A stretch of 64,000 bases of DNA. Origin: an uncultured Paraprevotella sp. Its GTDB lineage: Bacteria > Bacteroidota > Bacteroidia > Bacteroidales > Bacteroidaceae. The DNA is taken from the NCBI GenBank assembly GCA_944321365.1, contig CALULA010000001.1:434001-498000 (forward strand), written 5' to 3'. The notes under the pieces are model-generated. The model was not told the DNA's origin. It ran no database searches and saw nothing but the letters and a program-made list of their open reading frames with translations. The position numbers and the translations under genes were made by a program. This document shows, piece after piece, positions 1 to 64,000 of this stretch. Positions within the stretch are counted from its first letter, which is position 1, and each line of letters starts with the position of its first letter.

Positions 1-2
1 CC

Positions 3-1082
3 CGCCTCTTTCTGAAAGGCTATGCGGCTTATGGCGTGCGCGACAGAAGGTGGAAATATGAGGGCGAGGTGGAATATTCGTTCCTGAAGAAGCAGTATTC
101 TCCGGAGGAATTTCCCCGCAATTCCATAGCCTTGTCCACCCGTTACGATGTGATGGCCCCGTCTGATGCGATGCTTCCGACGGATAAGGACAACGTGTTT
201 GCCTCATTCAAGACCCAGACCGTGGACCAGATGGCGTATTTCCGACAGTACAGCCTGCGCTATGTCTATGAATTTGACAGTCATTTCGGCATCACGGCCC
301 AGTTGCGTCATATAACACAAAACCCTACGGGGTCGCTCTTTTACCGCACGATGGCGGGACAGGCCGTGCATGAAATCCGGCAAAGCGAGGCCACCCTGAG
401 CCTGCGGTATGCGCCGGGTGAGGTGGTCGCCGTCACCAAACAAAGGCGTCATCCGGTGAATCATAACTTCCCGGTATATACGCTGTTGCACACGGCAGGG
501 TTCAAGGGAGTGCTGGGCGGTGACTATGCCTCAAACTATACGGAGCTTTCTGTCACAAGGCGGTTCTGGCTGAACTCATGCGGCAGGATTGATGTCCATC
601 TCCGTGCGGGAGCGCAATGGAACAGGGTGCCTTTCCCGTTGCTGATTGCTCCGGCTGCCAATAACTCTTACATCATCCAGCGCAGCATGTTCAATATGAT
701 CAACAACATGGAGTTCCTGAACGACCGTTTCGTGTCGCTTGCCTTGCAATGGGACTTGAGCGGGAAACTGTTCAACCGCATTCCTTTGCTCAAACGCCTG
801 AAGTGGCGTGAGGTGGTAGGCTTCAAGACGCTTTACGGCACCCTGACGGATAAGAACAATCCTTATGCGGCGGGCGGACAGGGCGACCTGTTCGAGTTCC
901 CCTCGCGCAATGGTATGCCCACGAGCTTTGTCATGGGCGACGCACCTTATATGGAACTGAACGTCGGTGTGCACAACATATTCAAGATTCTCCGCATAGA
1001 CTATGTGCGTCGTCTGAATTATCTGAATCTTCCGAATGTGAAAAAGAACGGCGTAAGGTTTGTCTTGCAGTTTGACTTTTAA
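3..1082 (+). CDS. DUF5686-type outer-membrane protein, C-terminal part (5' truncated)
   Basis: The reading frame is already open at the left edge, so only the C-terminal 359 residues or so are present and the true start lies outside the window. The visible part is rich in alternating aromatic/polar beta-strands (RLFLKGYAAYG near the edge, then many Tyr/Phe strands) and ends in Phe (VLQFDF), as outer-membrane beta-barrels do. The pattern matches what I know of the DUF5686 family of Bacteroidota, which usually carries an N-terminal carboxypeptidase-D regulatory-like domain ahead of a barrel; that N-terminal part cannot be seen here. The function is not established. The stop is 13 bp before the rarA start, so the two may be co-transcribed. 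The family call is from memory; outer-membrane location is a firmer inference. Confidence 0.75.
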   Translation, partial: RLFLKGYAAYGVRDRRWKYEGEVEYSFLKKQYSPEEFPRNSIALSTRYDVMAPSDAMLPTDKDNVFASFKTQTVDQMAYFRQYSLRYVYEFDSHFGITAQLRHITQNPTGSLFYRTMAGQAVHEIRQSEATLSLRYAPGEVVAVTKQRRHPVNHNFPVYTLLHTAGFKGVLGGDYASNYTELSVTRRFWLNSCGRIDVHLRAGAQWNRVPFPLLIAPAANNSYIIQRSMFNMINNMEFLNDRFVSLALQWDLSGKLFNRIPLLKRLKWREVVGFKTLYGTLTDKNNPYAAGGQGDLFEFPSRNGMPTSFVMGDAPYMELNVGVHNIFKILRIDYVRRLNYLNLPNVKKNGVRFVLQFDF

Positions 1083-1095
1083 TCTTTATTCTATT

Positions 1096-2367
1096 ATGGC
1101 AGCACCTTTGGCAGAGAGAATGCGTCCCCGTACGCTGGACGATTATGTAGGACAGAAACATCTGGTCGGCCCGGATGCCGTCTTGCGCAAGATGATAGAT
1201 GCCGGGCGGATATCGTCGTTCATCCTGTGGGGACCGCCGGGAGTGGGGAAGACCACGCTGGCGCAGATTATCGCCCATAAGCTGGAAACTCCTTTCTATA
1301 CGTTGAGTGCGGTGACGAGCGGGGTGAAAGATGTCCGCGAGGTGATAGAAAAAGCCCGCAACAACCGCTTCTTCTCTCAGGCCAGTCCCATCCTTTTCAT
1401 CGACGAGATTCATCGTTTCAGCAAGTCGCAGCAAGACTCTTTGCTCGGAGCGGTGGAGCAAGGTACGGTCACTTTGATAGGTGCCACAACGGAAAATCCG
1501 TCTTTCGAGGTAATCAGACCCCTCTTGTCGCGATGCCAGCTGTATGTGCTGAAGAGTCTGACAAGGGATGATTTGCTGGAGCTTCTGCACCGCGCCATAG
1601 AGAAAGATACGGAACTCCGGACAAGACACATAGAACTGCGCGAGACGGATGCCATCTTGCGGTATAGCGGCGGCGACGCCCGCAAGTTGCTGAACATCCT
1701 TGAACTGGTGGTGGAAGCCGCCGGAACGGAAACGGTTGTCATCACAGACGCGGTGGTTACAGAGCGGCTTCAGCAGAATCCGTTGGCATACGAAAAGGAC
1801 GGAGAGCTGCACTATGACATCATATCCGCTTTCATTAAAAGCATCCGGGGCAGTGATCCGGACGCCGCTCTCTACTGGCTGGCACGGATGATAGAGGGCG
1901 GCGAGGATCCGGCTTTCATAGCACGGCGGCTGGTGATCTCGGCGAGCGAGGACATCGGGCTGGCCAATCCTAACGCGCTCCTGCTGGCCAATGCGGCTTT
2001 CGACGCCGTGATGAAAATCGGATGGCCCGAAGGGCGTATACCGCTGGCGGAAGTTACGGTCTATCTGGCCGCCAGCCCCAAAAGCAACTCGGCATATATG
2101 GGCATTAACGATGCCCTTCAGCTGGTCCGTCAGACCGGCAATCTTCCGGTGCCTTTGCATTTGCGCAATGCGCCCACCCAGCTCATGAAAGAACTGGGAT
2201 ATGCCAAGGACTATAAATATGCGCACGATTACGAGGGACATTTCGTGGAACAGCAGTTCTTGCCGGACGAGCTGGCCCGCAAGCGCATCTGGCATGCACA
2301 GGGAAACGCTGCGGAAATGAAGCTGCAGGAACGCATGCTGCATCTGTGGAAAGACCGTTACAAATAG
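1096..2367 (+). CDS. rarA: Replication-associated recombination protein A (RarA/MgsA AAA+ ATPase)
   Basis: This 423-residue clamp-loader-like AAA+ ATPase acts at stalled replication forks in the cytoplasm. Walker A is GPPGVGKTTLAQ (about residue 40), Walker B is LFIDEIHRFSKSQQD, sensor 1 is GATTENPSFE, and the C-terminal half has the RarA tetramerisation region (SASEDIGLANPNALLL, YLAASPKSNSAYMGI). The start at 1096 (MAAPLAERMRP) is preferred over an upstream in-frame codon at 1060, because 1060 would overlap the preceding gene and RarA proteins begin close to this motif. Length is normal for the family. No terminator is visible after the gene. Confidence 0.96.
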   Translation: MAAPLAERMRPRTLDDYVGQKHLVGPDAVLRKMIDAGRISSFILWGPPGVGKTTLAQIIAHKLETPFYTLSAVTSGVKDVREVIEKARNNRFFSQASPILFIDEIHRFSKSQQDSLLGAVEQGTVTLIGATTENPSFEVIRPLLSRCQLYVLKSLTRDDLLELLHRAIEKDTELRTRHIELRETDAILRYSGGDARKLLNILELVVEAAGTETVVITDAVVTERLQQNPLAYEKDGELHYDIISAFIKSIRGSDPDAALYWLARMIEGGEDPAFIARRLVISASEDIGLANPNALLLANAAFDAVMKIGWPEGRIPLAEVTVYLAASPKSNSAYMGINDALQLVRQTGNLPVPLHLRNAPTQLMKELGYAKDYKYAHDYEGHFVEQQFLPDELARKRIWHAQGNAAEMKLQERMLHLWKDRYK

Positions 2368-2420
2368 CCTTTTCAAGGCAGATTCTTGCAGCTTCTGCTA
2401 CGTATTTGGCTACAATTTGC

Positions 2421-2428
2421 TAACTTTG
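2421..2428 (+). promoter_or_regulatory. Bacteroidota -7 box TAACTTTG upstream of fhs
   Basis: An exact match to TAnnTTTG, 41 bp before the fhs start, in the only AT-rich gap of this stretch. No clear -33 TTTG lies at the usual distance. Confidence 0.6.
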
Positions 2429-2468
2429 TCAAACATTATAAGCGAAATTAAATCCATATTTATTTGCA

Positions 2469-4136
2469 ATGAAGAGTGATATTGAAATCTCACGCGAATG
2501 TCGTCTGAAGCCCATTGAGGAGGTGGCTTCCAGTATAGGTATCCCGGCCGACCGGTTGGAACATTACGGCAAGTATATAGCCAAAGTGCCGGAAGCCCTT
2601 ACCGATGAGGCGAAAGTGCGGCGGAGCAACCTGATATTGGTGACGGCTATTACGCCTACAAAGGCCGGCATCGGGAAAACGACCGTATCCATAGGCCTGG
2701 CTTTGGGCCTGAGCCGGCTGGGCAAGAAGAATATCGTGGCCCTGCGTGAGCCTTCGCTGGGACCCTGTTTCGGACTGAAGGGCGGAGCAGCGGGCGGAGG
2801 ATACGCACAGATCCTGCCCATGGATAAGATCAATCTGCATTTCACCGGAGATTTTCATGCCATAACGTCGGCGCATAACATGATTACGGCTTTGCTGGAC
2901 AACTATATTTATCAGCATCGTGAAGAAGGCTTTGCGCTGAAAGAAGTCCTGTGGAAACGGGTGCTGGACATCAACGACAGAAATCTTCGGCATATTGTCA
3001 CCGGACTTTGCGGAAAAACCAACGGAGTTGTGCAGGAAAGCGGTTTCGATATTACGCCTGCTTCTGAAATCATGGCCGTTTTGTGTCTGGCAAAGGATGA
3101 GAAAGACTTGCGCCGGCGGATAGAGAATATTCTGCTGGGGACCACGACAGACGGCCGTCCGTTCCGCGTGAAAGACTTGGGCGTGGCCGGAGCCATCTGT
3201 GTGTTGTTGAAAGACGCCTTGCATCCGAACCTGGTGCAGACAACCGAAAACACGCCTGCCATAGTTCATGGAGGCCCGTTTGCCAACATAGCTCACGGAT
3301 GCAATTCCGTCATCGCCACCAGACTGGCCATGACTTTTGCGGATTACGTAGTGACGGAAGCCGGGTTCGGTGCCGATTTGGGCGCAGAGAAATTTTTCAA
3401 TATCAAGTGTCGCAAAGCCGGTCTGCAGCCAAAACTTACCGTCATTGTCGCAACGACGCAGGGACTGAAGATGCATGGCGGTGTCGGGCTGGAACACATC
3501 AGAAAGCCGAATGCGGAAGGACTGTGTAAGGGTTTTGAAAATCTGGACAAGCATATCGCCAATATGCAAGGCTTCGGTCAGACCGTGGTGGTTTGCTTTA
3601 ACCGTTACGACACCGATACGGAGGACGAAATCGCCTTGTGCCGGGAGCATTGTGAGAAGATGGGAGTTGGATTTGCCGTGAACAGTGCTTTCAGCGACGG
3701 CGGGCGTGGTGCGGAAGAGTTGGCCGATTTGGTCGTGCGGACCATTGAGCAACGGCCTTCCCGCCCGTTGATGTTCTCCTATGCTGATACCGATGATGTG
3801 GAAACCAAAGCGAATAAAGTAGCACGGCAGATATATGGGGCCGACGGAGTTTCGTTCTCTCCGGCAGCATGCAAGATGCTGGAGCGCATTCATCAGCTGG
3901 GCATTGACCACTATCCGGTTTGCATGGCAAAGACACAATATTCTTTTTCTGCCAATGCACATGCCTATGGCGTGCCCAAGGGCTTTACGGTTCATGTGCG
4001 CGACATCGTGTTGAACTGTGGTGCGGAGATGATTGTTCTGGTCGCCGGAGACATTATGCGTATGCCCGGTTTGCCTAAGTCGCCTCAGGCGGAGCGGATA
4101 GATTTGGTGGACGGAGAAATCGTGGGCCTTTCTTGA
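2469..4136 (+). CDS. fhs: Formate--tetrahydrofolate ligase
   Basis: This enzyme makes 10-formyl-tetrahydrofolate from formate, THF and ATP, feeding one-carbon units to purine and fMet synthesis. The 555 residues match the family's usual length. The diagnostic P-loop [11 protein letters not shown] is near residue 61, followed by the Gly-rich [13 protein letters not shown] and by TDFGAD-like text ([16 protein letters not shown]). It has its own TAnnTTTG box upstream. The sensor kinase gene starts 42 bp downstream with no terminator between, so partial read-through into the signalling genes is possible. glyA, the other main one-carbon source, lies at 34.2-35.5 kb in this window. Confidence 0.97.
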
Positions 4137-4178
4137 AAATCGTGAGACCCCTCACATTTCTCCGTACCTGATAAGAAG

Positions 4179-7100
4179 ATGAAGCGGTTTGCGGCTCATA
4201 TCCGACAGAAGCGTCTTGCTCTATGTGTGAGTATGGCTGCATTGTTGTGTCTGGCCGTGGCGGGAATGTTTGCCCTGTGGCAGGCGTCCCGTCCGGATGC
4301 GGCACTTGTTGCCCGTGTAGACTCGTTGAATGACCAATCCTATCTTTACCGGTACATAGATCCGGACACCGCATTACAACTGGCCCGTCAGGCCGAGCGT
4401 CTGTCGGTGAACTATCCGGATGGCCGTAGTGAGGCACTGAATCACCAGATGTTTATCAGCTTCCTTCATCTGGATTATAAGGGATGTGTCAGGTTGTATG
4501 GTCTTCTGGAGAACGCGACAGGCAATCAGATAGAACTGCTGGCGGGGGACGTCAACATGATGCGTATCTGTCAGCAGACCTCTCAAAACCGTCTGTTCTT
4601 CGATTATTACAACCGGGCTTCCGAGAGAATCCGCCGCATACATGAAGAATCCGACGATGTGCAGGGACGGAATCGCAGGCGGCTGTTTTATGTCGAGACG
4701 GAGTTCCACCTGGTCAGTGCCGGCAATTTTCTCCGGATGATGCAGGATCAGGCAGCGGCCGAGGAGCTGGCCTGTATCGATGAAGACGGATATATCCGTA
4801 AGGACAAAGCCTTGCTTGTCTTTTATTACTATTTGCGTGGGCTGTCCTGTCAGAGAATGACCTCTGAATATGGGAGTCATATAGCCGAGGCTTTTGATGA
4901 CCTGCTGCTGGCTTTCTCCATAGCCGAACGCTATGACAATGTTTATTTTGAATCGCTTGTCGGTCTGTCGTTGGCAGAATTGCTGCTGCATCCTGACGAT
5001 TGTGCGGATGCAGCGTTCTGGCGTAAAGAGGAATTGGACTACCTGTGCAATTCCTTTGTCACGGCAGATTCCTCTTTCGCCGGTGTCCCTGAGGTACTGC
5101 GTTTTTCAGAAGCCTTGGCACATGACTGTCTTAGGGCGGCACGACGTTGCTGGTTTCCGTTAGTTGAGATTGAGGCTTTCCGGGTGTTGGGAGATGTCAT
5201 GCTGGCAGAGGACAAGTATCATCAGGCTTTGAACTATTATGAAAGCGCACTTTCCTGTCTGAATCTCCATCACCGGACGTATTTTCCGGACGACAAGGAG
5301 CGGTGTCTGAAGCCGTATGATGACAGTCATGAGCAATCTGTGGACATGTTGTGGACTACAGATGCCGATATTCAGACCATGCCCAACAGCTTGTTGGCCA
5401 TCCGTGAGCGGCTGAGTAAGGCATACAGTGCCGTCGGTGACAAACAAAAGTCTGACTATAACCGCAATATCTATCTGGATTTGCTTGACTTCACCCGGCA
5501 GGACAAATCGTTGGAAAGTCGGGTTCACCTTGTGGCGCAAAAGAACAAACTGCTGAACACGTTGCTGGCGTCTTTGCTGGTGCTCACTCTGGTGCTTGCC
5601 GTCATAGTGTTCTTTTATGCCCGCAAGTGGGAGAAGAGAAGAGCCATGCAGCAGGTGTTGCTGAATGATATCTACAACTGGTTTGTGGATGTGGCTTTCA
5701 CAAGGTCTGAAAATCCGCTGGAACAGGCATTGGATGCTTATCCATGGATGAAGCATGACAGCATGCTTCTGCGCAAGGTGCTGAGGCCTTATATGGAATG
5801 GATAGAGAAGAACCGCATGCTGTCGGAGAGTCTGAAAGAAGAGCATGTGCAGTTGCGTGAAGATTTCTTGCGGAGCGAACGGCAGATCAGCATAGACAAG
5901 CGGAAAAACATACAGAAGCGGGCGCGGGTGTCGCTGGTGCATTCCATTATGCCGTTCATCGACCGCATCCTTTACACGCTTCGCCGTATGGAACGGACAG
6001 GGGAGTGTGACGCCTCGGCATTGGAATATGTGGAGGAACTGGCTGAACAGATTGAGCGTTATAATAAGGTTTTGGCAGAATGGGGCTTGCTCAGTCGGGG
6101 CGAACCGGAACTGATGGTGGAGAGCTTTCCCTTGCGTGAACTGTTTTGTCTGCAGGAAAAAGGCCGTTATGGCTTTCAGAAGAAACAGGTGCGGCTGGAC
6201 ATTCTTCCGACCGACCTGTGGGTGAAGGCCGACAAGGCTCTTACGTTTTTCATGTTGAACACATTGATTGACAATGCCCGCAAGTTCACTTCTCCCGGAG
6301 GACGGGTGACGGTTACGGCACAAGAGGTGGATAACGCCGTGGAGATTGCCGTGGCTGATACGGGATGCGGATTGTCTGAAGAGGATGTGAATCTGATATT
6401 ATCGTCGAAAATTTATGATGCCGGACGGATCGGCGCGTCGGATTCCGCTTCGGGGAAGGAGAAGGGCAGCGGATTCGGGCTGTTAAACTGCAAGGGGATT
6501 ATCGGGAAGTACAGGAAATCCAGTGAGCTGTTCAGCGTTTGTCGTTTCGACATCAAGAGCGAGCTGGGAAAGGGCAGCCGTTTTTCATTCCGGTTGCCGA
6601 AAGGTATGGTCCGCACGCTGTCGGTCTTTCTTATATCTTTGGTTCCTGTTCCGGAAGTCAACTGTCAGGCGGCATTGCCTGCCGGTTCCTTGGATTCCGG
6701 ACTGCTTACCAGAGCCGTATTGTATGCCGATTCCGCATATTTTGCCAATATCGACGGAAAGTATGAGCAGAGCATGGCCATGGCCGATTCCACACTGACC
6801 TATATTACTCGTTATTATCAGCCGGTGTTGCCTGCGGAATGTACCCGGCGTCAGCTGACAGTGGCCGGTACAGGTGCAGAGGAACTGGAGTGGTTCGATT
6901 TGGGGGTGGCAGCCGATTACCAGCTTATTATGGGAATCCGCAACGAATTGGCGGTGTCGGCACTTGCCCTGCGGCAGTGGAATGTATACGATTACAACAA
7001 CAATCAGTTTACACATCTCTACCGTTTGCTGACAAAAGATGATGCTGTCGAGAAACTGTATGGCCGTCAGCGTGCCATACAGACCAACTTGTCGGTCAGC

Positions 7101-8399
7101 ATTGCACTGCTTGTCGTGGTGACGTTCATCTTTATTATTCTTATCTACGTCATCTATTTCCGCCGTCGGATTCTGTTTCGTTTCAATGCGATGCAAGTAT
7201 TGGAAGTGAACCGTGCCATGTTGAATGTCATGAATTGCTATGACGACACGAAGCAGACGGAAGGTTGGATGGCTCAGCTGCTCACCGTCTTGCAGAACGG
7301 CATCCGTGAATTGCACGAGGTGAGCGGAGTGAGCCTTCTTTTATATAAGCGGGATGGGAGCAGGATTGGGACCTTCTCTCAAGGGCAGATTTCTCATGAC
7401 CTGATTACCGACACCTTGTTGACGCAGGCTTATGAACAGTCGACTGTTGTATATGACCAACTTTCCAATTCTCGTTTCTATGCGCTGCAGCTGGCTGTTT
7501 CCGAACAGGAAAAAGTGTGTATCGGTGCGTTGAGCGTTTATTATGGCGCATACAGGGTACAGCCGGAGGACTTGATTTTTGAAGGCTACATCGTGACTTA
7601 CCTTTCCATTCTGCTTTATGAGACTGTCATCCGGCACGAAGCATATAAGGATAATGTGGACGTGGCCGAGAACGAAAAGCAAAGGGCCTTGTATGAATGT
7701 TCGCGGCTGCGTGTGCAGAATCAGATATTGGACAACTGTCTGTCGTCCGTCAAGCATGAGTCTATGTACTATCCGAGCCGCATCCGGCAGGTTATCAGAA
7801 CGATGAGAAAGGATATGACCGATGCGGAACGGAGAGAACGGATTATGTCTTTGCACGATATTGCGGAGTTCTATCGTGAAATTTATGTCTTGTTGTGTGC
7901 GCAGGCCGACCGTCAGGTGGAGACCGGTTTTTTCCGGTGTGCGCAGGTTCCGGTGCGTCCGGCGGTTGAGAAGTGGCTCAGAAGGCAACAGCAAAAGCAG
8001 GGCGATGAGGTGCGTCTGTCCGCAGTCTATGCCGATCAGGGCGATGTCTGTGTGAGTGCTGACGAAGACCTGTTCGTATTCATGCTGGAACTTATCGGCG
8101 GGGAATGGATGCGTCTGGTGATGGAGCACGAGAGTGAAGGAGTTCCCGAATTAAGGCTTGAACTGTCGGCGGATGATGAGTTCCTGTGTTTCAGCTTCTC
8201 CACTCCGTTGCACATATATACGCCTGCTGAATGCCGGGAACTGTTTTTGCCGGACAAATCTCATTATGTTTACCTGCTTTGCAAGGAGATTGTCCGTGAA
8301 CAAGATAAATTGAATAACTTTTGCGGGTGCCGTATGGAAGCAGAGTGTGTTTCCGAAACCGGATGCCGGATATGGTTTACCTTGCCCAAGAAAAGATAG
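4179..8399 (+). CDS. Large double-module membrane sensor histidine kinase (DUF5112/DUF5113-like)
   Basis: A 1406-residue protein built from two successive receptor-kinase units. Unit 1 has an N-terminal membrane segment (about residues 13-35), a helical TPR-like extracytoplasmic region, a second membrane segment (about 457-480), a dimerisation helix with candidate phospho-His (SLVHSIMPFIDRIL, near 588) and a HATPase domain with N box NTLIDNARKF (about 693), G1 box DTGCGLS (about 727) and G2 box GSGFGLL (about 764). At residue 810 there is Met plus a hydrophobic stretch (VRTLSVFLISLVPVPEVNC) resembling a buried signal peptide. Unit 2 repeats the layout: extracytoplasmic segment, membrane helix (about 971-994), a cytoplasmic GAF-like stretch, a second His-containing helix (SSVKHESMYYPSRI, near 1193) and a C-terminal ATPase-like region lacking clear N and G boxes. 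The response regulator follows 10 bp later. The ligand is unknown. The DUF names are from memory. Confidence 0.85.
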   Translation: MKRFAAHIRQKRLALCVSMAALLCLAVAGMFALWQASRPDAALVARVDSLNDQSYLYRYIDPDTALQLARQAERLSVNYPDGRSEALNHQMFISFLHLDYKGCVRLYGLLENATGNQIELLAGDVNMMRICQQTSQNRLFFDYYNRASERIRRIHEESDDVQGRNRRRLFYVETEFHLVSAGNFLRMMQDQAAAEELACIDEDGYIRKDKALLVFYYYLRGLSCQRMTSEYGSHIAEAFDDLLLAFSIAERYDNVYFESLVGLSLAELLLHPDDCADAAFWRKEELDYLCNSFVTADSSFAGVPEVLRFSEALAHDCLRAARRCWFPLVEIEAFRVLGDVMLAEDKYHQALNYYESALSCLNLHHRTYFPDDKERCLKPYDDSHEQSVDMLWTTDADIQTMPNSLLAIRERLSKAYSAVGDKQKSDYNRNIYLDLLDFTRQDKSLESRVHLVAQKNKLLNTLLASLLVLTLVLAVIVFFYARKWEKRRAMQQVLLNDIYNWFVDVAFTRSENPLEQALDAYPWMKHDSMLLRKVLRPYMEWIEKNRMLSESLKEEHVQLREDFLRSERQISIDKRKNIQKRARVSLVHSIMPFIDRILYTLRRMERTGECDASALEYVEELAEQIERYNKVLAEWGLLSRGEPELMVESFPLRELFCLQEKGRYGFQKKQVRLDILPTDLWVKADKALTFFMLNTLIDNARKFTSPGGRVTVTAQEVDNAVEIAVADTGCGLSEEDVNLILSSKIYDAGRIGASDSASGKEKGSGFGLLNCKGIIGKYRKSSELFSVCRFDIKSELGKGSRFSFRLPKGMVRTLSVFLISLVPVPEVNCQAALPAGSLDSGLLTRAVLYADSAYFANIDGKYEQSMAMADSTLTYITRYYQPVLPAECTRRQLTVAGTGAEELEWFDLGVAADYQLIMGIRNELAVSALALRQWNVYDYNNNQFTHLYRLLTKDDAVEKLYGRQRAIQTNLSVSIALLVVVTFIFIILIYVIYFRRRILFRFNAMQVLEVNRAMLNVMNCYDDTKQTEGWMAQLLTVLQNGIRELHEVSGVSLLLYKRDGSRIGTFSQGQISHDLITDTLLTQAYEQSTVVYDQLSNSRFYALQLAVSEQEKVCIGALSVYYGAYRVQPEDLIFEGYIVTYLSILLYETVIRHEAYKDNVDVAENEKQRALYECSRLRVQNQILDNCLSSVKHESMYYPSRIRQVIRTMRKDMTDAERRERIMSLHDIAEFYREIYVLLCAQADRQVETGFFRCAQVPVRPAVEKWLRRQQQKQGDEVRLSAVYADQGDVCVSADEDLFVFMLELIGGEWMRLVMEHESEGVPELRLELSADDEFLCFSFSTPLHIYTPAECRELFLPDKSHYVYLLCKEIVREQDKLNNFCGCRMEAECVSETGCRIWFTLPKKR

Positions 8400-8409
8400 A
8401 TAGAGGAAG

Positions 8410-9132
8410 ATGGAACATTTTAAAGTGATTATTGTTGAAGATGTCAAGCTGGAACTGAAAGGAACGGAGGAGATTCTGCGTACAGAGGTTCCGGAAGCCG
8501 AAGTCATCGGTACGGCCATGAACGAGCCTGATTTCTGGGCGCTGATAAAGACTCGCGTACCGGACCTGTTGCTGCTCGACCTGGGGCTGGGCGGTTCGAC
8601 TACGGTGGGAGTGGATATCTGCCGCAAGGTGCGGAGACAGTATGCCGACCTGCGTATCCTGATTTTCACCGGAGAGATTCAGAACGAGCGGCTGTGGGTG
8701 GATGCGCTCAAGGCCGGTGCCAACGGAATTATCCTGAAAACCGGTGAGCTTCTGACACGGAACGACATACGTCAGGCCATGGATGGCCGCATCTATGTAT
8801 TCAACGAGCCGGTGCTGGAAAGGATAGTAGCCCGGTTTATCCGTTCGGTGGAGGCGGAGAAGCAGCATCGCGATGCGTTGATTCACTACGAGATAGACGA
8901 ATATGACGAGCGGTTTCTGCGTCATCTGGCTTTAGGGTATACCAAGGAAATGATAACAAACCTGAGGGGTATGCCCTTTGGCGTGAAAAGTCTGGAGAAA
9001 AGACAGAACGAATTGGCCTCAAGACTGTTTCCTGCTGCGGAGCGTGGCGGTGTCAATGCCACCCGTCTGGTGGTGAAGGCCTTGCAGTTGCATATTATCG
9101 ACTTAGAGCATTTGGAACCGGATGATGAATAA
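8410..9132 (+). CDS. Response regulator with receiver domain and helical C-terminal domain
   Basis: This 240-residue regulator is the likely partner of the preceding kinase. The receiver domain (about 1-125) has the acidic pair in VIIVEDVKLELKG, the phospho-acceptor Asp in LLLLDLGLGGS (about 58), Thr in LIFTGE and Lys in GIILKTGE. The C-terminal part (about 150-235) is helical with an HTH-like pattern (HLALGYTKEMITNLRGMP, then SLEKRQNELASRLF) reminiscent of LuxR/NarL-type ends, but divergent from standard LuxR domains; it resembles the Bacteroidota DUF5932 group as I remember it. The gene starts 10 bp after the kinase stop and overlaps the next gene by 11 bp, so the three are translationally linked. 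Confidence 0.88.
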   Translation: MEHFKVIIVEDVKLELKGTEEILRTEVPEAEVIGTAMNEPDFWALIKTRVPDLLLLDLGLGGSTTVGVDICRKVRRQYADLRILIFTGEIQNERLWVDALKAGANGIILKTGELLTRNDIRQAMDGRIYVFNEPVLERIVARFIRSVEAEKQHRDALIHYEIDEYDERFLRHLALGYTKEMITNLRGMPFGVKSLEKRQNELASRLFPAAERGGVNATRLVVKALQLHIIDLEHLEPDDE

Positions 9133-9793
9133 ATTGAATGAGGAAGGCGTGCGGCGGCATGACATGGTTGCCGGTGTATTGCTGTTCCTGTTGGCCGTCT
9201 ATGTTTTGCTGGCTCCGCTCAGCTGGTTGGGAAGTGCCATGGGGCTGCCGTTCCGCAACTTGTTCTCGGCAGAGGGCATCAGGTGGTATTATCTTCATGT
9301 GCAGGATGCTTTCCATTCTCCGCTTTGGGCTGTTTCCATCCCGTTGCTGCTGATGGCCGGTGCTGTGGAGCGTTCGGGGTTGGCGGAGACCGTGCGCGAC
9401 ATTGTGCGTCACGGCGTTTCAGTGCTGACTTATCGTCAGCGCAAAGCTTTTTGGCTGGCCCTTGCTTTCTTGCTTTGCTATTTGGCTGGCCTTGTCTTGC
9501 TGCTGGCCGGTCCGCATGCCATTCTCCGCAGTGTCACGGGAAGACTTTTCCCGTCGCCGTTTTTGTTCGGTCTGCTCCAGACTGTTCCGCTGGGGGTGAT
9601 ACTCGTCTCCTTGATTTATGCAGTGCTGAGCTCTCACTTGCGCGGATTGCGGGAGTATCTCTCGGTGCTGTACTGGGGGATAAGGCAGTATGCCATGCTC
9701 ATATTGATATTGTTGTTAGGGATTCAACTGTACGACTCTTTCCTGTATGTGGCGGGAGATTTCCTGTCTGGATGGTCGGATTTTTTTGAATGA
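9122..9793 (+). CDS. Short multi-pass membrane protein resembling the N-terminal half of AbgT transporters
   Basis: 223 residues with about five to six hydrophobic helices (for example AGVLLFLLAVYVLLAPLSW, AFWLALAFLLCYLAGLVLLL and ILILLLGIQLYDSFL). The segment LFSAEGIRWYYLHVQDAF followed by LLLMAGAVERSGLAE resembles the conserved N-terminal part of AbgT-family (p-aminobenzoyl-glutamate) transporters, which are about 500 residues, so this is less than half the usual length. No frameshift or remnant of a second half is visible; the frame ends cleanly. It overlaps the response regulator by 11 bp and the helicase frame by an ATGA junction. AbgT kinship is my reading of a short motif and the function is unknown. 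Confidence 0.7.
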   Translation: MMNKLNEEGVRRHDMVAGVLLFLLAVYVLLAPLSWLGSAMGLPFRNLFSAEGIRWYYLHVQDAFHSPLWAVSIPLLLMAGAVERSGLAETVRDIVRHGVSVLTYRQRKAFWLALAFLLCYLAGLVLLLAGPHAILRSVTGRLFPSPFLFGLLQTVPLGVILVSLIYAVLSSHLRGLREYLSVLYWGIRQYAMLILILLLGIQLYDSFLYVAGDFLSGWSDFFE

Positions 9794-9813
9794 ATGTTGT
9801 TTACAGACTGTGT

Positions 9814-12183
9814 ATGGAAGAGAATTTTCTGAACGATTTGAATGACAGTCAGCGGGAGGCTGTTTTGTATAATGACGGACCTTCGCTGGTGATAGCGGGA
9901 GCCGGTTCGGGCAAAACGCGTGTGCTGACCTATAAGATTGCTTATCTGCTGGAACAGGGCGTGGCACCATGGAACATACTGGCCCTGACATTTACCAACA
10001 AGGCCGCCCGTGAGATGAAAGAGCGCATCGCCACACTCGTGGGGAAAGAGCGGGCGGACTGTCTGTGGATGGGCACTTTCCATTCTGTGTTTCTGCGCAT
10101 ACTGTCCCGCGAGGCGGAGCATATCGGTTTCGGTCCTCGTTTCACCATTTACGACCAGGCCGATTCGCGCAATCTGGTCAAGACCCTGATACGGGAGAAA
10201 GGACTCGATGATAAGGTCTATAAGCCGGCAACGGTGGCCGGACATATCTCGAACGCCAAGAACCGTCTGGTGATGCCTCAGGACTATATGGCCGATGCCT
10301 CTGCGCTGCAGGCCGACCGTTCGGCCAACATGCCGCAGACCGGACAGATTTATCGCGACTACATGGCGCGGTGCCGTCAAGGCAATGTGATGGACTTCGA
10401 CGACCTGTTGCTTTACACTTATCTGCTGCTGAAAGAGCATCCCGACGTCTGCCGGCGTTATGCCGGACAGTTTCAGTATGTGCTGGTGGACGAGTATCAG
10501 GACACGAATTATGCGCAGCACCGCATCGTGTGGGAACTGACCAAGGAACGGCAGCAGGTCTGCGTCGTGGGGGATGACGCGCAGAGCATTTACAGCTTCC
10601 GTGGAGCAAACATCGACAACATACTGAACTTCAGCCGACAATACACCAATGCGAGGATATTCAAGCTGGAACAGAATTACCGTTCTACGCAGACCATCGT
10701 CTCGGCGGCCAACAGTCTGATCCGCCACAATGGGCAGCAGATACCGAAAGAGGTGTTCAGCGAAAAGGAGAAAGGCGAACCCATCTGTCTGTTTGAAGCA
10801 TACAGCGACATAGAGGAGGCTGAATTCGTGGCGGGAAAAGTGCAGGAGCTGCGCCGCAGAGAGCATCTGGGCTATGAGGATTTTGCCGTTCTGTACCGCA
10901 CCAACGCCCAAAGCCGTACGTTTGAAGAGTCTCTCCGCAAACGGAATATTCCCTACCGGATTTATGGCGGCCTTTCGTTCTATCAGCGCAAGGAGGTGAA
11001 AGACGCGATTGCTTATTGCCGGATGGCGGTGAATCCCCACGATGAGGAAGCATTCAAACGGACGGTGAATTACCCGGCCCGTGGCATAGGGCAGACAACG
11101 TTGGACAAAATCATCCGTTGTGCTGCTGAAAACGGTGTGAGTCTGTGGAGCGTGGCGGCTCATCCGGCAGATTATTCCTTGCCGGTGGCTCAGCGGACGC
11201 TCAGCCGGATTGGGGAGTACACGGCTCTTGTCTCGTCGCTGGCGGAGGATGCGCAGCGTTCCGATGCGGCTGTGATGCTGCAACGGGCGGTACGGGAGAG
11301 CGGCATGATGCGCGAAATCATGCAGGACAGCTCGCCGGAAGGCATGAGCCGGAAAGAGAATGTGGAAGAATTGCTGAATGCGGTGTCCGCCTTTGTGAAT
11401 ACCCGCATGGAGGAAGGCCGTGCGGATGCCGTATTCCTGTCAGACTTCTTGCAGGAAGTGTCTCTGCTGAGCGACCTGGACGAAGAGCAGGGCGACGGGG
11501 GGGAGCATCGGGTCACGCTGATGACCATCCATTCCGCTAAAGGGCTGGAGTTTCCGGCCGTGTTCATCGTGGGGATGGAGGAAAACCTCTTTCCCAGCCC
11601 CATGGCCGGGGGCAGTATCCGTAGTCTGGAGGAAGAGCGGCGTTTGTTTTACGTGGCACTGACCCGTGCCGAGCGCTTCTGTTTCCTGACTTATGCCCGT
11701 AGCCGTTTCCGTTATGGCCAGACGGAGTTTTCCAATCCCAGCCGTTTCCTGCAGGACGTAGACCCGGCTTATGTGCGGATGGAACAGAAAACCAGTCGCT
11801 GGGGAGGCAGCCGCGAGGCCATGTCGCGCGACGCGACAGCTTCCTTTGCCGCCCGCATGCGTGCCGTTGCAGCCGAAGATGCGCGTGCCGATGCGCGTAT
11901 GCCGCTGACACGTGTATCCGGATTGCGTCCGTTGCCGGCAAGAACAGAGGCCGGTGAGAGCCGTCCGGTTGCTTCTGCCGGACGTCAGACGGCGGCATCC
12001 GGCGGCAACTCGGCAGCCGGACAGCTGAAAGTGGGCGACCGGATAGAGCACGAACGTTTTGGCCGTGGAGAAGTCAGACATATAGAAGGTACGGGCGAGA
12101 ACACGAAAGCCACCGTCGAGTTCCAGCATACCGGCACGAAACAACTCCTGTTGCGCTTTGCCCGTTTCAAAATTCTGAAGTAG
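9814..12183 (+). CDS. UvrD/PcrA/Rep-type 3'-5' DNA helicase
   Basis: A superfamily 1A helicase of 789 residues for repair and replication-fork processing. Motifs in order are Q motif LNDSQREAV, Walker A AGAGSGKT, motif Ia TFTNKAAREMKER, motif II VLVDEYQDTN, motif III VVGDDAQSIYSFRGA, motif IV YRSTQTIV, motif V TIHSAKGLEFPAVFIVGMEE and motif VI FYVALTRAE. The C-terminus has the Tudor-like PcrA tail (GDRIEHERFGRGEV). The start at 9814 (MEENFLNDLNDSQ) fits family alignments; an in-frame ATG at 9790 that overlaps the previous stop as ATGA is an alternative and would add eight residues. uvrD and pcrA cannot be told apart here, so no symbol is given. Array 1 lies immediately downstream. Confidence 0.95.
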   Translation: MEENFLNDLNDSQREAVLYNDGPSLVIAGAGSGKTRVLTYKIAYLLEQGVAPWNILALTFTNKAAREMKERIATLVGKERADCLWMGTFHSVFLRILSREAEHIGFGPRFTIYDQADSRNLVKTLIREKGLDDKVYKPATVAGHISNAKNRLVMPQDYMADASALQADRSANMPQTGQIYRDYMARCRQGNVMDFDDLLLYTYLLLKEHPDVCRRYAGQFQYVLVDEYQDTNYAQHRIVWELTKERQQVCVVGDDAQSIYSFRGANIDNILNFSRQYTNARIFKLEQNYRSTQTIVSAANSLIRHNGQQIPKEVFSEKEKGEPICLFEAYSDIEEAEFVAGKVQELRRREHLGYEDFAVLYRTNAQSRTFEESLRKRNIPYRIYGGLSFYQRKEVKDAIAYCRMAVNPHDEEAFKRTVNYPARGIGQTTLDKIIRCAAENGVSLWSVAAHPADYSLPVAQRTLSRIGEYTALVSSLAEDAQRSDAAVMLQRAVRESGMMREIMQDSSPEGMSRKENVEELLNAVSAFVNTRMEEGRADAVFLSDFLQEVSLLSDLDEEQGDGGEHRVTLMTIHSAKGLEFPAVFIVGMEENLFPSPMAGGSIRSLEEERRLFYVALTRAERFCFLTYARSRFRYGQTEFSNPSRFLQDVDPAYVRMEQKTSRWGGSREAMSRDATASFAARMRAVAAEDARADARMPLTRVSGLRPLPARTEAGESRPVASAGRQTAASGGNSAAGQLKVGDRIEHERFGRGEVRHIEGTGENTKATVEFQHTGTKQLLLRFARFKILK

Positions 12184-12262
12184 TCCTTTCGGTCTGAAAC
12201 GTGCTGCCGCTTGCGGTCGGTGACGGGATTTTTCATGCCGGTGCGCGGGCTGGCCGGAAGTG

Positions 12263-12358
12263 TTGCGCAAAGCCGTTTCCGTTTGTGCGCAACACCGTCG
12301 ACGCTTTTCCGCAAAGCCGTTTCCGGTCTTGCGCAACACTTCCGGCAGTTTTCCACAA
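12263..12358. repeat. 22-bp-period TTGCGCAA array 1 (five units)
   Basis: Five 8-bp cores start at 12263 TTGCGCAA, 12285 GTGCGCAA, 12307 TTCCGCAA, 12329 TTGCGCAA and 12351 TTCCACAA, each exactly 22 bp after the last with 14-bp linkers. Linkers 1 and 3 share AGCCGTTTCCG. It lies in the 408-bp gap between the helicase and rseC. The rest of the gap (12184-12262 and 12359-12550) shows no gene and no clear terminator. Short open frames on both strands across the array are low-complexity by-products of the repeat. The type is not one I recognise. Confidence 0.9.
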
Positions 12359-12555
12359 GACCGGAAGCGTTGTTCCTGTGCGGTCTTGGACATGTCGGTG
12401 CATCCCGTCCGGAGCCGTCCGGACGAGGCGGTCCTTGCAACGGCCCGCAGCCTGCAGAATCATGTGAAGGCGATGCGGAATTTTCAAGAGGTTAAAAAAT
12501 GCAAATTAAATGATTTTTCTAAGCTGGTGCCGATTATCAGTTACTAAATTAGTGC

Positions 12556-12563
12556 TACATTTG
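12556..12563 (+). promoter_or_regulatory. -7 box TACATTTG for the rseC-rnf operon
   Basis: An exact TAnnTTTG 28 bp before the rseC start, within a sharply AT-rich stretch after array 1. A second motif, TTTGTAACAT, follows at once. It probably drives the whole seven-gene unit, since no other promoter-like box is seen inside it. Confidence 0.65.
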
Positions 12564-12591
12564 CATCACTTTGTAACATAGAGTTTGCAAA

Positions 12592-13011
12592 ATGGGGCAA
12601 ATGATTAAACATCGTGGTACTGTGGAAAGCGTAACCGGGAAACACATCAGCGTGCGGATCGTCCAGACATCAGCCTGTTCGGCTTGTGGAGCCAGACGGT
12701 TGTGCAATGCGGCGGAAAGCAAAGAAAAGCTGATCCGGGTGGAAACATCCGACACATCTTCCTACCGGGCAGGCGATGAGGTGCTGTTGACGGGCAGCAT
12801 CGGTATGGGACTTGCTGCCGTATGGTGGGCCTATATCCTGCCTTTGCTCCTCCTTTTGCTTGTTTTGTTCTTTTCTGTGTGGGTTACCAGTAGCGAGCCG
12901 GCAGGAGCGTTGCTGGCGTTGTGCGTGCTGGCGGTTTATTATGGCCTGCTGTATGCAAACAGGAAAAGATGGACAAATAAGTTTTCATTTACCATAAAAC
13001 ATTTAAATTAA
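12592..13011 (+). CDS. rseC: SoxR-reducing system protein RseC family
   Basis: A 139-residue inner-membrane protein. The N-terminal cytoplasmic part carries a Cys cluster (ACSACGARRLCNA, about residues 22-34). Two adjacent hydrophobic helices follow (about 70-92 and 97-117). RseC/RsxC-associated proteins of this length accompany Rnf/Rsx clusters, where they are linked to reduction of SoxR-type iron-sulfur proteins in proteobacteria; no SoxR is visible here, so its exact role is unknown. It is the first gene of the operon, with rnfB 10 bp downstream. Confidence 0.9.
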   Translation: MGQMIKHRGTVESVTGKHISVRIVQTSACSACGARRLCNAAESKEKLIRVETSDTSSYRAGDEVLLTGSIGMGLAAVWWAYILPLLLLLLVLFFSVWVTSSEPAGALLALCVLAVYYGLLYANRKRWTNKFSFTIKHLN

Positions 13012-13021
13012 AGACATTGTT

Positions 13022-13918
13022 ATGAATGTGATTTTGATTGCAGTCGGCATTCTGGGGGCGGTGGGACTGATTTCTTCCGTGGTGCTGTATGTCGTTTCCA
13101 AGAAATTCACGGTTGTCGAAGACGAACGCATCGGCCGTGTGGCCGAGGTTTTGCCTCAGGCAAACTGTGGCGGGTGCGGTTTTCCCGGATGTTCCGGCTT
13201 TGCTGCCGCGTGTGTGAAGGCTGCCGATGCCGGTTCGCTGGATGGAAAGTTGTGCCCGGTGGGCGGACAGGCAGTAATGGAAAAAGTGGCAGGTATATTA
13301 GGACTGGCGGTGACTGAGAGCACACCGAAGGTGGCTGTGGTGCGTTGCAACGGCACGTGTGCCAACCGTCCGCGTGTAGTGGAATATGATGGTGTGCGGA
13401 GCTGCCGCGTGCAGCTGCTGTCCGGTACGGGAGAAACGGCCTGCGCTTTCGGCTGTCTGGGAGGTGGCGACTGTGTTGCGGCCTGTCAGTTCGGGGCTTT
13501 GTCCATCAATGCCGAGACAGGTCTGCCGCAGGTCAACGAAGATTTGTGTACGGCTTGTGGAGCCTGCGTTAAGACATGCCCTCGAAAAGTGATTGAACTT
13601 CGTCCGAAGGGACCGAAGAACAGACGCATGGTGGTGATGTGTGTCAACCGTGACAAGGGAGCTGTGGCCAACAAAATATGCAAGGCTTCGTGCATAGGTT
13701 GTGGAAAATGTGTGAAAACCTGTCCGTTTGAAGCCATTACGCTGAACAATAATCTGGCTTATATTGATCCGGAAAAGTGCAAATTGTGCCGTAAGTGCGA
13801 GGAAGCCTGTCCGAAAGGTGCCATTCACGCCTTGAATTTCCCGCCGAGAAAGCCTAAGACCGAAGCTGTGACTGCGCCTGATTCAGGAACGGCGTCGGCG
13901 GTGAAAACCGAAGTCTGA
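13022..13918 (+). CDS. rnfB: Electron transport complex subunit RnfB
   Basis: The iron-sulfur entry subunit of the Rnf ferredoxin:NAD+ oxidoreductase, 298 residues. An N-terminal membrane helix (about 3-25) is followed by the Fe-S motif ANCGGCGFPGCSGFA (about 47-61) and later by three ferredoxin-type clusters: LCTACGACVKTCP, SCIGCGKCVKTCP and KCKLCRKCEEACP. An additional Cys-rich segment (CAFGCLGGGDCVAAC) lies between. The longer multi-cluster form is the anaerobe type of RnfB, which takes electrons from reduced ferredoxin. rnfC follows after 35 bp. Confidence 0.97.
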   Translation: MNVILIAVGILGAVGLISSVVLYVVSKKFTVVEDERIGRVAEVLPQANCGGCGFPGCSGFAAACVKAADAGSLDGKLCPVGGQAVMEKVAGILGLAVTESTPKVAVVRCNGTCANRPRVVEYDGVRSCRVQLLSGTGETACAFGCLGGGDCVAACQFGALSINAETGLPQVNEDLCTACGACVKTCPRKVIELRPKGPKNRRMVVMCVNRDKGAVANKICKASCIGCGKCVKTCPFEAITLNNNLAYIDPEKCKLCRKCEEACPKGAIHALNFPPRKPKTEAVTAPDSGTASAVKTEV

Positions 13919-13953
13919 TACAATTTTGATTACCAACTTAAAAAACATATATC

Positions 13954-15297
13954 GTGAAAACGTTTAAAATAGGTGGGGTACATCCATCTGAAAATAAGCT
14001 TTCTGCCACCAGTCCGATACGGCGTTCCGGATTGCCGAAGCAGGCCGTATTTTCGCTTTATCAGCACATCGGTGCCCCGGCAAAACCGGTTGTGGCTAAA
14101 GGCGACACCGTAAAGGTCGGAACGGTGCTGGCAGAAGCCGACGGATTTGTGTCTGTTCCGGTCCATTCATCCGTGTCGGGCAGGGTCAGTAAAATTGATG
14201 CCGTGGTGGACGCCAGCGGTTATCGCCGTCCGGCTATCTTCGTCGACGTCGAGGGGGATGAGTGGGAAGAGTCTATCGACCGCTCCGATGCTGTGGTGCC
14301 TTTGGCCGGACGTCCGGACCTGACTGCGGAAAGCATTGTGGCTAAAATCCGGGAAGCCGGCATCGTCGGCATGGGAGGCGCCACCTTCCCTTGCCATGTG
14401 AAACTGACGCCTCCCAAGGGGACAAAGGCCGAATGCGTCGTCATCAATGCGGTGGAGTGTGAGCCATATCTGACGGCAGACCATCGTCTGATGTTGGAAA
14501 AGCCAGAAGAGATTCTGATTGGTACTTCTCTGATCATGAAAGCCGTGGGGGTGGACAGAGGGTATATCGGTATTGAACGGAATAAACCGGACGCCATTGC
14601 GTTGCTGCAAGAAAAGGCAAAAGCATATCCTCATATAGAGATTGTCCCGCTGCAGGTTAAGTATCCGCAGGGAGGAGAGAAGCAGCTGATAGCAGCCGTC
14701 ACAGGACGCGAAGTGCCGGCACCTCCGGCATTGCCTATTCATGTCGGGGTCATAGTGCAGAATGTAGGCACGACCTTTGCCATTTATGAGGCTGTGATGA
14801 AGAACAAACCGCTGTTTGAACGGGTCATTACGGTGACAGGCAAGAATCTGCAGACGCCTTCCAATCTGCTGGCCCGCATAGGAACTCCGATGAGTCAGCT
14901 GATTGAGGAATGCGGCGGACTGCCTGATGATACGGGAAAAGTTATCGGGGGCGGCCCGATGATGGGAAAGGCCCTGCAACATCTGGATGTTCCGGTATGT
15001 AAGGGATCGTCAGGACTGTTGCTGTTGAGCGAGCGCGAATCCCGCCGCACGGCTCCGCAGCCATGTATCCGCTGTGCCAAGTGTGTCAGTGCTTGCCCGA
15101 TGGGGCTTGAGCCTTACCTCCTGGCTACGGCCTCTTCTCTGAGAAAATGGGACGTTGCTGAGGAAAACGGCATTACTTCATGTATAGAATGCGGCTCATG
15201 TCAGTTCACATGTCCGTCATTCAGACCCATTTTGGACAATGTCCGCATGGGGAAAACGACAGTCATGGCTCTTATCCGGGCCCGTAATACTAAATGA
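13954..15297 (+). CDS. rnfC: Electron transport complex subunit RnfC
   Basis: The peripheral NADH/FMN-binding subunit of Rnf, 447 residues. The N-terminal barrel-sandwich region (KGDTVKVGTVLAEADGFVSVPVHSSVSGRV) precedes the complex-I 51-kDa-like nucleotide fold (GMGGATFPCHVKL, VINAVECEPYLTADHRLML). Two [4Fe-4S] motifs close it: PCIRCAKCVSACPMG and SCIECGSCQFTCPS. The start is a GTG at 13954, with no ATG nearby that would keep the N-terminal MKTFKIGGVHP seen in relatives. rnfD follows after 15 bp. Confidence 0.97.
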   Translation: MKTFKIGGVHPSENKLSATSPIRRSGLPKQAVFSLYQHIGAPAKPVVAKGDTVKVGTVLAEADGFVSVPVHSSVSGRVSKIDAVVDASGYRRPAIFVDVEGDEWEESIDRSDAVVPLAGRPDLTAESIVAKIREAGIVGMGGATFPCHVKLTPPKGTKAECVVINAVECEPYLTADHRLMLEKPEEILIGTSLIMKAVGVDRGYIGIERNKPDAIALLQEKAKAYPHIEIVPLQVKYPQGGEKQLIAAVTGREVPAPPALPIHVGVIVQNVGTTFAIYEAVMKNKPLFERVITVTGKNLQTPSNLLARIGTPMSQLIEECGGLPDDTGKVIGGGPMMGKALQHLDVPVCKGSSGLLLLSERESRRTAPQPCIRCAKCVSACPMGLEPYLLATASSLRKWDVAEENGITSCIECGSCQFTCPSFRPILDNVRMGKTTVMALIRARNTK

Positions 15298-15312
15298 TAA
15301 AACTGATTGATT

Positions 15313-16302
15313 ATGGCAAAGAAATTGATTGTATCACTATCTCCTCACGTGCATAGCCGGGATAGTGTGCAGAAAAATATGTATGGCGTATGCATCGCAC
15401 TGATACCGGCATTGTTGGTTTCCCTTTATTTCTTCGGAGTGGGGGCGGCTGTCGTACTGGCTGCATCCGTCATTTCCTGCGTGTTTTTTGAATGGGCCAT
15501 TGCCAGATTCATCCTTCGTCGCGAAAGTCTGACGATTACCGACGGTTCGGCTGTACTGACAGGACTCTTGTTGGGCTTCAATCTGCCTTCCAACTTACCG
15601 GTATGGATTATTGTCATCGGTGCGTTGGTGGCTATCGGCGTGGGCAAGATGACGTTCGGCGGATTAGGTTGCAATCCTTTCAATCCGGCCTTGGTGGGGC
15701 GGGTGTTCCTGTTGATTTCCTTCCCTGTACAGATGACAACCTGGCCGCTTCCCGGACAGACAACCGCTTATCTGGACGCCGAGACGGGAGCCACACCGCT
15801 GTCGCTGATGAAAATGGCTATCAAGAACAATGATGCTTCTGTGCTTCAGCAAATGCCGGATGCCATAGATTTGCTTGTAGGACAGACGGGAGGCTGTCTG
15901 GGCGAGGTGAGCGCTTTGGCCTTGTTGATAGGATTGGCCTATATGCTGGCCCGCAAGATTGTCACCTGGCACATACCGGTTTCGATTCTGCTGACGGTCT
16001 TTGTCTTGTCTGGATTGCTGCATCTGTCCAATCCTGTTTATGCGTCACCGGTTACGGTCTTGCTCACCGGAGGTCTGATGTTGGGGGCATGTTTCATGGC
16101 AACAGACTATGTCACTTCGCCCATGACCCCGAAGGGGCAGATCATTTACGGCGTGTGCATCGGTTTCCTTACGGTTGTTATCCGTACTTTTGGCGCATAT
16201 CCGGAAGGCATGTCGTTCGCCATTCTGATTATGAATGCCTTTACTCCTTTGATTAATACCTATTGTAAACCTAAACGATTCGGGGAGGTTGCGAAGAAAT
16301 GA
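15313..16302 (+). CDS. rnfD: Electron transport complex subunit RnfD
   Basis: An integral membrane subunit of Rnf, 329 residues with about nine to ten helices. The GATPLSL motif (about 158-164) is the site where RnfD proteins carry a covalent FMN on threonine. The RnfD/NqrB signature GLGCNPFNPALVGR is present near residue 117. The ATG at 15313 (MAKKLIVSLSPH) is chosen over a TTG two codons upstream. The stop overlaps rnfG by 4 bp (ATGA), implying coupled translation. Confidence 0.96.
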   Translation: MAKKLIVSLSPHVHSRDSVQKNMYGVCIALIPALLVSLYFFGVGAAVVLAASVISCVFFEWAIARFILRRESLTITDGSAVLTGLLLGFNLPSNLPVWIIVIGALVAIGVGKMTFGGLGCNPFNPALVGRVFLLISFPVQMTTWPLPGQTTAYLDAETGATPLSLMKMAIKNNDASVLQQMPDAIDLLVGQTGGCLGEVSALALLIGLAYMLARKIVTWHIPVSILLTVFVLSGLLHLSNPVYASPVTVLLTGGLMLGACFMATDYVTSPMTPKGQIIYGVCIGFLTVVIRTFGAYPEGMSFAILIMNAFTPLINTYCKPKRFGEVAKK

Positions 16303-16937
16303 AAAAGTTAGAATCTTCATTAAAGAACATGGTGCTTGTGCTTACGCTGATTTCCGTCATTGCCGGTGGCGGTCTGGCGTATGTCAATATGGTGACGCAA
16401 GAACCTATTGCAGAGATAAATGCGAAGAACCTGCAGGATGGAATAAAAAGAGTAATCTTGGGAGACACTCCCGGAGAGCTGAAAGTGGACGAGCCTGTGG
16501 AGACAGACGGTTATGTGATTTATCCTACAGATAAAGGGACGGCCGTCAAGGCTGTGACCAATGGCTTTGGAGGCCCGTTGGAGGTCTTGGTAGGTTTCGA
16601 TGAATCGGGGACGATTCTGGGGTATACGATACTGTCCACAGTGGAGACTCCGGGCTTGGGAGTGAAAGCCGACACGTGGTTTCAGAAAGGTGGTAAGGGC
16701 GACATTATCGGTCTGAATCCGGGGAAGAAGGAGTTGAAAGTGTCCAAGGACGGGGGTGATATAGATGCAATTACGGCTTCGACCATCACCAGCCGGGCAT
16801 TCTTGAATGCGGTGAACGCGGCTTATCATGCCTTTAAGGGCAACACAACGGATGTGTATAGCGGTGCATCTGCCCAAAATGGAAATAAAAGTCTGTCAGG
16901 AACATCTGAAAGACAGAGAAAGGAGGAACAGAAATGA
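16299..16937 (+). CDS. rnfG: Electron transport complex subunit RnfG
   Basis: A 212-residue subunit with one N-terminal membrane anchor (about 9-31) and a periplasmic FMN-binding domain. The covalent flavin site is in DAITASTITSRAF (about 150-162), fitting the family's S(T)-x-A-T-x-(S/T) pattern, and LGVKADTWFQKGG precedes it. The C-terminal tail after residue 185 is polar and probably disordered. It overlaps rnfD and rnfE by ATGA junctions. Confidence 0.96.
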   Translation: MKKLESSLKNMVLVLTLISVIAGGGLAYVNMVTQEPIAEINAKNLQDGIKRVILGDTPGELKVDEPVETDGYVIYPTDKGTAVKAVTNGFGGPLEVLVGFDESGTILGYTILSTVETPGLGVKADTWFQKGGKGDIIGLNPGKKELKVSKDGGDIDAITASTITSRAFLNAVNAAYHAFKGNTTDVYSGASAQNGNKSLSGTSERQRKEEQK

Positions 16938-17518
16938 ATAACTTTAAAGTGCTGATGAACGGTATCATCAGAGAGAACCCCACGTTTGTTCTTTTGTTAG
17001 GTATGTGCCCTACACTGGGAACCACGTCTTCGGCCATGAACGGCATGTCTATGGGATTGGCTACCACTTTTGTGCTGGTTTGTTCCAATGTCGTTATTTC
17101 GTTGTTGAAGAATCTCATCCCGGACATGGTGCGTATTCCTGCATTCATTGTCGTTATCGCCTCTTTTGTGACGGCGTTGCAGATGTGTATGCAGGCTTTT
17201 GTTCCGGATATTTATTCCACCTTGGGCCTGTTCATTCCGCTGATTGTGGTGAATTGCATCATTCTGGGACGGGCAGAGGCCTTTGCCAGCAAGAACGGTG
17301 TCATGCCGTCTTTTTTCGACGGTTTGGGCATGGGACTTGGTTTCACTATCGCACTTACTTTGTTGGGAGCTGTTCGTGAAATACTGGGAACGGGCAAAAT
17401 ATTCGGATGTGAACTGTGGCCGGTGGACTACGGTATGCTGATGTTTGTGCTTGCACCGGGAGCTTTTATTGTTCTGGCTTATCTGATAGCCATCGTGAAT
17501 AAATTGAAAAAAGCTTAA
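16934..17518 (+). CDS. rnfE: Electron transport complex subunit RnfE
   Basis: A 194-residue membrane subunit with six helices, homologous to RnfA and to NqrD. LLGMCPTLGTTSSAMNGM near residue 17 and LIVVNCIILGRAEAFAS near 97 are the conserved half-repeat segments that carry the membrane-embedded cysteines of this family. The start overlaps rnfG by 4 bp. rnfA follows after 19 bp. Confidence 0.96.
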   Translation: MNNFKVLMNGIIRENPTFVLLLGMCPTLGTTSSAMNGMSMGLATTFVLVCSNVVISLLKNLIPDMVRIPAFIVVIASFVTALQMCMQAFVPDIYSTLGLFIPLIVVNCIILGRAEAFASKNGVMPSFFDGLGMGLGFTIALTLLGAVREILGTGKIFGCELWPVDYGMLMFVLAPGAFIVLAYLIAIVNKLKKA

Positions 17519-17537
17519 TACTTAGGAGAGTAAGGAT

Positions 17538-18149
17538 ATGGAAACAGTTTATCAATATATCATAGTATTTATCACAGCCATCTTTGTGAACAACGTTGTT
17601 CTGTCACAGATTCTCGGCATCTGTCCGTTCCTCGGCGTGTCGAAGAAGATCAATACGGCGTTGGGTATGGCCGGAGCTGTGGCTTTCGTTTTAGTGCTGG
17701 CCACGTTGGTCACCTATCTGTTGCAGTATTATGTCCTGAATCCCTGTGGACTGGCTTATATGCAGACCATTGCGTTCATTCTTGTAATTGCCGCTTTGGT
17801 GCAGATGGTGGAGATTATATTGAAGAAAGTATCGCCAGCTCTGTATCAGGCATTGGGCGTATTTCTGCCTTTGATTACGACGAACTGCGCTGTGCTGGGC
17901 GTCGCTATCCTGGTCATTCAGAAAGAGTTCAGTCTGATGATGGGAATATGGTACGCACTGAGTACGGCACTCGGCTTTGGATTGGCACTGGTCATCTTCG
18001 CCGGTATACGTGAGCAGTTGCAGATGGTAGCTATCCCTAAAGGAATGCAAGGCATGAGCATCGCATTGGTTACGGCAGGTTTGCTGGCCATGGCTTTCAT
18101 GGGGTTCAGTGGTGTGGACAATGGCTTGAAGATGTTTTTGGGAATTTGA
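17538..18149 (+). CDS. rnfA: Electron transport complex subunit RnfA
   Basis: A 203-residue six-helix membrane subunit related to RnfE/NqrE. The two inverted half-repeat motifs are SQILGICPFLGVSKKI (about 23-38) and LITTNCAVLGVAIL (about 113-126), each with the conserved membrane cysteine. It completes the Rnf complex, which couples ferredoxin oxidation by NAD+ to ion export (Na+ or H+; the ion cannot be deduced here). A strong terminator 23 bp downstream ends the operon. Confidence 0.97.
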   Translation: METVYQYIIVFITAIFVNNVVLSQILGICPFLGVSKKINTALGMAGAVAFVLVLATLVTYLLQYYVLNPCGLAYMQTIAFILVIAALVQMVEIILKKVSPALYQALGVFLPLITTNCAVLGVAILVIQKEFSLMMGIWYALSTALGFGLALVIFAGIREQLQMVAIPKGMQGMSIALVTAGLLAMAFMGFSGVDNGLKMFLGI

Positions 18150-18172
18150 GCAGAAAGTCATCCTGTTTCTTG

Positions 18173-18213
18173 TACCACCCTGCAAAGAAAATGCGGGGTG
18201 GTATTGTTTTTTT
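18173..18213 (+). terminator. Rho-independent terminator of the rseC-rnf operon
   Basis: A 12-bp stem (18173-18184 with 18192-18203, one G-T wobble) with a 7-nt loop, followed by TTG and a T7 run at 18207-18213. It is 23 bp after the rnfA stop. Confidence 0.9.
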
Positions 18214-18249
18214 ATCCCCTTAAACTATACAACTTATGATTAAATTTTG

Positions 18250-18257
18250 TATATTTG
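18250..18257 (+). promoter_or_regulatory. -7 box TATATTTG for galE
   Basis: An exact TAnnTTTG 36 bp before the galE ATG in an AT-rich segment downstream of the rnf terminator, so galE is transcribed independently. Confidence 0.7.
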
Positions 18258-18293
18258 CTTCTGTTACAAATCAAAAATCGAAACTAACAAAAG

Positions 18294-19328
18294 ATGAAAG
18301 AGACTATTTTAGTGACGGGCGGGACCGGCTTCATCGGTTCGCATACGACGGTAGAACTTCAGCAGGCGGGCTATGATGTCGTTATTGTGGACAACCTTTC
18401 CAATTCACGTGAAGACGTTTTAGACGGTATAGAGAAGATTACGGGCATCCGTCCTGCGTTTGAAAAAGTGGATCTGCGTGACGCTTCGGCCACAGAGGCT
18501 GTGTTCCAGAAATATCCGAAGATTAGTGGAATCATTCACTTTGCTGCCAGTAAGGCGGTGGGCGAGAGCGTGCAGAAGCCTTTGCTCTATTACCATAACA
18601 ATATAGTTTCTTTGATAAATGTGCTGAGCATGATGCCGAAATATGGCGTGAAAGGTATCATATTCTCTTCATCATGTACGGTATATGGACAGCCTGATGT
18701 GCTCCCCGCTACGGAGGAAACGCCTATCAAAAAGGCTGAGAGTCCCTATGGAAACACTAAACAGATCAACGAGGAAATCATCGAGGATACGGTCAAGAGC
18801 GGTTCGCCTATCAAGGCAATACTGTTGCGTTACTTCAATCCGATCGGTGCTCATCCAAGTGCGCTTATCGGTGAAATGCCGAATGGCGTCCCGCAGAACC
18901 TGATTCCGTATCTCACACAGACCGCCATCGGAATCCGTAAAGAGCTGAGCGTATTCGGAGACGACTATGATACGCCGGACGGCTCGTGCATCCGCGATTA
19001 TATCTACGTGGTAGATTTGGCCAAGGCACACGTCTGTGCCATGACCCGCATCATGGAGGACAAGACCACGGAGCCGGTGGAAGTATATAATATCGGTACG
19101 GGGAGAGGCACGTCCGTGCTGGAATTGATTCATGCGTTTGAGAAAGCCACGGGCGTGAAACTGAACTACAAGATAGTGGGACGCCGTGCGGGTGATATTG
19201 AAAAGGTGTGGGGAAATGTGGACAAGGCCAATAAAGTGTTGGGCTGGAAAGCGGAAACCCCGCTCGAAGATGTGCTGGCATCGGCCTGGAAATGGCAGTG
19301 CGCACTTCGTGAAAGAGGAATTATGTAA
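18294..19328 (+). CDS. galE: UDP-glucose 4-epimerase
   Basis: Interconverts UDP-glucose and UDP-galactose in the cytoplasm. The 344 residues are an extended-SDR type. The NAD-binding GGTGFIGSHT is at about residue 8, the catalytic Ser/Tyr/Lys are seen in SSSCTVYG and in YGNTK (YxxxK, about 150-154), and the substrate loop is GAHPSALIGEMPNG. The monocistronic layout is supported by its own -7 box and by terminators on both sides. It would join galactose released by the GH2 beta-galactosidase at 51.5 kb to sugar-nucleotide pools. Confidence 0.97.
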   Translation: MKETILVTGGTGFIGSHTTVELQQAGYDVVIVDNLSNSREDVLDGIEKITGIRPAFEKVDLRDASATEAVFQKYPKISGIIHFAASKAVGESVQKPLLYYHNNIVSLINVLSMMPKYGVKGIIFSSSCTVYGQPDVLPATEETPIKKAESPYGNTKQINEEIIEDTVKSGSPIKAILLRYFNPIGAHPSALIGEMPNGVPQNLIPYLTQTAIGIRKELSVFGDDYDTPDGSCIRDYIYVVDLAKAHVCAMTRIMEDKTTEPVEVYNIGTGRGTSVLELIHAFEKATGVKLNYKIVGRRAGDIEKVWGNVDKANKVLGWKAETPLEDVLASAWKWQCALRERGIM

Positions 19329-19491
19329 GGAATGAAGAATACATGGAAAATCGCTTTTATGCGTTATTGCGGTCCAATTGGAGTTATCTTTCCTATATGT
19401 GAATAGCCGGTAAGATTGCGTCTTGATATGTTTAAGACAGATTGGCCCGCAGAATAGTTTTGTCGTGTTTTATTTTGTGTTTGTGTTGTAG

Positions 19492-19527
19492 CTCTCTTTC
19501 GGCGTGAGGCCGGAAGAGAGTTTTTTT
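19492..19527 (+). terminator. Rho-independent terminator 163 bp after galE
   Basis: A 12-bp stem (19492-19503 with 19509-19520, one G-T wobble), a 5-nt loop and T7 at 19521-19527. The spacing from galE is unusually long. The 19329-19491 stretch between them holds no credible open frame and could be a long 3' UTR or a small RNA. The rest of the 509-bp gap to 19837 holds array 2. Confidence 0.88.
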
Positions 19528-19619
19528 ATGTGATGTGGCTGATGGGGGCGGGAGCAGGTCCTGATTTGTAGGGCCGTGTACAGAGGGAGGATTATGAAGT
19601 CAGTGTTCATTGCATGGTG

Positions 19620-19715
19620 TTGCGCAAAAAACAGTTTGTCTTTGCGCAAGACTGTTCCGTTCTTTGCGCAACACTTTCGGCAGTCTTGCGCAACACCGGA
19701 ATGCTTTCGCTGCAA
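19620..19715. repeat. 22-bp-period TTGCGCAA array 2 (four perfect cores plus one degenerate)
   Basis: Perfect TTGCGCAA cores start at 19620, 19642, 19664 and 19686, and a decayed CGCTGCAA sits in phase at 19708. Linkers are 14 bp. The linker after the third core (CACTTTCGGCAGTC) is 12/14 identical to linker 4 of array 1 (CACTTCCGGCAGTT), suggesting common descent. It lies between the convergent genes galE and the MBL hydrolase. Confidence 0.92.
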
Positions 19716-19837
19716 TGGTGAACGGCACGGTGAAAAAGGAAAAGGGACGACAACGGTACAGGTGAGAAAAATCTGCTGTTGCAAGAAGCCATGGCATTCA
19801 ATCCATATCGGACCGTGTCTTACGTCCTTTTGTCCTG

Positions 19838-20482
19838 TCAGCTTACATAAGGGTTGTTCTGTTTTTCAAAACCTATTTGGGTCTGCGGGCCGTGTCCGGG
19901 ATAAACAACGGTTTCGTCAGGCAAAACAAAAAGTTTGTTTCTGATGCTGTTGAGCAAGGCCTGTTCGTTTCCGCCGGGCAAGTCAGAACGGCCTATGCTG
20001 CAACGGAAGATGGTGTCGCCGACGAACACTGTCCGTTCAGCTTCGCAATAAAAGCATAGCCCTCCGGGGGAATGGCCGGGTGTTTGCAGCACCACGAACC
20101 GGTGACGGCCGAATGCCACCGTATCTCCGTCGTTCAGGTAGCGGGCGGCTGCCGGACGGTTTTGAGTCATGGTCAGGACCAGCGGACCGAAGATGTCCGA
20201 CCCCATTCCGTTGTATATCATCTCGTCGTCGGCATTGTACTCCGGTGCCACGTGCAGACTGTCGGCCAGGAATGCGGCACCGAAACAATGGTCGTAGTGC
20301 ATGTGGGTGCACAGGTGGTGCTCTACCGTCAGTCCGTTTTCTCTGAGGTAAGTCTGGATGGCATTTCTGTCGTTTTCGTATAATGCGCCACAGTCGATGA
20401 TTACGGCTTTCCCCGTGTCGTCGCTCACGATGTAGCAGTTTTCTTCCAGCATATTGACGGGTATTCTTTTGACATTCAGCAT
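19838..20482 (-). CDS. MBL-fold metallo-hydrolase (glyoxalase II-like)
   Basis: A 214-residue cytoplasmic metallo-beta-lactamase-fold hydrolase. The binuclear metal site shows in THMHYDH (His60, His62, Asp64, His65), TPGHSPGG, VGDTIF and YPGHGPQT. It lacks the C-terminal helical substrate domain of true glyoxalase II, so it belongs with the short YcbL-type proteins, whose natural thioester substrate is uncertain. It is the last gene of a minus-strand run, 16 bp after rsmG. Confidence 0.93.
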   Translation of the reverse strand: MLNVKRIPVNMLEENCYIVSDDTGKAVIIDCGALYENDRNAIQTYLRENGLTVEHHLCTHMHYDHCFGAAFLADSLHVAPEYNADDEMIYNGMGSDIFGPLVLTMTQNRPAAARYLNDGDTVAFGRHRFVVLQTPGHSPGGLCFYCEAERTVFVGDTIFRCSIGRSDLPGGNEQALLNSIRNKLFVLPDETVVYPGHGPQTQIGFEKQNNPYVS

Positions 20483-20498
20483 AAGGATGGTTTCTTTT

Positions 20499-21119
20499 TT
20501 ATATGGATACGTATACGATTTTCTTGGTCGAGAAGTATTCTTCTTTGAAAAAGTCTTTCAGGGGAGTCACCATAGTGTGATGTTTCAGCGGCATGATTTC
20601 TCTGTCCATCTCGCCCCCCTTGAGGCAGATCAGGCCGTTGGGCAGGCCGTTACGGGCTGTCCGGGAGATGTTCTTGCGGACCAACCTGACGAGTTCTGTC
20701 AGTGGCATGACGGCTCTGCTTACTACAAAGTCGAATGTAGCCTTCTCTTCCTCGGCCCGGCAATGGCGGAACGTGACGTTTTGCAGGCCCAAAGCCTCGG
20801 CCACGGCCATGCAGACTTTGATTTTCTTTCCGATGCTGTCTATCAGATGAAAGCGGCATTCCGGGAACATGACGGCCAGGGGAATGCCGGGGAAACCGCC
20901 TCCCGTGCCCAGATCCATGATTTCCGTGCCGGGCTTGAAGCGTATCAGCTCGGCTATGCCTAAAGAATGCAGCACGTGGTGTTCATACAGATTGTCGATG
21001 TCTTTTCGCGAGATGACATTGATTTTTGCGTTCCAGTCGTGATAAAGTGCGTCCATCTGGCGGAACTGTTCCACCTGTGTGGCCGTGAGTGAAGGGAAAT
21101 ACTTCAAGATGAGGTCCAT
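20499..21119 (-). CDS. rsmG: 16S rRNA (guanine527-N7)-methyltransferase RsmG
   Basis: Methylates N7 of G527 in 16S rRNA using SAM. 206 residues of normal length; the SAM site is IMDLGTGGGFPGIPLAVMFP (about 69-88), followed by LIDSIGKKIKV and the VVSRAV motif IV. It sits 4 bp after the upstream lipoprotein gene, so the two are probably co-transcribed. Confidence 0.95.
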   Translation of the reverse strand: MDLILKYFPSLTATQVEQFRQMDALYHDWNAKINVISRKDIDNLYEHHVLHSLGIAELIRFKPGTEIMDLGTGGGFPGIPLAVMFPECRFHLIDSIGKKIKVCMAVAEALGLQNVTFRHCRAEEEKATFDFVVSRAVMPLTELVRLVRKNISRTARNGLPNGLICLKGGEMDREIMPLKHHTMVTPLKDFFKEEYFSTKKIVYVSI

Positions 21120-21123
21120 AAGA

Positions 21124-21912
21124 TTATTCCGTTTTTAATAGGGTTTTCAGTTGGTCGTAGGGTATGTCCACGGCGATGCTTCCGGTGTCGTATGAAGCTA
21201 TTTCGCCGGCATTGTACAGGAATGTGATGACTTCCGGTCCCATCCGGTAGTTTTCGGGAACATAAACCGGCGTGAGACGCAGGATGCCGTGCGCATGCAG
21301 CTCTTCCATGTCCTTGCATCCGAAGCGTTCCTGTATGGCCGATTGCAGCAAGGACGGAAGCATGGCCTTGTAGGTGGGCTTGAACAGGTCGTCGAGTGTG
21401 GCTACCTTTCCGGTCTTTCTGTCGAAGTTCACGTAGCGTATCTCCTCTGTTTCCCGCGCTCCTCCCTCATAACGTCTGGCCGTAATCCGGTAGCAGATGA
21501 GAGACGCCCGTCCCTGCGTCTGTTCCGTCTGTATCTTGTAGCTGTGATTGTACCAGTCCGGACGGATGCCGTGTGCGACATCAGCCTTGTATAGTTCGCC
21601 GAAATCTTTCTTGTAGTGCCCGGCATTGGCCTTACAGAAGGAGTCTGCCGCTTGGGCTATTGAGGACATACGGTTTCCGAAAATCTGTTCCGCGATGGTC
21701 ATATTGATGTTCCGGGCTGTCGACGTCGTGTCGTTCAGACTGTCTATTTGCAAAGAAATGGTGCAGGCCGGGGCTTTTGTGCTGTTGTCCATTGCTATCG
21801 TTTCTGTCACATGTAGCGTACGGAACTCTGTCCCTTCCCGTTCGGCAGTACCTTGACAGGAGAAAAAGAGGGCAGTTCCCACGGCCAGTCCGCATATCTT
21901 TTGGGTCTTCAT
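21124..21912 (-). CDS. Lipoprotein with DUF3298 (RsiV-like) domain
   Basis: 262 residues. The start at 21912 (MKTQKICGLAV) is chosen because it gives a clean signal peptide ending in a lipobox (LFFSC, Cys about residue 21) and lies 27 bp from a -7 box; an upstream in-frame start would add 70 unlikely Pro/His-rich residues. The C-terminal half (VATLDDLFKPTYKAMLPSLL, then YVPENYRMGPEVITFLYNAG, AVDIPYDQL) matches the DUF3298 fold found in RsiV anti-sigma factors and in many Bacteroidota surface lipoproteins. No sigma factor is nearby. Function unknown. Confidence 0.85.
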   Translation of the reverse strand: MKTQKICGLAVGTALFFSCQGTAEREGTEFRTLHVTETIAMDNSTKAPACTISLQIDSLNDTTSTARNINMTIAEQIFGNRMSSIAQAADSFCKANAGHYKKDFGELYKADVAHGIRPDWYNHSYKIQTEQTQGRASLICYRITARRYEGGARETEEIRYVNFDRKTGKVATLDDLFKPTYKAMLPSLLQSAIQERFGCKDMEELHAHGILRLTPVYVPENYRMGPEVITFLYNAGEIASYDTGSIAVDIPYDQLKTLLKTE

Positions 21913-21938
21913 TGTAGCTTTTCTTGTATAATCCAGAA

Positions 21939-21946
21939 CAAAGATA
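21939..21946 (-). promoter_or_regulatory. -7 box (TATCTTTG on the minus strand) for the lipoprotein-rsmG-MBL unit
   Basis: The plus strand reads CAAAGATA, an exact minus-strand TAnnTTTG, 27 bp upstream of the lipoprotein start. It supports that start choice. Confidence 0.65.
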
Positions 21947-22126
21947 GGCAGAAAAAATGAGTTACTGAAGCCCGTTGGATGAAAAAGTGCATGCGGTTTT
22001 CGCTTCCAGCCGGGCGGGCTGATGGTAAAACCGGTTAGCGGAGGAGGCGGAGCGGTGTGTGCGGTATGCTTGCCGGCTTTGTATGCTGCCGGCTGCCTTC
22101 GTGCTGTCTGTTTTTCGGACAATCGT

Positions 22127-23410
22127 TCAGGAATATTTTCGGGGATAACGGAAAAGGATGCTCAGCAAGGCGCATATTCCCATCAGGAAAGGATAATACA
22201 GGTAGGGTATGATGGCAATGGGACTGATGGATGCCAGCCCGGCCGCCATCAGTAATTGTGCTCCGTAAGGGATGAGTCCTTGTGTCAGGCAGGAAAAGGT
22301 GTCCAGAATGCTGGCACTTTTCCGCCGTTCCACGCCATACCGTTCTGCAATATCCTTGGCCAACGGGCCTGTAGTGATGATGGCCACGGTGTTGTTGGCC
22401 GTGCAAAGATTGACAATGCAGACCAAGGCTGCGATGTTCAGTTCTGCTCCTCGCTTGGAACGGATGCGCCGGGTCAGGGCCTGCAGGATGAATTCTATAC
22501 CGCCATTGTATCGGATCAGCTCCATGAGTCCGCCGGCCATCATGGTGATGATGATCAGTTCTCCCATATCCGTTATGCCTTTTCCCATTGCACCGAACCA
22601 ATCGAACACTCCGTATGTGCCGGTAAAGACGCCTACGACGCCGCTCAACAGGATTCCGGTCACCAGAACGGCCATTACATTTACTCCGATGACGGCCATG
22701 ATAAGCACCACCAGATAGGGCAGCACTTTCAGTACGTCAATCTCAGGAAGCATGTGTGGCTCGTGGATGTGTATGCCCATGTAGATGTATAACAGGAATG
22801 CTATGGCAGCTGCCGGCATGACGATTTGTGAATTGACCTTGAATTTGTCGCTCAGGTTGCATCCTTGTGTGCGTGTCGCGGTGATGGTGGTGTCGGAGAT
22901 GAACGACAGATTGTCCCCGAAGAAGGCTCCTCCGGCCACAATGGCTACCACTAAAGGCAGTTCCGCCGAGGTCTCTTCGGCAATACCTGCTGCCAGCGGT
23001 GTGAGAGCTACGATTGTGCCTACGGAAGTTCCGATAGAAAGCGATATGAAACAGGAGGCCAGGAAGATGCCGCCCAACAGCAGGTTGCCGGGAAGTAGCT
23101 GCAGGGACAGGTTGACAGTGGCGTCGATGGCCCCCATCGCTTTGGCCGAAGATGCAAAGGCTCCGGCCAGAATGAATATCCATATCATCAGCAGAATGTT
23201 GGACGAACCGGCTCCTCTGGAGTATACTTGTATCCGTTCGTCGAAAGGGATATGCCGTGTGATGCAGACCGCGTAGACAGATGATGCCAGAAAAGCCACC
23301 GTAATAGGTATCTTGTAAAAATCCTGTACGACAAGACTGGTCACCAGGTAGAGCACAATAAATACAAGCAGTGGGCTGATGGCTGTCGCATTCTTCTTTT
23401 TTGATGTCAT
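22127..23410 (-). CDS. Na+/H+ antiporter, NhaC family
   Basis: A 427-residue inner-membrane protein with about eleven hydrophobic segments. Family features include LIMWIFILAGAFASSAKAMG, the SLSIGTSVGTIVALTPLAAG segment, GAFFGDNLSFISDTTIT (about 160-176, with the conserved Asp/Ser/Asp residues of NhaC) and VNLCTANNTVAIITTGPLAK. It starts 29 bp after the LacI-type regulator gene, so the two are likely one transcription unit. Na+/H+ exchange is the family role; some members move organic acids, and the LacI neighbour makes that alternative worth keeping. Confidence 0.88.
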   Translation of the reverse strand: MTSKKKNATAISPLLVFIVLYLVTSLVVQDFYKIPITVAFLASSVYAVCITRHIPFDERIQVYSRGAGSSNILLMIWIFILAGAFASSAKAMGAIDATVNLSLQLLPGNLLLGGIFLASCFISLSIGTSVGTIVALTPLAAGIAEETSAELPLVVAIVAGGAFFGDNLSFISDTTITATRTQGCNLSDKFKVNSQIVMPAAAIAFLLYIYMGIHIHEPHMLPEIDVLKVLPYLVVLIMAVIGVNVMAVLVTGILLSGVVGVFTGTYGVFDWFGAMGKGITDMGELIIITMMAGGLMELIRYNGGIEFILQALTRRIRSKRGAELNIAALVCIVNLCTANNTVAIITTGPLAKDIAERYGVERRKSASILDTFSCLTQGLIPYGAQLLMAAGLASISPIAIIPYLYYPFLMGICALLSILFRYPRKYS

Positions 23411-23439
23411 GTTTCTGAGGACGTCAGGTTGCCGCTGTC

Positions 23440-24519
23440 TTATTTTTCATCGGTAGTGTAGTAGATGTAGTTTTCTGCTGTGAGCAGTTCCAGCGGCATG
23501 TAATGGTATTGTTGAACTTCTTTTTTCAGCACGATATGGTTGAACAGCGATTTCACGCTGTTGTATCCTTGCTTCCACGGGTGTTGTGCGATGAGAAAGT
23601 CAATGCTCCCTCGTTTAAGACATTCCACATTGCGTTCTATCATGTCATACCCGAAAAGATGGAAGTCCTGCAAGTGGTTTTCCTGAAAATATTCTCCCAA
23701 AATGTGCGCCTGCGAACTGAACGTGATGCAGTGCCGCACGTCGGGATGCTTTTCGAGGAATGTGCGGATCTGCCGTGCGTATTCTTTCTCTTCTCCTATT
23801 TGCAGAATCAGTTCTGCCACTTCGCAGTCAGGGTAGTGGCCGGTCATGTATTGCCGGAAGCCTACTTCGCGGTTTTCTTGCTGCCGTGAGGCTACACGTC
23901 CGTTCGACATGAGTTTCATCAGCATGATGCGGTTCACTTCCTTGCCGGCTTGCATCATGAAGATGCGTCCCGCAAAATGTCCGCTTTTCAGGGAGTCTTG
24001 TCCGAAAAAAGCCAGGGGCTGTATGTCCTGTACACTGGAATCCAGAAAAACGAACGGGATATGCAAGCCTTGCAATGTCCGGCAGAAATCTTGTGTGACG
24101 TCTGTCTCTTGCGGAACTACTACCATGCCGTCCGGTTTTTTCTCCAGCAGACTTCGGGCTGTCCGTATGAAAGACTGTCGGTCGAACTGATTGTAGTATT
24201 CGGTCGTCAGGGAGAGGTGGAAGTCGTTGCGGTTCAGGATGCATTGCCGCAGTCCTTCTTCTACCTGAGTCCAGTAGGCGTTTCTGTCATGGTCCGGTAA
24301 CAGGCAGCAGAAAGTATACTTCTTGTTATATGCCAGCGCGCTGGCATATATATTGGGTTGATAGTTGATTTCTTTCAGCACGGCCTCAACTTTGTCACGC
24401 GCCTTGGCCGAGACATTGGGGCGGTTGTGCAACACACGGTCCACTGTGCCGACCGACACCCCAGACCGTTGAGCAATATCCTTGATCCTGATTTTGTCTG
24501 ATGAATGGACTTCCCACAT
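23440..24519 (-). CDS. LacI-family transcriptional regulator
   Basis: 359 residues. The N-terminal helix-turn-helix with hinge (IRIKDIAQRSGVSVGTVDRV, then NYQPN) is followed by a periplasmic-binding-protein-like sugar-sensing domain (FCCLLPDHDRNAYWTQVEEG, DGMVVVPQE, HLFGYDMIERN). It is divergent from kdgK-eda and upstream of nhaC. The position suggests control of 2-keto-3-deoxygluconate/hexuronate catabolism, with a sugar acid as possible effector; this is inference from context. Confidence 0.92.
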   Translation of the reverse strand: MWEVHSSDKIRIKDIAQRSGVSVGTVDRVLHNRPNVSAKARDKVEAVLKEINYQPNIYASALAYNKKYTFCCLLPDHDRNAYWTQVEEGLRQCILNRNDFHLSLTTEYYNQFDRQSFIRTARSLLEKKPDGMVVVPQETDVTQDFCRTLQGLHIPFVFLDSSVQDIQPLAFFGQDSLKSGHFAGRIFMMQAGKEVNRIMLMKLMSNGRVASRQQENREVGFRQYMTGHYPDCEVAELILQIGEEKEYARQIRTFLEKHPDVRHCITFSSQAHILGEYFQENHLQDFHLFGYDMIERNVECLKRGSIDFLIAQHPWKQGYNSVKSLFNHIVLKKEVQQYHYMPLELLTAENYIYYTTDEK

Positions 24520-24547
24520 AATAATTTATTGTCCTGCGTTGAAAATG

Positions 24548-24560
24548 CTTCGCGAAGATA
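24548..24560 (-). promoter_or_regulatory. Candidate operator CTTCGCGAAG overlapping a weak -7 box of the LacI gene
   Basis: A perfect 10-bp palindrome with a central CG (24548-24557), as in many LacI-family operators, overlaps CGAAGATA, the minus-strand form of a one-mismatch TAnnTTTG. It lies 29 bp upstream of the regulator start. Autoregulation is inferred. Confidence 0.4.
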
Positions 24561-24655
24561 CATCTTTTTATCGGCTTATGAGGCCGCTGGATGTGAAAAT
24601 ATCATATTTCCGGATTATTTTTTGTGGAAAACGGATGTTATCCAGAAAAAATATC

Positions 24656-24663
24656 TAATTTTG
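24656..24663 (+). promoter_or_regulatory. -7 box TAATTTTG for kdgK-eda
   Basis: An exact TAnnTTTG 67 bp before the kdgK ATG, in the divergent gap shared with the LacI gene. The long leader leaves room for an operator. Confidence 0.6.
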
Positions 24664-24730
24664 CAAACCGTAGACACGCACTGTGCGGGCTAACAGAAAA
24701 AGACTTTTGTACAACCAAAAAACTATAATT

Positions 24731-25753
24731 ATGGGTAAAATAATAACCATGGGTGAGATTATGCTCCGTTTGTCTACTCCGGGACAGTCCCGTTTTGTGC
24801 AGACAGACACTTTTGATGTCAACTACGGAGGAGGAGAAGCTAACGTTGCAGTAAGTTGTGCGAACTATGGACACGAAGCTTATTTCGTCTCCAAGTTGCC
24901 CAAGCATGAAATCGGTCAGGCTGCCTTGAACGCTCTGCGTCGTTTCGGGGTGCATACAGATTATATCGCCCGTGGCGGCAACCGTCTGGGCATCTACTAC
25001 TTGGAGACAGGGGCTTCCATGCGTCCGTCGAAAGTGATTTACGATCGTGCGGGGTCGTCTATTGCAGAGGCGTGTCCGGAAGATTTCGACTTCGACAGTA
25101 TCATGGAGGGGGCCGACTGGTTCCATTGGAGCGGCATCACACCTGCCATTTCCGATGCCAGTGCTGAATGTCTGCGTCAGGCTTGCATGGCAGCCCGTAA
25201 ACATGGAGTGACCGTTTCCTGCGATTTGAATTTCCGTAAGAAACTCTGGACTCCGGAAAAGGCACAAAGCGTCATGAAACCCCTTATGCAGTATGTGGAT
25301 GTCTGCATCGGCAATGAAGAAGATGCCGAACTTTGCCTGGGTTTCAAGCCGGATGCGGACGTAGAAGGCGGAAGTACGGATGCCGAGGGCTACAAAGGCA
25401 TATTCAAAGGTATGGTGGATACGTTTGGGTTCAAGTATGTGATTTCCACGCTTCGCGAGTCCATCTCAGCCACTCATAACGGTTGGAAGGCCATGATATA
25501 CAACGGACAGGAGTTCTATGTGTCCAAGCATTACGATATTGATCCTATCATAGACCGTGTGGGAGGCGGAGATTCTTTCTCAGGCGGAGTCATTCACGGG
25601 CTTCTCACGATGAAGACTCAGGGCGAGGCTTTGGAATTTGCGGTAGCGGCTTCTGCATTGAAGCATACGATTCCGGGCGACTTCAATATGGTTTCGGCTG
25701 AAGAAGTGGCCGCGTTGGCCGGTGGATCGGCCAACGGGCGTGTGCAGCGGTAA
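24731..25753 (+). CDS. kdgK: 2-keto-3-deoxygluconate kinase (PfkB family)
   Basis: A 340-residue sugar kinase that makes 2-keto-3-deoxy-6-phosphogluconate. The N-terminal ribokinase pattern is MGEIMLRLSTPG and GGGEANVAVSCANYG; the C-terminal active-site loop is DRVGGGDSFSGGVIHG, with the catalytic Asp in GGGD. The start at 24731 (MGKIITMGEIML) fits relatives better than an upstream codon at 24683. The aldolase that splits the product lies 33 bp downstream. Together they form the classical KDG pathway end, useful for pectin-derived uronates such as those the enzymes at 59-64 kb might release. Confidence 0.92.
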   Translation: MGKIITMGEIMLRLSTPGQSRFVQTDTFDVNYGGGEANVAVSCANYGHEAYFVSKLPKHEIGQAALNALRRFGVHTDYIARGGNRLGIYYLETGASMRPSKVIYDRAGSSIAEACPEDFDFDSIMEGADWFHWSGITPAISDASAECLRQACMAARKHGVTVSCDLNFRKKLWTPEKAQSVMKPLMQYVDVCIGNEEDAELCLGFKPDADVEGGSTDAEGYKGIFKGMVDTFGFKYVISTLRESISATHNGWKAMIYNGQEFYVSKHYDIDPIIDRVGGGDSFSGGVIHGLLTMKTQGEALEFAVAASALKHTIPGDFNMVSAEEVAALAGGSANGRVQR

Positions 25754-25786
25754 GACAGTGTATTTAAAAGACTGGGAGGAATAGAA

Positions 25787-26455
25787 ATGGCAAGATTTGA
25801 TAAGATTGCAGTCATGCAAAAGATTGGAGAGACGGGAATGGTCCCCGTGTTCTACCATAAGGATGCCGAGGTGGCAAAGAAAGTCATCAAGGCTTGTTAT
25901 GAAGGCGGCGTGCGTGCCTTTGAATTTACCAACCGTGGTGATTTTGCACAGGAAGTGTTTGCCGAATGTGTGAAGTTTGCCGCCACCGAATGTCCGGAGC
26001 TGGCTCTGGGTATCGGTTCGGTTGTGGATGCTCCGACAGCAGCGCTCTACATCCAGCTGGGGGCTTGTTTCGTAGTCGGCCCGTTGTTCAATCCGGATAT
26101 TGTGCCGGTTTGCAACCGCCGTCTGATTCCCTATTGTCCGGGATGCGGGACGGTTTCTGAAATCGGGCGCGCTCAGGAAATGGGATGCGATCTGTGTAAA
26201 GTGTTCCCCGGTGATGTTTACGGACCGGCTTTCGTGAAAGGGATGATGGCACCGTGTCCGTGGTCGAAACTGATGGTGACGGGTGGTGTCGCACCGACAA
26301 AAGAAAACCTTACGGCATGGATGAAAGCCGGAGTCTATTGTGTGGGTATGGGTTCCAAGCTGTTCCCGAAAGAGGAAATCGCAGCAGAAAACTGGCAGTA
26401 CATCACAGATAAGTGCAAGGAAGCGTTGGGCTATATTGCCGATGCCAGAAAATAG
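25787..26455 (+). CDS. eda: KDPG/KHG aldolase
   Basis: A class I aldolase of 222 residues cleaving 2-keto-3-deoxy-6-phosphogluconate to pyruvate and glyceraldehyde 3-phosphate. The active-site Glu lies in AFEFTNRG, and the Schiff-base Lys is in [18 protein letters not shown]. The phosphate-binding segment [10 protein letters not shown] follows. Second gene of the kdgK operon, with a strong terminator 42 bp downstream. Confidence 0.95.
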
Positions 26456-26497
26456 GGAAGTGCGTCTGTGCTTTTAAGCTGTTGATTCCGTGAAAAT

Positions 26498-26537
26498 AAC
26501 GGGAGCGTATCTGGTGAAAGATACGCTCCCGTTTTGT
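26498..26537 (+). terminator. Terminator of the kdgK-eda operon
   Basis: A perfect 15-bp stem (26498-26512 with 26519-26533) and a 6-nt loop; the stem ends in TTTT followed by GTTAT. An A-rich left flank would also give T residues on the minus strand. Confidence 0.88.
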
Positions 26538-26602
26538 TATCTGTAAGCAGGGAACGAAAATGGCAGATGCGATTGTGCAACTTGGTTGCACGAATATCGC
26601 CC

Positions 26603-26610
26603 TAACTTTG
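26603..26610 (+). promoter_or_regulatory. -7 box TAACTTTG for the metal ATPase gene
   Basis: An exact TAnnTTTG 27 bp before the ATPase ATG, with CTTG at 26581-26584 as a plausible -33 element 18 bp upstream. Confidence 0.68.
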
Positions 26611-26637
26611 TCACATGATTTAGAAAAGAATATTGTG

Positions 26638-28572
26638 ATGGAGGCTAAGATTCAATCTTGTGGATGTGGGCATTGTCAGATGGAAAGAGCCGCAGACCGG
26701 ACGGTTTACGTGCGTTTGTCCTTTTCATTTGTGCTGTTGTTGTCCGGTCTGATTATGATGTGGACGGATGTGTCGTGGTTCGGCATGCAGACAATCCGTC
26801 TGTGCTGGTTTGTCCTGGCGTGGTTGCCTGTGGCCGTTCCCGTAATGAAGGAGGCCTGCGAGGCGGCATGCAAGAAAGACTGGTTCAATGAGTTTATGCT
26901 GATGTCGGTGGCCTCGGTCGGAGCTTTCTGCATCGGTGAGTATCCGGAAGCCGTGGCGGTCATGTTGTTTTATTCCGTGGGTGAGTTCTTTCAGGATAAG
27001 GCTGTAGACAAGGCTCGCAGGCATATCAAGTCGCTGTTGGACATGCGCCCGCAGACTGTCGCGGTGCGGCGTGGAGGAACCGTTTGCAGTGTCAGGCCTG
27101 AGGAGGTGTCCGTCGGTGAGGAGATAGAGGTGAAAGTCGGTGAACGGGTAGCGTTAGACGGAGTGCTGACAGGGGAGCGGGCCACTTTCAATACGGCTGC
27201 ACTGACGGGGGAAAGCGTTCCGCGCGTTCTGACGGCCGGCGATGAGATTCTGGCCGGTATGATTCCCACGGAGCAGTCTGTCCGTTTGCGCACGGTGCGT
27301 GCCTATGCAGACAGTGCTTTGTCGCGCATTCTCGATATGGTGCAAAACGCAGCGTCGCGCAAGGCACCCACGGAACAGTTCATCCGTAAGTTCTCCCGCC
27401 TCTACACTCCGTCTGTTACAGGGATGGCGGTTTTGCTGGTATTGTTGCCTTATGTTTATTCTTTGGCTGTTCCCTCTTTCACATTCGATATCCATACCTA
27501 CCTCTATAGGGCGTTGGTTTTTTTGGTGATTTCCTGTCCGTGTGCCTTGGTTATCAGCATTCCATTGAGCTATTTCGGTGGCATCGGTGCGGCATCCCGG
27601 CGTGGTGTTCTGCTCAAGGGCAGCAATTATCTGGATGCCTTGACACGTGTGAACGCGGTGGTGTTTGATAAGACCGGCACTTTGACTCGCGGTGTGTTCC
27701 GTGTGCAGGAGGTTTGTCCGTCCGGATGTACGGCCGATGAGCTGGTGGTTATGGCGGCTGCTGCTGAGTCGGGCAGCAGTCATCCCATTGGAAAAGCCGT
27801 CATGACATGTGCTGCCGGTCGCGGTGTGTCACTGCCTGCTGTATGGCAGGTGCGTGAACGGGCCGGTCTGGGGCTGATGGCAGATACGGAGCTTGGTGAG
27901 ATTCTGGTCGGAAAATCCGCACTGCTCAGACAGAGTGGGGTGGAGTGTCCGGAAGAGCTGTCACGGATTCCGGAAACACTTGTCACGGTAGCCTGTAATG
28001 GTCGGTATGTCGGCTATCTTTTGTTGGCTGACGAACCCAAGGAGGATGCCGCCCGTGCGGTGGAGCGGTTGAGGCAGGCCGGTATCCGCCGTTTCAGCAT
28101 ATTGTCCGGCGACAAGACGGCTTTGGTGGAAAAACTGGCTTTGCGGCTGGGGATTACTGAGGCTTATGGCGACCTGATGCCTGAAGGCAAGGTGCGCCAT
28201 ATCGAGGACATGCAGGCTCGCGGAGCGAATGTGGCTTTCGTGGGCGACGGACTGAACGATGCGCCTGTGCTGGCTGTCAGCAACGTCGGAGTGGCCATGG
28301 GCGGACTGGGCAGCGATGTGGCCATCGAGGCGGCGGACGTCATTTTGCAGACCGACCAGCCCTCTAAGTTAGCCGAGGCCATAAGAGTGGCCCGCCGCAC
28401 GCAGACTGTCGTATGGCAGAACATCGTAGGAGCGGTGGGCATCAAGCTGTTGATACTGGCCTTGGGTGCACTGGGGATGGCTACGCTTTGGGCGGCAGTT
28501 TTTGCCGATGTCGGGGTGGCTTTGCTGGCTGTGTTGAATGCCATGCGCCTGTTGATTGGTAAAAAAGACTGA
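26638..28572 (+). CDS. P1B-type heavy-metal ATPase (Zn/Cd/Pb export type)
   Basis: 644 residues. The start at 26638 (MEAKIQSCGCGHC) is chosen because it follows the -7 box; the upstream in-frame extension would run through the promoter. There is no HMA domain; the N-terminus has only a short CGCGHC cluster. Membrane helices precede the actuator TGES (AALTGESVPR), the ion site SCPCALVIS (CPC), the phosphorylation site DKTGTLTRG, the P-domain HP in SGSSHPIGK and the hinge GDGLNDAPVLA. CPC together with the neighbouring Fur-family gene points to Zn2+/Cd2+ efflux, but Cu+ cannot be fully excluded. Confidence 0.93.
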   Translation: MEAKIQSCGCGHCQMERAADRTVYVRLSFSFVLLLSGLIMMWTDVSWFGMQTIRLCWFVLAWLPVAVPVMKEACEAACKKDWFNEFMLMSVASVGAFCIGEYPEAVAVMLFYSVGEFFQDKAVDKARRHIKSLLDMRPQTVAVRRGGTVCSVRPEEVSVGEEIEVKVGERVALDGVLTGERATFNTAALTGESVPRVLTAGDEILAGMIPTEQSVRLRTVRAYADSALSRILDMVQNAASRKAPTEQFIRKFSRLYTPSVTGMAVLLVLLPYVYSLAVPSFTFDIHTYLYRALVFLVISCPCALVISIPLSYFGGIGAASRRGVLLKGSNYLDALTRVNAVVFDKTGTLTRGVFRVQEVCPSGCTADELVVMAAAAESGSSHPIGKAVMTCAAGRGVSLPAVWQVRERAGLGLMADTELGEILVGKSALLRQSGVECPEELSRIPETLVTVACNGRYVGYLLLADEPKEDAARAVERLRQAGIRRFSILSGDKTALVEKLALRLGITEAYGDLMPEGKVRHIEDMQARGANVAFVGDGLNDAPVLAVSNVGVAMGGLGSDVAIEAADVILQTDQPSKLAEAIRVARRTQTVVWQNIVGAVGIKLLILALGALGMATLWAAVFADVGVALLAVLNAMRLLIGKKD

Positions 28573-28672
28573 GTCTGCGGGGGTGATGTGAAAGAAAATC
28601 GTATCTTTACAGGCAGAAAGAACACGACGGGCGCTCCGCTTGTCTGCCGTTCATATTTCTAATAGACAGTTG

Positions 28673-29101
28673 ATGGAAGACGTTTTTTTACATAAATTAG
28701 AGCTGCGTCGGGTAAAACCTACGGCGATGCGACTGCTTATTCTCCGCACCATGATGGAGATGAACCGTGCCGTGGCGCAACATGAGCTGGAGGAGGTCTT
28801 GCAGACTGTGGACAAGTCCACCATCTTCCGCACCATAACTCTGTTCCTGGAACGCCATCTGATACATGCCGTGGACGACGGGTCCGGGGTGTTGAAGTAT
28901 GCCGTGTGCAGTGACGACTGCACTTGTTCGGTGAGTGATCAGCACGTTCATTTCTATTGTGAGAGATGCCGCCGTGCGTTCTGTTTCCGTCAGCAGGCTG
29001 TTCCTGTGGTGCGTGTCCCGGAGGGCTTTGTCCTTACGGGAGTGAATTATGTGCTCAAGGGGCTTTGTCCGGCCTGTGCCGCTCAGGAAGAGCGGGATTG
29101 A
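28673..29101 (+). CDS. Fur-family metalloregulator (Zur/Fur/PerR type)
   Basis: 142 residues. The winged helix is VKPTAMRLLILRTMME, then VAQHELEEVL and DKSTIFRTITLFLERHLI. Metal ligands are seen in DQHVHFYCERCRR and the C-terminal pair CPACA, matching the structural Zn4S site. The start at 28673 (MEDVFLHKLELRR) is preferred over a TTG 33 bp upstream. A weak -7 box (TATCTTTA) lies near 28602. It follows the P-type ATPase by 100 bp, so zinc-responsive control of that gene is plausible; the exact Fur subtype cannot be told. Confidence 0.9.
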   Translation: MEDVFLHKLELRRVKPTAMRLLILRTMMEMNRAVAQHELEEVLQTVDKSTIFRTITLFLERHLIHAVDDGSGVLKYAVCSDDCTCSVSDQHVHFYCERCRRAFCFRQQAVPVVRVPEGFVLTGVNYVLKGLCPACAAQEERD

Positions 29102-29166
29102 GTGAACGTCACCGCCGGATGCTCAAGGTGTGGTGAGGCGTGCCGTGCTGCCTGACGTTTTCATCC

Positions 29167-29262
29167 TTGCGCAAAAGCTTGTCCGTTCTTGCGCAAGACT
29201 TCATCTGTTCTTGCGCAAGATTTTGTCCGTTGTTGCGGAAAACCGTAGCGGCCTTTGTGCAA
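29167..29262. repeat. 22-bp-period TTGCGCAA array 3 (five units)
   Basis: Cores start at 29167, 29189 and 29211 (all TTGCGCAA), 29233 (TTGCGGAA) and 29255 (TTGTGCAA), exactly 22 bp apart. The next in-phase position, 29277 (CCGCGCTT), has decayed. Linkers 1 and 3 share TTGTCCGTT. The array lies between the convergent Fur-family and NUDIX genes and fills most of that gap; no terminator with a T-tract is visible there. Confidence 0.92.
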
Positions 29263-29316
29263 GGGTGACGTCATGTCCGCGCTTCGTGCGTAATCCTTAT
29301 CCCCGCAGACGGATGC

Positions 29317-29865
29317 TTATTTCTTTTCAGCGAAGTAACGCCATAAGGGAGCAAGCATCAGGGCTTGCCTGACTTCATTGTTCTTCAGCAAGTCATACAC
29401 TTCGTCTTCTGTCATGAGATGGATGCTGATGTCTTCTGTCGGTTCCAGATGTTGTGTGGAGACTTGTTTCACATTGCGGGCCACAAAACAGTGACACAAG
29501 TTGTTCATGGACGAAGAGTTGGGCGAAATGCTCATCAGCAGTGTCCATTCCCCGCCGCCGAACCCCGTCTCTTCGTAGAGTTCCCTTTGGGCCGATTGCA
29601 GCGGTGTCTCTCCTTTCTCACATACACCGGCACAGATTTCATATCCTGTCCATTGCAGACCGTGCCGGTATTGCCGTTCCATGATGAACTTGCCTTCTGC
29701 TGTAATGGCGATGACGTTCACCCAGTCCGGATATTCCAGTACGTAGTATTCTTTGTTTTCCGTACCGTTGGGGAGCCGCACATGGTCGCGTCTCGCTGTC
29801 AGCCACGGGCGATTGATTAAGTATTCCGAGTGTAGCACTTGCCATTTATTCTCATCCTTTTCCAT
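29317..29865 (-). CDS. NUDIX hydrolase (ADP-ribose pyrophosphatase-like)
   Basis: A 182-residue cytoplasmic nucleoside-diphosphate-linked hydrolase. The Nudix box GVCEKGETPLQSAQRELYEETGF keeps the pattern GX5EX7REUXEEXGU (about 82-104). The preceding strands (WVNVIAITAEGKFIMERQYRHG) resemble ADP-ribose/ADP-sugar pyrophosphatases, but substrate cannot be fixed from the sequence. A minus-strand -7 box lies 28 bp upstream. Confidence 0.93.
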   Translation of the reverse strand: MEKDENKWQVLHSEYLINRPWLTARRDHVRLPNGTENKEYYVLEYPDWVNVIAITAEGKFIMERQYRHGLQWTGYEICAGVCEKGETPLQSAQRELYEETGFGGGEWTLLMSISPNSSSMNNLCHCFVARNVKQVSTQHLEPTEDISIHLMTEDEVYDLLKNNEVRQALMLAPLWRYFAEKK

Positions 29866-29893
29866 AATTGTTACGATAAGGGGTTATGCATAC

Positions 29894-29901
29894 AAAGTTA
29901 G
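29894..29901 (-). promoter_or_regulatory. -7 box (TAACTTTG on the minus strand) for the NUDIX gene
   Basis: The plus strand reads CAAAGTTA, 28 bp upstream of the NUDIX start and within the divergent gap shared with the alcohol dehydrogenase gene. Confidence 0.65.
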
Positions 29902-30037
29902 GAAAAAACCGCTAATCCGGAAACGGTGTCAGATTCTTTTGTCCGGATGTCAGATTTCAGGCGGATTCCGGTGTGCCAGATGAGCGTCGGCTGGAAAAGT
30001 CATGACTTCCGCTTGGCCGGATTTGATAATCTTTTTG

Positions 30038-30045
30038 TATCTTTG
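30038..30045 (+). promoter_or_regulatory. -7 box TATCTTTG for the alcohol dehydrogenase gene
   Basis: An exact TAnnTTTG 30 bp before the ATG at 30076; CTTGG near 30012-30016 is a possible -33 element. Confidence 0.65.
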
Positions 30046-30075
30046 TTCATACTAACGACAGAAAAGACAACGATT

Positions 30076-31119
30076 ATGCTTGCATATACTTACGTAGAGA
30101 AGGGGAGATTCGAGCTGCGGGAAAAGCCGTTGCCCGTGCTGAAAGACGCGCGCGATGCCATAGTGCGTGTCACGCTGAGCAGCATCTGTACCAGTGATTT
30201 GCATATCAAGCACGGCAGTGTGCCGCGCGCGGTGCCCGGCATTACGGTGGGGCACGAGATGGTGGGCGTCGTGGAGCAGGCGGGTGCCGGGGTGCACTCT
30301 GTCCGGCCGGGTGACCGGGTGGCGGTCAATGTGGAGACATTTTGTGGGGAATGCTTCTTTTGCCGTCATGGTTATGTCAACAACTGCACAAGTCCTGAGG
30401 GCGGATGGGCTTTGGGATGCCGCATCGACGGCGGGCAGGCAGAGTATGTGCGTGTGCCGCTGGCTGATCAGGGACTGTCCCGCATACCGGAAACGGTGAC
30501 CGATGAGCAGGCTTTGTTCGTGGGAGATATCCTTGCCACGGGATTCTGGGCCGCCCGCATTTCCGATATTACTCCGGAAGACACGGTGCTGATTATCGGA
30601 GCGGGGCCGACGGGTATCTGTACCTTGCTGTGCGCGATGCTCAAGCAGCCGGAACGCATTATCGTTTGTGAGAAATCGTCCGCGCGGAGACGGTTCGTGC
30701 AGATGCACTATCCCCGTGTAGAGGTTGTGGCTCCGGAAGAATGCCCGGACTATGTGCTCCGTCACAGTCGGCACGGAGGGGCAGATGTCGTGCTGGAAGT
30801 GGCCGGTGCTGAAGATACGTTCCGTTTGGCGTGGACGTGTGCGCGTCCCAATGCCATAGTCACAGTGGTGGCTCTTTATGACCGCCCTCAGGTGCTTCCA
30901 TTGCCTGAAATGTACGGAAAGAACCTGACGTTCAAAACAGGCGGAGTGGACGGTTGTGATTGTGACGAGATTCTGCGCCTGATAGCAGCGGGAAAGATTG
31001 ACACCACGCCGCTCATTACTCATCGTTTCCCCCTGGAGCAAATCGGAGAGGCATACCGTATCTTTGAGAACAGACTGGAGCATGTGATCAAAGTAGCTGT
31101 GGAAGGCCCGCGTGTGTAA
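30076..31119 (+). CDS. Zinc-dependent medium-chain alcohol dehydrogenase
   Basis: 347 residues. Catalytic-zinc ligands are in SICTSDLHIKHG and VGHEMVG; the structural-zinc cysteines are in FCGECFFCRHGYVNNC. The NAD(P) fold has VLIIGAGPTGICTLL (about 168). The family oxidises secondary alcohols or polyols, and the substrate cannot be told here. The start at 30076 (MLAYTYVEKGRFELRE) sits 30 bp after a -7 box; an upstream in-frame start would run back through the promoter. Confidence 0.93.
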   Translation: MLAYTYVEKGRFELREKPLPVLKDARDAIVRVTLSSICTSDLHIKHGSVPRAVPGITVGHEMVGVVEQAGAGVHSVRPGDRVAVNVETFCGECFFCRHGYVNNCTSPEGGWALGCRIDGGQAEYVRVPLADQGLSRIPETVTDEQALFVGDILATGFWAARISDITPEDTVLIIGAGPTGICTLLCAMLKQPERIIVCEKSSARRRFVQMHYPRVEVVAPEECPDYVLRHSRHGGADVVLEVAGAEDTFRLAWTCARPNAIVTVVALYDRPQVLPLPEMYGKNLTFKTGGVDGCDCDEILRLIAAGKIDTTPLITHRFPLEQIGEAYRIFENRLEHVIKVAVEGPRV

Positions 31120-31127
31120 AGGGTATG

Positions 31128-31162
31128 AAAAAAGCCGCATTCCGTCGGGGGAATGCGGCTTT
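31128..31162 (-). terminator. Terminator hairpin after the tRNA-Cys pair
   Basis: A perfect 13-bp stem (31131-31143 with 31150-31162), 6-nt loop. On the minus strand the stem is followed by a T6 run, so it best serves the tRNA transcript, but it may also stop the alcohol dehydrogenase message arriving from the other side. Confidence 0.85.
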
Positions 31163-31171
31163 CAGCTGGAG

Positions 31172-31242
31172 AGGTTCCCAGCAGATTCGAACTGCTGTGG
31201 ACGGTTTTGCAGACCGCTACCTAACCACTCGGTCAGGGAACC
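31172..31242 (-). tRNA. tRNA-Cys(GCA), copy 2
   Basis: A 71-nt cloverleaf on the minus strand: acceptor GGTTCCC pairs with GGGAACC, the anticodon loop is CTGCAAA (anticodon GCA), the T-loop is TTCGAAT, and the discriminator base is U, as expected for Cys. CCA is not encoded. Identical to the copy 17 bp upstream in transcription order. Confidence 0.96.
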
Positions 31243-31259
31243 ATTGCGCCCTACGGAAG

Positions 31260-31330
31260 AGGTTCCCAGCAGATTCGAACTGCTGTGGACGGTTTTGCAG
31301 ACCGCTACCTAACCACTCGGTCAGGGAACC
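31260..31330 (-). tRNA. tRNA-Cys(GCA), copy 1
   Basis: An identical 71-nt tRNA-Cys, first in the minus-strand transcript, with a -7 box 22 bp upstream. Anticodon GCA, discriminator U, CCA not encoded. Confidence 0.96.
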
Positions 31331-31351
31331 TTGTTTTCCGTTTAGCGAATG

Positions 31352-31359
31352 CAAAGGTA
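31352..31359 (-). promoter_or_regulatory. -7 box (TACCTTTG on the minus strand) for the tRNA-Cys pair
   Basis: The plus strand reads CAAAGGTA, 22 bp upstream of the first tRNA. GGCAA at 31377-31381 (TTGCC on the minus strand) could serve as the -33 element. Confidence 0.68.
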
Positions 31360-31381
31360 CAACTTTTTTTCTAACTGGCAA

Positions 31382-31588
31382 CTATTTGTCCAAAAAATCC
31401 TGCTTTTTCGTACAGTTTACGGGCTTTCCTTTCTTGATATTCTGCTTTAGCCCCTTGAGCTTGCAGTCGGCTGTACATCCTGCACACGGCGACGCCTCTT
31501 CCGGATGGCGCAACAACCGGTAGATGTAACGGGCGGTGCAGCAAACAGCTGCGGCAATTATCAGATAGGCAATATAGTCATACCACAT
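31382..31588 (-). CDS. FeoB-associated Cys-rich membrane-type small protein
   Basis: 68 residues: an N-terminal membrane helix (YIAYLIIAAAVCCTARYIY), then a Cys motif CAGCTADCKLKGLK. This layout matches the small FeoB-associated cysteine-rich proteins of Bacteroidota and Firmicutes, which normally sit next to feoB. No feo gene is visible within this window, so here it is an orphan. It stands 51 bp upstream of the tRNA-Cys genes in the same direction. Confidence 0.75.
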   Translation of the reverse strand: MWYDYIAYLIIAAAVCCTARYIYRLLRHPEEASPCAGCTADCKLKGLKQNIKKGKPVNCTKKQDFLDK

Positions 31589-31759
31589 TATTATATATAG
31601 GAATGCAAGATGGTTTGTCGGACAAAAGTAATATAAAAAAAGTTCGGAGCGGAATGTCGGGCCGGCATAATCCGTTTTTTTAGTTTTATTATGAAAAACA
31701 TGTATGCGGAAATGCTTAATAAAAGCTTGCCGCCGACTGGAGATTACGGCTTATTTTGC

Positions 31760-31767
31760 TATCTTTG
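31760..31767 (+). promoter_or_regulatory. -7 box TATCTTTG for tilS
   Basis: An exact TAnnTTTG 82 bp before the tilS ATG. The remainder of the 31589-31849 gap is AT-rich and shows no gene. Confidence 0.55.
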
Positions 31768-31849
31768 TAAAAAGGAACGGACTGCGTTGCTTGTCGTGTT
31801 TTCAAAGTGACATGGCGGGAAAGACGTGACGTTTCGTGGAGAAAACCAG

Positions 31850-33205
31850 ATGAAGATGAAAAAGGGAAGCACGTTTTGTGATAAGGTGAAGGAGACCATT
31901 GACCGCCACCGGCTGATTCTGCCGGAAGAAAAGACACTTGTGGCCGTGAGTGGCGGTGCAGATTCTGTGGCACTGTTGCTGGTGCTGCTCCAACTGGGAT
32001 ACCGTTGCGAGGCCGCGCATTGCAATTTCCATCTGCGGGATGAGGAGTCGGACCGCGACGAGCGTTTTGTCCGCAATCTTTGCCGTAACCTTTCTGTGCG
32101 GTTGCATGTGGCGGATTTCGATACGGTTGCTCATGCCCACCGGCAGGGTATAAGCATAGAGATGGCCGCGCGGGAGCTGCGGTATGAATATTTCAAGACG
32201 CTGTGCGCAGATTGGCGGCTGGACAAGATTGCGGTGGCTCACCACAGGGATGACAATGTGGAGACCTTGCTGCTGAACCTGATTCGGGGAACAGGGTTGA
32301 AAGGACTGACGGGAATGCGTTATCTTCAGGGCAATATCGTACGTCCGTTGCTGGATGTCAGCCGGGAAGATGTGGAGGCTTTCCTGACAGCTAAAGGCCA
32401 GATGTATGTGACCGACCGCACGAACCTGGAGGCAGATGTGACGAGGAACAAAATCCGACTGGAGATTCTTCCTCAACTCAGGCAGATAAATCCTTCCATT
32501 TCCGGCACGCTGCAGGATACGATTACGCGTCTGGATGATGCCTGTGCGTTGTATAAGGCCGCAGTCAGGGAGATGAGGCAACGAGTGATGTCGGGCAACC
32601 GTATATCTGTAGCCGCGTTGCAGAGCCTGCCGGCTCCGCAGACTGTTCTTTTTGAACTGTTGTCGGACTATGGCTTCAGCAGCCAGCAGGTGACGGATAT
32701 TTATGAGCACGCGGACGGAGAGCCGGGACGGGTGTACGACAGTGCGGACTGGCGTTTGCTGCGTGACCGTGAAATGTTGGTGCTGAGACGCAAGGACGAT
32801 GCTTATTCCTGTCTGTGTGACGTACTTCCGCTGGAAGGCTTTGTGCAGGTCACTCCAGACAAGGCTTTCAGTATCCGGCGTGTGCGGTGTGTTGAAGGCT
32901 TTGAAATTCCCCGTGACAAGGATGTCGTGTGCTTGGATATAGACAAGCTGACTTATCCTGTCAGCGTCCGTCTGGCTCGTTCCGGAGATCGTTTTGTCCC
33001 GTTCGGCATGAAAGGTGAGAAATTGGTGAGTGATTACTTGACCGACCGTAAGAAAAATCTGTTTGAGAAAGAGCGTCAGCTGGTGGTGTGTAGCGGTAAA
33101 GACATTGCATGGCTGGTGGGAGAACGGAGCGATGACCGTTTCAGGGTAGACGAGGAGACGAGACATGCGCTTGTTATTCGGTGTCAGCCGCATCCGGTGG
33201 TCTGA
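31850..33205 (+). CDS. tilS: tRNA(Ile)-lysidine synthetase
   Basis: Modifies C34 of tRNA-Ile(CAU) to lysidine with ATP and lysine. 451 residues; the PP-loop is AVSGGADSVALLL (about 34), followed by HCNFHLRDEESDRDE, HHRDDNVETLLLNLIRGTG and RPLLDVSRED. The C-terminal domain is about the length seen in Bacteroidota. The ATG at 31850 is chosen over a GTG at 31826. A glycosyltransferase gene follows 39 bp later. Confidence 0.95.
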   Translation: MKMKKGSTFCDKVKETIDRHRLILPEEKTLVAVSGGADSVALLLVLLQLGYRCEAAHCNFHLRDEESDRDERFVRNLCRNLSVRLHVADFDTVAHAHRQGISIEMAARELRYEYFKTLCADWRLDKIAVAHHRDDNVETLLLNLIRGTGLKGLTGMRYLQGNIVRPLLDVSREDVEAFLTAKGQMYVTDRTNLEADVTRNKIRLEILPQLRQINPSISGTLQDTITRLDDACALYKAAVREMRQRVMSGNRISVAALQSLPAPQTVLFELLSDYGFSSQQVTDIYEHADGEPGRVYDSADWRLLRDREMLVLRRKDDAYSCLCDVLPLEGFVQVTPDKAFSIRRVRCVEGFEIPRDKDVVCLDIDKLTYPVSVRLARSGDRFVPFGMKGEKLVSDYLTDRKKNLFEKERQLVVCSGKDIAWLVGERSDDRFRVDEETRHALVIRCQPHPVV

Positions 33206-33244
33206 AAACAGATTGACAGTATTGGCGTAAATAGTACAGAGAAT

Positions 33245-34153
33245 ATGCTTTCGATATTGATTCCGACCTACAATTATGTATGTGTTGAACTGGTCCGCGA
33301 CTTGCAGCAGCAGGCAGCGGGGTTGGGATGCCCGTATGAGATATTAGTGGCTGATGATGGTTCTGAAGAGAGAAATAAACTCGAAAACCGTAAGATAAAC
33401 CGCATGCCCTTTTGCAAATATGTAGAATTGCAGGAAAATGTGGGACGGGCACGCATCCGGAACATCTTGGGACAACAGGCCCAATACCCGTTCTTGCTTT
33501 TCATAGACAGTGACGCAGCGGTAGTGGATGACCGTTTCCTGGAGCGTTACTGGACTGTGAAAGAACAGGCACCGGTGGTTTACGGCGGTTTAGTCCATGC
33601 GGATAAGCTGCCCTCAAAGGCGGTTTCTTTGGCTTACCGGTATGAGAAACATGCAGAACCTCGCCATACGGTTGAGCAACGTATGATGCATCCATATTCT
33701 GCTTTCCGCACATTCAATTTCATGGTGAGACGTGACGTCTTTCTCAAACATCTGTTTGATGAGTCCATTGTCCGCTATGGGCATGAGGACACATTGTTCG
33801 GGAAAACGCTGAAAGAAGAGGGAATTGAAATCCTTCACATAGACAACCCGCTGATGAACTGCGGATTGGATACGAATATAAATGTGCTGAACAAGACCGA
33901 GGAATCGCTTCGCACACTTTATATGCACAGAGACAAGCTGGGAGACTCCGCGGGCGTGTTGAATGCTTATGGGCGATTGCGCCATGCCAGGCTGGATGGA
34001 TGGGTGTTGTCGTGTTATCGTTTGTTGTTTCCTGTGCTGCGGCGGAACCTGCTGGGCGCGCATCCGTCGCTGCTGTTTTTCGGATTCTATAAGTTAGGAT
34101 ATTACTGTTCTGTTGTCTGTCAGGAAGAAAAGAAAGAAAAAAGAGACCGATAA
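33245..34153 (+). CDS. Glycosyltransferase family 2
   Basis: A 302-residue GT-A fold enzyme. LSILIPTYNY (residues 2-11), the nucleotide-sugar site VADDGSEERN and the DxD-type metal site FIDSDAAVVDD (about 85-95) are in place; GHEDTLFGKTLKEEG is the family's C-terminal acceptor motif. The last 30 residues are hydrophobic/basic, suggesting membrane contact. The sugar and acceptor are unknown. Not in a polysaccharide cluster; its neighbours are tilS and glyA. Confidence 0.9.
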   Translation: MLSILIPTYNYVCVELVRDLQQQAAGLGCPYEILVADDGSEERNKLENRKINRMPFCKYVELQENVGRARIRNILGQQAQYPFLLFIDSDAAVVDDRFLERYWTVKEQAPVVYGGLVHADKLPSKAVSLAYRYEKHAEPRHTVEQRMMHPYSAFRTFNFMVRRDVFLKHLFDESIVRYGHEDTLFGKTLKEEGIEILHIDNPLMNCGLDTNINVLNKTEESLRTLYMHRDKLGDSAGVLNAYGRLRHARLDGWVLSCYRLLFPVLRRNLLGAHPSLLFFGFYKLGYYCSVVCQEEKKEKRDR

Positions 34154-34181
34154 CCTTTGTGAGGGGTATCGGTCTCCTTTT
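34143..34181. terminator. Bidirectional terminator between the GT2 gene and glyA
   Basis: A 10-bp stem (34143-34152 with 34167-34176). T4 follows on the plus strand and T6 on the minus strand. The left arm overlaps the GT2 stop codon. Confidence 0.8.
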
Positions 34182-34206
34182 GTTATGGAGATGTATTTCT
34201 TGTCTG

Positions 34207-35487
34207 TCAATAGGCAAATAACGGATAGTCCGCCATTATTGTGTTTACTTGTTTGCGGACACTTGCTATTACGTTTTCGTCTTCCGGTGCGTTCAGAACC
34301 TTTTCAATCAGTTCGGCAATCACAATCATGAGATCTTCTTTTGCTCCGCGCGTCGTGATGGCTGGCGTACCCAGACGAATGCCTGAAGTCTGAAATGCGC
34401 TCCGGCTGTCAAATGGTACCATGTTTTTGTTTACCGTAATGTCGGCAGCCACCAAGGCTCTTTCTGCCACCTTGCCTGTCAGATCAGGATATTTACTGCG
34501 CAGGTCTACTAACATGGAGTGATTGTCTGTGCCGCCGCTTACGATGTCGAATCCACGTTTCATCAGTTCTTCGGCCAGAACCTTGGCGTTCTTCTGAACT
34601 TGTTTGGCCCATTCTTTGAACTCAGGCTGCAATGCCTCGTTGAAAGCTACGGCTTTAGCCGCTATCACATGTTCCAACGGACCTCCCTGTATGCCGGGGA
34701 ATACGGAACTGTTGAGCAATTGGCTCATCTTTTTGATTTCACCTTTGGGCGTTTTCAATCCCCAGGGATTGTCAAAATCTTTCCCCATCAGTATGATACC
34801 TCCGCGCGGTCCTCGTAATGTCTTATGTGTAGTAGAGGTGACAATGTGTGCATATTTTACCGGGTTCTCCAGCAATCCCGCTGCTATCAGTCCGGCCGGA
34901 TGAGCCATATCGACCATGAAAATGGCTCCTACCTTATCGGCTATGTTCCGCATGCGGGCATAGTCCCATTCGCGACTGTAGGCCGAACCGCCGCCGATAA
35001 TCATCTTTGGACGATGTTCTAATGCCAGCCGTTCCATTTCATCATAATCCACACGGCCGGTCTCTTTGTTCAGATTGTAACCGATGGCGTGGTATAAAAT
35101 GCCAGATGTGTTTACAGGAGAACCATGTGAAAGGTGGCCACCGTGATCCAGATTCAGGCCCATGAAAGTGTCTCCTGCTTTCAGGCATGCCAGGAATACG
35201 GCAGCGTTGGCCTGTGCTCCGGAATGCGGCTGTACGTTTGCGTATTCTGCATCGAACAGTTTACATACACGTTCGATGGCCAGACTCTCCACTTCGTCTA
35301 CAACCTGACACCCTCCATAGTAACGTTTTCCAGGGTAGCCTTCAGCATATTTGTTGGTTAACCACGACCCCATGGCTTTCATCACTTCGTCGCTGACGAA
35401 ATTCTCAGATGCGATAAGCTCGATACCCCTAAGCTGCCGCTGGTGCTCTTTTTCAATCAGTTCAAATACAGTGCTGTCTGTTTTCAT
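34207..35487 (-). CDS. glyA: Serine hydroxymethyltransferase
   Basis: A PLP enzyme converting serine and THF to glycine and methylene-THF; 426 residues. [19 protein letters not shown] is the N-terminal signature, [12 protein letters not shown] and the PLP lysine site [15 protein letters not shown] are present. The start at 35487 ([15 protein letters not shown]) matches relatives, while an upstream extension of 45 codons overlaps the flavin reductase gene. It is the last gene of the minus-strand pyrB-pyrI-flavin reductase-glyA run, 26 bp after its neighbour. Confidence 0.97.
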
Positions 35488-35513
35488 TGTTATATTATAA
35501 ATTAGTGGTGATA

Positions 35514-36083
35514 TTACTTTTTTCTTTTCTCCACGCTCCAGCCGAATTTGCCTATTTTCCGTCCCAGACCGTAATAAGCCCCGTGGAGGTAGACCAGCGG
35601 ATGTGCAGCGGCCAGTTCCCATTTTCCGGTATCCGTGTTGAGGAATTGTTCATCGGCTTTTACGTTCAGCACTTCGGCGATGAACATGTCATGCGAGCCT
35701 AACGAGATGATTTCCTTGACCCGGCATTCAATGTTCAGTGGGGATTCTTCCACAATGGGAGCCGCCACCATCCGGGCTTTGCCGGGAGTGAGCCTCATCT
35801 CGTGGAACTTATGGTAGTCGCGGCCCGATTTCACTCCACACCAGTCGGTGGCAAATGCCATGTCTTCTGTTGTCAGATTGAGGACAAACTCCATGTTTTG
35901 TTTGATAAGTCCATAGGAATGACGTTCGGGACGTACGGAAATGTAGCACATGGGAGGATTGGTGCAGATAGTACCTACCCACGCTACGGTAAAAAGATTG
36001 TAGTCTTCCGGTTGGCTGCCGCAACTCACTAATATGGCCGGCAGAGGATAGATCATTGTTCCGGGCTTCCAGTCTTGCTTCAT
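35514..36083 (-). CDS. Flavin reductase-like (FMN-binding) protein
   Basis: A 189-residue split-barrel flavoprotein of the FlaRed family. Characteristic segments are [25 protein letters not shown] and [19 protein letters not shown]. Such proteins bind FMN and reduce flavins or substrates with NAD(P)H; the partner is unknown. It starts 13 bp after pyrI and ends 26 bp before glyA. Confidence 0.9.
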
Positions 36084-36096
36084 GAACGGAGCTGTT

Positions 36097-36552
36097 TTAT
36101 ACCAATTTCACGTGATTCAAGTCGACTTCCTTATTACAATAGTGGCATCGAAGCACTCCGTCTTTGCCTTGTACCGTATGGAAATAAGTTTTCATCGGCT
36201 CATTGTTTGTGATACATTGCGGGTTGGCGCACTTCACAATGCCGCGTAGTTCATCAGGCAGTTTTACCTCTTTTTTCTCTACGACCTCATAATCACGGAT
36301 GATACATAAGGTGACATTCGGACTGACAACGGCTAACTGATTCAGTTCTTCATCAGAAAAGAACTTGCCGGCAATCTTGATAATGCTTTTGTGCCCCATC
36401 TTTTTGCTCTTTAAGTTGTAGCCCACGGTGATGGAGGTTTTCATTTGTTCCAAGTGCAGCAGATTGACCACTTCAAAAAGTTTGCTGGAAGGAATATGGT
36501 CGATCACCGTTCCATTTTCAAGTGCGGCTACTAAAAGTTCCTGTCTTTTCAT
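36097..36552 (-). CDS. pyrI: Aspartate carbamoyltransferase regulatory subunit
   Basis: 151 residues. The N-terminal allosteric domain has [16 protein letters not shown]; the C-terminal zinc domain has the four-Cys pattern CANPQCI and CHYCNKEV. It gives CTP/ATP control to PyrB. It lies 17 bp after pyrB, in the usual pyrBI order. Confidence 0.97.
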
Positions 36553-36569
36553 TTGTACTCCTTGATTTG

Positions 36570-37517
36570 TTAGTCTATAATAGTGGGGTCGTTTATTACA
36601 TCTTCCAACGTTAGCCCCAATGCATCACAGATGAGTGCCTGGCGGGCAAACAGTCCGTTGTGTGCCTGTTCGAAGTAATATGCATGCGGATCGTCGTCTA
36701 TGGCATATTCTATTTCGTTTACGCGAGGCAGAGGATGCAGGATGCGCATGTTGTCTTTTGCTTTTTTCAGCATGGATAGTTTCAGCAGATACAAGTCTTT
36801 CACGTGCTCATATTCCATCAGGTCTGTGAATCGTTCCTTTTGGACTCGTGTCATATAGAGAATATCAGCCCCCGCTATGGTATCAGCTGTGAAGTCTTTA
36901 TGCTCCACATATTTTATATGATGGATTTCGCAATATTGCTTATAGACATCCGGCATTCTTAATTCGTCAGGTGCGATGAAGTGAAACGTCGGGTTGAAGT
37001 GGCGCATGGCCATAAGCAGGGAGTGTACTGTCCGTCCGTATTTCAGGTCGCCGACCATATAAATTTGCAGGTTGTCCAATGTCCCTTGTGTCTTGTAGAT
37101 AGAATATATGTCCAGCATGGTTTGCGAGGGATGCTGGTTGGCACCGTCGCCTGCGTTGATGACAGGAACAGGAGAAACTTCGGATGCATAGCGGGCGGCC
37201 CCCTCCAAATAATGGCGCATGACTATCAAGTCGGCATAATTGCTTACCATCATGATGGTGTCTTTCAGCGTTTCCCCTTTTGTAGAGCTGGTCACTTTGG
37301 GGTCGGTAAACCCGATAACGCGCGCGCCCAACCTGTTGGCGGCAGTTTCAAAACTGAGTCGTGTGCGGGTCGACGGCTCAAAAAACAAAGTAGCGACTAT
37401 CTTGCCTTCCAACAGTTTCCTGTTGGTATGTTTTTCAAATTCCTCAGCCATCTTGAGCAGATACATGATCTTTTCTTTAGAATGGTCTGCAATTGTTACC
37501 AAACTTCTATTTTCCAT
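36570..37517 (-). CDS. pyrB: Aspartate carbamoyltransferase catalytic subunit
   Basis: 315 residues catalysing the committed step of pyrimidine synthesis. The carbamoyl-phosphate site [16 protein letters not shown] (about 50-65) and the aspartate-side loops [13 protein letters not shown] and HPLPRVNEI are intact. It heads the minus-strand unit pyrB-pyrI-flavin reductase-glyA and has its own -7 box. No pyrimidine-type attenuator is recognisable in the short leader. Confidence 0.97.
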
Positions 37518-37558
37518 TGCGGATGTTTTTTGCTAAAACATGAAATATCTTCAGCTGT

Positions 37559-37566
37559 CAAAGTTA
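37559..37566 (-). promoter_or_regulatory. -7 box (TAACTTTG on the minus strand) for the pyrBI unit
   Basis: The plus strand reads CAAAGTTA, 41 bp upstream of pyrB within the divergent pyrB/PBP gap. Confidence 0.65.
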
Positions 37567-37651
37567 GTAAAAAAAAGTGGAACGGTGGTAGTGATGAAGA
37601 GGTTTTCATTAACTTTTCTGTAAAGACTCCTTTTATTATAAAGTTTATTTG

Positions 37652-37659
37652 TAATTTTG
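37652..37659 (+). promoter_or_regulatory. -7 box TAATTTTG for the penicillin-binding protein gene
   Basis: An exact TAnnTTTG 37 bp before the PBP ATG, within a very AT-rich leader. Confidence 0.6.
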
Positions 37660-37696
37660 CACTTTACGACTTTGATTAAATGAGAGGAATGCGTTT

Positions 37697-40024
37697 ATGA
37701 GGAAAAAGTTTGTAATCACGCTGTGGATAGTCCTGTTCCTTTGTATTAGTGCCGTCTCGCTGGCTTTTTATGCTATATGGAATGGCTGGATTGGCTATAT
37801 GCCTAATTTGTATCAGCTGGAAAATCCGGTAAATAAATACGCGTCTCAGGTCATTTCGACTGACGGAAAATTGCTGGGGACATGGTCATACAGCCGTGCC
37901 AACCGTATTTTTGTCGGATATGACGACCTTTCACCCTGGCTGGTCAAGGCATTGATAGCTACGGAGGACGAGCGTTTTTATGAACATTCGGGCATTGATT
38001 ACCGTGCTCTGGCGCGTGCCATCGTGAAACGTGGTATTTTGGGACAAAGCAATGCGGGCGGAGGTAGTACCATTACGCAGCAATTGGCTAAGCAGTTGTA
38101 TAGCGATGTGGCCCAAAGCACGATGGAAAGAGCCTTGCAAAAGCCTATAGAGTGGGTGATTGCTGTTAAGCTGGAACGGTATTATACGAAAGAAGAGATC
38201 ATTACTATGTACCTCAATTATTTTGATTTCCTGCATAATGCGGTCGGTATTAAGACGGCAGCGAAAACCTATTTCAATAAAGACCCGAAGAATCTTTCGG
38301 TCTGTGAGGCTGCTACTCTCATAGGAATGTGTAAGAATCCGTCGTATTTCAATCCTGTCCGTAAGCCTGAACGTTGTCGGGAACGGCGTAATGTCGTCTT
38401 GGAACAGATGGTGAAAGCCGGCTATCTGAGTAAGGCCGATGCGGAATTGCATAAGATGGAGCCGATAGGTTTGCGCTTCCACAGGGTGGACCATAAGGAA
38501 GGCATGGCTACGTATTTGCGGGAGCGGCTTCGCACGATGCTGATGGCAAAGGAACCGGACCGGAGCGAATATGCCTCGTGGCAAGACCAGAAGTATTATG
38601 AAGACTCGTTGGCTTGGGAAACCGACCCGCTTTACGGTTGGTGCAACAAAAACAAGAAGAAAGACGGAACGCCTTATAACCTTTATACGGACGGCCTGAA
38701 AATTTACACGACCATAGACTCCCGCATGCAGCAGTACGCGGAAGAGGCGGTGGAAGAGCACGTGGCCGGCTACCTTCAGCCCATCTTCGACAAGGAGAAG
38801 CGGCATCAGTCAACGCGGCCTTTCTCCAACCAGCTGTCGGCCAAGGAGGTGGAACAAATCATGAGGCGGTCCATCCGTCAGAGCGAACGCTACATCAAGA
38901 TGAAGCAGGGCGGGGCCAGCGAGGCGGACATCGAGAAGGCGTTCAACACCCCCGTGGAAATGACGGTGTTCTCCTACCACGGAGAGGTGGACACGGTCAT
39001 GACGCCGCGCGACTCTATTCTTTATTATAAGGGATTCCTGCGCTCTGGCTTCATGTGCATGGACACGCGGACCGGTTTTGTGAAAGCTTATGTGGGCGGA
39101 CCGGATTACCGCTATTTCCAATATGATATGGCCGGAGTGGGGCGGCGTCAGGTGGGATCTACCATAAAGCCGTTCCTTTATACGCTGGCGATGGAGAACG
39201 GAATGTCGCCGTGTGACCTGGCACCGAATGTGCAGCAGACTTACATCGTGGCCGGAAAACCATGGACACCACGCAATGGCAGCCGCTCGCATTATGGAGA
39301 AATGGTGACCTTGAAATGGGGACTTGCACAATCCAACAATTGGATATCCGCCTATTTGATGAGCCGTCTCAGTCCGTCGGCTTTGGTGCGCCTGATACAT
39401 GAGTTCGGGGTGCAGAACCGCGAGATTCATCCTTCCATGTCGTTGTGCCTTGGCCCGTGTGAGATTTCAGTTTCTGAAATGGTCAGTGCTTATACGGCAT
39501 TTGCAAACCGTGGCATACGTACGGCCCCGCTTTTTGTCTCCCGTATAGAAGACAGTGAGGGGAATGTCGTGGGAGAGTTCCAGCCTCGCATGACGGAAGT
39601 TATCAGTGAGGAAAGTGCTTATAAGATGATCATTATGTTGCAGGGCGTGATGAACGGCGGGACGGGAGGACGCATGCGCTTCCGTTATAATGTAACAGCC
39701 GATATGGGCGGAAAGACCGGCACTACGAACAGAAATTCTGACGGGTGGTTCGTATGTTTTACGCCCTCGTTGTCTGCCGGATGCTGGGTGGGAGGCGAAG
39801 ACCGTGACATACATTTCAACACCATGACTTACGGACAAGGGGCATCGTCGGCTCTGCCCGTTGTGGCCTATTTCTTTCAAAAAGTGTATAAGGATAAGAG
39901 CTTAGGTTATTCTCCCGATGAGAAATTCGAGATTCCTGAAGGCTTTGATCCATGTGCGGATACCATTCTGACGGATGAAGCGCCCGTGGAAGAATATGGC
40001 GGGATAGACGAAGCTTTTGAATGA
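37697..40024 (+). CDS. Class A penicillin-binding protein (PBP1A-like transglycosylase/transpeptidase)
   Basis: A bifunctional murein synthase of 775 residues anchored by one N-terminal helix (about 5-28). The GT51 motifs are EDERFYEHSGID, GGSTITQQLAKQLY and KEEIITMYLNY. The transpeptidase has SxxK as STIK (Ser488), SNN in QSNNWISAY and KTGT in GGKTGTTNRNSDGWF, so both activities look intact. The segment at about 38705-39018, which encodes the linker and the start of the transpeptidase domain, has a very different third-position composition from its flanks (see findings). No terminator is visible before the convergent GNAT gene. Confidence 0.95.
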   Translation: MRKKFVITLWIVLFLCISAVSLAFYAIWNGWIGYMPNLYQLENPVNKYASQVISTDGKLLGTWSYSRANRIFVGYDDLSPWLVKALIATEDERFYEHSGIDYRALARAIVKRGILGQSNAGGGSTITQQLAKQLYSDVAQSTMERALQKPIEWVIAVKLERYYTKEEIITMYLNYFDFLHNAVGIKTAAKTYFNKDPKNLSVCEAATLIGMCKNPSYFNPVRKPERCRERRNVVLEQMVKAGYLSKADAELHKMEPIGLRFHRVDHKEGMATYLRERLRTMLMAKEPDRSEYASWQDQKYYEDSLAWETDPLYGWCNKNKKKDGTPYNLYTDGLKIYTTIDSRMQQYAEEAVEEHVAGYLQPIFDKEKRHQSTRPFSNQLSAKEVEQIMRRSIRQSERYIKMKQGGASEADIEKAFNTPVEMTVFSYHGEVDTVMTPRDSILYYKGFLRSGFMCMDTRTGFVKAYVGGPDYRYFQYDMAGVGRRQVGSTIKPFLYTLAMENGMSPCDLAPNVQQTYIVAGKPWTPRNGSRSHYGEMVTLKWGLAQSNNWISAYLMSRLSPSALVRLIHEFGVQNREIHPSMSLCLGPCEISVSEMVSAYTAFANRGIRTAPLFVSRIEDSEGNVVGEFQPRMTEVISEESAYKMIIMLQGVMNGGTGGRMRFRYNVTADMGGKTGTTNRNSDGWFVCFTPSLSAGCWVGGEDRDIHFNTMTYGQGASSALPVVAYFFQKVYKDKSLGYSPDEKFEIPEGFDPCADTILTDEAPVEEYGGIDEAFE

Positions 40025-40077
40025 TTGAACAGAGGAACCGCGGGAGGCATGTGCTTTTGACGTCTGTCATCCGCCCT

Positions 40078-40623
40078 TTATTTTTCGGTAAAGGCGCGGT
40101 CGTATCTTACGGTGCCGCAGACTCCGTCCAAGGCATGCGCCTGCAGTTCTGTTGCCATACAGTATTCTTGTGAAACATCGAACGGGAGATTGATTCCGAA
40201 TGTTGCGGAAGACCGGTAGCCGAATTGCGCATAAAAGTCCGGATTTCCCAGCACAACCGCAGAGGTATATCCTCGTGCCGTTGCGCGCCGGTGCGCTTCC
40301 CGGATGAGCGCGCTGCCCACTCCTCGATGTTGGAACGCGGGGAGAACGGCTACAGGAGCTAAAGCCAAAGTCTCTGTGGACTGTGTCTCCGAGCAGATTT
40401 CGGCCAATGTCATCAGGACAAAACCGATGATATGCCGGTCTGCTTCTGCCACCAGAGAAAGCTGAGGGATGAAAGCGTCAGAGGAACGTAGCCGTTCCAC
40501 CGATAAGTGTTCGTCGTGTTCGCTTTCCGCCAGTGGGGGGAATGCTTCTTCAATGAGGTCGGATACCTGCCGGTAATCAGAAGTCTGTTCCTGTCTTATC
40601 GTAAAAGATAGATCTGTGTTCAT
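40078..40623 (-). CDS. GNAT-family N-acetyltransferase
   Basis: 181 residues. The acetyl-CoA site is in VAVLPAFQHRGVGSALIREAH (Q/RxxGxG/A motif, about 93-108). LSLVAEADRHIIGFVLMTLAE is the preceding core strand. It resembles the YhbS group, which acts on unknown small molecules or proteins. It overlaps folK by an ATGA junction and is translated after it. Confidence 0.9.
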   Translation of the reverse strand: MNTDLSFTIRQEQTSDYRQVSDLIEEAFPPLAESEHDEHLSVERLRSSDAFIPQLSLVAEADRHIIGFVLMTLAEICSETQSTETLALAPVAVLPAFQHRGVGSALIREAHRRATARGYTSAVVLGNPDFYAQFGYRSSATFGINLPFDVSQEYCMATELQAHALDGVCGTVRYDRAFTEK

Positions 40624-40991
40624 TGCAGTTCTTTCACTCCTTTTTGAATATATTCTCTTGGCCAGTCGGCGGGTTTGAGGACTTTTCCGTCATACCACAG
40701 CAGGTCGAGGTCGATGGTCACGATGCCTTGCGCCTTTTCTTCCGGTCTGCGCCCGCATATCCGTTCTGTTTGTTTTAGCAGATGGCGCAGTTCTTCAACG
40801 GACATCGTGGTGGTGCAGACGGCTGTCTGGTTGAAAAACGGGCGTGGTGAATCATATTCTACCGGTCGGGTTTGCAGTACACGGCTGAAAATGATGTCTG
40901 CCAAGTACTTTCGCAGTTCTGCCTGTGCGGCCAGCAGATGGGAAGTGGTAGGCGCATTGCTGCCCAATCCGATGAAACATTTTCTGCCCAT
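40620..40991 (-). CDS. folK: HPPK, 2-amino-4-hydroxy-6-hydroxymethyldihydropteridine pyrophosphokinase (short form)
   Basis: Folate-pathway pyrophosphokinase of about 123 residues, shorter than the common 155-160. The N-terminal FIGLGSNAPTTSHLLAAQAEL and YDSPRPFFNQTAV (substrate stacking and ATP loop) are present. The signature near RRPEEKAQGIVTIDLDLLWYDG keeps the two Asp metal ligands. The final third of standard HPPK is reduced to a short tail. The start at 40991 (MGRKCFIGLGSN) is chosen over 41006. Shared ATGA with the GNAT gene. Confidence 0.85.
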   Translation of the reverse strand: MGRKCFIGLGSNAPTTSHLLAAQAELRKYLADIIFSRVLQTRPVEYDSPRPFFNQTAVCTTTMSVEELRHLLKQTERICGRRPEEKAQGIVTIDLDLLWYDGKVLKPADWPREYIQKGVKELQ

Positions 40992-41046
40992 TCCTTTTTT
41001 GCGCACAAAATTAGCTGTTTTTACCCAGCCTTACAAAATCTTTTTG

Positions 41047-41054
41047 TATTTTTG
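41047..41054 (+). promoter_or_regulatory. -7 box TATTTTTG for kdsB
   Basis: An exact TAnnTTTG 29 bp before the kdsB ATG at 41084 (17 bp before the alternative ATG at 41072), which favours the downstream start. Confidence 0.6.
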
Positions 41055-41083
41055 TAAGGCATACTTTTTTAATGGTTAAAGAA

Positions 41084-41842
41084 ATGAATTTTATAGGAAT
41101 TATTCCGGCACGATATGCTTCCACGCGGTTTCCGGCCAAACCTTTGGCTCTGTTGGGCGGAAAACCTGTTATTCAAAGGGTTTATGAACAGGTCGTCGAT
41201 CTTCTGGACGAGACGGTTGTCGCAACTGACGACGAACGTATTTATGATACGGTGAAGGGCTTTGGCGGAAAAGTCGTTATGACCGGCACTCATCATAAAA
41301 GCGGAACAGACCGTTGTTATGAGGCTTATACATTGATGGGCAGACAGTTTGATGTAGTTGTTAACATACAAGGCGATGAACCCTTCATTCATCCGCAACA
41401 GATAGCGGCCGTGAAAGCTTGTTTCGACGATGAGCAGACCCAGATAGCCACTTTGGTGAAACCTTTTACGGTGAGGGACGGCTTTGCTGCTTTGGAAAAC
41501 GTAAATTCACCGAAAGTCGTGGTCAACAATCGGATGCAGGCACTATATTTCAGTCGTTCCATCATCCCTTATCAGCGGAACCGCGACCGGAACAGCTGGT
41601 TGGAGGGACATACTTATTATAAGCATATAGGCTTGTATGCTTACCGGAGTTCCGTGCTGAGAGAAATCACTGCGCTGCCTCAGTCTTCGCTGGAAATGGC
41701 CGAGTCGCTGGAGCAATTGCGCTGGTTGCAGAATGGTTATACGATAAAGGTTGGTGTCAGTGACAGGGAGACAATCGGTATTGATACGCCAGCCGATTTG
41801 GAGGCGGCAGAACGCTTCCTGAGAGAAAACATGAAGCCATAG
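41084..41842 (+). CDS. kdsB: 3-deoxy-manno-octulosonate cytidylyltransferase (CMP-Kdo synthetase)
   Basis: Activates Kdo with CTP for lipopolysaccharide/lipid A core synthesis; 252 residues. IIPARYASTRFPAKPLALLGG (N-terminal nucleotide loop), NIQGDEPFIHPQQI (metal Asp), and the C-terminal SLEMAESLEQLRWL and GIDTPADLEAAE are as in the family. Its presence supports a Gram-negative cell envelope. The start at 41084 (MNFIGIIPARY) fits relatives and the promoter spacing. Confidence 0.95.
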   Translation: MNFIGIIPARYASTRFPAKPLALLGGKPVIQRVYEQVVDLLDETVVATDDERIYDTVKGFGGKVVMTGTHHKSGTDRCYEAYTLMGRQFDVVVNIQGDEPFIHPQQIAAVKACFDDEQTQIATLVKPFTVRDGFAALENVNSPKVVVNNRMQALYFSRSIIPYQRNRDRNSWLEGHTYYKHIGLYAYRSSVLREITALPQSSLEMAESLEQLRWLQNGYTIKVGVSDRETIGIDTPADLEAAERFLRENMKP

Positions 41843-41868
41843 AATTATTGATAGTGAAACGGGGAACG

Positions 41869-42987
41869 ATGACTTTAAAATACAGTATCTTGAGCGTGAT
41901 GTTAGCTGTACCTTTAGTGCAGCTTTACGCACAGGAAATCAAAATAGGGAACTACACATTCAAGGACGGTGCGGAATATCAGGGCGAACTGTTCAAGGGA
42001 AAACCTTACGGAAAAGGTGTTACCTATTTCAAGAATGGAGACTATTACGAAGGAGAATATGTGAAAGGAAAGCGTCAGGGATATGGCGTCTACAAGTTTC
42101 CGGACGGAGAACGTTATGAAGGGGAGTGGTTCCAGGACCAGCAACACGGGCATGGCATTTACTATTTCATGAACAATAATAAGTATGACGGACTTTGGTT
42201 CCGCGATTACCAGCAGGGCCAAGGCACGATGTACTATTACAACGGTGATGTATATAAAGGTAACTGGAACGAAGACAAGCGTGAAGGTTACGGCGAATAT
42301 AAATATGCCAATGGCGCTTCCTACCGTGGGGAATGGAGTGACGACCAGAAAAACGGGCAGGGCATTTTTGACTGGAACGACGGCTCTTGGTACGATGGCA
42401 TGTGGAAGGATAATCAGCGCAACGGCAAAGGCACGTTCAATTATGCTGACGGAGACCGCTACACAGGTGAATGGGTAGATGACGTGCAGCACGGAAAAGG
42501 AGTCTACAAGTTCCATAACGGAGATGTCTATGAAGGCGATTATGTGCAGGGCGAGCGTACGGGCGAAGGCATCTTCACCTTTGCCAACGGCAATAAGTAC
42601 GTAGGCCATTTCAAGAATGGGGCACAGGACGGACAAGGCACTTTCACGTGGCATAACGGTGCTTCGTACACCGGAATGTGGAAAGACAACAAGCGTGAAG
42701 GACAAGGACGCTATGTCTGGAGCAACGGTGACGTTTACGAAGGAGGGTGGAAGAACGGATTGATGGATGGTGAAGGCGTTCTGCGTTTGTCTGATGGCTC
42801 AAAGTTCAAAGGAACCTTCAAGAACGGAGAGAAAAACGGGTTCGGCATTATGGTAGATGAAAACGGAGTCCGTTTTGAGGGTAACTTTAAGGATAATGAG
42901 AAAGACGGTCCTTTTGTGTTGAAAGATAAGGACGGGCATATTACGCAAGAAGGAGAATACAGTCACGGAGTAGTGATAAAGAAATGA
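41869..42987 (+). CDS. Secreted MORN-repeat protein
   Basis: 372 residues. A signal peptide (MTLKYSILSVMLAVPLVQLYAQ, cleavage after AQ) is followed by about fourteen tandem 23-residue MORN repeats of the form YEGEW..GHGxYxFxNGxxY, running to the C-terminus. MORN repeats form an extended beta-hairpin sheet that usually binds proteins or lipids; the partner is unknown. No catalytic domain is attached. It starts 26 bp after kdsB and ends 1 bp before the phosphatase start, so it is probably co-transcribed with both. A TTG 21 bp upstream is an unlikely start. Confidence 0.92.
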   Translation: MTLKYSILSVMLAVPLVQLYAQEIKIGNYTFKDGAEYQGELFKGKPYGKGVTYFKNGDYYEGEYVKGKRQGYGVYKFPDGERYEGEWFQDQQHGHGIYYFMNNNKYDGLWFRDYQQGQGTMYYYNGDVYKGNWNEDKREGYGEYKYANGASYRGEWSDDQKNGQGIFDWNDGSWYDGMWKDNQRNGKGTFNYADGDRYTGEWVDDVQHGKGVYKFHNGDVYEGDYVQGERTGEGIFTFANGNKYVGHFKNGAQDGQGTFTWHNGASYTGMWKDNKREGQGRYVWSNGDVYEGGWKNGLMDGEGVLRLSDGSKFKGTFKNGEKNGFGIMVDENGVRFEGNFKDNEKDGPFVLKDKDGHITQEGEYSHGVVIKK

Positions 42988-42988
42988 G

Positions 42989-43798
42989 ATGATCATGGAT
43001 TTGGATTTTCTGATAGAGCAAGTCAAGGCTTTGGCGTTAGAGAGCGGGGAATTTCTGAGAAGAGAGCGCCTGTCGTTCGACCGGGGGAAAGTGGAGCAGA
43101 AAGCAGCTCACGATTATGTGTCTTATGTGGATAAGACTTCGGAACGGCGCATCGTAACCCGTTTGCAGGCCTTGCTCCCTGAAGCCGGATTCGTCACGGA
43201 GGAAGGAACGGCTTCACTCGACGGACAAGAATACTGCTGGGTGGTGGACCCTTTAGACGGTACCAGCAACTACATTCACGACAATGCACCTTATTGTATC
43301 AGCATCGCTTTACGCAATCGTGCTGAAATCCTGTTGGGGGTAGTCTACGAATGCTGTCGTGATGAATTGTTCTGGGCACACAAGGATGGTGCGGCATACA
43401 TGAACGGAAAGGAGATTCATGTGAGCGATCAGGCTGTGCTTGACCAGGCGTTCATAGAACTTGGCTTTCCATATAACGCGGAGGCTTACCGTGATTTTGC
43501 CCTGAAACTGGTGGACAGCCTTTATGGTCACGTGGGGGGCTTGCGTCTGATGGGAGCCGCTGCCGCGGAAATCTGTTATGTGGCGGCCGGACGATTCGAT
43601 GCACGTATTGAGGGACTTATCGGTCCGTGGGATATAGCAGCCGGACATATTATCTTGAAACAGGCCGGCGGCAAGATGACAGACTTTAGCGGCAATCCGG
43701 ATTGTCTGGACGCACGTGAGGTCTTTGCCTCTAACGGGAAAGTGCATGAGGAAATCCTGAAAGTATTGCAAACGCATAAAAAAATATTGAAGTTCTGA
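42989..43798 (+). CDS. Inositol-monophosphatase-family phosphatase
   Basis: 269 residues of the FIG superfamily (SuhB/CysQ/IMPase). The metal-binding motif is WVVDPLDGTSNYIHDNAPYC (about 83-102), the upstream Glu is in FVTEEGTA, and the C-terminal WDIAAGHIILKQAGG is the second motif. Substrate may be inositol-1-phosphate or 3'-phosphoadenosine 5'-phosphate. A second ATG at 42995 is an equally good start. Confidence 0.93.
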   Translation: MIMDLDFLIEQVKALALESGEFLRRERLSFDRGKVEQKAAHDYVSYVDKTSERRIVTRLQALLPEAGFVTEEGTASLDGQEYCWVVDPLDGTSNYIHDNAPYCISIALRNRAEILLGVVYECCRDELFWAHKDGAAYMNGKEIHVSDQAVLDQAFIELGFPYNAEAYRDFALKLVDSLYGHVGGLRLMGAAAAEICYVAAGRFDARIEGLIGPWDIAAGHIILKQAGGKMTDFSGNPDCLDAREVFASNGKVHEEILKVLQTHKKILKF

Positions 43799-43820
43799 TG
43801 GCATATTCCTGATAAACTTT

Positions 43821-43828
43821 TATATTTG
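43821..43828 (+). promoter_or_regulatory. -7 box TATATTTG for the YhcH/TabA-like gene
   Basis: An exact TAnnTTTG 29 bp before the ATG at 43857. Confidence 0.65.
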
Positions 43829-43856
43829 TAATGAGATAACATTAAATCAGGGCGTT

Positions 43857-44306
43857 ATGATTATTGATGAATTGTCACATTTGAAAGACTATCTGCCGCT
43901 TCATCCTGCCTTGCAGTGCGTGGCGGATTTTTTGGCAAGTCACGAGGGGCAGGTCCTGCCGGAAGGACGGACTGAACTGGATTACCCCGGAGCTTATGTG
44001 AATGTACAGATCTTGCCTCCCAAGGCACCGGAAAAGGCTGTATGGGAATCTCATCAGAAAATGATTGATGTGCAGGTTCCGCTTTCGGGAGATGAGATTA
44101 TGTGCTGTCAGCCTGTCTCACAATTGGGGACGGCAGACTATGATGCGGCAAAAGACATTACGTTCTATGCAGAACGGCCGGAGGGGTTTGTCAAAGTGCG
44201 GAAGGGCATGTTCGCTTTGTTCTTTCCGCAGGATGCGCATGCGCCCGGCGTCACTTTGACCGCTTTATGCAAGGCTGTATTTAAACTGCCGCTGCAGACA
44301 AAATAA
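43857..44306 (+). CDS. YhcH/YjgK/YiaL family protein (DUF386, TabA-like)
   Basis: 149 residues forming a small cupin-like fold. LDYPGAYVNVQILPPKAPEKAVWESHQKMIDVQVPLSGDE and FALFFPQDAHAPGV carry the metal-binding Glu/His residues of this family. Members are linked to sialic-acid processing (YhcH) and to toxin-antitoxin biofilm effects (TabA) in E. coli. Here it lies just before glgB, so its role is open. Confidence 0.9.
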   Translation: MIIDELSHLKDYLPLHPALQCVADFLASHEGQVLPEGRTELDYPGAYVNVQILPPKAPEKAVWESHQKMIDVQVPLSGDEIMCCQPVSQLGTADYDAAKDITFYAERPEGFVKVRKGMFALFFPQDAHAPGVTLTALCKAVFKLPLQTK

Positions 44307-44340
44307 AATTATAACTATTCACACCTTAATCTAATGTGTT

Positions 44341-46383
44341 ATGGCGAAATCAACAGTTAAATCTCCAAAAACATTGAAACTCATAAAGAATGATCCTTGG
44401 CTAAAGGATTTCGAGGGGGCTATCGCAGGACGTCACCAGCATGCGCTGGACAAGATGAACGAATTGACGCAAGGCGGAAAAAGCACGTTGTCCGATTTTG
44501 CTACCGGATACCTTTATTTCGGTCTTCATCGCACCGCAACGGGATGGGTGTTCCGTGAGTGGGCTCCTCATGCCACTGCAATCTATCTTATCGGTGATTT
44601 CAATGGATGGAAAGAGAGTCCGAAGTATCAGTTGAAACGCATAAAGGATACCGGCAACTGGGAAATCAAATTGCGCGGCACTGCTCTCAAGCATGGCGAT
44701 CTTTATAAGATGAAGGTTTATTGGGAAGGAGGCTGTGGAGAGCGGATTCCGGCCTGGTGCCGACGGGTGGTGCAGGACGATCAGACCAAGATATTCAGTG
44801 CACAGGTATGGGCACCGGAGCAACCTTATGTATGGAAAAAGAAGTCTTTCCGGCCCAATACCGCTCCATTGCTGATCTACGAGTGCCACATTGGAATGGC
44901 GCAGGATGCGGAAAAGGTCGGCACTTATAATGAGTTCCGTGAAAACGTGTTGCCCCGTATTGCCGAAGATGGTTATAATTGCATCCAGATCATGGCCATA
45001 CAGGAACATCCCTATTACGGCAGTTTCGGTTATCATGTGTCCAGCTTTTTTGCAGCGTCAAGCCGTTTCGGGACTCCGGAAGAGCTGAAACAACTCATTG
45101 ATGAGGCGCATCGCAGGGGCATAGCAGTCATCATGGATATCGTACATTCCCACGCTGTGAAAAATGAAGTAGAGGGATTGGGCAATCTGGCTGGCGATCC
45201 GTGTCAGTACTTTTACCCCGGTGACCGTCGCGAACATCCGGCATGGGACAGTCTGTGTTTTGATTACGGCAAGAATGAAGTCCTTCATTTTCTGCTCTCC
45301 AACTGCAAGTTCTGGCTGGATGAGTATCATTTCGACGGCTTCCGTTTCGACGGAGTCACTTCCATGCTCTACTACAGTCATGGTCTTGGAGAGGCTTTCT
45401 GCAATTATGCGGACTATTTCAACGGCCATCAGGACGACAATGCCATCTGTTATCTGACGCTCGCCAACCAGCTGATTCACGAAGTCAATCCCAAGGCCAT
45501 CACTATAGCCGAGGAGGTGAGCGGGATGCCCGGACTGGCTGCTCCGTTCGAGAGCGGAGGCTATGGCTTTGACTACCGTATGGCCATGAACATTCCCGAC
45601 TACTGGATTAAGACCATCAAGGAAAAGAAAGACGAAGACTGGAAGCCGAGCAGCATGTTCTGGGAGGTGACCAACCGTCGGGCCGACGAGAAAACCATCT
45701 CATATTGCGAGAGCCACGACCAGGCATTGGTGGGCGACAAGACCATTATCTTCCGCCTCATTGACGCCGACATGTACTGGCATTTCCGGAAAGGCGACGA
45801 GAACTACGCCGTGGAGCGCGGCATCGCCCTGCACAAGATGATCCGCTTGCTTACGGCATCAACCATCAACGGCGGTTATCTGAACTTTATGGGGAATGAG
45901 TTCGGACATCCTGAATGGATTGATTTCCCCCGCGAGGGCAATGGATGGAGCTACAAATACGCCCGCAGGCAGTGGAATCTGGTAGACAACAAGGATTTGT
46001 GTTACCACTATCTTGGTGATTTCGACAAGGCGATGATTTCGCTTATCGGGCAGGAGAAAAACATACAGAAGTCTCCGGTGGTTGAGGTGTGGCACAACGA
46101 CGGCGACCAGGTCCTGGCATACAGCCGCAATGAGCTGCTTTTCGTGTTCAATTTCAGTTACGACCGTTCTTTTACCGACTATGGCTTCATGGTGCCTGAG
46201 GGCGGATACGATGTCGTCCTGAACACTGATGCGTTGCAGTTCGGCGGTCATGGCCTGAACGATGACAGCGTGCGTCATCTGACTGTTTACGACCAGTTGC
46301 TGGCGAAAGACGGGAAAGGCTGGCTGAAACTCTACCTGCCTGCCCGGTCTGCCCTTGTGCTCCGCAAGGTGAAAGAGGACTGA
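44341..46383 (+). CDS. glgB: 1,4-alpha-glucan branching enzyme
   Basis: A GH13 branching enzyme for glycogen, 680 residues. The N-terminal CBM48-like domain has VFREWAPHATAIYLIGDFNGW (about 64-84). The catalytic barrel has MDIVHSHAVKN, the nucleophile in FDGFRFDGVTSMLY (about 333-346), the acid/base in TIAEEVSGMPG and YCESHDQALVGDK. It is of the eukaryote-like GBE subtype. The segment at about 45.35-45.85 kb is enriched in G/C third positions relative to its flanks. Confidence 0.95.
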   Translation: MAKSTVKSPKTLKLIKNDPWLKDFEGAIAGRHQHALDKMNELTQGGKSTLSDFATGYLYFGLHRTATGWVFREWAPHATAIYLIGDFNGWKESPKYQLKRIKDTGNWEIKLRGTALKHGDLYKMKVYWEGGCGERIPAWCRRVVQDDQTKIFSAQVWAPEQPYVWKKKSFRPNTAPLLIYECHIGMAQDAEKVGTYNEFRENVLPRIAEDGYNCIQIMAIQEHPYYGSFGYHVSSFFAASSRFGTPEELKQLIDEAHRRGIAVIMDIVHSHAVKNEVEGLGNLAGDPCQYFYPGDRREHPAWDSLCFDYGKNEVLHFLLSNCKFWLDEYHFDGFRFDGVTSMLYYSHGLGEAFCNYADYFNGHQDDNAICYLTLANQLIHEVNPKAITIAEEVSGMPGLAAPFESGGYGFDYRMAMNIPDYWIKTIKEKKDEDWKPSSMFWEVTNRRADEKTISYCESHDQALVGDKTIIFRLIDADMYWHFRKGDENYAVERGIALHKMIRLLTASTINGGYLNFMGNEFGHPEWIDFPREGNGWSYKYARRQWNLVDNKDLCYHYLGDFDKAMISLIGQEKNIQKSPVVEVWHNDGDQVLAYSRNELLFVFNFSYDRSFTDYGFMVPEGGYDVVLNTDALQFGGHGLNDDSVRHLTVYDQLLAKDGKGWLKLYLPARSALVLRKVKED

Positions 46384-46432
46384 CGGTTTGGCAGAATAAA
46401 GAAAGACATGGACAACAAGACTACGGACAAGA

Positions 46433-47590
46433 ATGAATAGCTCCTCCAATTTCAAAAGGACCGTGCGGATCGTCTCATGGACATGCGGTCTGCTGTTTGC
46501 GGTGTTCTGCGTGTTGTATTTGTCTGTCATGCAGCCGGAACTGCTGTCTACGGCTCAGCATCTGCTTTCCGGCGGGCAGACTTTATATTATCCCGTGTGG
46601 GGAACGGTCATCATCACGCTGGTTCTTCTGCTGATTCAGGCGGCCTATCGCAGGACGCTGGCCTTTCCGCTTCGTTTCAATGCGCTCTATTTCTTCCCCT
46701 CCTGCCTCATGCTGGGACTGCTTACGTCCATTTCTCCGCAGGGTGATGGGTGGGATGTCTTTATGGATACCCGTTGGGGGTGGGTAGTGGCCAGCATCTG
46801 TCTGTACTGTGTCACGGTGTGGTTTGCCATGCATTTCCCCGACATGAAGAACCGCAAGCAGAGCATTTTCTCTTATCTGTGGGTGAATTTGCTGTTGCTT
46901 TCCTTGCAATTCTGCATGGTGGGCAGTCTGGCCAACACCAATGATGTCTATCATTATCGGTTGCAGGTTGAGAAGCATATCGTTGCAGGGCAGGATTCGT
47001 TGGCTTTGCAGGTAGGCCGCAAGTCATTGCATGCCGACCGCAGCCTGACGGCCATGCGGGCTTTCGCTCTGAGCCGTTGCGGCCGTTTGGGCGACCGTCT
47101 GTTCGACTATCCGCAGTGCTACGGCAGTAACGGCTTGTTGCCCGAAGCCTCCGATACGATTTATACGTATGGTTGGGTGCAGGATTTGTACAGATACCTG
47201 GGCGGTAAGCCCGGCAGACATTTGCAGGATGACGTGCCCTTGTTCCTGAGGACCCTGATTCAGTTGCCTTCGGCCACGGAGGCTGTGCCGGACTATCTGC
47301 TTTGTGCCTGTCTGCTGGACAAGAAACTGGATGACTTTGTGCGCCTGCTTCCCCGCTATTATGACCTGAATGGCGATTTGCCCTTGCACTATAAAGAGGC
47401 TGTCATTCTTTATCGTCGTCTGCATACCGCTCCGGCAGTGGTCTACAGAGACACGGCGGTGGAAGCCAATCTGGATGATTTCATCCGCTATGGGGCTAAC
47501 TTTGCCGACGCGACGGAGCGCGTGAACCAGACACGTCGGATGTATGGCAACACATATTGGTGGTATTATTATTATCAGCCTCTGCAGTAG
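46433..47590 (+). CDS. Multi-pass membrane protein of unknown function (DUF6057-like)
   Basis: 385 residues. Four or more hydrophobic helices fill the N-terminal half (WTCGLLFAVFCVLYLSV; VWGTVIITLVLLLIQAAY; LYFFPSCLMLGLLTS; VVASICLYCVTVWFAM). The soluble C-terminal half is helical and TPR-like (VGRKSLHADRSLTAMRAFALSRCGRLGDRLF) and ends in a Tyr/Trp-rich tail (YWWYYYYQPLQ). The style recalls Bacteroidota DUF6057 membrane proteins, from memory. A 10-codon open frame (46408-46440) overlaps its start and could influence translation. The gene lies 49 bp after glgB and is closed by a terminator. Confidence 0.75.
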   Translation: MNSSSNFKRTVRIVSWTCGLLFAVFCVLYLSVMQPELLSTAQHLLSGGQTLYYPVWGTVIITLVLLLIQAAYRRTLAFPLRFNALYFFPSCLMLGLLTSISPQGDGWDVFMDTRWGWVVASICLYCVTVWFAMHFPDMKNRKQSIFSYLWVNLLLLSLQFCMVGSLANTNDVYHYRLQVEKHIVAGQDSLALQVGRKSLHADRSLTAMRAFALSRCGRLGDRLFDYPQCYGSNGLLPEASDTIYTYGWVQDLYRYLGGKPGRHLQDDVPLFLRTLIQLPSATEAVPDYLLCACLLDKKLDDFVRLLPRYYDLNGDLPLHYKEAVILYRRLHTAPAVVYRDTAVEANLDDFIRYGANFADATERVNQTRRMYGNTYWWYYYYQPLQ

Positions 47591-47633
47591 GTTTGTCATG
47601 AGGAGGCTTTGTTGTTGTTTCATTTAGTTTGAG

Positions 47634-47669
47634 TCCCGTATGTGACGTCTTGTCCATACGGGATTTTTT
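47634..47669 (+). terminator. Terminator after the glgB-membrane protein unit
   Basis: A 9-bp stem (47634-47642 with 47655-47663), 12-nt loop, and T6 at 47664-47669. Array 4 begins at the very next base. Confidence 0.85.
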
Positions 47670-47743
47670 GTGCGCACGAACGGAAACGGTTGTGCGCACA
47701 AATGGTTTCGTTCTTGCGCAAGAACAGTTCCTGTTTTCCGCAA
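47670..47743. repeat. 22-bp-period TTGCGCAA array 4 (four units)
   Basis: Cores start at 47670 and 47692 (both GTGCGCAC, still perfect palindromes), 47714 (TTGCGCAA) and 47736 (TTCCGCAA), exactly 22 bp apart. The GTGCGCAC cores change both ends together, preserving dyad symmetry. The rest of the 474-bp gap to the GH43 gene (47744-47940) shows no gene. Confidence 0.9.
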
Positions 47744-47942
47744 CAGTTTCGGTACATGCTTTCTTGGGATGTCTTTTTCCCGCAAATCAGGTCCTGTGTC
47801 TTTGCTGTGTGTCGTGGATGAACGGGTCCGGCAATGCCGTTGTGAAGTCTCACCGTCTTTAGGAGTCGTATGTCGTTCCGGAAGAATCTTGTGCTCTGTC
47901 ACGCCGGAAATCGGGGCGCATTTTGTGTTGAAAAGGGATAGA

Positions 47943-47993
47943 AATACCGTTATGCTTAAACTATGTTAAATAAATGTTGCAGAAATCGGTATT
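47943..47993 (+). promoter_or_regulatory. Inverted pair AATACCG ... CGGTATT upstream of the GH43 promoter
   Basis: AATACCG (47943-47949) and its reverse complement CGGTATT (47987-47993) are spaced by about four helical turns, just upstream of the -7 box at 48012. They could be activator half-sites. This is pattern only and could be chance. Confidence 0.3.
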
Positions 47994-48011
47994 GCATTGT
48001 GCTTATTCGTA

Positions 48012-48030
48012 TATATTTGTAACATGTTAC
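48012..48030 (+). promoter_or_regulatory. -7 box TATATTTG followed by palindrome GTAACATGTTAC
   Basis: TATATTTG (48012-48019) precedes the GH43 ATG by 45 bp. A perfect 12-bp palindrome (48019-48030) overlaps its last base and spans the expected transcription start, a typical repressor position. The cognate regulator is unknown. Confidence 0.6.
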
Positions 48031-48064
48031 TGTAACTTAATTCTAATTATTAATTGATACCTAT

Positions 48065-51000
48065 ATGAAAAAAAGTTTGTTCGCGCTCCTGATGCTGTTT
48101 TATGCATGTTGTGGAGCGTTTGCCGAGAGTTACCCCAAGGTGGTGTTGCAGGGAGACTATCCAGACCCCAGTATTGTTCGCGACGGGGAGGACTATTACA
48201 TGACCCATTCACCTTTCTACTACAGTCCGGGGTTCCTGATCTGGCACTCCACCGACCTGGTGCATTGGGAACCCGTCTGCCGCGCCATGGCACAGTGGGA
48301 AGGCTCTGCCATGGCCCCGGACCTGGTGAAGTATAAAGGCCGTTTCTACATCTACTATCCGGCGGCGGGCAGCAACTGGGTAATCTGGGCCGATGACATA
48401 CGCGGACCGTGGAGCCAGCCCATAGACCTGAAGGTGGGCGGCGGCATAGACCCCGGCCATGTGGCGGACGATAATGGCAAACGTTACCTCTACCTTTCCG
48501 CCGGGCAGGTCATCGCGCTTTCCGACGACGGGCTGTCTACGGTGGGGAAAGTGCAGACGGTCTATGACGGTTGGCAGTATCCCCGCCATTGGAAAACGGA
48601 AGGCATGTTTCTGGAGTCACCGAAACTGCTGTTCCACAATGGCTATTATTATATGACTTCTGCCGAGGGCGGTACGGCGGGACCTGCCACCAGCCACATG
48701 ATTGTGTCGGCCCGTTCCAAGAGTGTGCTCGGACCGTGGGAAAATTCGCCCTACAATCCGGTGGTGCACACCTACAGTGCCACGGACAACTGGTGGTCCA
48801 AGGGACACGGTACGCTGATAGATGACGTCAACGGCAACTGGTGGATGGTGTATCATGCCTACGCCAACGGTTATTATACGTTAGGACGGCAGACCCTGAT
48901 AGAGCCTATGGAATGGACACCGGACGGGTGGTACCGCGCCGCCTCCGAGGCTACGCCCCTCAAGGCTTCTGCATCGGTGGCCTGCGCGGAGCTGTCCGAC
49001 AGTTTCAGCGGACCGGAGCTGGGCTGGCAGTGGACGTTCTGGAAAGAATACGCCCCGGAGGCCTTGTCGTTCGATGACCGTACGCTCCGGGTGAAGGCCA
49101 AGGGAAAGACACCGGCAGACGGACGCCTGCTGCTGGTGACGGCCGAGGACAAGAACTATGAGACACAGGTGGACATTGTGACGGGAGGCGGCAACCGGGC
49201 CGGGCTGGTGCTGTTCTACAACGAGAAAGCCTATGCCGGGCTGGTGTCGGACGGCAAGACGTTCACCGTCTACCGCCACGCGGGACAAAGCAGCGAGCTG
49301 CCGAACAAGCTGGGGAAAACGTTCACCGTGCGGCTGAAGAACCGCGGCAACAAGGTCTGCATAGAGGTGAGCAAGGATAAAAAGGAATGGACCACGGTGG
49401 CGGAGAACATCGACGTGGCCGATATGAATCACAACCGCTACAAGGGATTCTATGCCCTGCGTATCGGTCTCTTGTCGGCAGGTAAGGGCAAGGCCGCGTT
49501 CCGCGACTTCCGTTACCGCAATGCCGTGCCGCAGGAAAAGGACATGAGTGCCTATCTGATGGTATTCCACAAGGACGAGACGCACGGTCTCTACATGGCA
49601 CTCAGCCGCGACGGCTACTCCTTCACCGCCCTGAACAACGGCGAGCCGGTGCTGGCGGGCGACACGATTGCCTGTCAGCGCGGCATACGCGACCCGTACA
49701 TCTATCGTGGTCCGGACGGAGCGTTCTATCTGGCCATGACCGACCTGCACGTGTTCGCACAGCGCGACGGCTACCGCTCGACGCAGTGGGAGCGCGACGG
49801 CGGCCGTTATGGCTGGGGCAACAACCGCGGACTGGTGCTCATGAAGTCGTGGGACCTGATCAACTGGCAGCGGGCCAACGTCCGTTTCGACCAGCTGACC
49901 GCCGGTCTGAGTGAAGTAGGATGCGTCTGGGCTCCCGAAGTGGCCTACGACGAGCGCAAGGGAAAGCTGATGATTTACTACACCATGCGCTTCCGCAACG
50001 AGCGGAACAAACTGTATTATGTATACGTGAACGACGACTTCAACCGCATAGAAAGCCTGCCGCAAATCCTCTTTGAGTATCCCGATGAAACGGTTTCCGC
50101 CATCGATGGAGACATAACAAAGGTGGGCGACAAGTACCATCTGTTCTACGTGGCCCACGACGGTACGCCGGGTATTAAGCAAGCCGTGTCCGACCGTATC
50201 AACGGGGATTACTTCTTCGACCCGCGCTGGTACGACTTCGAACCGAAAGCCTGCGAGGCACCTACCGTATGGAAGCGCATCGGCGAGGACAAGTGGGTGT
50301 TGATGTACGACGTCTACAGCGTCACTCCGCACAACTTCGCGTTCACGGAGACCTCGGACTTCGTGCAGTTCAAGAATCTGGGCCGTTTCAATGAGGGCGT
50401 CATGAAGTCCACGAACTTCAACGCGCCGAAGCACGGTGCCGTGATTCACCTGACCGCCGAAGAGGCCGACCGGCTGGAACAGTACTGGCAGGAGCACGCC
50501 CGGAAGTACGTGCCCCAGGCCGCCGTTCAGCAGAATCCGGTGCTGCCGGGCTACTATGCCGACCCGGAAATCCTGTATTCCGAGCAGGACGGGAAGTATT
50601 ACATCTATCCCACGACGGACGGCATCCCCGGCTGGGGCGGCTCGCGCTTCAAGGCATTCTCTTCCACGGACCTGAAAACGTGGAAGAACGAGGGTGTCAT
50701 CCTGGACCTGAAAGACGTCTCATGGGCGAAGAAGAACGGCTGGGCCCCCTGCATCATCGAGAAGAAGCAGGCCGACGGCAGCTACAAGTACTATTTCTAC
50801 TACACGGCGGAGAAGCAGATCGGCGTGGCCGTGGCCGACCGTCCCACCGGGCCGTTCCGCGACAGCGGGAAGCCTCTGATAGGCAAGGAACTGCCCGATG
50901 GCGCGAAGCACGGGCAGAACATCGACCCCGATGTGTTCACCGATCCTGTGAGCGGGAAAACTTATCTTTATTGGGGCAATTATTTCATGGCCGTATGCGA

Positions 51001-51433
51001 GCTGAATGACGATATGGTTTCCGTCAGGCTGAACACTACACGCCTTCTGATAGAGAACGATGACTATTACAGCGAGGCCGGCTACGTGTTCTACCGCGAC
51101 GGCTACTACTACTTCACGTGGTCGAAGAACGACACGCGCAGCCCGGAGTATGAAGTGCGCTATGTGCGTTCCAAATCGCCGGTCGGACCGATAGACCCGT
51201 CGGAAAGCACGGTGATTCTCAGCAAGCGTCCGGAAGCCGGGATTTTCGCTACCGGGCACCAGTCCGTGCTCCAGCTTCCGGGCAAGGACGAATGGCGCAT
51301 CGTCTACCACCGCTTCCGTTTTCCCGATGGCATCACGATGGGACGGGACGCCGGCTATCACCGCGAGGTCTGCATCGACCGTATGGAGTTCAATCCGGAC
51401 GGGAGCATCAAGCCGGTCGTGCCCAGCCTGTGA
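48065..51433 (+). CDS. Secreted triple-GH43 glycosidase
   Basis: 1122 residues with a signal peptide (MKKSLFALLMLFYACCGAFA). Three five-bladed-propeller GH43 modules are visible. Module 1 (about 24-310): DYPDPSIV (base Asp, about 33), GGIDPGH (about 129), FLESPKLL (acid Glu, about 184), then a beta-sandwich (about 315-490). Module 2 (about 495-800): GIRDPYIY (about 542), SAIDGDITKVG (about 680), ACEAPTVWK (about 730). Module 3 (about 823-1120): YYADPEILY (about 832), NIDPDVFTDP (about 953), YYSEAGYVF (about 1001). Each seems to keep all three catalytic acids. Likely substrates are arabinan, xylan or galactan side chains. The GH2 gene follows 44 bp later. Third codon positions are strikingly G/C-rich. 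Confidence 0.92.
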   Translation: MKKSLFALLMLFYACCGAFAESYPKVVLQGDYPDPSIVRDGEDYYMTHSPFYYSPGFLIWHSTDLVHWEPVCRAMAQWEGSAMAPDLVKYKGRFYIYYPAAGSNWVIWADDIRGPWSQPIDLKVGGGIDPGHVADDNGKRYLYLSAGQVIALSDDGLSTVGKVQTVYDGWQYPRHWKTEGMFLESPKLLFHNGYYYMTSAEGGTAGPATSHMIVSARSKSVLGPWENSPYNPVVHTYSATDNWWSKGHGTLIDDVNGNWWMVYHAYANGYYTLGRQTLIEPMEWTPDGWYRAASEATPLKASASVACAELSDSFSGPELGWQWTFWKEYAPEALSFDDRTLRVKAKGKTPADGRLLLVTAEDKNYETQVDIVTGGGNRAGLVLFYNEKAYAGLVSDGKTFTVYRHAGQSSELPNKLGKTFTVRLKNRGNKVCIEVSKDKKEWTTVAENIDVADMNHNRYKGFYALRIGLLSAGKGKAAFRDFRYRNAVPQEKDMSAYLMVFHKDETHGLYMALSRDGYSFTALNNGEPVLAGDTIACQRGIRDPYIYRGPDGAFYLAMTDLHVFAQRDGYRSTQWERDGGRYGWGNNRGLVLMKSWDLINWQRANVRFDQLTAGLSEVGCVWAPEVAYDERKGKLMIYYTMRFRNERNKLYYVYVNDDFNRIESLPQILFEYPDETVSAIDGDITKVGDKYHLFYVAHDGTPGIKQAVSDRINGDYFFDPRWYDFEPKACEAPTVWKRIGEDKWVLMYDVYSVTPHNFAFTETSDFVQFKNLGRFNEGVMKSTNFNAPKHGAVIHLTAEEADRLEQYWQEHARKYVPQAAVQQNPVLPGYYADPEILYSEQDGKYYIYPTTDGIPGWGGSRFKAFSSTDLKTWKNEGVILDLKDVSWAKKNGWAPCIIEKKQADGSYKYYFYYTAEKQIGVAVADRPTGPFRDSGKPLIGKELPDGAKHGQNIDPDVFTDPVSGKTYLYWGNYFMAVCELNDDMVSVRLNTTRLLIENDDYYSEAGYVFYRDGYYYFTWSKNDTRSPEYEVRYVRSKSPVGPIDPSESTVILSKRPEAGIFATGHQSVLQLPGKDEWRIVYHRFRFPDGITMGRDAGYHREVCIDRMEFNPDGSIKPVVPSL

Positions 51434-51453
51434 GACAAACACAAATATTCTGA

Positions 51454-54621
<3,168 letters not shown>

Positions 54622-55039
54622 TTGGAGTGATAATGCCTGTAAAGTCAATGCATGTTTTCCGTGGAGGTCAGCACGGTTATTGCCCTGCCGCAGTTGGCCG
54701 GGAAGTCCGTCGGAGCCATCGGGACGCTTCTGCCCGGACTGCCGTCAGACAAGACCGCGCCTCTGTAACGGTCTGAGATGGACGCCGGTGGGCAGTCTTT
54801 CTATGAACTGTATTCCTGTTCATTCCTGGTCATCCGCTTCGCCTGTCCCCTCCGGCAGAGGATGCCCGTAAACAATATCTTTATGAAGGTGGCTTTCTGC
54901 AGTCTGGCGGAAAGCCACCTTCTGCTGTATGCAGTCCCCAAATACCGTAAAAATGGTAACTTTTTCTATTCTATAGGTTATGGCGGATTGCCGCCGTTGC
55001 CTTAACTTTGCGCCCGTAAACGGAAAAACAGACCAAGAC
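54622..55039 (+). other. 418-bp gap between the GH2 and TonB-receptor genes
   Basis: It holds a 38-codon open frame (54652-54768, MFSVEVSTVIALPQLAG..) with G/C-rich third positions like the upstream operon, which could be a gene remnant, and a 13-bp perfect hairpin (54885-54897 with 54910-54922) with no T-tract. No convincing gene or riboswitch class is seen. Confidence 0.45.
55003..55010 (+). promoter_or_regulatory. -7 box TAACTTTG for the TonB-receptor gene
   Basis: An exact TAnnTTTG 29 bp before the ATG at 55040; it supports that start over an in-frame one at 54980 upstream of the box. Confidence 0.68.
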
Positions 55040-56968
55040 ATGACAGACAGAACGGAAAAACGATGGAGAATGTTGTCGCTGGCGGGACTCGTGCTGCCTC
55101 TTGCGACGGCGGTGGCGCAGACCGACACGGCAGCGGTGGTGCGGGACAGGAGTATGGACGAAGTGGTGGTGACCGGTACGCGCAACGCCACCGACTTGCG
55201 GCAACTGCCGATGACTGTTTCCGTCATAGGGCGGCAACAGTTGGAAGAAAGCCATCAGACCTCCGTGCTGCCCGTGCTGAACCAAATGGTGCCGGGCTTC
55301 TTTTCCGCCTCCCGCGGAATATTGGGATATGGGGTTTCCGGCGGGGCTGCCGGACAGATGTCCATGCGGGGTATAGGCGGACCGGCACAGGACGGACTGC
55401 CCACCACAGGATTGCTGGTGCTCATCGACGGACATCCGCAGTACATGGGCCTGATGGGGCACCCCATAGCCGATGCCTGCCAGACGATGATGGCCGAGCG
55501 GGTGGAGGTGGTGCGCGGTCCGGCTTCCGTGCTCTACGGCTCCAATGCGATGGGAGGAGTGGTCAACATCGTAACGCGGCAGATGAAGCAAGACGGCGTC
55601 CGCACACACTTTAATCTGGCTGGCGGATCATACGGGACACTGCAGGGCGAAGCCACCAACAGCTTCCGCAAGGGGCGTTTCAGCAGTGTGGCAACGGTGT
55701 CTTACGGACGCTCCGACGGGCATCGCCCCGACATGAGTTTCGAGCAGTACGGGGGCTACGCCAAACTGGGTTATGAGCTTACGTCGACCTGGCGGCTCTC
55801 CGGCGACGTAAACGTGACGCACTTCAACGCCGAGAATCCAGGGGCTGTGGACGAACCGTATATCGACAATGACCAGCGCATTACGCGCGGCATGGCCTCG
55901 CTGGCACTGGAAAACCACTACCGCAACACTTCAGGTGCCTTAAGTCTGTTCTACAACTGGGGCAAGCATTGGATTAACGACGGGTACGAGCCGGGCGATG
56001 AGCCGTTGGACTATCGCTTCAAGTCCAATGATGACATGTGGGGCATATCGTGGTATCAGAGCGCACAACTCTTTCGTGGCAACCGTCTGACGGCAGGGGT
56101 CGACTACTTCCATTTCGGCGGAAAGTCGTACAACCAATACACTGACGGCAGACGTGAGATTTCTGCCGACAAGGCTTTGCACGAGATTGCCGGTTATCTC
56201 GATTTCAGGCAGGACGTGTTCTCCTGGGCAACCGTGGACGTGGGCGTCCGCGTAGACCACCATTCGCAGACGGGGACAGAAGCCATACCGCAGGCCGGAC
56301 TGGCCTTCCGTCTGCCCCGTCAGGCTGAAATCAAGCTCCGGGCCAGCAAGGGATTCCGTAATCCCACCATACGTGAGATGTTCATGTTCCCGCCGCAGAA
56401 TCCCGACCTGAAGCCTGAACGGCTGTGGCATTACGAACTGTCGTACGCACAGAGCGTGGCAGATGGCCGGCTGCATTATGAAGCCAGTGCGTTTTATATC
56501 AACGGAGACAATCTGATTATGCGCTTGCCTAATCCCGCCGGAAGCGGTATGCTGAACCAGAACTCCGGACGGATAGAGAACTGGGGAGCCGAGGGGAGTG
56601 TGGACTTCCGCATGACAGACGACTGGGAACTGCATGCCAATTACAGCTGGCTGCACATGGAGCATCCGGTGTTGGCATCACCGGAGCATAAGCTGTACGG
56701 TGGTGCGGTCTTCCACCGTGGCCGCTGGAATGCCGCTACCGGTCTGCAATATGTGAAAGGGCTCTACACGGAGATTATGGTAGCCGGGTCAGGCCGCTAT
56801 ACTACAGAAGATTTTTTGTTGTGGGACGCTCAGGTTGGATGTAATATCACACACGGACTTTCGGCTTACGTGCGGGGAGAGAATCTGTTGGCCCAACGTT
56901 ACGAGATGATGGCGGGCTATCCCATGCCGCGTGCAACGGTTATGGCAGGAGTGAATTTCACTTTCTGA
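55040..56968 (+). CDS. TonB-dependent outer-membrane receptor (BtuB/HmuR-like size)
   Basis: 642 residues with a signal sequence (LSLAGLVLPLATAVAQ). The TonB-box-like MDEVVVTGTRN is at about 35-45, the plug domain has MRGIGG, VLIDGHPQYMG and VEVVRGPASVLYGSNAMGGVVNIVTR, and the barrel ends in VMAGVNFTF. ASKGFRNPTIREMFMFPPQNPDLKPER is the conserved barrel motif of vitamin/heme/siderophore receptors. It is much smaller than SusC-type receptors and has no SusD partner, so a small cofactor or metal complex is more likely than a glycan. No cobalamin riboswitch was recognised upstream. Closed by a terminator. Confidence 0.93.
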   Translation: MTDRTEKRWRMLSLAGLVLPLATAVAQTDTAAVVRDRSMDEVVVTGTRNATDLRQLPMTVSVIGRQQLEESHQTSVLPVLNQMVPGFFSASRGILGYGVSGGAAGQMSMRGIGGPAQDGLPTTGLLVLIDGHPQYMGLMGHPIADACQTMMAERVEVVRGPASVLYGSNAMGGVVNIVTRQMKQDGVRTHFNLAGGSYGTLQGEATNSFRKGRFSSVATVSYGRSDGHRPDMSFEQYGGYAKLGYELTSTWRLSGDVNVTHFNAENPGAVDEPYIDNDQRITRGMASLALENHYRNTSGALSLFYNWGKHWINDGYEPGDEPLDYRFKSNDDMWGISWYQSAQLFRGNRLTAGVDYFHFGGKSYNQYTDGRREISADKALHEIAGYLDFRQDVFSWATVDVGVRVDHHSQTGTEAIPQAGLAFRLPRQAEIKLRASKGFRNPTIREMFMFPPQNPDLKPERLWHYELSYAQSVADGRLHYEASAFYINGDNLIMRLPNPAGSGMLNQNSGRIENWGAEGSVDFRMTDDWELHANYSWLHMEHPVLASPEHKLYGGAVFHRGRWNAATGLQYVKGLYTEIMVAGSGRYTTEDFLLWDAQVGCNITHGLSAYVRGENLLAQRYEMMAGYPMPRATVMAGVNFTF

Positions 56969-56993
56969 CGCGCCGTTTTCCGCTTTCTTTATC

Positions 56994-57044
56994 CTGCTTT
57001 TGCAAGACGCTGTGCATCATGGTCTTGCAAAAGCAGTTTTTTTT
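56994..57044 (+). terminator. Terminator of the TonB-receptor gene
   Basis: A perfect 15-bp stem (56994-57008 with 57022-57036), 13-nt loop, and T8 at 57037-57044. Array 5 starts at 57045. Confidence 0.9.
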
Positions 57045-57118
57045 GTGCGCAAGAACGTCCGCGTCTTTGCGCAAGGCTGACCGCATCTTTGCGCAAAGAA
57101 ATCCGCACTCTTGCGCAA
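57023..57118. repeat. 22-bp-period TTGCGCAA array 5 (four clear cores plus one inside the terminator stem)
   Basis: Cores start at 57045 (GTGCGCAA), 57067, 57089 and 57111 (all TTGCGCAA). The in-phase position 57023 reads TCTTGCAA and forms part of the terminator's right arm. The array ends 16 bp before the stop of the convergent efflux gene. Confidence 0.92.
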
Positions 57119-57134
57119 AGACAGTCCGGACGAG

Positions 57135-58325
57135 TCAGGACGGACGGCATACCGCAGCTTTGCGTCTGTAGAGAGCCAGCCGTGTGCAGCAGTAAGAACA
57201 GAGGGAACCTGTCAGGAAGATGGCTCCCGTCGGAAGCAGTATGTTGCCCAGACCGACGAGCGGCGACACTATGCCGCCTGCGGCAAAGCCCAAAGCCCCC
57301 AACAGTGCGGAAGCTGTTCCGGCGTTGTCACGCTCACACTCAAGTGCCAGTGCGTTGGATGCCGTGAACGTCAGCCCGATCATGCCCAGCAGGCAAATCA
57401 GCAAAACCTCGTAAATCCAGAAACTGCAGTCGGAGGCCAGGGCGATAAACAGGCCGGCAGAGGCAACGAGCATCCCGATGCTGCCATAGTGAAGGGCTTG
57501 TTCCGGATGAGGAAAGCGGGCAGACCATGCAGCCGCCACCACGATGGCAATGGCGTTGATGCCGAAGCAGATGCTGAACTGCATGGGCGAGAAACCGTAG
57601 TGCTGCTGCATGATGAACGGGGCAGACGAGATGTTGGCGAACAATACGCCTTGCGCAAAAGCGAACTGCAGGATGTAGCATACGTAACGGCGGTGGCCCA
57701 ATACGCGGCTGAAACTTTTCAGCACATCGCTCCATCGTGTGTCGGCCCTGCGCTCCGATGGCAGGCTTTCACTGAAACGGACGCTTCCGGCCAGCAGCAG
57801 GATGCCTATGGCAAACAGGCACCAGAAGATGCCTTGCCAGCCCACACTGTCGGCCATAAGGCCTCCGCCGATGGGGGCGGCGATGGGGGCCACGCCGTTG
57901 ATGGCCCCTATCAGGCCCAGCATCTTGGCCAGTTCGTGGCCGGTGTACTTGTCGGCCGCAACGGAGCGTGAGATGACAATGCCTCCGGCACCGGCGATGC
58001 CCTGCACCAGCCGCCAGCCCACAAACTGCATGATGGTCTGCGAGAGGATGCTGCCGACTGTAGCGAACAGGAACAGTGTCATGGCCGCAATGAGCGGCAT
58101 GCGCCGTCCGTATTTGTCGCTCAACGGTCCGAATACCAGTTGTCCGCAGGCCAGGCCTATCATGCTGGAGGTCAGTCCCAGCTGCACGAGCGAAGAAGTG
58201 GTGTGAAAATAGTGGGTCATGGCCGGCAGTGTGGGCAGATACATATCGGTCACGAACGGGCCGAATGCCGACAGCATGCCCAGAAAAATGAGGATGAATG
58301 CGTTTGAGTTGTTTCTTTTTGTCAT
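57135..58325 (-). CDS. Bcr/CflA-type multidrug efflux transporter (MFS)
   Basis: 396 residues with twelve predicted helices. AFGPFVTDMYLPTLPAM near the N-terminus is the Bcr/CflA signature, GPLSDKYGRRMPL is the MFS loop 2-3 motif, and RLVQGIAGAGGIVISRSVAAD is the drug-antiporter motif C region. The start at 58325 (MTKRNNSNAFILIFLGM) agrees with the family; the upstream extension of 118 codons is spurious. Divergent from the AraC regulator, which probably controls it. Confidence 0.93.
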   Translation of the reverse strand: MTKRNNSNAFILIFLGMLSAFGPFVTDMYLPTLPAMTHYFHTTSSLVQLGLTSSMIGLACGQLVFGPLSDKYGRRMPLIAAMTLFLFATVGSILSQTIMQFVGWRLVQGIAGAGGIVISRSVAADKYTGHELAKMLGLIGAINGVAPIAAPIGGGLMADSVGWQGIFWCLFAIGILLLAGSVRFSESLPSERRADTRWSDVLKSFSRVLGHRRYVCYILQFAFAQGVLFANISSAPFIMQQHYGFSPMQFSICFGINAIAIVVAAAWSARFPHPEQALHYGSIGMLVASAGLFIALASDCSFWIYEVLLICLLGMIGLTFTASNALALECERDNAGTASALLGALGFAAGGIVSPLVGLGNILLPTGAIFLTGSLCSYCCTRLALYRRKAAVCRPS

Positions 58326-58347
58326 AACAAGTAGGATTAAAAGCATG

Positions 58348-58355
58348 CAAAGGTA
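58348..58355 (-). promoter_or_regulatory. -7 box (TACCTTTG on the minus strand) for the efflux gene
   Basis: The plus strand reads CAAAGGTA, 22 bp upstream of the efflux start. On the plus strand of the same gap, TAAATTTA near 58443 is a weak box for the AraC gene. Confidence 0.6.
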
Positions 58356-58469
58356 GACAATTCCGGCTGTAAGGAACATACCTTTTGCCGTACAATTCAT
58401 GTCTTTTTCGGAAATATCCGCAGGCGTAATGGGGAAATTTGCTAAATTTACTGCGTCAAAAACAGAATC

Positions 58470-59366
58470 ATGCCCATGGATGTCACTTTCTTGTCTGATG
58501 CTTCTTCCGTGCGTTACGTTGAAGATACCCTGGCTGCTTTGGCGCATACGCCCTGCCATTTTCATTGCGGCTTGCTGATGGTCTGTACGGAAGGGCGTGG
58601 AATCATCTCCACCGGTGTGCAGCAATATGAGATGTGTGCGCAGACGGAACTTATCTTGTTGGATGGTAGTCTGATACAACTCGCGGACGCTTCACCGGAT
58701 TTCCGGGTGCGGCTGCTGGTATTCCCGAAAGAAGTCTTGCTGAAAGCCGTGTTGCCGATCGACACGGAATATTTGGATTTCCTGCATCATGTGCCCTTTT
58801 TCGACCATAAGGCTCATGAACAGTTGCCCGACAGCTGGACAAATATTAACTTGTGGCTGGACATGGCCCGCCTGTTGTTTGCGGCCGAAAAGCCCGTGCG
58901 CTATGGTGGTCAGCTGGAACAGAACTACCTGCAAAGCCTGTTGATGTGGATTTCCAACACCATTCCGCCTCGTTTTCTGTCGCTGGCGGCTGATTACGGT
59001 CGCAGGCAAGTGCTCTGCCATCAGTTCATGCATCTGGTGCATGAACACAGTATCCAGGAACATCGGGTCGCCTTTTATGCCGACCGGTTGTGCATCACTC
59101 CCCGCTATCTGAATGAAGTGGTGCGCACTTGTTGCAAGGGGAAAACGCCCAAGCACTTCATCAATGAGCAACTGACGGCGGAAATCAAGGTGTTGTTGAA
59201 CGAGCCGCATCTTTCGGTGAGTGAGATAGCCCGGCGGGTCAACTTTCAGGAACCGACTTATTTCAGCCGTTTTTTCAAACGCGCAACGGGAATGTCGCCG
59301 CAGGCCTACCGCGACGGTCTGTCTGCTTTTGAGAACGGGCAGGAACATCTTGCAAAAGATGCATAA
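58470..59366 (+). CDS. AraC-family transcriptional regulator
   Basis: 298 residues. The N-terminal half is a cupin-like sensor (FHCGLLMVCTEGRGIISTG). The C-terminal half has the double HTH: VAFYADRLCITPRYLNEVV and LSVSEIARRVNFQEPTYFSRFFKRATGMSPQAYR (about 190-285). Divergent from the Bcr/CflA pump by 144 bp, so local control of that pump is likely. The effector is unknown. Confidence 0.92.
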   Translation: MPMDVTFLSDASSVRYVEDTLAALAHTPCHFHCGLLMVCTEGRGIISTGVQQYEMCAQTELILLDGSLIQLADASPDFRVRLLVFPKEVLLKAVLPIDTEYLDFLHHVPFFDHKAHEQLPDSWTNINLWLDMARLLFAAEKPVRYGGQLEQNYLQSLLMWISNTIPPRFLSLAADYGRRQVLCHQFMHLVHEHSIQEHRVAFYADRLCITPRYLNEVVRTCCKGKTPKHFINEQLTAEIKVLLNEPHLSVSEIARRVNFQEPTYFSRFFKRATGMSPQAYRDGLSAFENGQEHLAKDA

Positions 59367-59426
59367 ATAAGGTTAAGAACATGGCCGTTTCCGACCGGCA
59401 GACTTGAATAAAGTCCGGCAGACATA

Positions 59427-59434
59427 TATATTTG
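59427..59434 (+). promoter_or_regulatory. -7 box TATATTTG for the Cys-rich protein gene
   Basis: An exact TAnnTTTG with CTTG at 59403-59406 as a -33 element 20 bp upstream; 55 bp before the ATG at 59490. Confidence 0.7.
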
Positions 59435-59489
59435 CATTTGTACAACGAAAGATGAATCTGAGTATTAATTTTTAGCAAGCAAGGTGTTT

Positions 59490-59780
59490 ATGAAGAAAGT
59501 GTTTTTAGGTTGCCTTTTGGCTTTTTCCGCATTGTCGTTTGCTGTTTTTGCCGCTCAGGACGAGAAGAAAGAGCGCAAGGGAGAGAAAATAGAATGCTGT
59601 TGCAAGGACTGTACCTGCAAGAATTGCACCTGCAAGACAGACTGCTCTGAGTGCAAGGACTGCCGGAAGAATGATGAATGCAGGTATTGCAGGGATTGTG
59701 ACCACGAAGGCCATTGTTGCGACTACAGTCACCGCCACCGCCGTCACCACCGCGGAGGATGCTGCGGAGGCGGATGCTGA
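59490..59780 (+). CDS. Small secreted Cys/His-rich protein, candidate metal binder
   Basis: 96 residues. A signal peptide (MKKVFLGCLLAFSALSFAVFA) is followed by a short Lys/Glu linker and a domain with 18 cysteines in about 63 residues, mostly as CxxC or CxC pairs (CCCKDCTCKNCTCKTDC, CSECKDC, CRYCRDC). It then has a His-rich run (HRHRRHH) and ends GGCCGGGC. Such density resembles metallothioneins or polymetal-binding proteins, but no family is recognised. The start at 59490 gives a clean signal peptide; a GTG six bases upstream is less likely. It has its own promoter and terminator, so it is a stand-alone gene. Confidence 0.85.
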   Translation: MKKVFLGCLLAFSALSFAVFAAQDEKKERKGEKIECCCKDCTCKNCTCKTDCSECKDCRKNDECRYCRDCDHEGHCCDYSHRHRRHHRGGCCGGGC

Positions 59781-59815
59781 ACAGAACAGGCAGAACTGCC
59801 GTTGAAAAGACAAGT

Positions 59816-59855
59816 GAAAAGCCTGACGGACAAGTTAATTTCCGTCAGGCTTTTC
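59816..59855. terminator. Bidirectional terminator between the Cys-rich gene and the acetylesterase gene
   Basis: A perfect 15-bp stem (59816-59830 with 59841-59855), 10-nt loop. The stem itself ends in TTTT on both strands. It overlaps the last codons of the minus-strand gene. Confidence 0.78.
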
Positions 59856-61166
59856 TGTGCTGATGAAGGGGCTGTCGTCCCAATGGAAACCATCAGGATG
59901 GTCCGGATGTCCGGGGGAAAAACCGGTGTCGTTCTGGCGCAGGTGGACAAGGATGGGCAACCTGGCCCTTTTCATTCCTTCAATGACGCACTTTGCGATT
60001 TCATAGGCACCGTAAGGATTGAAATGGGTGTTGTCGGCCAACGGACGGGACTGTCCGGGAAAGGTTCCTGCCGGATAGTGTACGAACGCTTTGCGGCTGC
60101 CCGTTTCGCCCATGGATTCAAATAAGGTCCGGGTCATCTCCTGCAGGTCGATCAGTGGCACATTCTCCCGCCGCGCCACCCATCGCACGGCATCGGGATA
60201 GTCTGCATGGGTGGATTGGATGCGCCCGTTGCTGAATGCACGTCGGCAGGTAGGGGTTACCAAGACGGGGTATCCGCCGCGTTGGCGCACCTCGTCGATG
60301 AAAATCTTCAGGTTCGTGGCGAAAGAGTAGAAGGCTCCTGTTCCCGGTCCGTTCAGTTTCTGGTCGTTGTAACCGAACTCTATCAGCATATAGTCTCCCG
60401 GTTTCATTTGCGACAGTGCTTTTTTCAGCCGTCCGGCAGCGATAAAGGTGCTGGCACATTCCCCGCTTTCTGCGTAATTGGCAAAACAGATTTGCCTGTC
60501 GAAGAATGCGGGAATCATCTGTCCCCAGCTGGCCCATGGCTCTTCATCCTGGTCTACAACCGTAGAGTTGCCGGCCAGAAAGACGGTGGTTGCCCGCCTG
60601 TCCGGTTCTATTTGCAAGGCAACGCACTGAGGGGCTGTGCCGTTTATTTCGAAAGTCAGTTTGTCGTCCCAGTTCAGTTTGCTGCGCTCACGTGGTTTGA
60701 TGCGCACGCTGTCCGTGCCGGAGATGCAGGGCGTACGTTTGTTTACGGTGAACGTAAAGGTTTTGAATTCCCCCTTCTTCGTCATCACGTTTTTCAGGAA
60801 CAGTCGTCGCGATTCTGCGCGAACGGTAGTATTGCCGCTTGTCTTGCGGTTGCCTATCGTTACGGTGACGCGGTAGTTTCCGTCCGGAACTCGTACGGAG
60901 AAGAAAAACGGGCCGTTTTTTCCTTTTTCATCCGGAGAAGGCAACAAGTCATATCCATAACCTTTCTCCGCTGTATAGCGGTCTGTGGGCGAAAGCGTCA
61001 CACATGCAGGCGGAGGCGATGCCTGTGTACTGTCGGTGACAATCCATTTCACTGGCGTCCGTCTGTCGTCTGTCAGACGGAAAAGATGACGGCCGTCGTC
61101 CGCCTTCAGGGGCGACAGCCATATACTGCAAAAGGCTACAGATGCGGCCAGAAGTGCATGCTTCAT
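59835..61166 (-). CDS. SGNH-hydrolase, rhamnogalacturonan-acetylesterase-like (CE12 type)
   Basis: 443 residues with a signal peptide (LLAASVAFCSIWLSPLKA). An N-terminal beta-sandwich (about 25-180) precedes the SGNH domain. Block I is FLAGNSTV with nucleophile Ser201 (GNS instead of GDS), block III is FGYNDQ (Asn267), and block V is DNTHFN (Asp378, His381). This arrangement is that of CE12 enzymes that remove acetyl groups from pectin or xylan. The start overlaps the stop of the GH2 gene upstream by 4 bp (ATGA), so they are co-translated. Confidence 0.9.
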   Translation of the reverse strand: MKHALLAASVAFCSIWLSPLKADDGRHLFRLTDDRRTPVKWIVTDSTQASPPPACVTLSPTDRYTAEKGYGYDLLPSPDEKGKNGPFFFSVRVPDGNYRVTVTIGNRKTSGNTTVRAESRRLFLKNVMTKKGEFKTFTFTVNKRTPCISGTDSVRIKPRERSKLNWDDKLTFEINGTAPQCVALQIEPDRRATTVFLAGNSTVVDQDEEPWASWGQMIPAFFDRQICFANYAESGECASTFIAAGRLKKALSQMKPGDYMLIEFGYNDQKLNGPGTGAFYSFATNLKIFIDEVRQRGGYPVLVTPTCRRAFSNGRIQSTHADYPDAVRWVARRENVPLIDLQEMTRTLFESMGETGSRKAFVHYPAGTFPGQSRPLADNTHFNPYGAYEIAKCVIEGMKRARLPILVHLRQNDTGFSPGHPDHPDGFHWDDSPFISTEKPDGN

Positions 61167-64000
61167 CGCTGTTGTGCATTAAGTTTGGGCTTCAGTTCAT
61201 CGGGAGAGTCATGCGTGTACATGTCTACCTTGGGCGTGTCTTTAGTGAACAGGTCCTTGATGTGCCGCAGGTCGACAGTATGTTTCGGTCGGAAATCGTC
61301 GGACAACATGTAGTCGATGATGGCTTTCCGCATTTGCGCCACGGCAGGTGCCTGACTGTCGTTTTCCAGCGGCATGGAGGTCATCATCAGTCGTCCGCCT
61401 CCCGTGTTGGCTTCGAACAGCATACCGATTTTCCTGCTCAGGAACCATGTGTCGATACTTTGAACAATGGGCTGGAAGTCTGCCGGAAAGTCGCTGAAGA
61501 GCATGACCTGCCTGCGGTTCATCAGATCCCACCATTGCATGTCGTTGTGGTAATCTGTGGGGAAGTTGCGGAAGAGCGGATGGTTCTTTTCTATGTACAG
61601 TCCCAAGGTATGGGGCGGGCGCATCTTGAACCAGCTGGTGTTCCAGAACACAGGTGTGAATTGTTGCACAATGTCTTTTCCATATCTGATCTTTCCGGCT
61701 GCCGTCACCAAGACTTTTCCGCCGCTTCTCAACATTTTTTCGGCAGCCGCATCCAGCGTGTCGGTTATGTAGATGCCTGCCGGCGATTCATCGCGTGTTT
61801 CGGACATGATGTCTTTCGGATAGATCCAGAAATCCCAATGATTCTTGCTGCGGATCTCCTCTGTTCCGGAAGATGCCGGGTATCCCTTCAGGGTGACTTC
61901 CAGTGTCATTTTGCGTGCCTTCTTCATGTCAGGGCATGTGAAAGGCGGAATTTCGCCCAACGGAATACAGTTTCCGAAGTCTATATCCTTTTTACAGAGG
62001 ACGCTTTGGACGTAAATCTTGCCATATTCGTCCCTTATCCGGTAAGTTACTTCGGCATTCTCTATCCGGTCTTTGCCATAATGCGCCATTTCTATCGAAG
62101 CTGTGAACGGTTCATCCTCCCAATAAGTGAACTTGGGGATGCGGGCCAGCAGGACGGTGGGCGAGCAAAATTCGCGGAACTCTTCAGGACTGCAATATTC
62201 TTTTTCATCGAAGAATACATCGGTGACACCAACCAGTGCCGTGCCTTGTCCGGAATAGTCGTTCAAGGCCAGCAGCTGGAAACCTGCATAGTCGGGCGTA
62301 CGCAAGGTGCGTTCTATCTCATGTTTGTAACATAATGTCTGAAGTTTGCCCGAAGCCATCACGAATTTGTGTGCCATCTGTCCTAAATGGTGCTCTTCGA
62401 GCAGGTCACGGAAGATTTCAAAGTTCCGTGCTTTGTTGACGCCTGTGTACTTGCTGATTTCGTCGAAGTTAGGAAAGACACACCATTGTCCGGTTTCGTG
62501 GGATACGAACGGCACGCTCACCGTGTCTATTTTTTGGCGGAAGTCGGACAGGCTTTCAGGAGCGCGCCGCCGCCATTCGTCCAGACCGCGTGCTCCCGCC
62601 TTCACGTGGTACATGTTCCGGGGCTGCCATGCCCATCCTCCACCGACCGAAGCTCCCGTATAGACTCGGCGGCTATCCGTGTTTTCCCAGTAGTCCACGA
62701 AGCGGCTGACCCATTCCACCCAGTTGCCTGCCGGTTCGTTGCCGCATGCCAGCATACAAAATGAGGGGTGATTTCCGTAGATTTCACTCATCCTCCGGGT
62801 CTCTTGCATCAGATATTGGTCGATGTACATGCCATTGCCCAGCTTCACGCCGTGGTTTGGCCAGCTTGGTCCTTCCGGTTGCAGGTAGAATCCGACGCGG
62901 TCGGCTGCTTCAAACGCGGCTTCCGGCGGGCAATAAGAATGAAATCTCATGTGATTCAATCCGTAGCGGCGGCAGATGCGGAACACACGCTCCCATGACT
63001 CCACATCCATAGGCGGGTAACCGGTCAGCGGGAAGTCGCAGTTCTCCACAGTGCCGCGCAAGAGTACGGGACGTCCGTTGATGTGGAACGTTTTTCCTTT
63101 GATGCTGAACTCTCTCATGCCGAAAGTACGGGTGGTTCGCTCTGTCCCATATTCGGATATTACTTCGGCGGTCAGTTCGTAGAGTGTGGGGTTAAACTCA
63201 TCCCATAGCTGGACCTCATCACCCATGTTCAGTGTGATTTCCACTTCGGCCTTTCCGTTTTTCATGCACGTTTCGTGCTCTACTTCAGGAATTTCATGAA
63301 CGACAGCGGAATTGAAGCTTTTGGCCGACAGCCTGATTTTTACGTCATGACGGCCCTTGGCACGGTGTTGTTTCAGCAGCATTCTTACCGTTGCCGTTTT
63401 CTGCCGGACGTCCGGATAGACCTGTATGTCCTCGGCATAGAGCAGGGGAGTGGACTGTAGTTCCATGCGTCCTACTACACCGTTCCAGTTGCCTTGCGTC
63501 TGGTCGGTGACGCTGTGGGAGTCAGCTCCGACGCAGACAAGTGAAGCATCGTTGTTGATGCGCAGTGCAAGTGTGTTGGTTCCGCTTTTCACGTAGTCCG
63601 TTATGTCGTAGACATGGGGCACGCTGAGACTGTTGTCGCTGCCGGCCTTACGCCCGTTCACCCATAGTGTGGTCATTATGTGTGGGCGTTCAAGGAAGAG
63701 AAGCACCCGGCGGTTGTCCCACTCCTTCGGAATTTTTATGGTCTGGCTGAACCAGGCTGTACCGACATAATGGCGGTCGGGCGTGAGAAAAAACGGGAGC
63801 TTGAAGTTTTCTTTCTGACGGTATGGCTCCATATAGGGATTGTAAAAGAACGAGCTGTCGTAGAGGGAGCCGGTCCATTGTGTCTCTACTGACGGCAGAT
63901 CGCCTTTCAGTCGTTGCGGCATGCTGCCGGGCAGCAGGATGCTGTCTTCCAGTTGTCTGTTTTGCCAGTTTTGTTTTGTTCCTTCATCGTTCCGGTCTGT
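61163..64000 (-). CDS. GH2-family glycoside hydrolase (5' end outside the window)
   Basis: At least 945 residues; the frame is open to the right edge, with DSILLPGSMPQRLKGDLP just inside, so the start is missing. A GH2 sugar-binding domain (VGTAWFSQTIKIPKEWDNRR), an immunoglobulin-like domain and a TIM barrel follow, with acid/base Glu in CGNEPAGNWV and probable nucleophile Glu in VSHETGQWCVF. A long C-terminal region ends in MYTHDSPDELKPKLNAQQR. Members of this group act in pectin (rhamnogalacturonan) degradation. Linked to the acetylesterase gene by ATGA. The exact sugar is not predictable. Confidence 0.9.
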   Translation of the reverse strand, partial: TDRNDEGTKQNWQNRQLEDSILLPGSMPQRLKGDLPSVETQWTGSLYDSSFFYNPYMEPYRQKENFKLPFFLTPDRHYVGTAWFSQTIKIPKEWDNRRVLLFLERPHIMTTLWVNGRKAGSDNSLSVPHVYDITDYVKSGTNTLALRINNDASLVCVGADSHSVTDQTQGNWNGVVGRMELQSTPLLYAEDIQVYPDVRQKTATVRMLLKQHRAKGRHDVKIRLSAKSFNSAVVHEIPEVEHETCMKNGKAEVEITLNMGDEVQLWDEFNPTLYELTAEVISEYGTERTTRTFGMREFSIKGKTFHINGRPVLLRGTVENCDFPLTGYPPMDVESWERVFRICRRYGLNHMRFHSYCPPEAAFEAADRVGFYLQPEGPSWPNHGVKLGNGMYIDQYLMQETRRMSEIYGNHPSFCMLACGNEPAGNWVEWVSRFVDYWENTDSRRVYTGASVGGGWAWQPRNMYHVKAGARGLDEWRRRAPESLSDFRQKIDTVSVPFVSHETGQWCVFPNFDEISKYTGVNKARNFEIFRDLLEEHHLGQMAHKFVMASGKLQTLCYKHEIERTLRTPDYAGFQLLALNDYSGQGTALVGVTDVFFDEKEYCSPEEFREFCSPTVLLARIPKFTYWEDEPFTASIEMAHYGKDRIENAEVTYRIRDEYGKIYVQSVLCKKDIDFGNCIPLGEIPPFTCPDMKKARKMTLEVTLKGYPASSGTEEIRSKNHWDFWIYPKDIMSETRDESPAGIYITDTLDAAAEKMLRSGGKVLVTAAGKIRYGKDIVQQFTPVFWNTSWFKMRPPHTLGLYIEKNHPLFRNFPTDYHNDMQWWDLMNRRQVMLFSDFPADFQPIVQSIDTWFLSRKIGMLFEANTGGGRLMMTSMPLENDSQAPAVAQMRKAIIDYMLSDDFRPKHTVDLRHIKDLFTKDTPKVDMYTHDSPDELKPKLNAQQR

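Follow-up and report, generated by a model that had tools for sequence, protein, structure and literature searches.

Among the described systems of repeated or dispersed DNA sites, BIMEs are gyrase sites at the ends of transcription units, CRISPR loci are built of 24-48-bp repeats with unique spacers and cas genes, and plasmid iterons and ParR-type parC consist of tandem sites, about 11 or 20-22 bp long, to which oligomerising proteins bind. The matS, SlmA and Noc sites are many dispersed single conserved palindromic sites, each kind recognized by one protein, and uptake sequences occur about once per kb. The BrickBuilt MITEs of Porphyromonas gingivalis are reported to be 23-nt intergenic tandem repeats in 19 copies of up to about 23 units, most copies having a conserved leader and tail and terminal inverted repeats (PMC4596501). 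Dialects of uptake sequences have likewise been reported (PMC3630211).

The arrays reported here, from an uncultured Paraprevotella sp., are, like BrickBuilt, intergenic tandem repeats of a Bacteroidales genome, but they have 3-9 units, and their flanks show neither a conserved leader or tail nor terminal inverted repeats. They share with REP/BIME a palindromic nature, an intergenic location, a high number per genome and, in the host genome, a bias to gene 3′ ends; they differ by the lack of a tag, by exact 22-bp tandem units, by spacers that are not copied and by an even spacing. An 8-bp core and a 14-nt spacer with a positional profile distinguish them from CRISPR. Iteron and centromere arrays have tandem units in a comparable size range, whereas ours are many, dispersed on the chromosome and with no adjacent rep or par genes noticed. 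Similarly, matS, SlmA and Noc sites are many, dispersed and palindromic, but they do not form tandem arrays differing in sequence from one species to the next. As for the uptake sequences of Neisseriaceae and Pasteurellaceae (Neisseria, Haemophilus), dialects are species-specific and homogeneous within a genome, yet here the signals come as arrays rather than as single words, at a far lower density and without a known receptor. A literature search, with most subscription journals outside its reach, found no description of such arrays, and we know of no bacterial system that joins a constant phase and an even spacing to a wholesale change of dialect.

The stretch of 64,000 nucleotides analysed (the window) corresponds to C1:434001-498000 of a 2.74-Mb draft genome (the host genome, G000). 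The locus of interest and the other arrays of the window are as follows.

46433-47590, + strand: upstream gene, 385 aa
47635-47669, + strand: terminator-type hairpin and T6 of the upstream gene, from sequence inspection and RNA folding
47670-47743: whole array, four cores, exact 22-bp period, 14-nt spacers
47670-47677, no strand: core 1, GTGCGCAC
47692-47699, no strand: core 2, GTGCGCAC
47714-47721, no strand: core 3, TTGCGCAA, the consensus
47736-47743, + strand: core 4, TTCCGCAA, a one-sided (uncompensated) variant
48065-51433, + strand: downstream gene, 1122 aa, glycoside-hydrolase-like by eye
12263-12358: array, five cores, the third and fifth variant
19620-19693: array, four cores
29167-29262: array, five cores, the last two variant
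57045-57118: array, four cores, also preceded by a T-tract (T8)

In the hairpin, CCCGTATG (47635-47642) pairs with CATACGGG (47655-47662), and the T6 tract (47664-47669) directly precedes core 1. The RNA of 47628-47672 folds at -21.3 kcal/mol (z -6.9); a consensus terminator scanner missed the hairpin at 47635, its loop of 12 exceeding the scanner limit of 8. The original prediction was correct in placing the end of T6 at 47669 and the start of the first core at 47670, and in giving GTGCGCAC as the first two cores; it did not include core 4 at 47736. In 16 of the 17 congeners searched, the 385-aa upstream gene is matched at E<=0.001, some of these matches being partial and weak. At gathering threshold, curated RNA families gave only two tRNAs in the window and no match to the arrays. 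Two tandem tRNA-Cys genes lie at 31171-31330 inside an 88-bp direct repeat, 100% identical.

The window contains six sets of three TGCGCA at 22-bp steps, against none in 100 shuffles. Genome-wide, there are 149 such triples, and 306 once core positions 3 and 6 may be either C or G (TSCGSA), the reversed pattern being absent in both cases. We studied in detail 1.258 Mb of the genome (46%), which contain 93 arrays with 414 cores, against 0-1 array at each of the ten periods 17-21 and 23-27. Units number three to five in 78 of the 93 arrays. Adjacent near-cores are separated by 22 bp in 140 cases, by 23 bp in one and never by 21 bp; indels between cores are thus effectively excluded, giving the fixed helical phase expected of phased arrays. 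Cores are bordered by conserved arms, roughly GTCT-TGCGCA-AGAC, themselves T-rich. In the whole sample, TTGCGCAA is found 136 times inside arrays and 35 times outside, where 18.7 are expected, and some of these 35 may be missed short arrays.

Spacer identity between arrays (0.377) equals that expected from independent columns (0.378), so that cores and phase stay constant and drift affects the central part of the spacer, with a small excess of highly similar spacer pairs, 11 or 12 of 14 positions matching (54 versus 19). Flanks have almost nothing in common (mean identity 0.274 versus 0.253 in control windows), and their base composition displays no strongly conserved column past the arms. Arrays of the host genome do not look copied. 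REP sequences with their associated transposase (RAYT) were rejected as an explanation, there being no tag, no transposase and no copying: at 12 bp or less from the end of the array, GTAG is present in 1 of 93 arrays, the lowest of 12 same-letter tetramers, and CGTC in 11 of 93, unremarkable among 12 tetramers, while the Y1 REP-associated transposase PF01797 has no match in this genome and is present in 5 of 14 control genomes. A second, AT-rich array of 22-bp period, CTTTAGCCTAAAGATAT-like, lies at C1:238366-238852 (L027), in the gap that carries AGTACT-type arrays in two relatives, G007 and G001; a single genome can thus hold more than one dialect.

The original prediction took the coupled change of both outer bases in GTGCGCAC as a sign of selection for dyad symmetry, unless uncompensated changes were as common as compensated ones. 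Among the 414 cores of the 93 arrays, 20 compensated changes stand against 389 one-sided ones, and the argument, tested on 50 then on 93 arrays, was abandoned. The pairs of positions behave differently: 1/8 displays a mild excess (16 compensated for 9.1 expected, 139 one-sided, nine other double changes) and 3/6 a strong deficit (4 compensated for 17.2 expected, 163 one-sided, three other), with no compensated change among the 48 at 2/7 nor among the 41 at 4/5. GTGCGCAC itself is a minority form, 8 of 154 TGCGCA cores, in excess over the 3.6 expected (permutation p 0.017). Core centres are GCGC in 215 cases, GCGG in 62, CCGC in 52 and CCGG in only four (depletion, Fisher p=0.005). No array contains the exact 8-mer TTCCGGAA, the inner compensated form, which occurs 88 times outside; it is as though one canonical half-site were required. 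Compared with strict dyad selection, a site in which one or both halves are canonical (TTGC or GCAA) accounts better for the cores.

Arrays show a gap preference, the gaps being classed from home-made gene calls. Forty of the 93 are in convergent gaps, 35 in tandem and nine in divergent ones, eight overlap a called ORF and one is at a sequence end; available gaps of at least 60 bp in the sample are 92 convergent, 290 tandem and 114 divergent. Array density is about one per 12-13 kb, with interval quartiles of 9-18 kb. When compared with class-matched gap draws, intervals were much more even than the null on C1 (CV 0.478 versus 0.905) and C2 (0.393 versus 0.851), 0 of 5000 draws reaching these values in either case, and less clearly so on C3 (0.626 versus 0.839, P 0.08). 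For the 80 pooled intervals, all from the host genome, CV is 0.511 versus 0.86-0.89 (0 of 3000), and only 3 of 80 are shorter than 5 kb where 24-27% are expected. A replication-direction code was rejected, since along the contigs the asymmetric cores do not clearly favour one strand. The genes flanking the nine divergent arrays are housekeeping-like by eye, and the autoregulation lead was dropped since no binding-protein candidate was seen among their products. One array in a divergent gap (C1:318297-318370) is 459 bp away from a clpC-like gene and precedes, by 978 bp, a gene that is gyrA-like by eye.

TGCGCA triples were found in 23 of the 399 family genomes drawn, the host genome included. 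Of 389 genomes outside the family, four contain a triple, each as a single chance-like match. The reversed pattern cannot serve as a null within the family because it is abundant in some members (ACGCGT, 34 in G246). Seventeen congeners have 0-2 TGCGCA triples each, and arrays with a 22-bp period but different letters were seen in stretches of G007, G001, P. clara and P. xylaniphila; no 22-bp array was seen in the 20 kb of G017 examined. The core becomes GAGTGCGCACTC in G139 (106 triples) and G279 (56). Scanning 352,576 bases from 20 other genomes of the family without reference to a core gave 16 blocks of period 22, one of them a run of N, and 1-2 blocks at periods 16, 17, 19, 20, 23, 25 and 26, multiples of three being raised as expected of coding sequence. 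Array motifs vary by lineage, some not being palindromic, and form a lineage-specific dialect homogeneous within the genome, as uptake sequences do. The complete 4.17-Mb genome G169 has four array sites of TGCGCA type only, too few to repeat the spacing analysis on a second chromosome, and in G022 a core guessed from one array gave just three matches.

The convergent gap of array 19620 has an orthologue in P. clara that also carries a 22-bp array, of different sequence, and array C1:409918 appears to correspond by its flanking gene to G007 C6:26616; these two cases are anecdotal and not above what gap preference could give. The units of G139 and G246 have a polarity instead of being symmetric. 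No spacer there has two identical halves (0 of 82 for 6.8 expected in G139, from 50 of 77 matches; 0 of 64 for 4.1 expected in G246, from 32 of 34 matches), and polarity within an array is mostly consistent (21 of 28 and 8 of 9, respectively). According to crude ORF calls, 5 of 29 arrays of G139 and 5 of 14 of G246 are in divergent gaps. Spacer half-words in these genomes come from a small vocabulary, perfect palindromes being as if avoided. Among viral contigs, 46 stretches match the TGCGCA triple, mostly unrelated repeats and a few resembling family arrays. Five contigs filed as viral (L148, L152, L157, L162 and L188) share a nearly identical ATGCGCAT-type 22-bp array, which may be host DNA or belong to a mobile element with the same kind of site.

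Several explanations could account for these observations. The arrays could be transcribed RNA elements at gene ends, terminator helpers or mRNA-stabilising hairpins in the manner of REP/BIME; with 40 of 93 arrays in convergent gaps and array 47670 directly following a terminator, this is conceivable but quite improbable. Arrays as single strands do fold better than shuffles (z -1.8 to -4.9 for five arrays, one on both strands), as palindromic cores would anyway. An RNA helix was rejected for want of arm covariation: facing arms of neighbouring cores pair no more than chance (291 of 745 versus 306 expected), which disfavours structured RNA, nor do arms within one core pair above chance (314 of 770 versus 300). 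Compensated core changes are rare or depleted, with the mild excess confined to the outermost pair. The abutment to a terminator T-tract, noted by the original prediction for this array, is not specific to 3′ ends: the six bases just outside the array include at least five T on 15 of the 122 sides that face a gene 3′ end and on 6 of the 62 that face a 5′ end, and a general terminator linkage was discarded on this basis. A hairpin with T-tract is only slightly commoner near array-flanked gene ends (25 of 115) than elsewhere (41 of 264), and array polarity in tandem gaps of G139 follows transcription in three cases and opposes it in six. From the alternative of a dimeric site or a structured RNA initially proposed, the second thus loses ground for lack of arm covariation, and a putative palindromic dimer-type binding site remains our best guess, for a reason differing from the original one.

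An inert or selfish minisatellite or MITE family, spread by copying or by a 22-bp duplication bias and without cellular function, is unlikely, though it deserves serious attention. The tandem structure is found family-wide, adjacent spacers of the host genome are slightly more alike (0.44 versus 0.38), and P. gingivalis provides the precedent of 23-nt repeats in MITEs (PMC4596501). The polar units, repeated spacer words and divergent arrays of G139 and G246 argue for this explanation and against the symmetric-site model outside the host genome, and the repeated words suggest that some copying may have taken place there. Nevertheless, in the host genome spacers of different arrays are independent, flanks are hardly more alike than controls, no Y1 transposase is present, 21- or 23-bp steps are nearly absent despite diverged spacers, the unit number is narrow and the spacing strongly even. 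This even spacing, together with lineage-specific dialects, homogeneous cores without copied flanks and a location beside housekeeping-like genes, away from promoters, would also suit a mark of self DNA, in which a receptor or packaging protein would recognize the array, and biased uptake and recombination would maintain a single dialect in each species and the even distribution. The uptake-sequence dialects offer a published precedent (PMC3630211). We nonetheless hold this as improbable: the signals are tandem arrays and not single 10-12-mers, one array per 12-13 kb is far sparser than uptake sequences, and G169 has very few arrays of the type searched.

The phase lock, the independence of spacers, the lack of arm covariation and the even spacing favour sites for a cooperative DNA-binding protein. 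We therefore tentatively prefer, while staying a little short of calling it probable, that the arrays are helically phased sites for such a putative protein with a chromosome-scale role. Each 22-bp unit, about two turns of DNA, would be bound by a two-fold symmetric protein, the bound unit comprising the core TTGCGCAA, with G or C tolerated on one side, and the semi-conserved arms GTCT...AGAC. A cooperative oligomer would be loaded onto three to seven adjacent units, along one face of the double helix. Such oligomers, located between genes and mostly away from promoters in the host genome, would most likely organise or insulate the chromosome, as a domain boundary, a tether or a segregation mark. 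We infer the binding, the dimeric or oligomeric state and this role from the exactness of the period, the profile of cores and arms, the gap preference and the period-22 arrays of the family, together with the features above.

Some facts go against a protein-binding role. Array sequences differ between sister species, where a chromosome-wide factor should keep its site; density varies widely, down to the four TGCGCA-type sites of G169; arrays of G139 and G246 have polar units and are not confined to gene 3′ ends; and array single strands fold better than shuffles. For an ordinary nucleoid protein, no fact is harder to accommodate than the change of dialect from species to species, which is also the strongest one in favour of a self-mark or a driven element. 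One further proposal, which we regard as possible but rather doubtful, is a fast-evolving, family-wide chromosome-marking code: near-regular 22-bp-phased arrays, the whole set changing sequence with lineage splits, and a binding protein co-evolving with them. Its protein would serve chromosome folding, segregation or self-DNA recognition.

The arrays look like an undescribed set of candidate DNA landing pads for a protein. To our knowledge, little is known of chromosome organisation in Bacteroidaceae, which are dominant gut bacteria, and many evenly spaced, phase-locked arrays offer an immediate handle, as one pull-down could find the protein. Even if inert, they would represent a new class of repeats, keeping the beat but not the letters. 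If the specificity of the protein shifts between sister species, this would be a rarely seen example of a DNA-binding protein and its sites co-evolving across a whole genome.

What the first reader, a model, noticed from the sequence alone, without database searches (positions are those of the whole stretch)
56994..57118. Array 5 abuts a terminator and its 22-bp phase continues into the terminator stem
The T8 tract ends at 57044 and the GTGCGCAA core starts at 57045. One period earlier, TCTTGCAA at 57023 forms part of the right stem arm. Two of five arrays being flush with a T-tract hints at insertion directly behind terminators, as some REP-associated and IS elements target, or at a joint terminator-array module.
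Basis: partly seen in the sequence, partly recalled or inferred. Interest (0 to 1): 0.7.

Follow-up and report, generated by a model that had tools for sequence, protein, structure and literature searches.

The report
22-bp palindrome array behind a terminator
The short repeat behind this transcription stop signal is one of an estimated 200 similar arrays in this gut bacterium, all built on an exact 22-base spacing; the arrays are in step with a faint 11/22-base rhythm that runs for kilobases through neighbouring genes, which points to an unknown DNA-organising system rather than to a mobile element that lands behind terminators.

Summary
A strong hairpin (56994-57036) and T8 (57037-57044) run straight into four TTGCGCAA-type cores at exact 22-bp steps (57045-57118). 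Genome-wide, T-runs are flush with array ends more often than chance: 16/124 outer ends against 5/358 internal flanks (p=1e-6). However, only about 4 of 62 arrays have a true hairpin-plus-T flush, and insertion behind terminators is not supported. The phase match into this stem is weak (5/8 at one step, nothing beyond).

What is there is larger. The arrays are palindromic DNA sites without hairpin covariation. They are private to this Paraprevotella species (119 triple-core matches here, none in 392 other Bacteroidales genomes) and sit mostly in convergent or 3' gaps. They are phase-locked to a coherent 10.97/21.95-bp composition rhythm that continues about 3 kb into flanking genes, carried mainly by third codon positions and abolished by synonymous shuffling. 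Other Bacteroidales also carry intergenic 22-bp arrays with different palindromes (46 at lag 22 against 0-5 at neighbouring lags), and three Prevotellaceae species also show the sharp 11-bp line.

Best reading: binding-site arrays for a helically phased, probably polymerising DNA-binding protein, placed in untranscribed gaps. The protein was not identified. I found no description in the searched literature.

The parts
54980..56968 (+). TonB-dependent receptor gene whose 3' end the terminator serves
   Evidence: Pfam Plug and TonB barrel
56994..57036 (+). Terminator hairpin: 15-bp arms 56994-57008 and 57022-57036
   Evidence: fold -26.3 kcal/mol
57037..57044 (+). T8 tract, flush with the first array core
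   Evidence: d=0
57045..57118 (.). Array 5: four palindromic cores GTGCGCAA/TTGCGCAA at 57045, 57067, 57089 and 57111, exact 22-bp period
57135..58325 (-). MFS transporter gene, convergent with the TonB receptor gene; array lies between the two 3' ends
   Evidence: Pfam MFS_1
12263..12358 (.). Array 1, same family (5 units)
19620..19693 (.). Array 2, same family (4 perfect cores)
29167..29262 (.). Array 3, same family (5 units)
47670..47743 (.). Array 4, same family; also flush with a terminator T-run ending at 47669
   Evidence: d=0

Best explanation
The array is a row of dimer binding sites for a DNA-binding protein, repeated every 22 bp so that all sites lie on the same face of the helix (two turns). 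It sits in DNA that is not transcribed, just beyond the terminator and between two convergent genes. Such arrays act as anchors: from them a regular, probably polymerising, nucleoprotein structure extends along the chromosome, and flanking genes have acquired weak in-register matches at silent positions over about 3 kb. Shown: the exact pitch, palindromic unit, lack of hairpin covariation, convergent and 3' placement, species-private motif, array-anchored rhythm in genes and its synonymous-site basis. Inferred: that a protein binds, that it polymerises, and that terminator adjacency reflects avoidance of transcription. The flush T-runs are a boundary preference, not a fused terminator-array element.
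For: Pitch and unit: core pairs only at lags 22, 44, 66 and 88; extended palindrome YTTGCGCAAR with flanking CG steps. Spacer pairs do not covary (z -1.3), so it is a DNA site rather than an RNA or cruciform hairpin. Placement: 14 of 26 arrays in convergent gaps and 1 in a divergent gap, where 31 of 176 gaps are convergent and 42 divergent. Strong terminators before the array 19, after it 4. Lattice: phase continues into genes. Sharp 10.97 and 21.95-bp lines, absent in congeners. Array-anchored coherence 8.7, 7.3 and 4.3 sigma at 0-1, 1-2 and 2-3 kb. Codon position 3 z 10.6 against 3.3 and 3.5. Line power 3.7 with genes intact falls to 1.5 after synonymous shuffling. Generality: intergenic arrays at lag 22 number 46, against 0-5 at lags 19, 20, 23, 25 and 26, in 2.3 Mb of other Bacteroidales, with palindromic units. 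Three Prevotellaceae with arrays also show a sharp 11-bp line.
Against: No binding protein was found: HU-family counts do not differ between lattice and non-lattice genomes, and there is no archaeal-type histone. In most Bacteroidales, and in S. maculosa, motifs differ between loci of one genome, which one sequence-specific protein does not easily explain. Array-array phase agreement between neighbouring arrays is only suggestive (z about 1.3-1.7, n up to 14). T-run flushness is not confined to 3'-facing ends. Genome-wide 11-bp periodicity as such is known in bacteria and has been read as DNA curvature or supercoiling (PMC4132750, PMC3431218).
Confidence: 0.5

Rival explanations
1. The arrays are phased bends that pin supercoil (plectoneme) tips between convergent genes, where positive supercoils meet. 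No dedicated protein is needed, and the 11-bp rhythm in genes is the known curvature code.
For: Convergent bias; AT/GC alternation near 11 bp in genes; curvature and supercoil readings of 11-bp periodicity in the literature (PMC4132750, PMC6301789).
Against: The unit is an exact 22-bp GC-centred palindrome rather than an 11-bp A-tract phase. One species-private 8-bp word is kept across all arrays. Coherence reaches kilobases, well beyond the ~100 bp usually reported for curvature signals.
Confidence: 0.2
2. A joint terminator-array module: the T-tract and first core work together in transcription termination, for instance as a protein road-block that secures polymerase release.
For: T5+ flush at 16/124 ends against 5/358 internal flanks; hairpin plus T exactly flush at 131215, 326564, 481670 and 491045 of contig C1, and T-runs running into cores inside arrays at 279379, 312521 and 387001.
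Against: Most arrays are not flush. Terminators often end 30-200 bp before the array, and 14 best terminators lie after it. Flush T-runs are also seen at 5'-facing ends.
Confidence: 0.12
3. A REP- or MITE-like mobile family that inserts behind terminators.
For: High copy number, extragenic, palindromic, 3'/convergent placement as in REP elements; three longer arrays (L171, L186, L190) share flanking sequence, so some copies were duplicated.
Against: 179 of 179 spacers differ; no Y1 transposase gene; absent from congeners and viral contigs; a copy-paste element would not put in-register silent changes into flanking genes.
Confidence: 0.06
4. An RNA element in 3' UTRs: tandem hairpins that stabilise mRNA ends or terminate on both strands.
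For: Adjacent palindromic cores can pair as RNA; placement after stop codons.
Against: No compensatory changes in spacer pairs; strong terminators mostly lie before the array; the lattice continues into genes on silent sites.
Confidence: 0.05

Closest known systems
Genome-wide ~10-11 bp periodicity of bacterial DNA (PMC3431218, PMC4132750, PMC7537859)
   Same: Period near 11 bp, present in genes, strongest at third codon positions.
   Different: Here the line is sharp, coherent over kilobases, includes a 22-bp component, and is phase-locked to discrete intergenic palindrome arrays. The passages consulted tie the signal to no such anchors and mostly report a signal length of about 100 bp, though PMC7537859 mentions at least a kilobase in E. 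coli.
REP/BIME extragenic palindromes (PMC2817692, PMC3733652)
   Same: Many copies, extragenic, palindromic, mainly 3' or convergent (the placement of REPs is from my own knowledge).
   Different: Only an 8-bp core plus flanks is kept on an exact 22-bp grid; no repeated full unit, no RAYT gene, not shared with congeners.
BrickBuilt minisatellite MITE of Porphyromonas gingivalis (PMC4596501)
   Same: Same bacterial order; intergenic tandem repeats with a unit of similar size (23 nt); one element lies behind a Rho-independent terminator.
   Different: 23-nt unit, leader and tail with terminal inverted repeats, 19 related copies; here 22 bp, diverged spacers, no common ends, about 200 loci (extrapolated).
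DNA uptake sequences
   Same: A short species-specific word in many copies, known near terminators in some bacteria (own knowledge).
   Different: Single TTGCGCAA words outside arrays are at chance level (9 found, 11.9 expected in 400 kb); only arrays are enriched.

Membership tests
REP/BIME elements | Copies of one 20-40 bp palindromic unit related by descent | tested here: not met
   179 distinct spacers of 179, modal pairwise identity 5/14
REP/BIME elements | Companion Y1/RAYT transposase in the genome | tested here: not met
   PF01797: 0 matches in own genome, controls ring. Not all REP-bearing genomes have one, so this is supportive only
REP/BIME elements | Extragenic with 3'/convergent placement | tested here: met
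MITE (BrickBuilt type) | Terminal inverted repeats and common leader/tail | tested here: not met
   No conserved sequence at outer array ends beyond fading lattice positions
Intrinsic terminator | GC-containing stem followed by U-tract at gene 3' end | tested here: met
   56994-57044, dG -26.3 kcal/mol; applies to the hairpin, not to the array
CRISPR array | Identical repeats of about 23-55 bp with unique spacers of similar size and cas genes | tested here: not met
   Only an 8-bp core repeated, spacer 14 bp, dispersed over many loci; cas genes not searched
DNA uptake sequence | Over-represented as single dispersed copies | tested here: not met
   9 lone cores against 11.9 expected in 400 kb
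11-bp genomic periodicity (structural code) | Period near 11 bp in genes, third codon position dominant | tested here: met
Binding-site array of a nucleoid-associated protein | A cognate protein binds the unit | not testable with these tools
   No candidate distinguished by HU or histone family searches

The most novel reading that the evidence does not exclude
A sequence-encoded bacterial chromatin: a filament with a 22-bp repeat is nucleated at species-specific palindrome arrays in untranscribed gaps and runs for kilobases through genes. It leaves its ruler in synonymous sites, either by selection for weak sites or as a mutational imprint. The array class is common in Bacteroidales, and its palindrome changes from lineage to lineage while the 22-bp pitch stays fixed.
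Probability: 0.35. Interest if true: 0.95.

Novelty: categorically new. Interest (0 to 1): 0.8.

Why it matters
If the arrays anchor a regular nucleoprotein structure, bacterial chromosomes would have a sequence-coded, phase-locked packaging lattice that can be read from silent codon positions. The long-debated meaning of the 11-bp rhythm in bacterial genomes would become testable at defined anchor sites. It would also give a genome-wide handle on an unknown DNA-binding protein in abundant gut bacteria, and explain why terminators and repeats sit side by side.

Tried and rejected
RNA or cruciform hairpins between adjacent cores: no covariation. REP/RAYT mobility: no Y1 gene, no copied unit. 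Uptake sequence: lone cores at chance level. Phage or mobile carriage: no triple-core arrays in viral contigs. Protein-helix explanation of the rhythm: signal is at third codon positions and vanishes on synonymous shuffling. HU paralogue number or a histone fold as the cause: no difference, no hit. Direct phase agreement between neighbouring arrays: suggestive only, too few pairs below 9 kb. Lone-core versus array phases: pairs not independent, inconsistent sign, not used. Literature searches for such arrays found none.

Full report
OBSERVATION. The arms are 56994-57008 and 57022-57036, the T-tract 57037-57044, and the cores start at 57045, 57067, 57089 and 57111. The upstream gene encodes a TonB-dependent receptor and the convergent downstream gene an MFS transporter. 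The nearest named relative found is Paraprevotella xylaniphila (81% identity in the neighbouring beta-galactosidase). The window lies in a 2.74-Mb assembly.

HOW COMMON. Two cores at 22 bp (up to two mismatches) occur at 459 places in this genome, against 1 for the reversed control. The first 400 kb of contig C1 hold 30 arrays, so roughly 200 are expected in the genome (extrapolation). Triple cores (up to one mismatch): 119 here, none in 392 other genomes of the order, and at most chance pairs in 17 congeners. None were found in viral contigs.

ANATOMY. Core pairs occur only at lags 22, 44, 66 and 88. The averaged unit is a long palindrome, roughly CG-n4-CG-KTY-TTGCGCAA-RAM-CG. All 179 sampled spacers differ, and bases facing each other across a spacer do not covary (z -1.3). 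Conservation is therefore that of a DNA site for a symmetric reader, not of a folded strand.

PLACEMENT. In the unbiased sample (C1 1-400000 plus the window), 14 of 26 arrays lie in convergent gaps and 1 in a divergent gap, where 31 of 176 gaps are convergent and 42 divergent. A larger sample, enriched for arrays, agrees: 27 of 46 convergent and 7 of 72 divergent gaps hold an array, p = 1.5e-8. The gene finder was my own simple codon model, so gap classes are approximate.

TERMINATORS. A run of at least five T within 2 bp occurs at 16 of 124 outer array ends, against 5 of 358 internal flanks (p = 1e-6). For ends facing a gene 3' end it is 12 of 77, where random placement in the same gap gives 1.0 +/- 1.0. 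The distance preference is thus real. It is also seen at ends facing gene starts (4 of 37), the difference is not significant, and only about 4 of 62 arrays have a recognisable hairpin with T-run exactly flush. Strong terminators (score at least 30) lie before the array 19 times and after it 4 times. I read this as arrays being kept out of transcribed DNA, with the T-run a frequent boundary. In congeners, several orthologous 3' ends have terminators with no array, but neighbourhoods differ, so this says nothing about insertion.

PHASE INTO THE STEM. For this array the -22 position matches 5 of 8 and further positions 1-2 of 8, so taken alone it is a coincidence-level match inside a constrained stem. 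Over all arrays, however, degenerate cores continue outward at -22, -44, -66 and further.

THE LATTICE. Scored with the unit profile, lattice positions exceed off-lattice positions hundreds of bases away, including inside genes. With arrays removed, genic DNA has excess autocorrelation at every multiple of 22 bp over the codon background; permuted profiles of the same genome also show it, so it is a composition rhythm and not only the exact word. The power spectrum has sharp lines at 10.97 and 21.95 bp, present on C1 and on C2-C4, absent in 400 kb from eight congeners. Anchored on arrays, AT content is coherent at 10.975 bp with 8.7, 7.3 and 4.3 sigma in the first, second and third kilobase and not beyond about 5 kb. 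In genes 150-1000 bp from arrays the AT fraction swings from 0.40 to 0.49 with phase. Random windows of the same genome show weaker coherence, 0.34 against 0.99. The signal is carried by third codon positions (z 10.6 against 3.3 and 3.5). Shuffling synonymous codons within genes drops the line from 3.7 to 1.5, near background.

GENERALITY. In 2.3 Mb of other Bacteroidales I found 46 intergenic arrays at lag 22, against 0-5 at lags 19, 20, 23, 25 and 26. Units are more palindromic than shuffled ones (20 of 46 with at least 7 of 11 paired, null 7%) and placement is again convergent-biased (p = 0.004). Motifs differ between species and often between loci. Segatella maculosa, Prevotella sp. oral taxon 376 and a Prevotellaceae MAG show sharp lines at 10.88-11.00 bp over long stretches and 17, 10 and 2 arrays at lag 22 in 140, 140 and 100 kb, with 0-2 at other lags. 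A 50-kb E. coli stretch shows neither. This is one small control; other phyla were not surveyed.

MECHANISM. Shown: pitch, symmetry, placement, private motif, anchored rhythm at silent sites. Inferred: a protein reads the arrays; sites two helical turns apart favour cooperative binding on one face; extension from arrays explains kilobase coherence; transcribed DNA is avoided. Whether silent sites are selected as weak sites or mutated in a protein-dependent pattern is open. The heterogeneity of motifs in most species is the main difficulty for a single sequence-specific binder and leaves room for a structural (curvature or supercoil) reading.

COMPARISON. An 11-bp rhythm with third-position dominance is known (PMC4132750, PMC7537859, PMC3431218). 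REP elements (PMC2817692, PMC3733652) share placement but fail the copied-unit test. BrickBuilt (PMC4596501) is the nearest tandem repeat in the order but has a 23-nt unit and terminal inverted repeats. Literature searches for 22-bp arrays in this group returned nothing matching. The library is open-access only, so an earlier description cannot be excluded.

Noticed in passing
L171, L186, L190 (G000 C1:41626, C8:13257, C14:34902): Three longer degenerate arrays share flanking sequence and spacers, with core variants TTCCGCAA and GTCCGCAA in the same 22-bp register; apparently a recently duplicated element.
   Followed up: partly
whole genome, pattern TTTTTTNTGCGCA: 22 sites against 0-1 in the control, 19 on the forward strand and 3 on the reverse strand of the contigs (p about 0.001), most with G before TGCGCA; the strand bias is unexplained.
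   Followed up: no
lacZ 3' ends in L094, L095, L123, L102, L131: The same gene end carries a 22-bp array in several Phocaeicola/Bacteroides genomes, with related or different motifs: position kept, sequence drifting.
   Followed up: partly
G000 C1:1-400000: TTCCGGAA is the second most frequent palindrome of the same composition (34 copies against 50 TTGCGCAA); possibly a second motif.
   Followed up: no
window 31171-31330: Two tRNA-Cys genes in an exact 88-bp tandem duplication.
   Followed up: no
L221 10971-11111 (congener G005): A nearly perfect 22-bp array with a different motif (AATTTACAAGCGGTCGCAGCAA) in a Paraprevotella genome that lacks TTGCGCAA arrays.
   Followed up: partly
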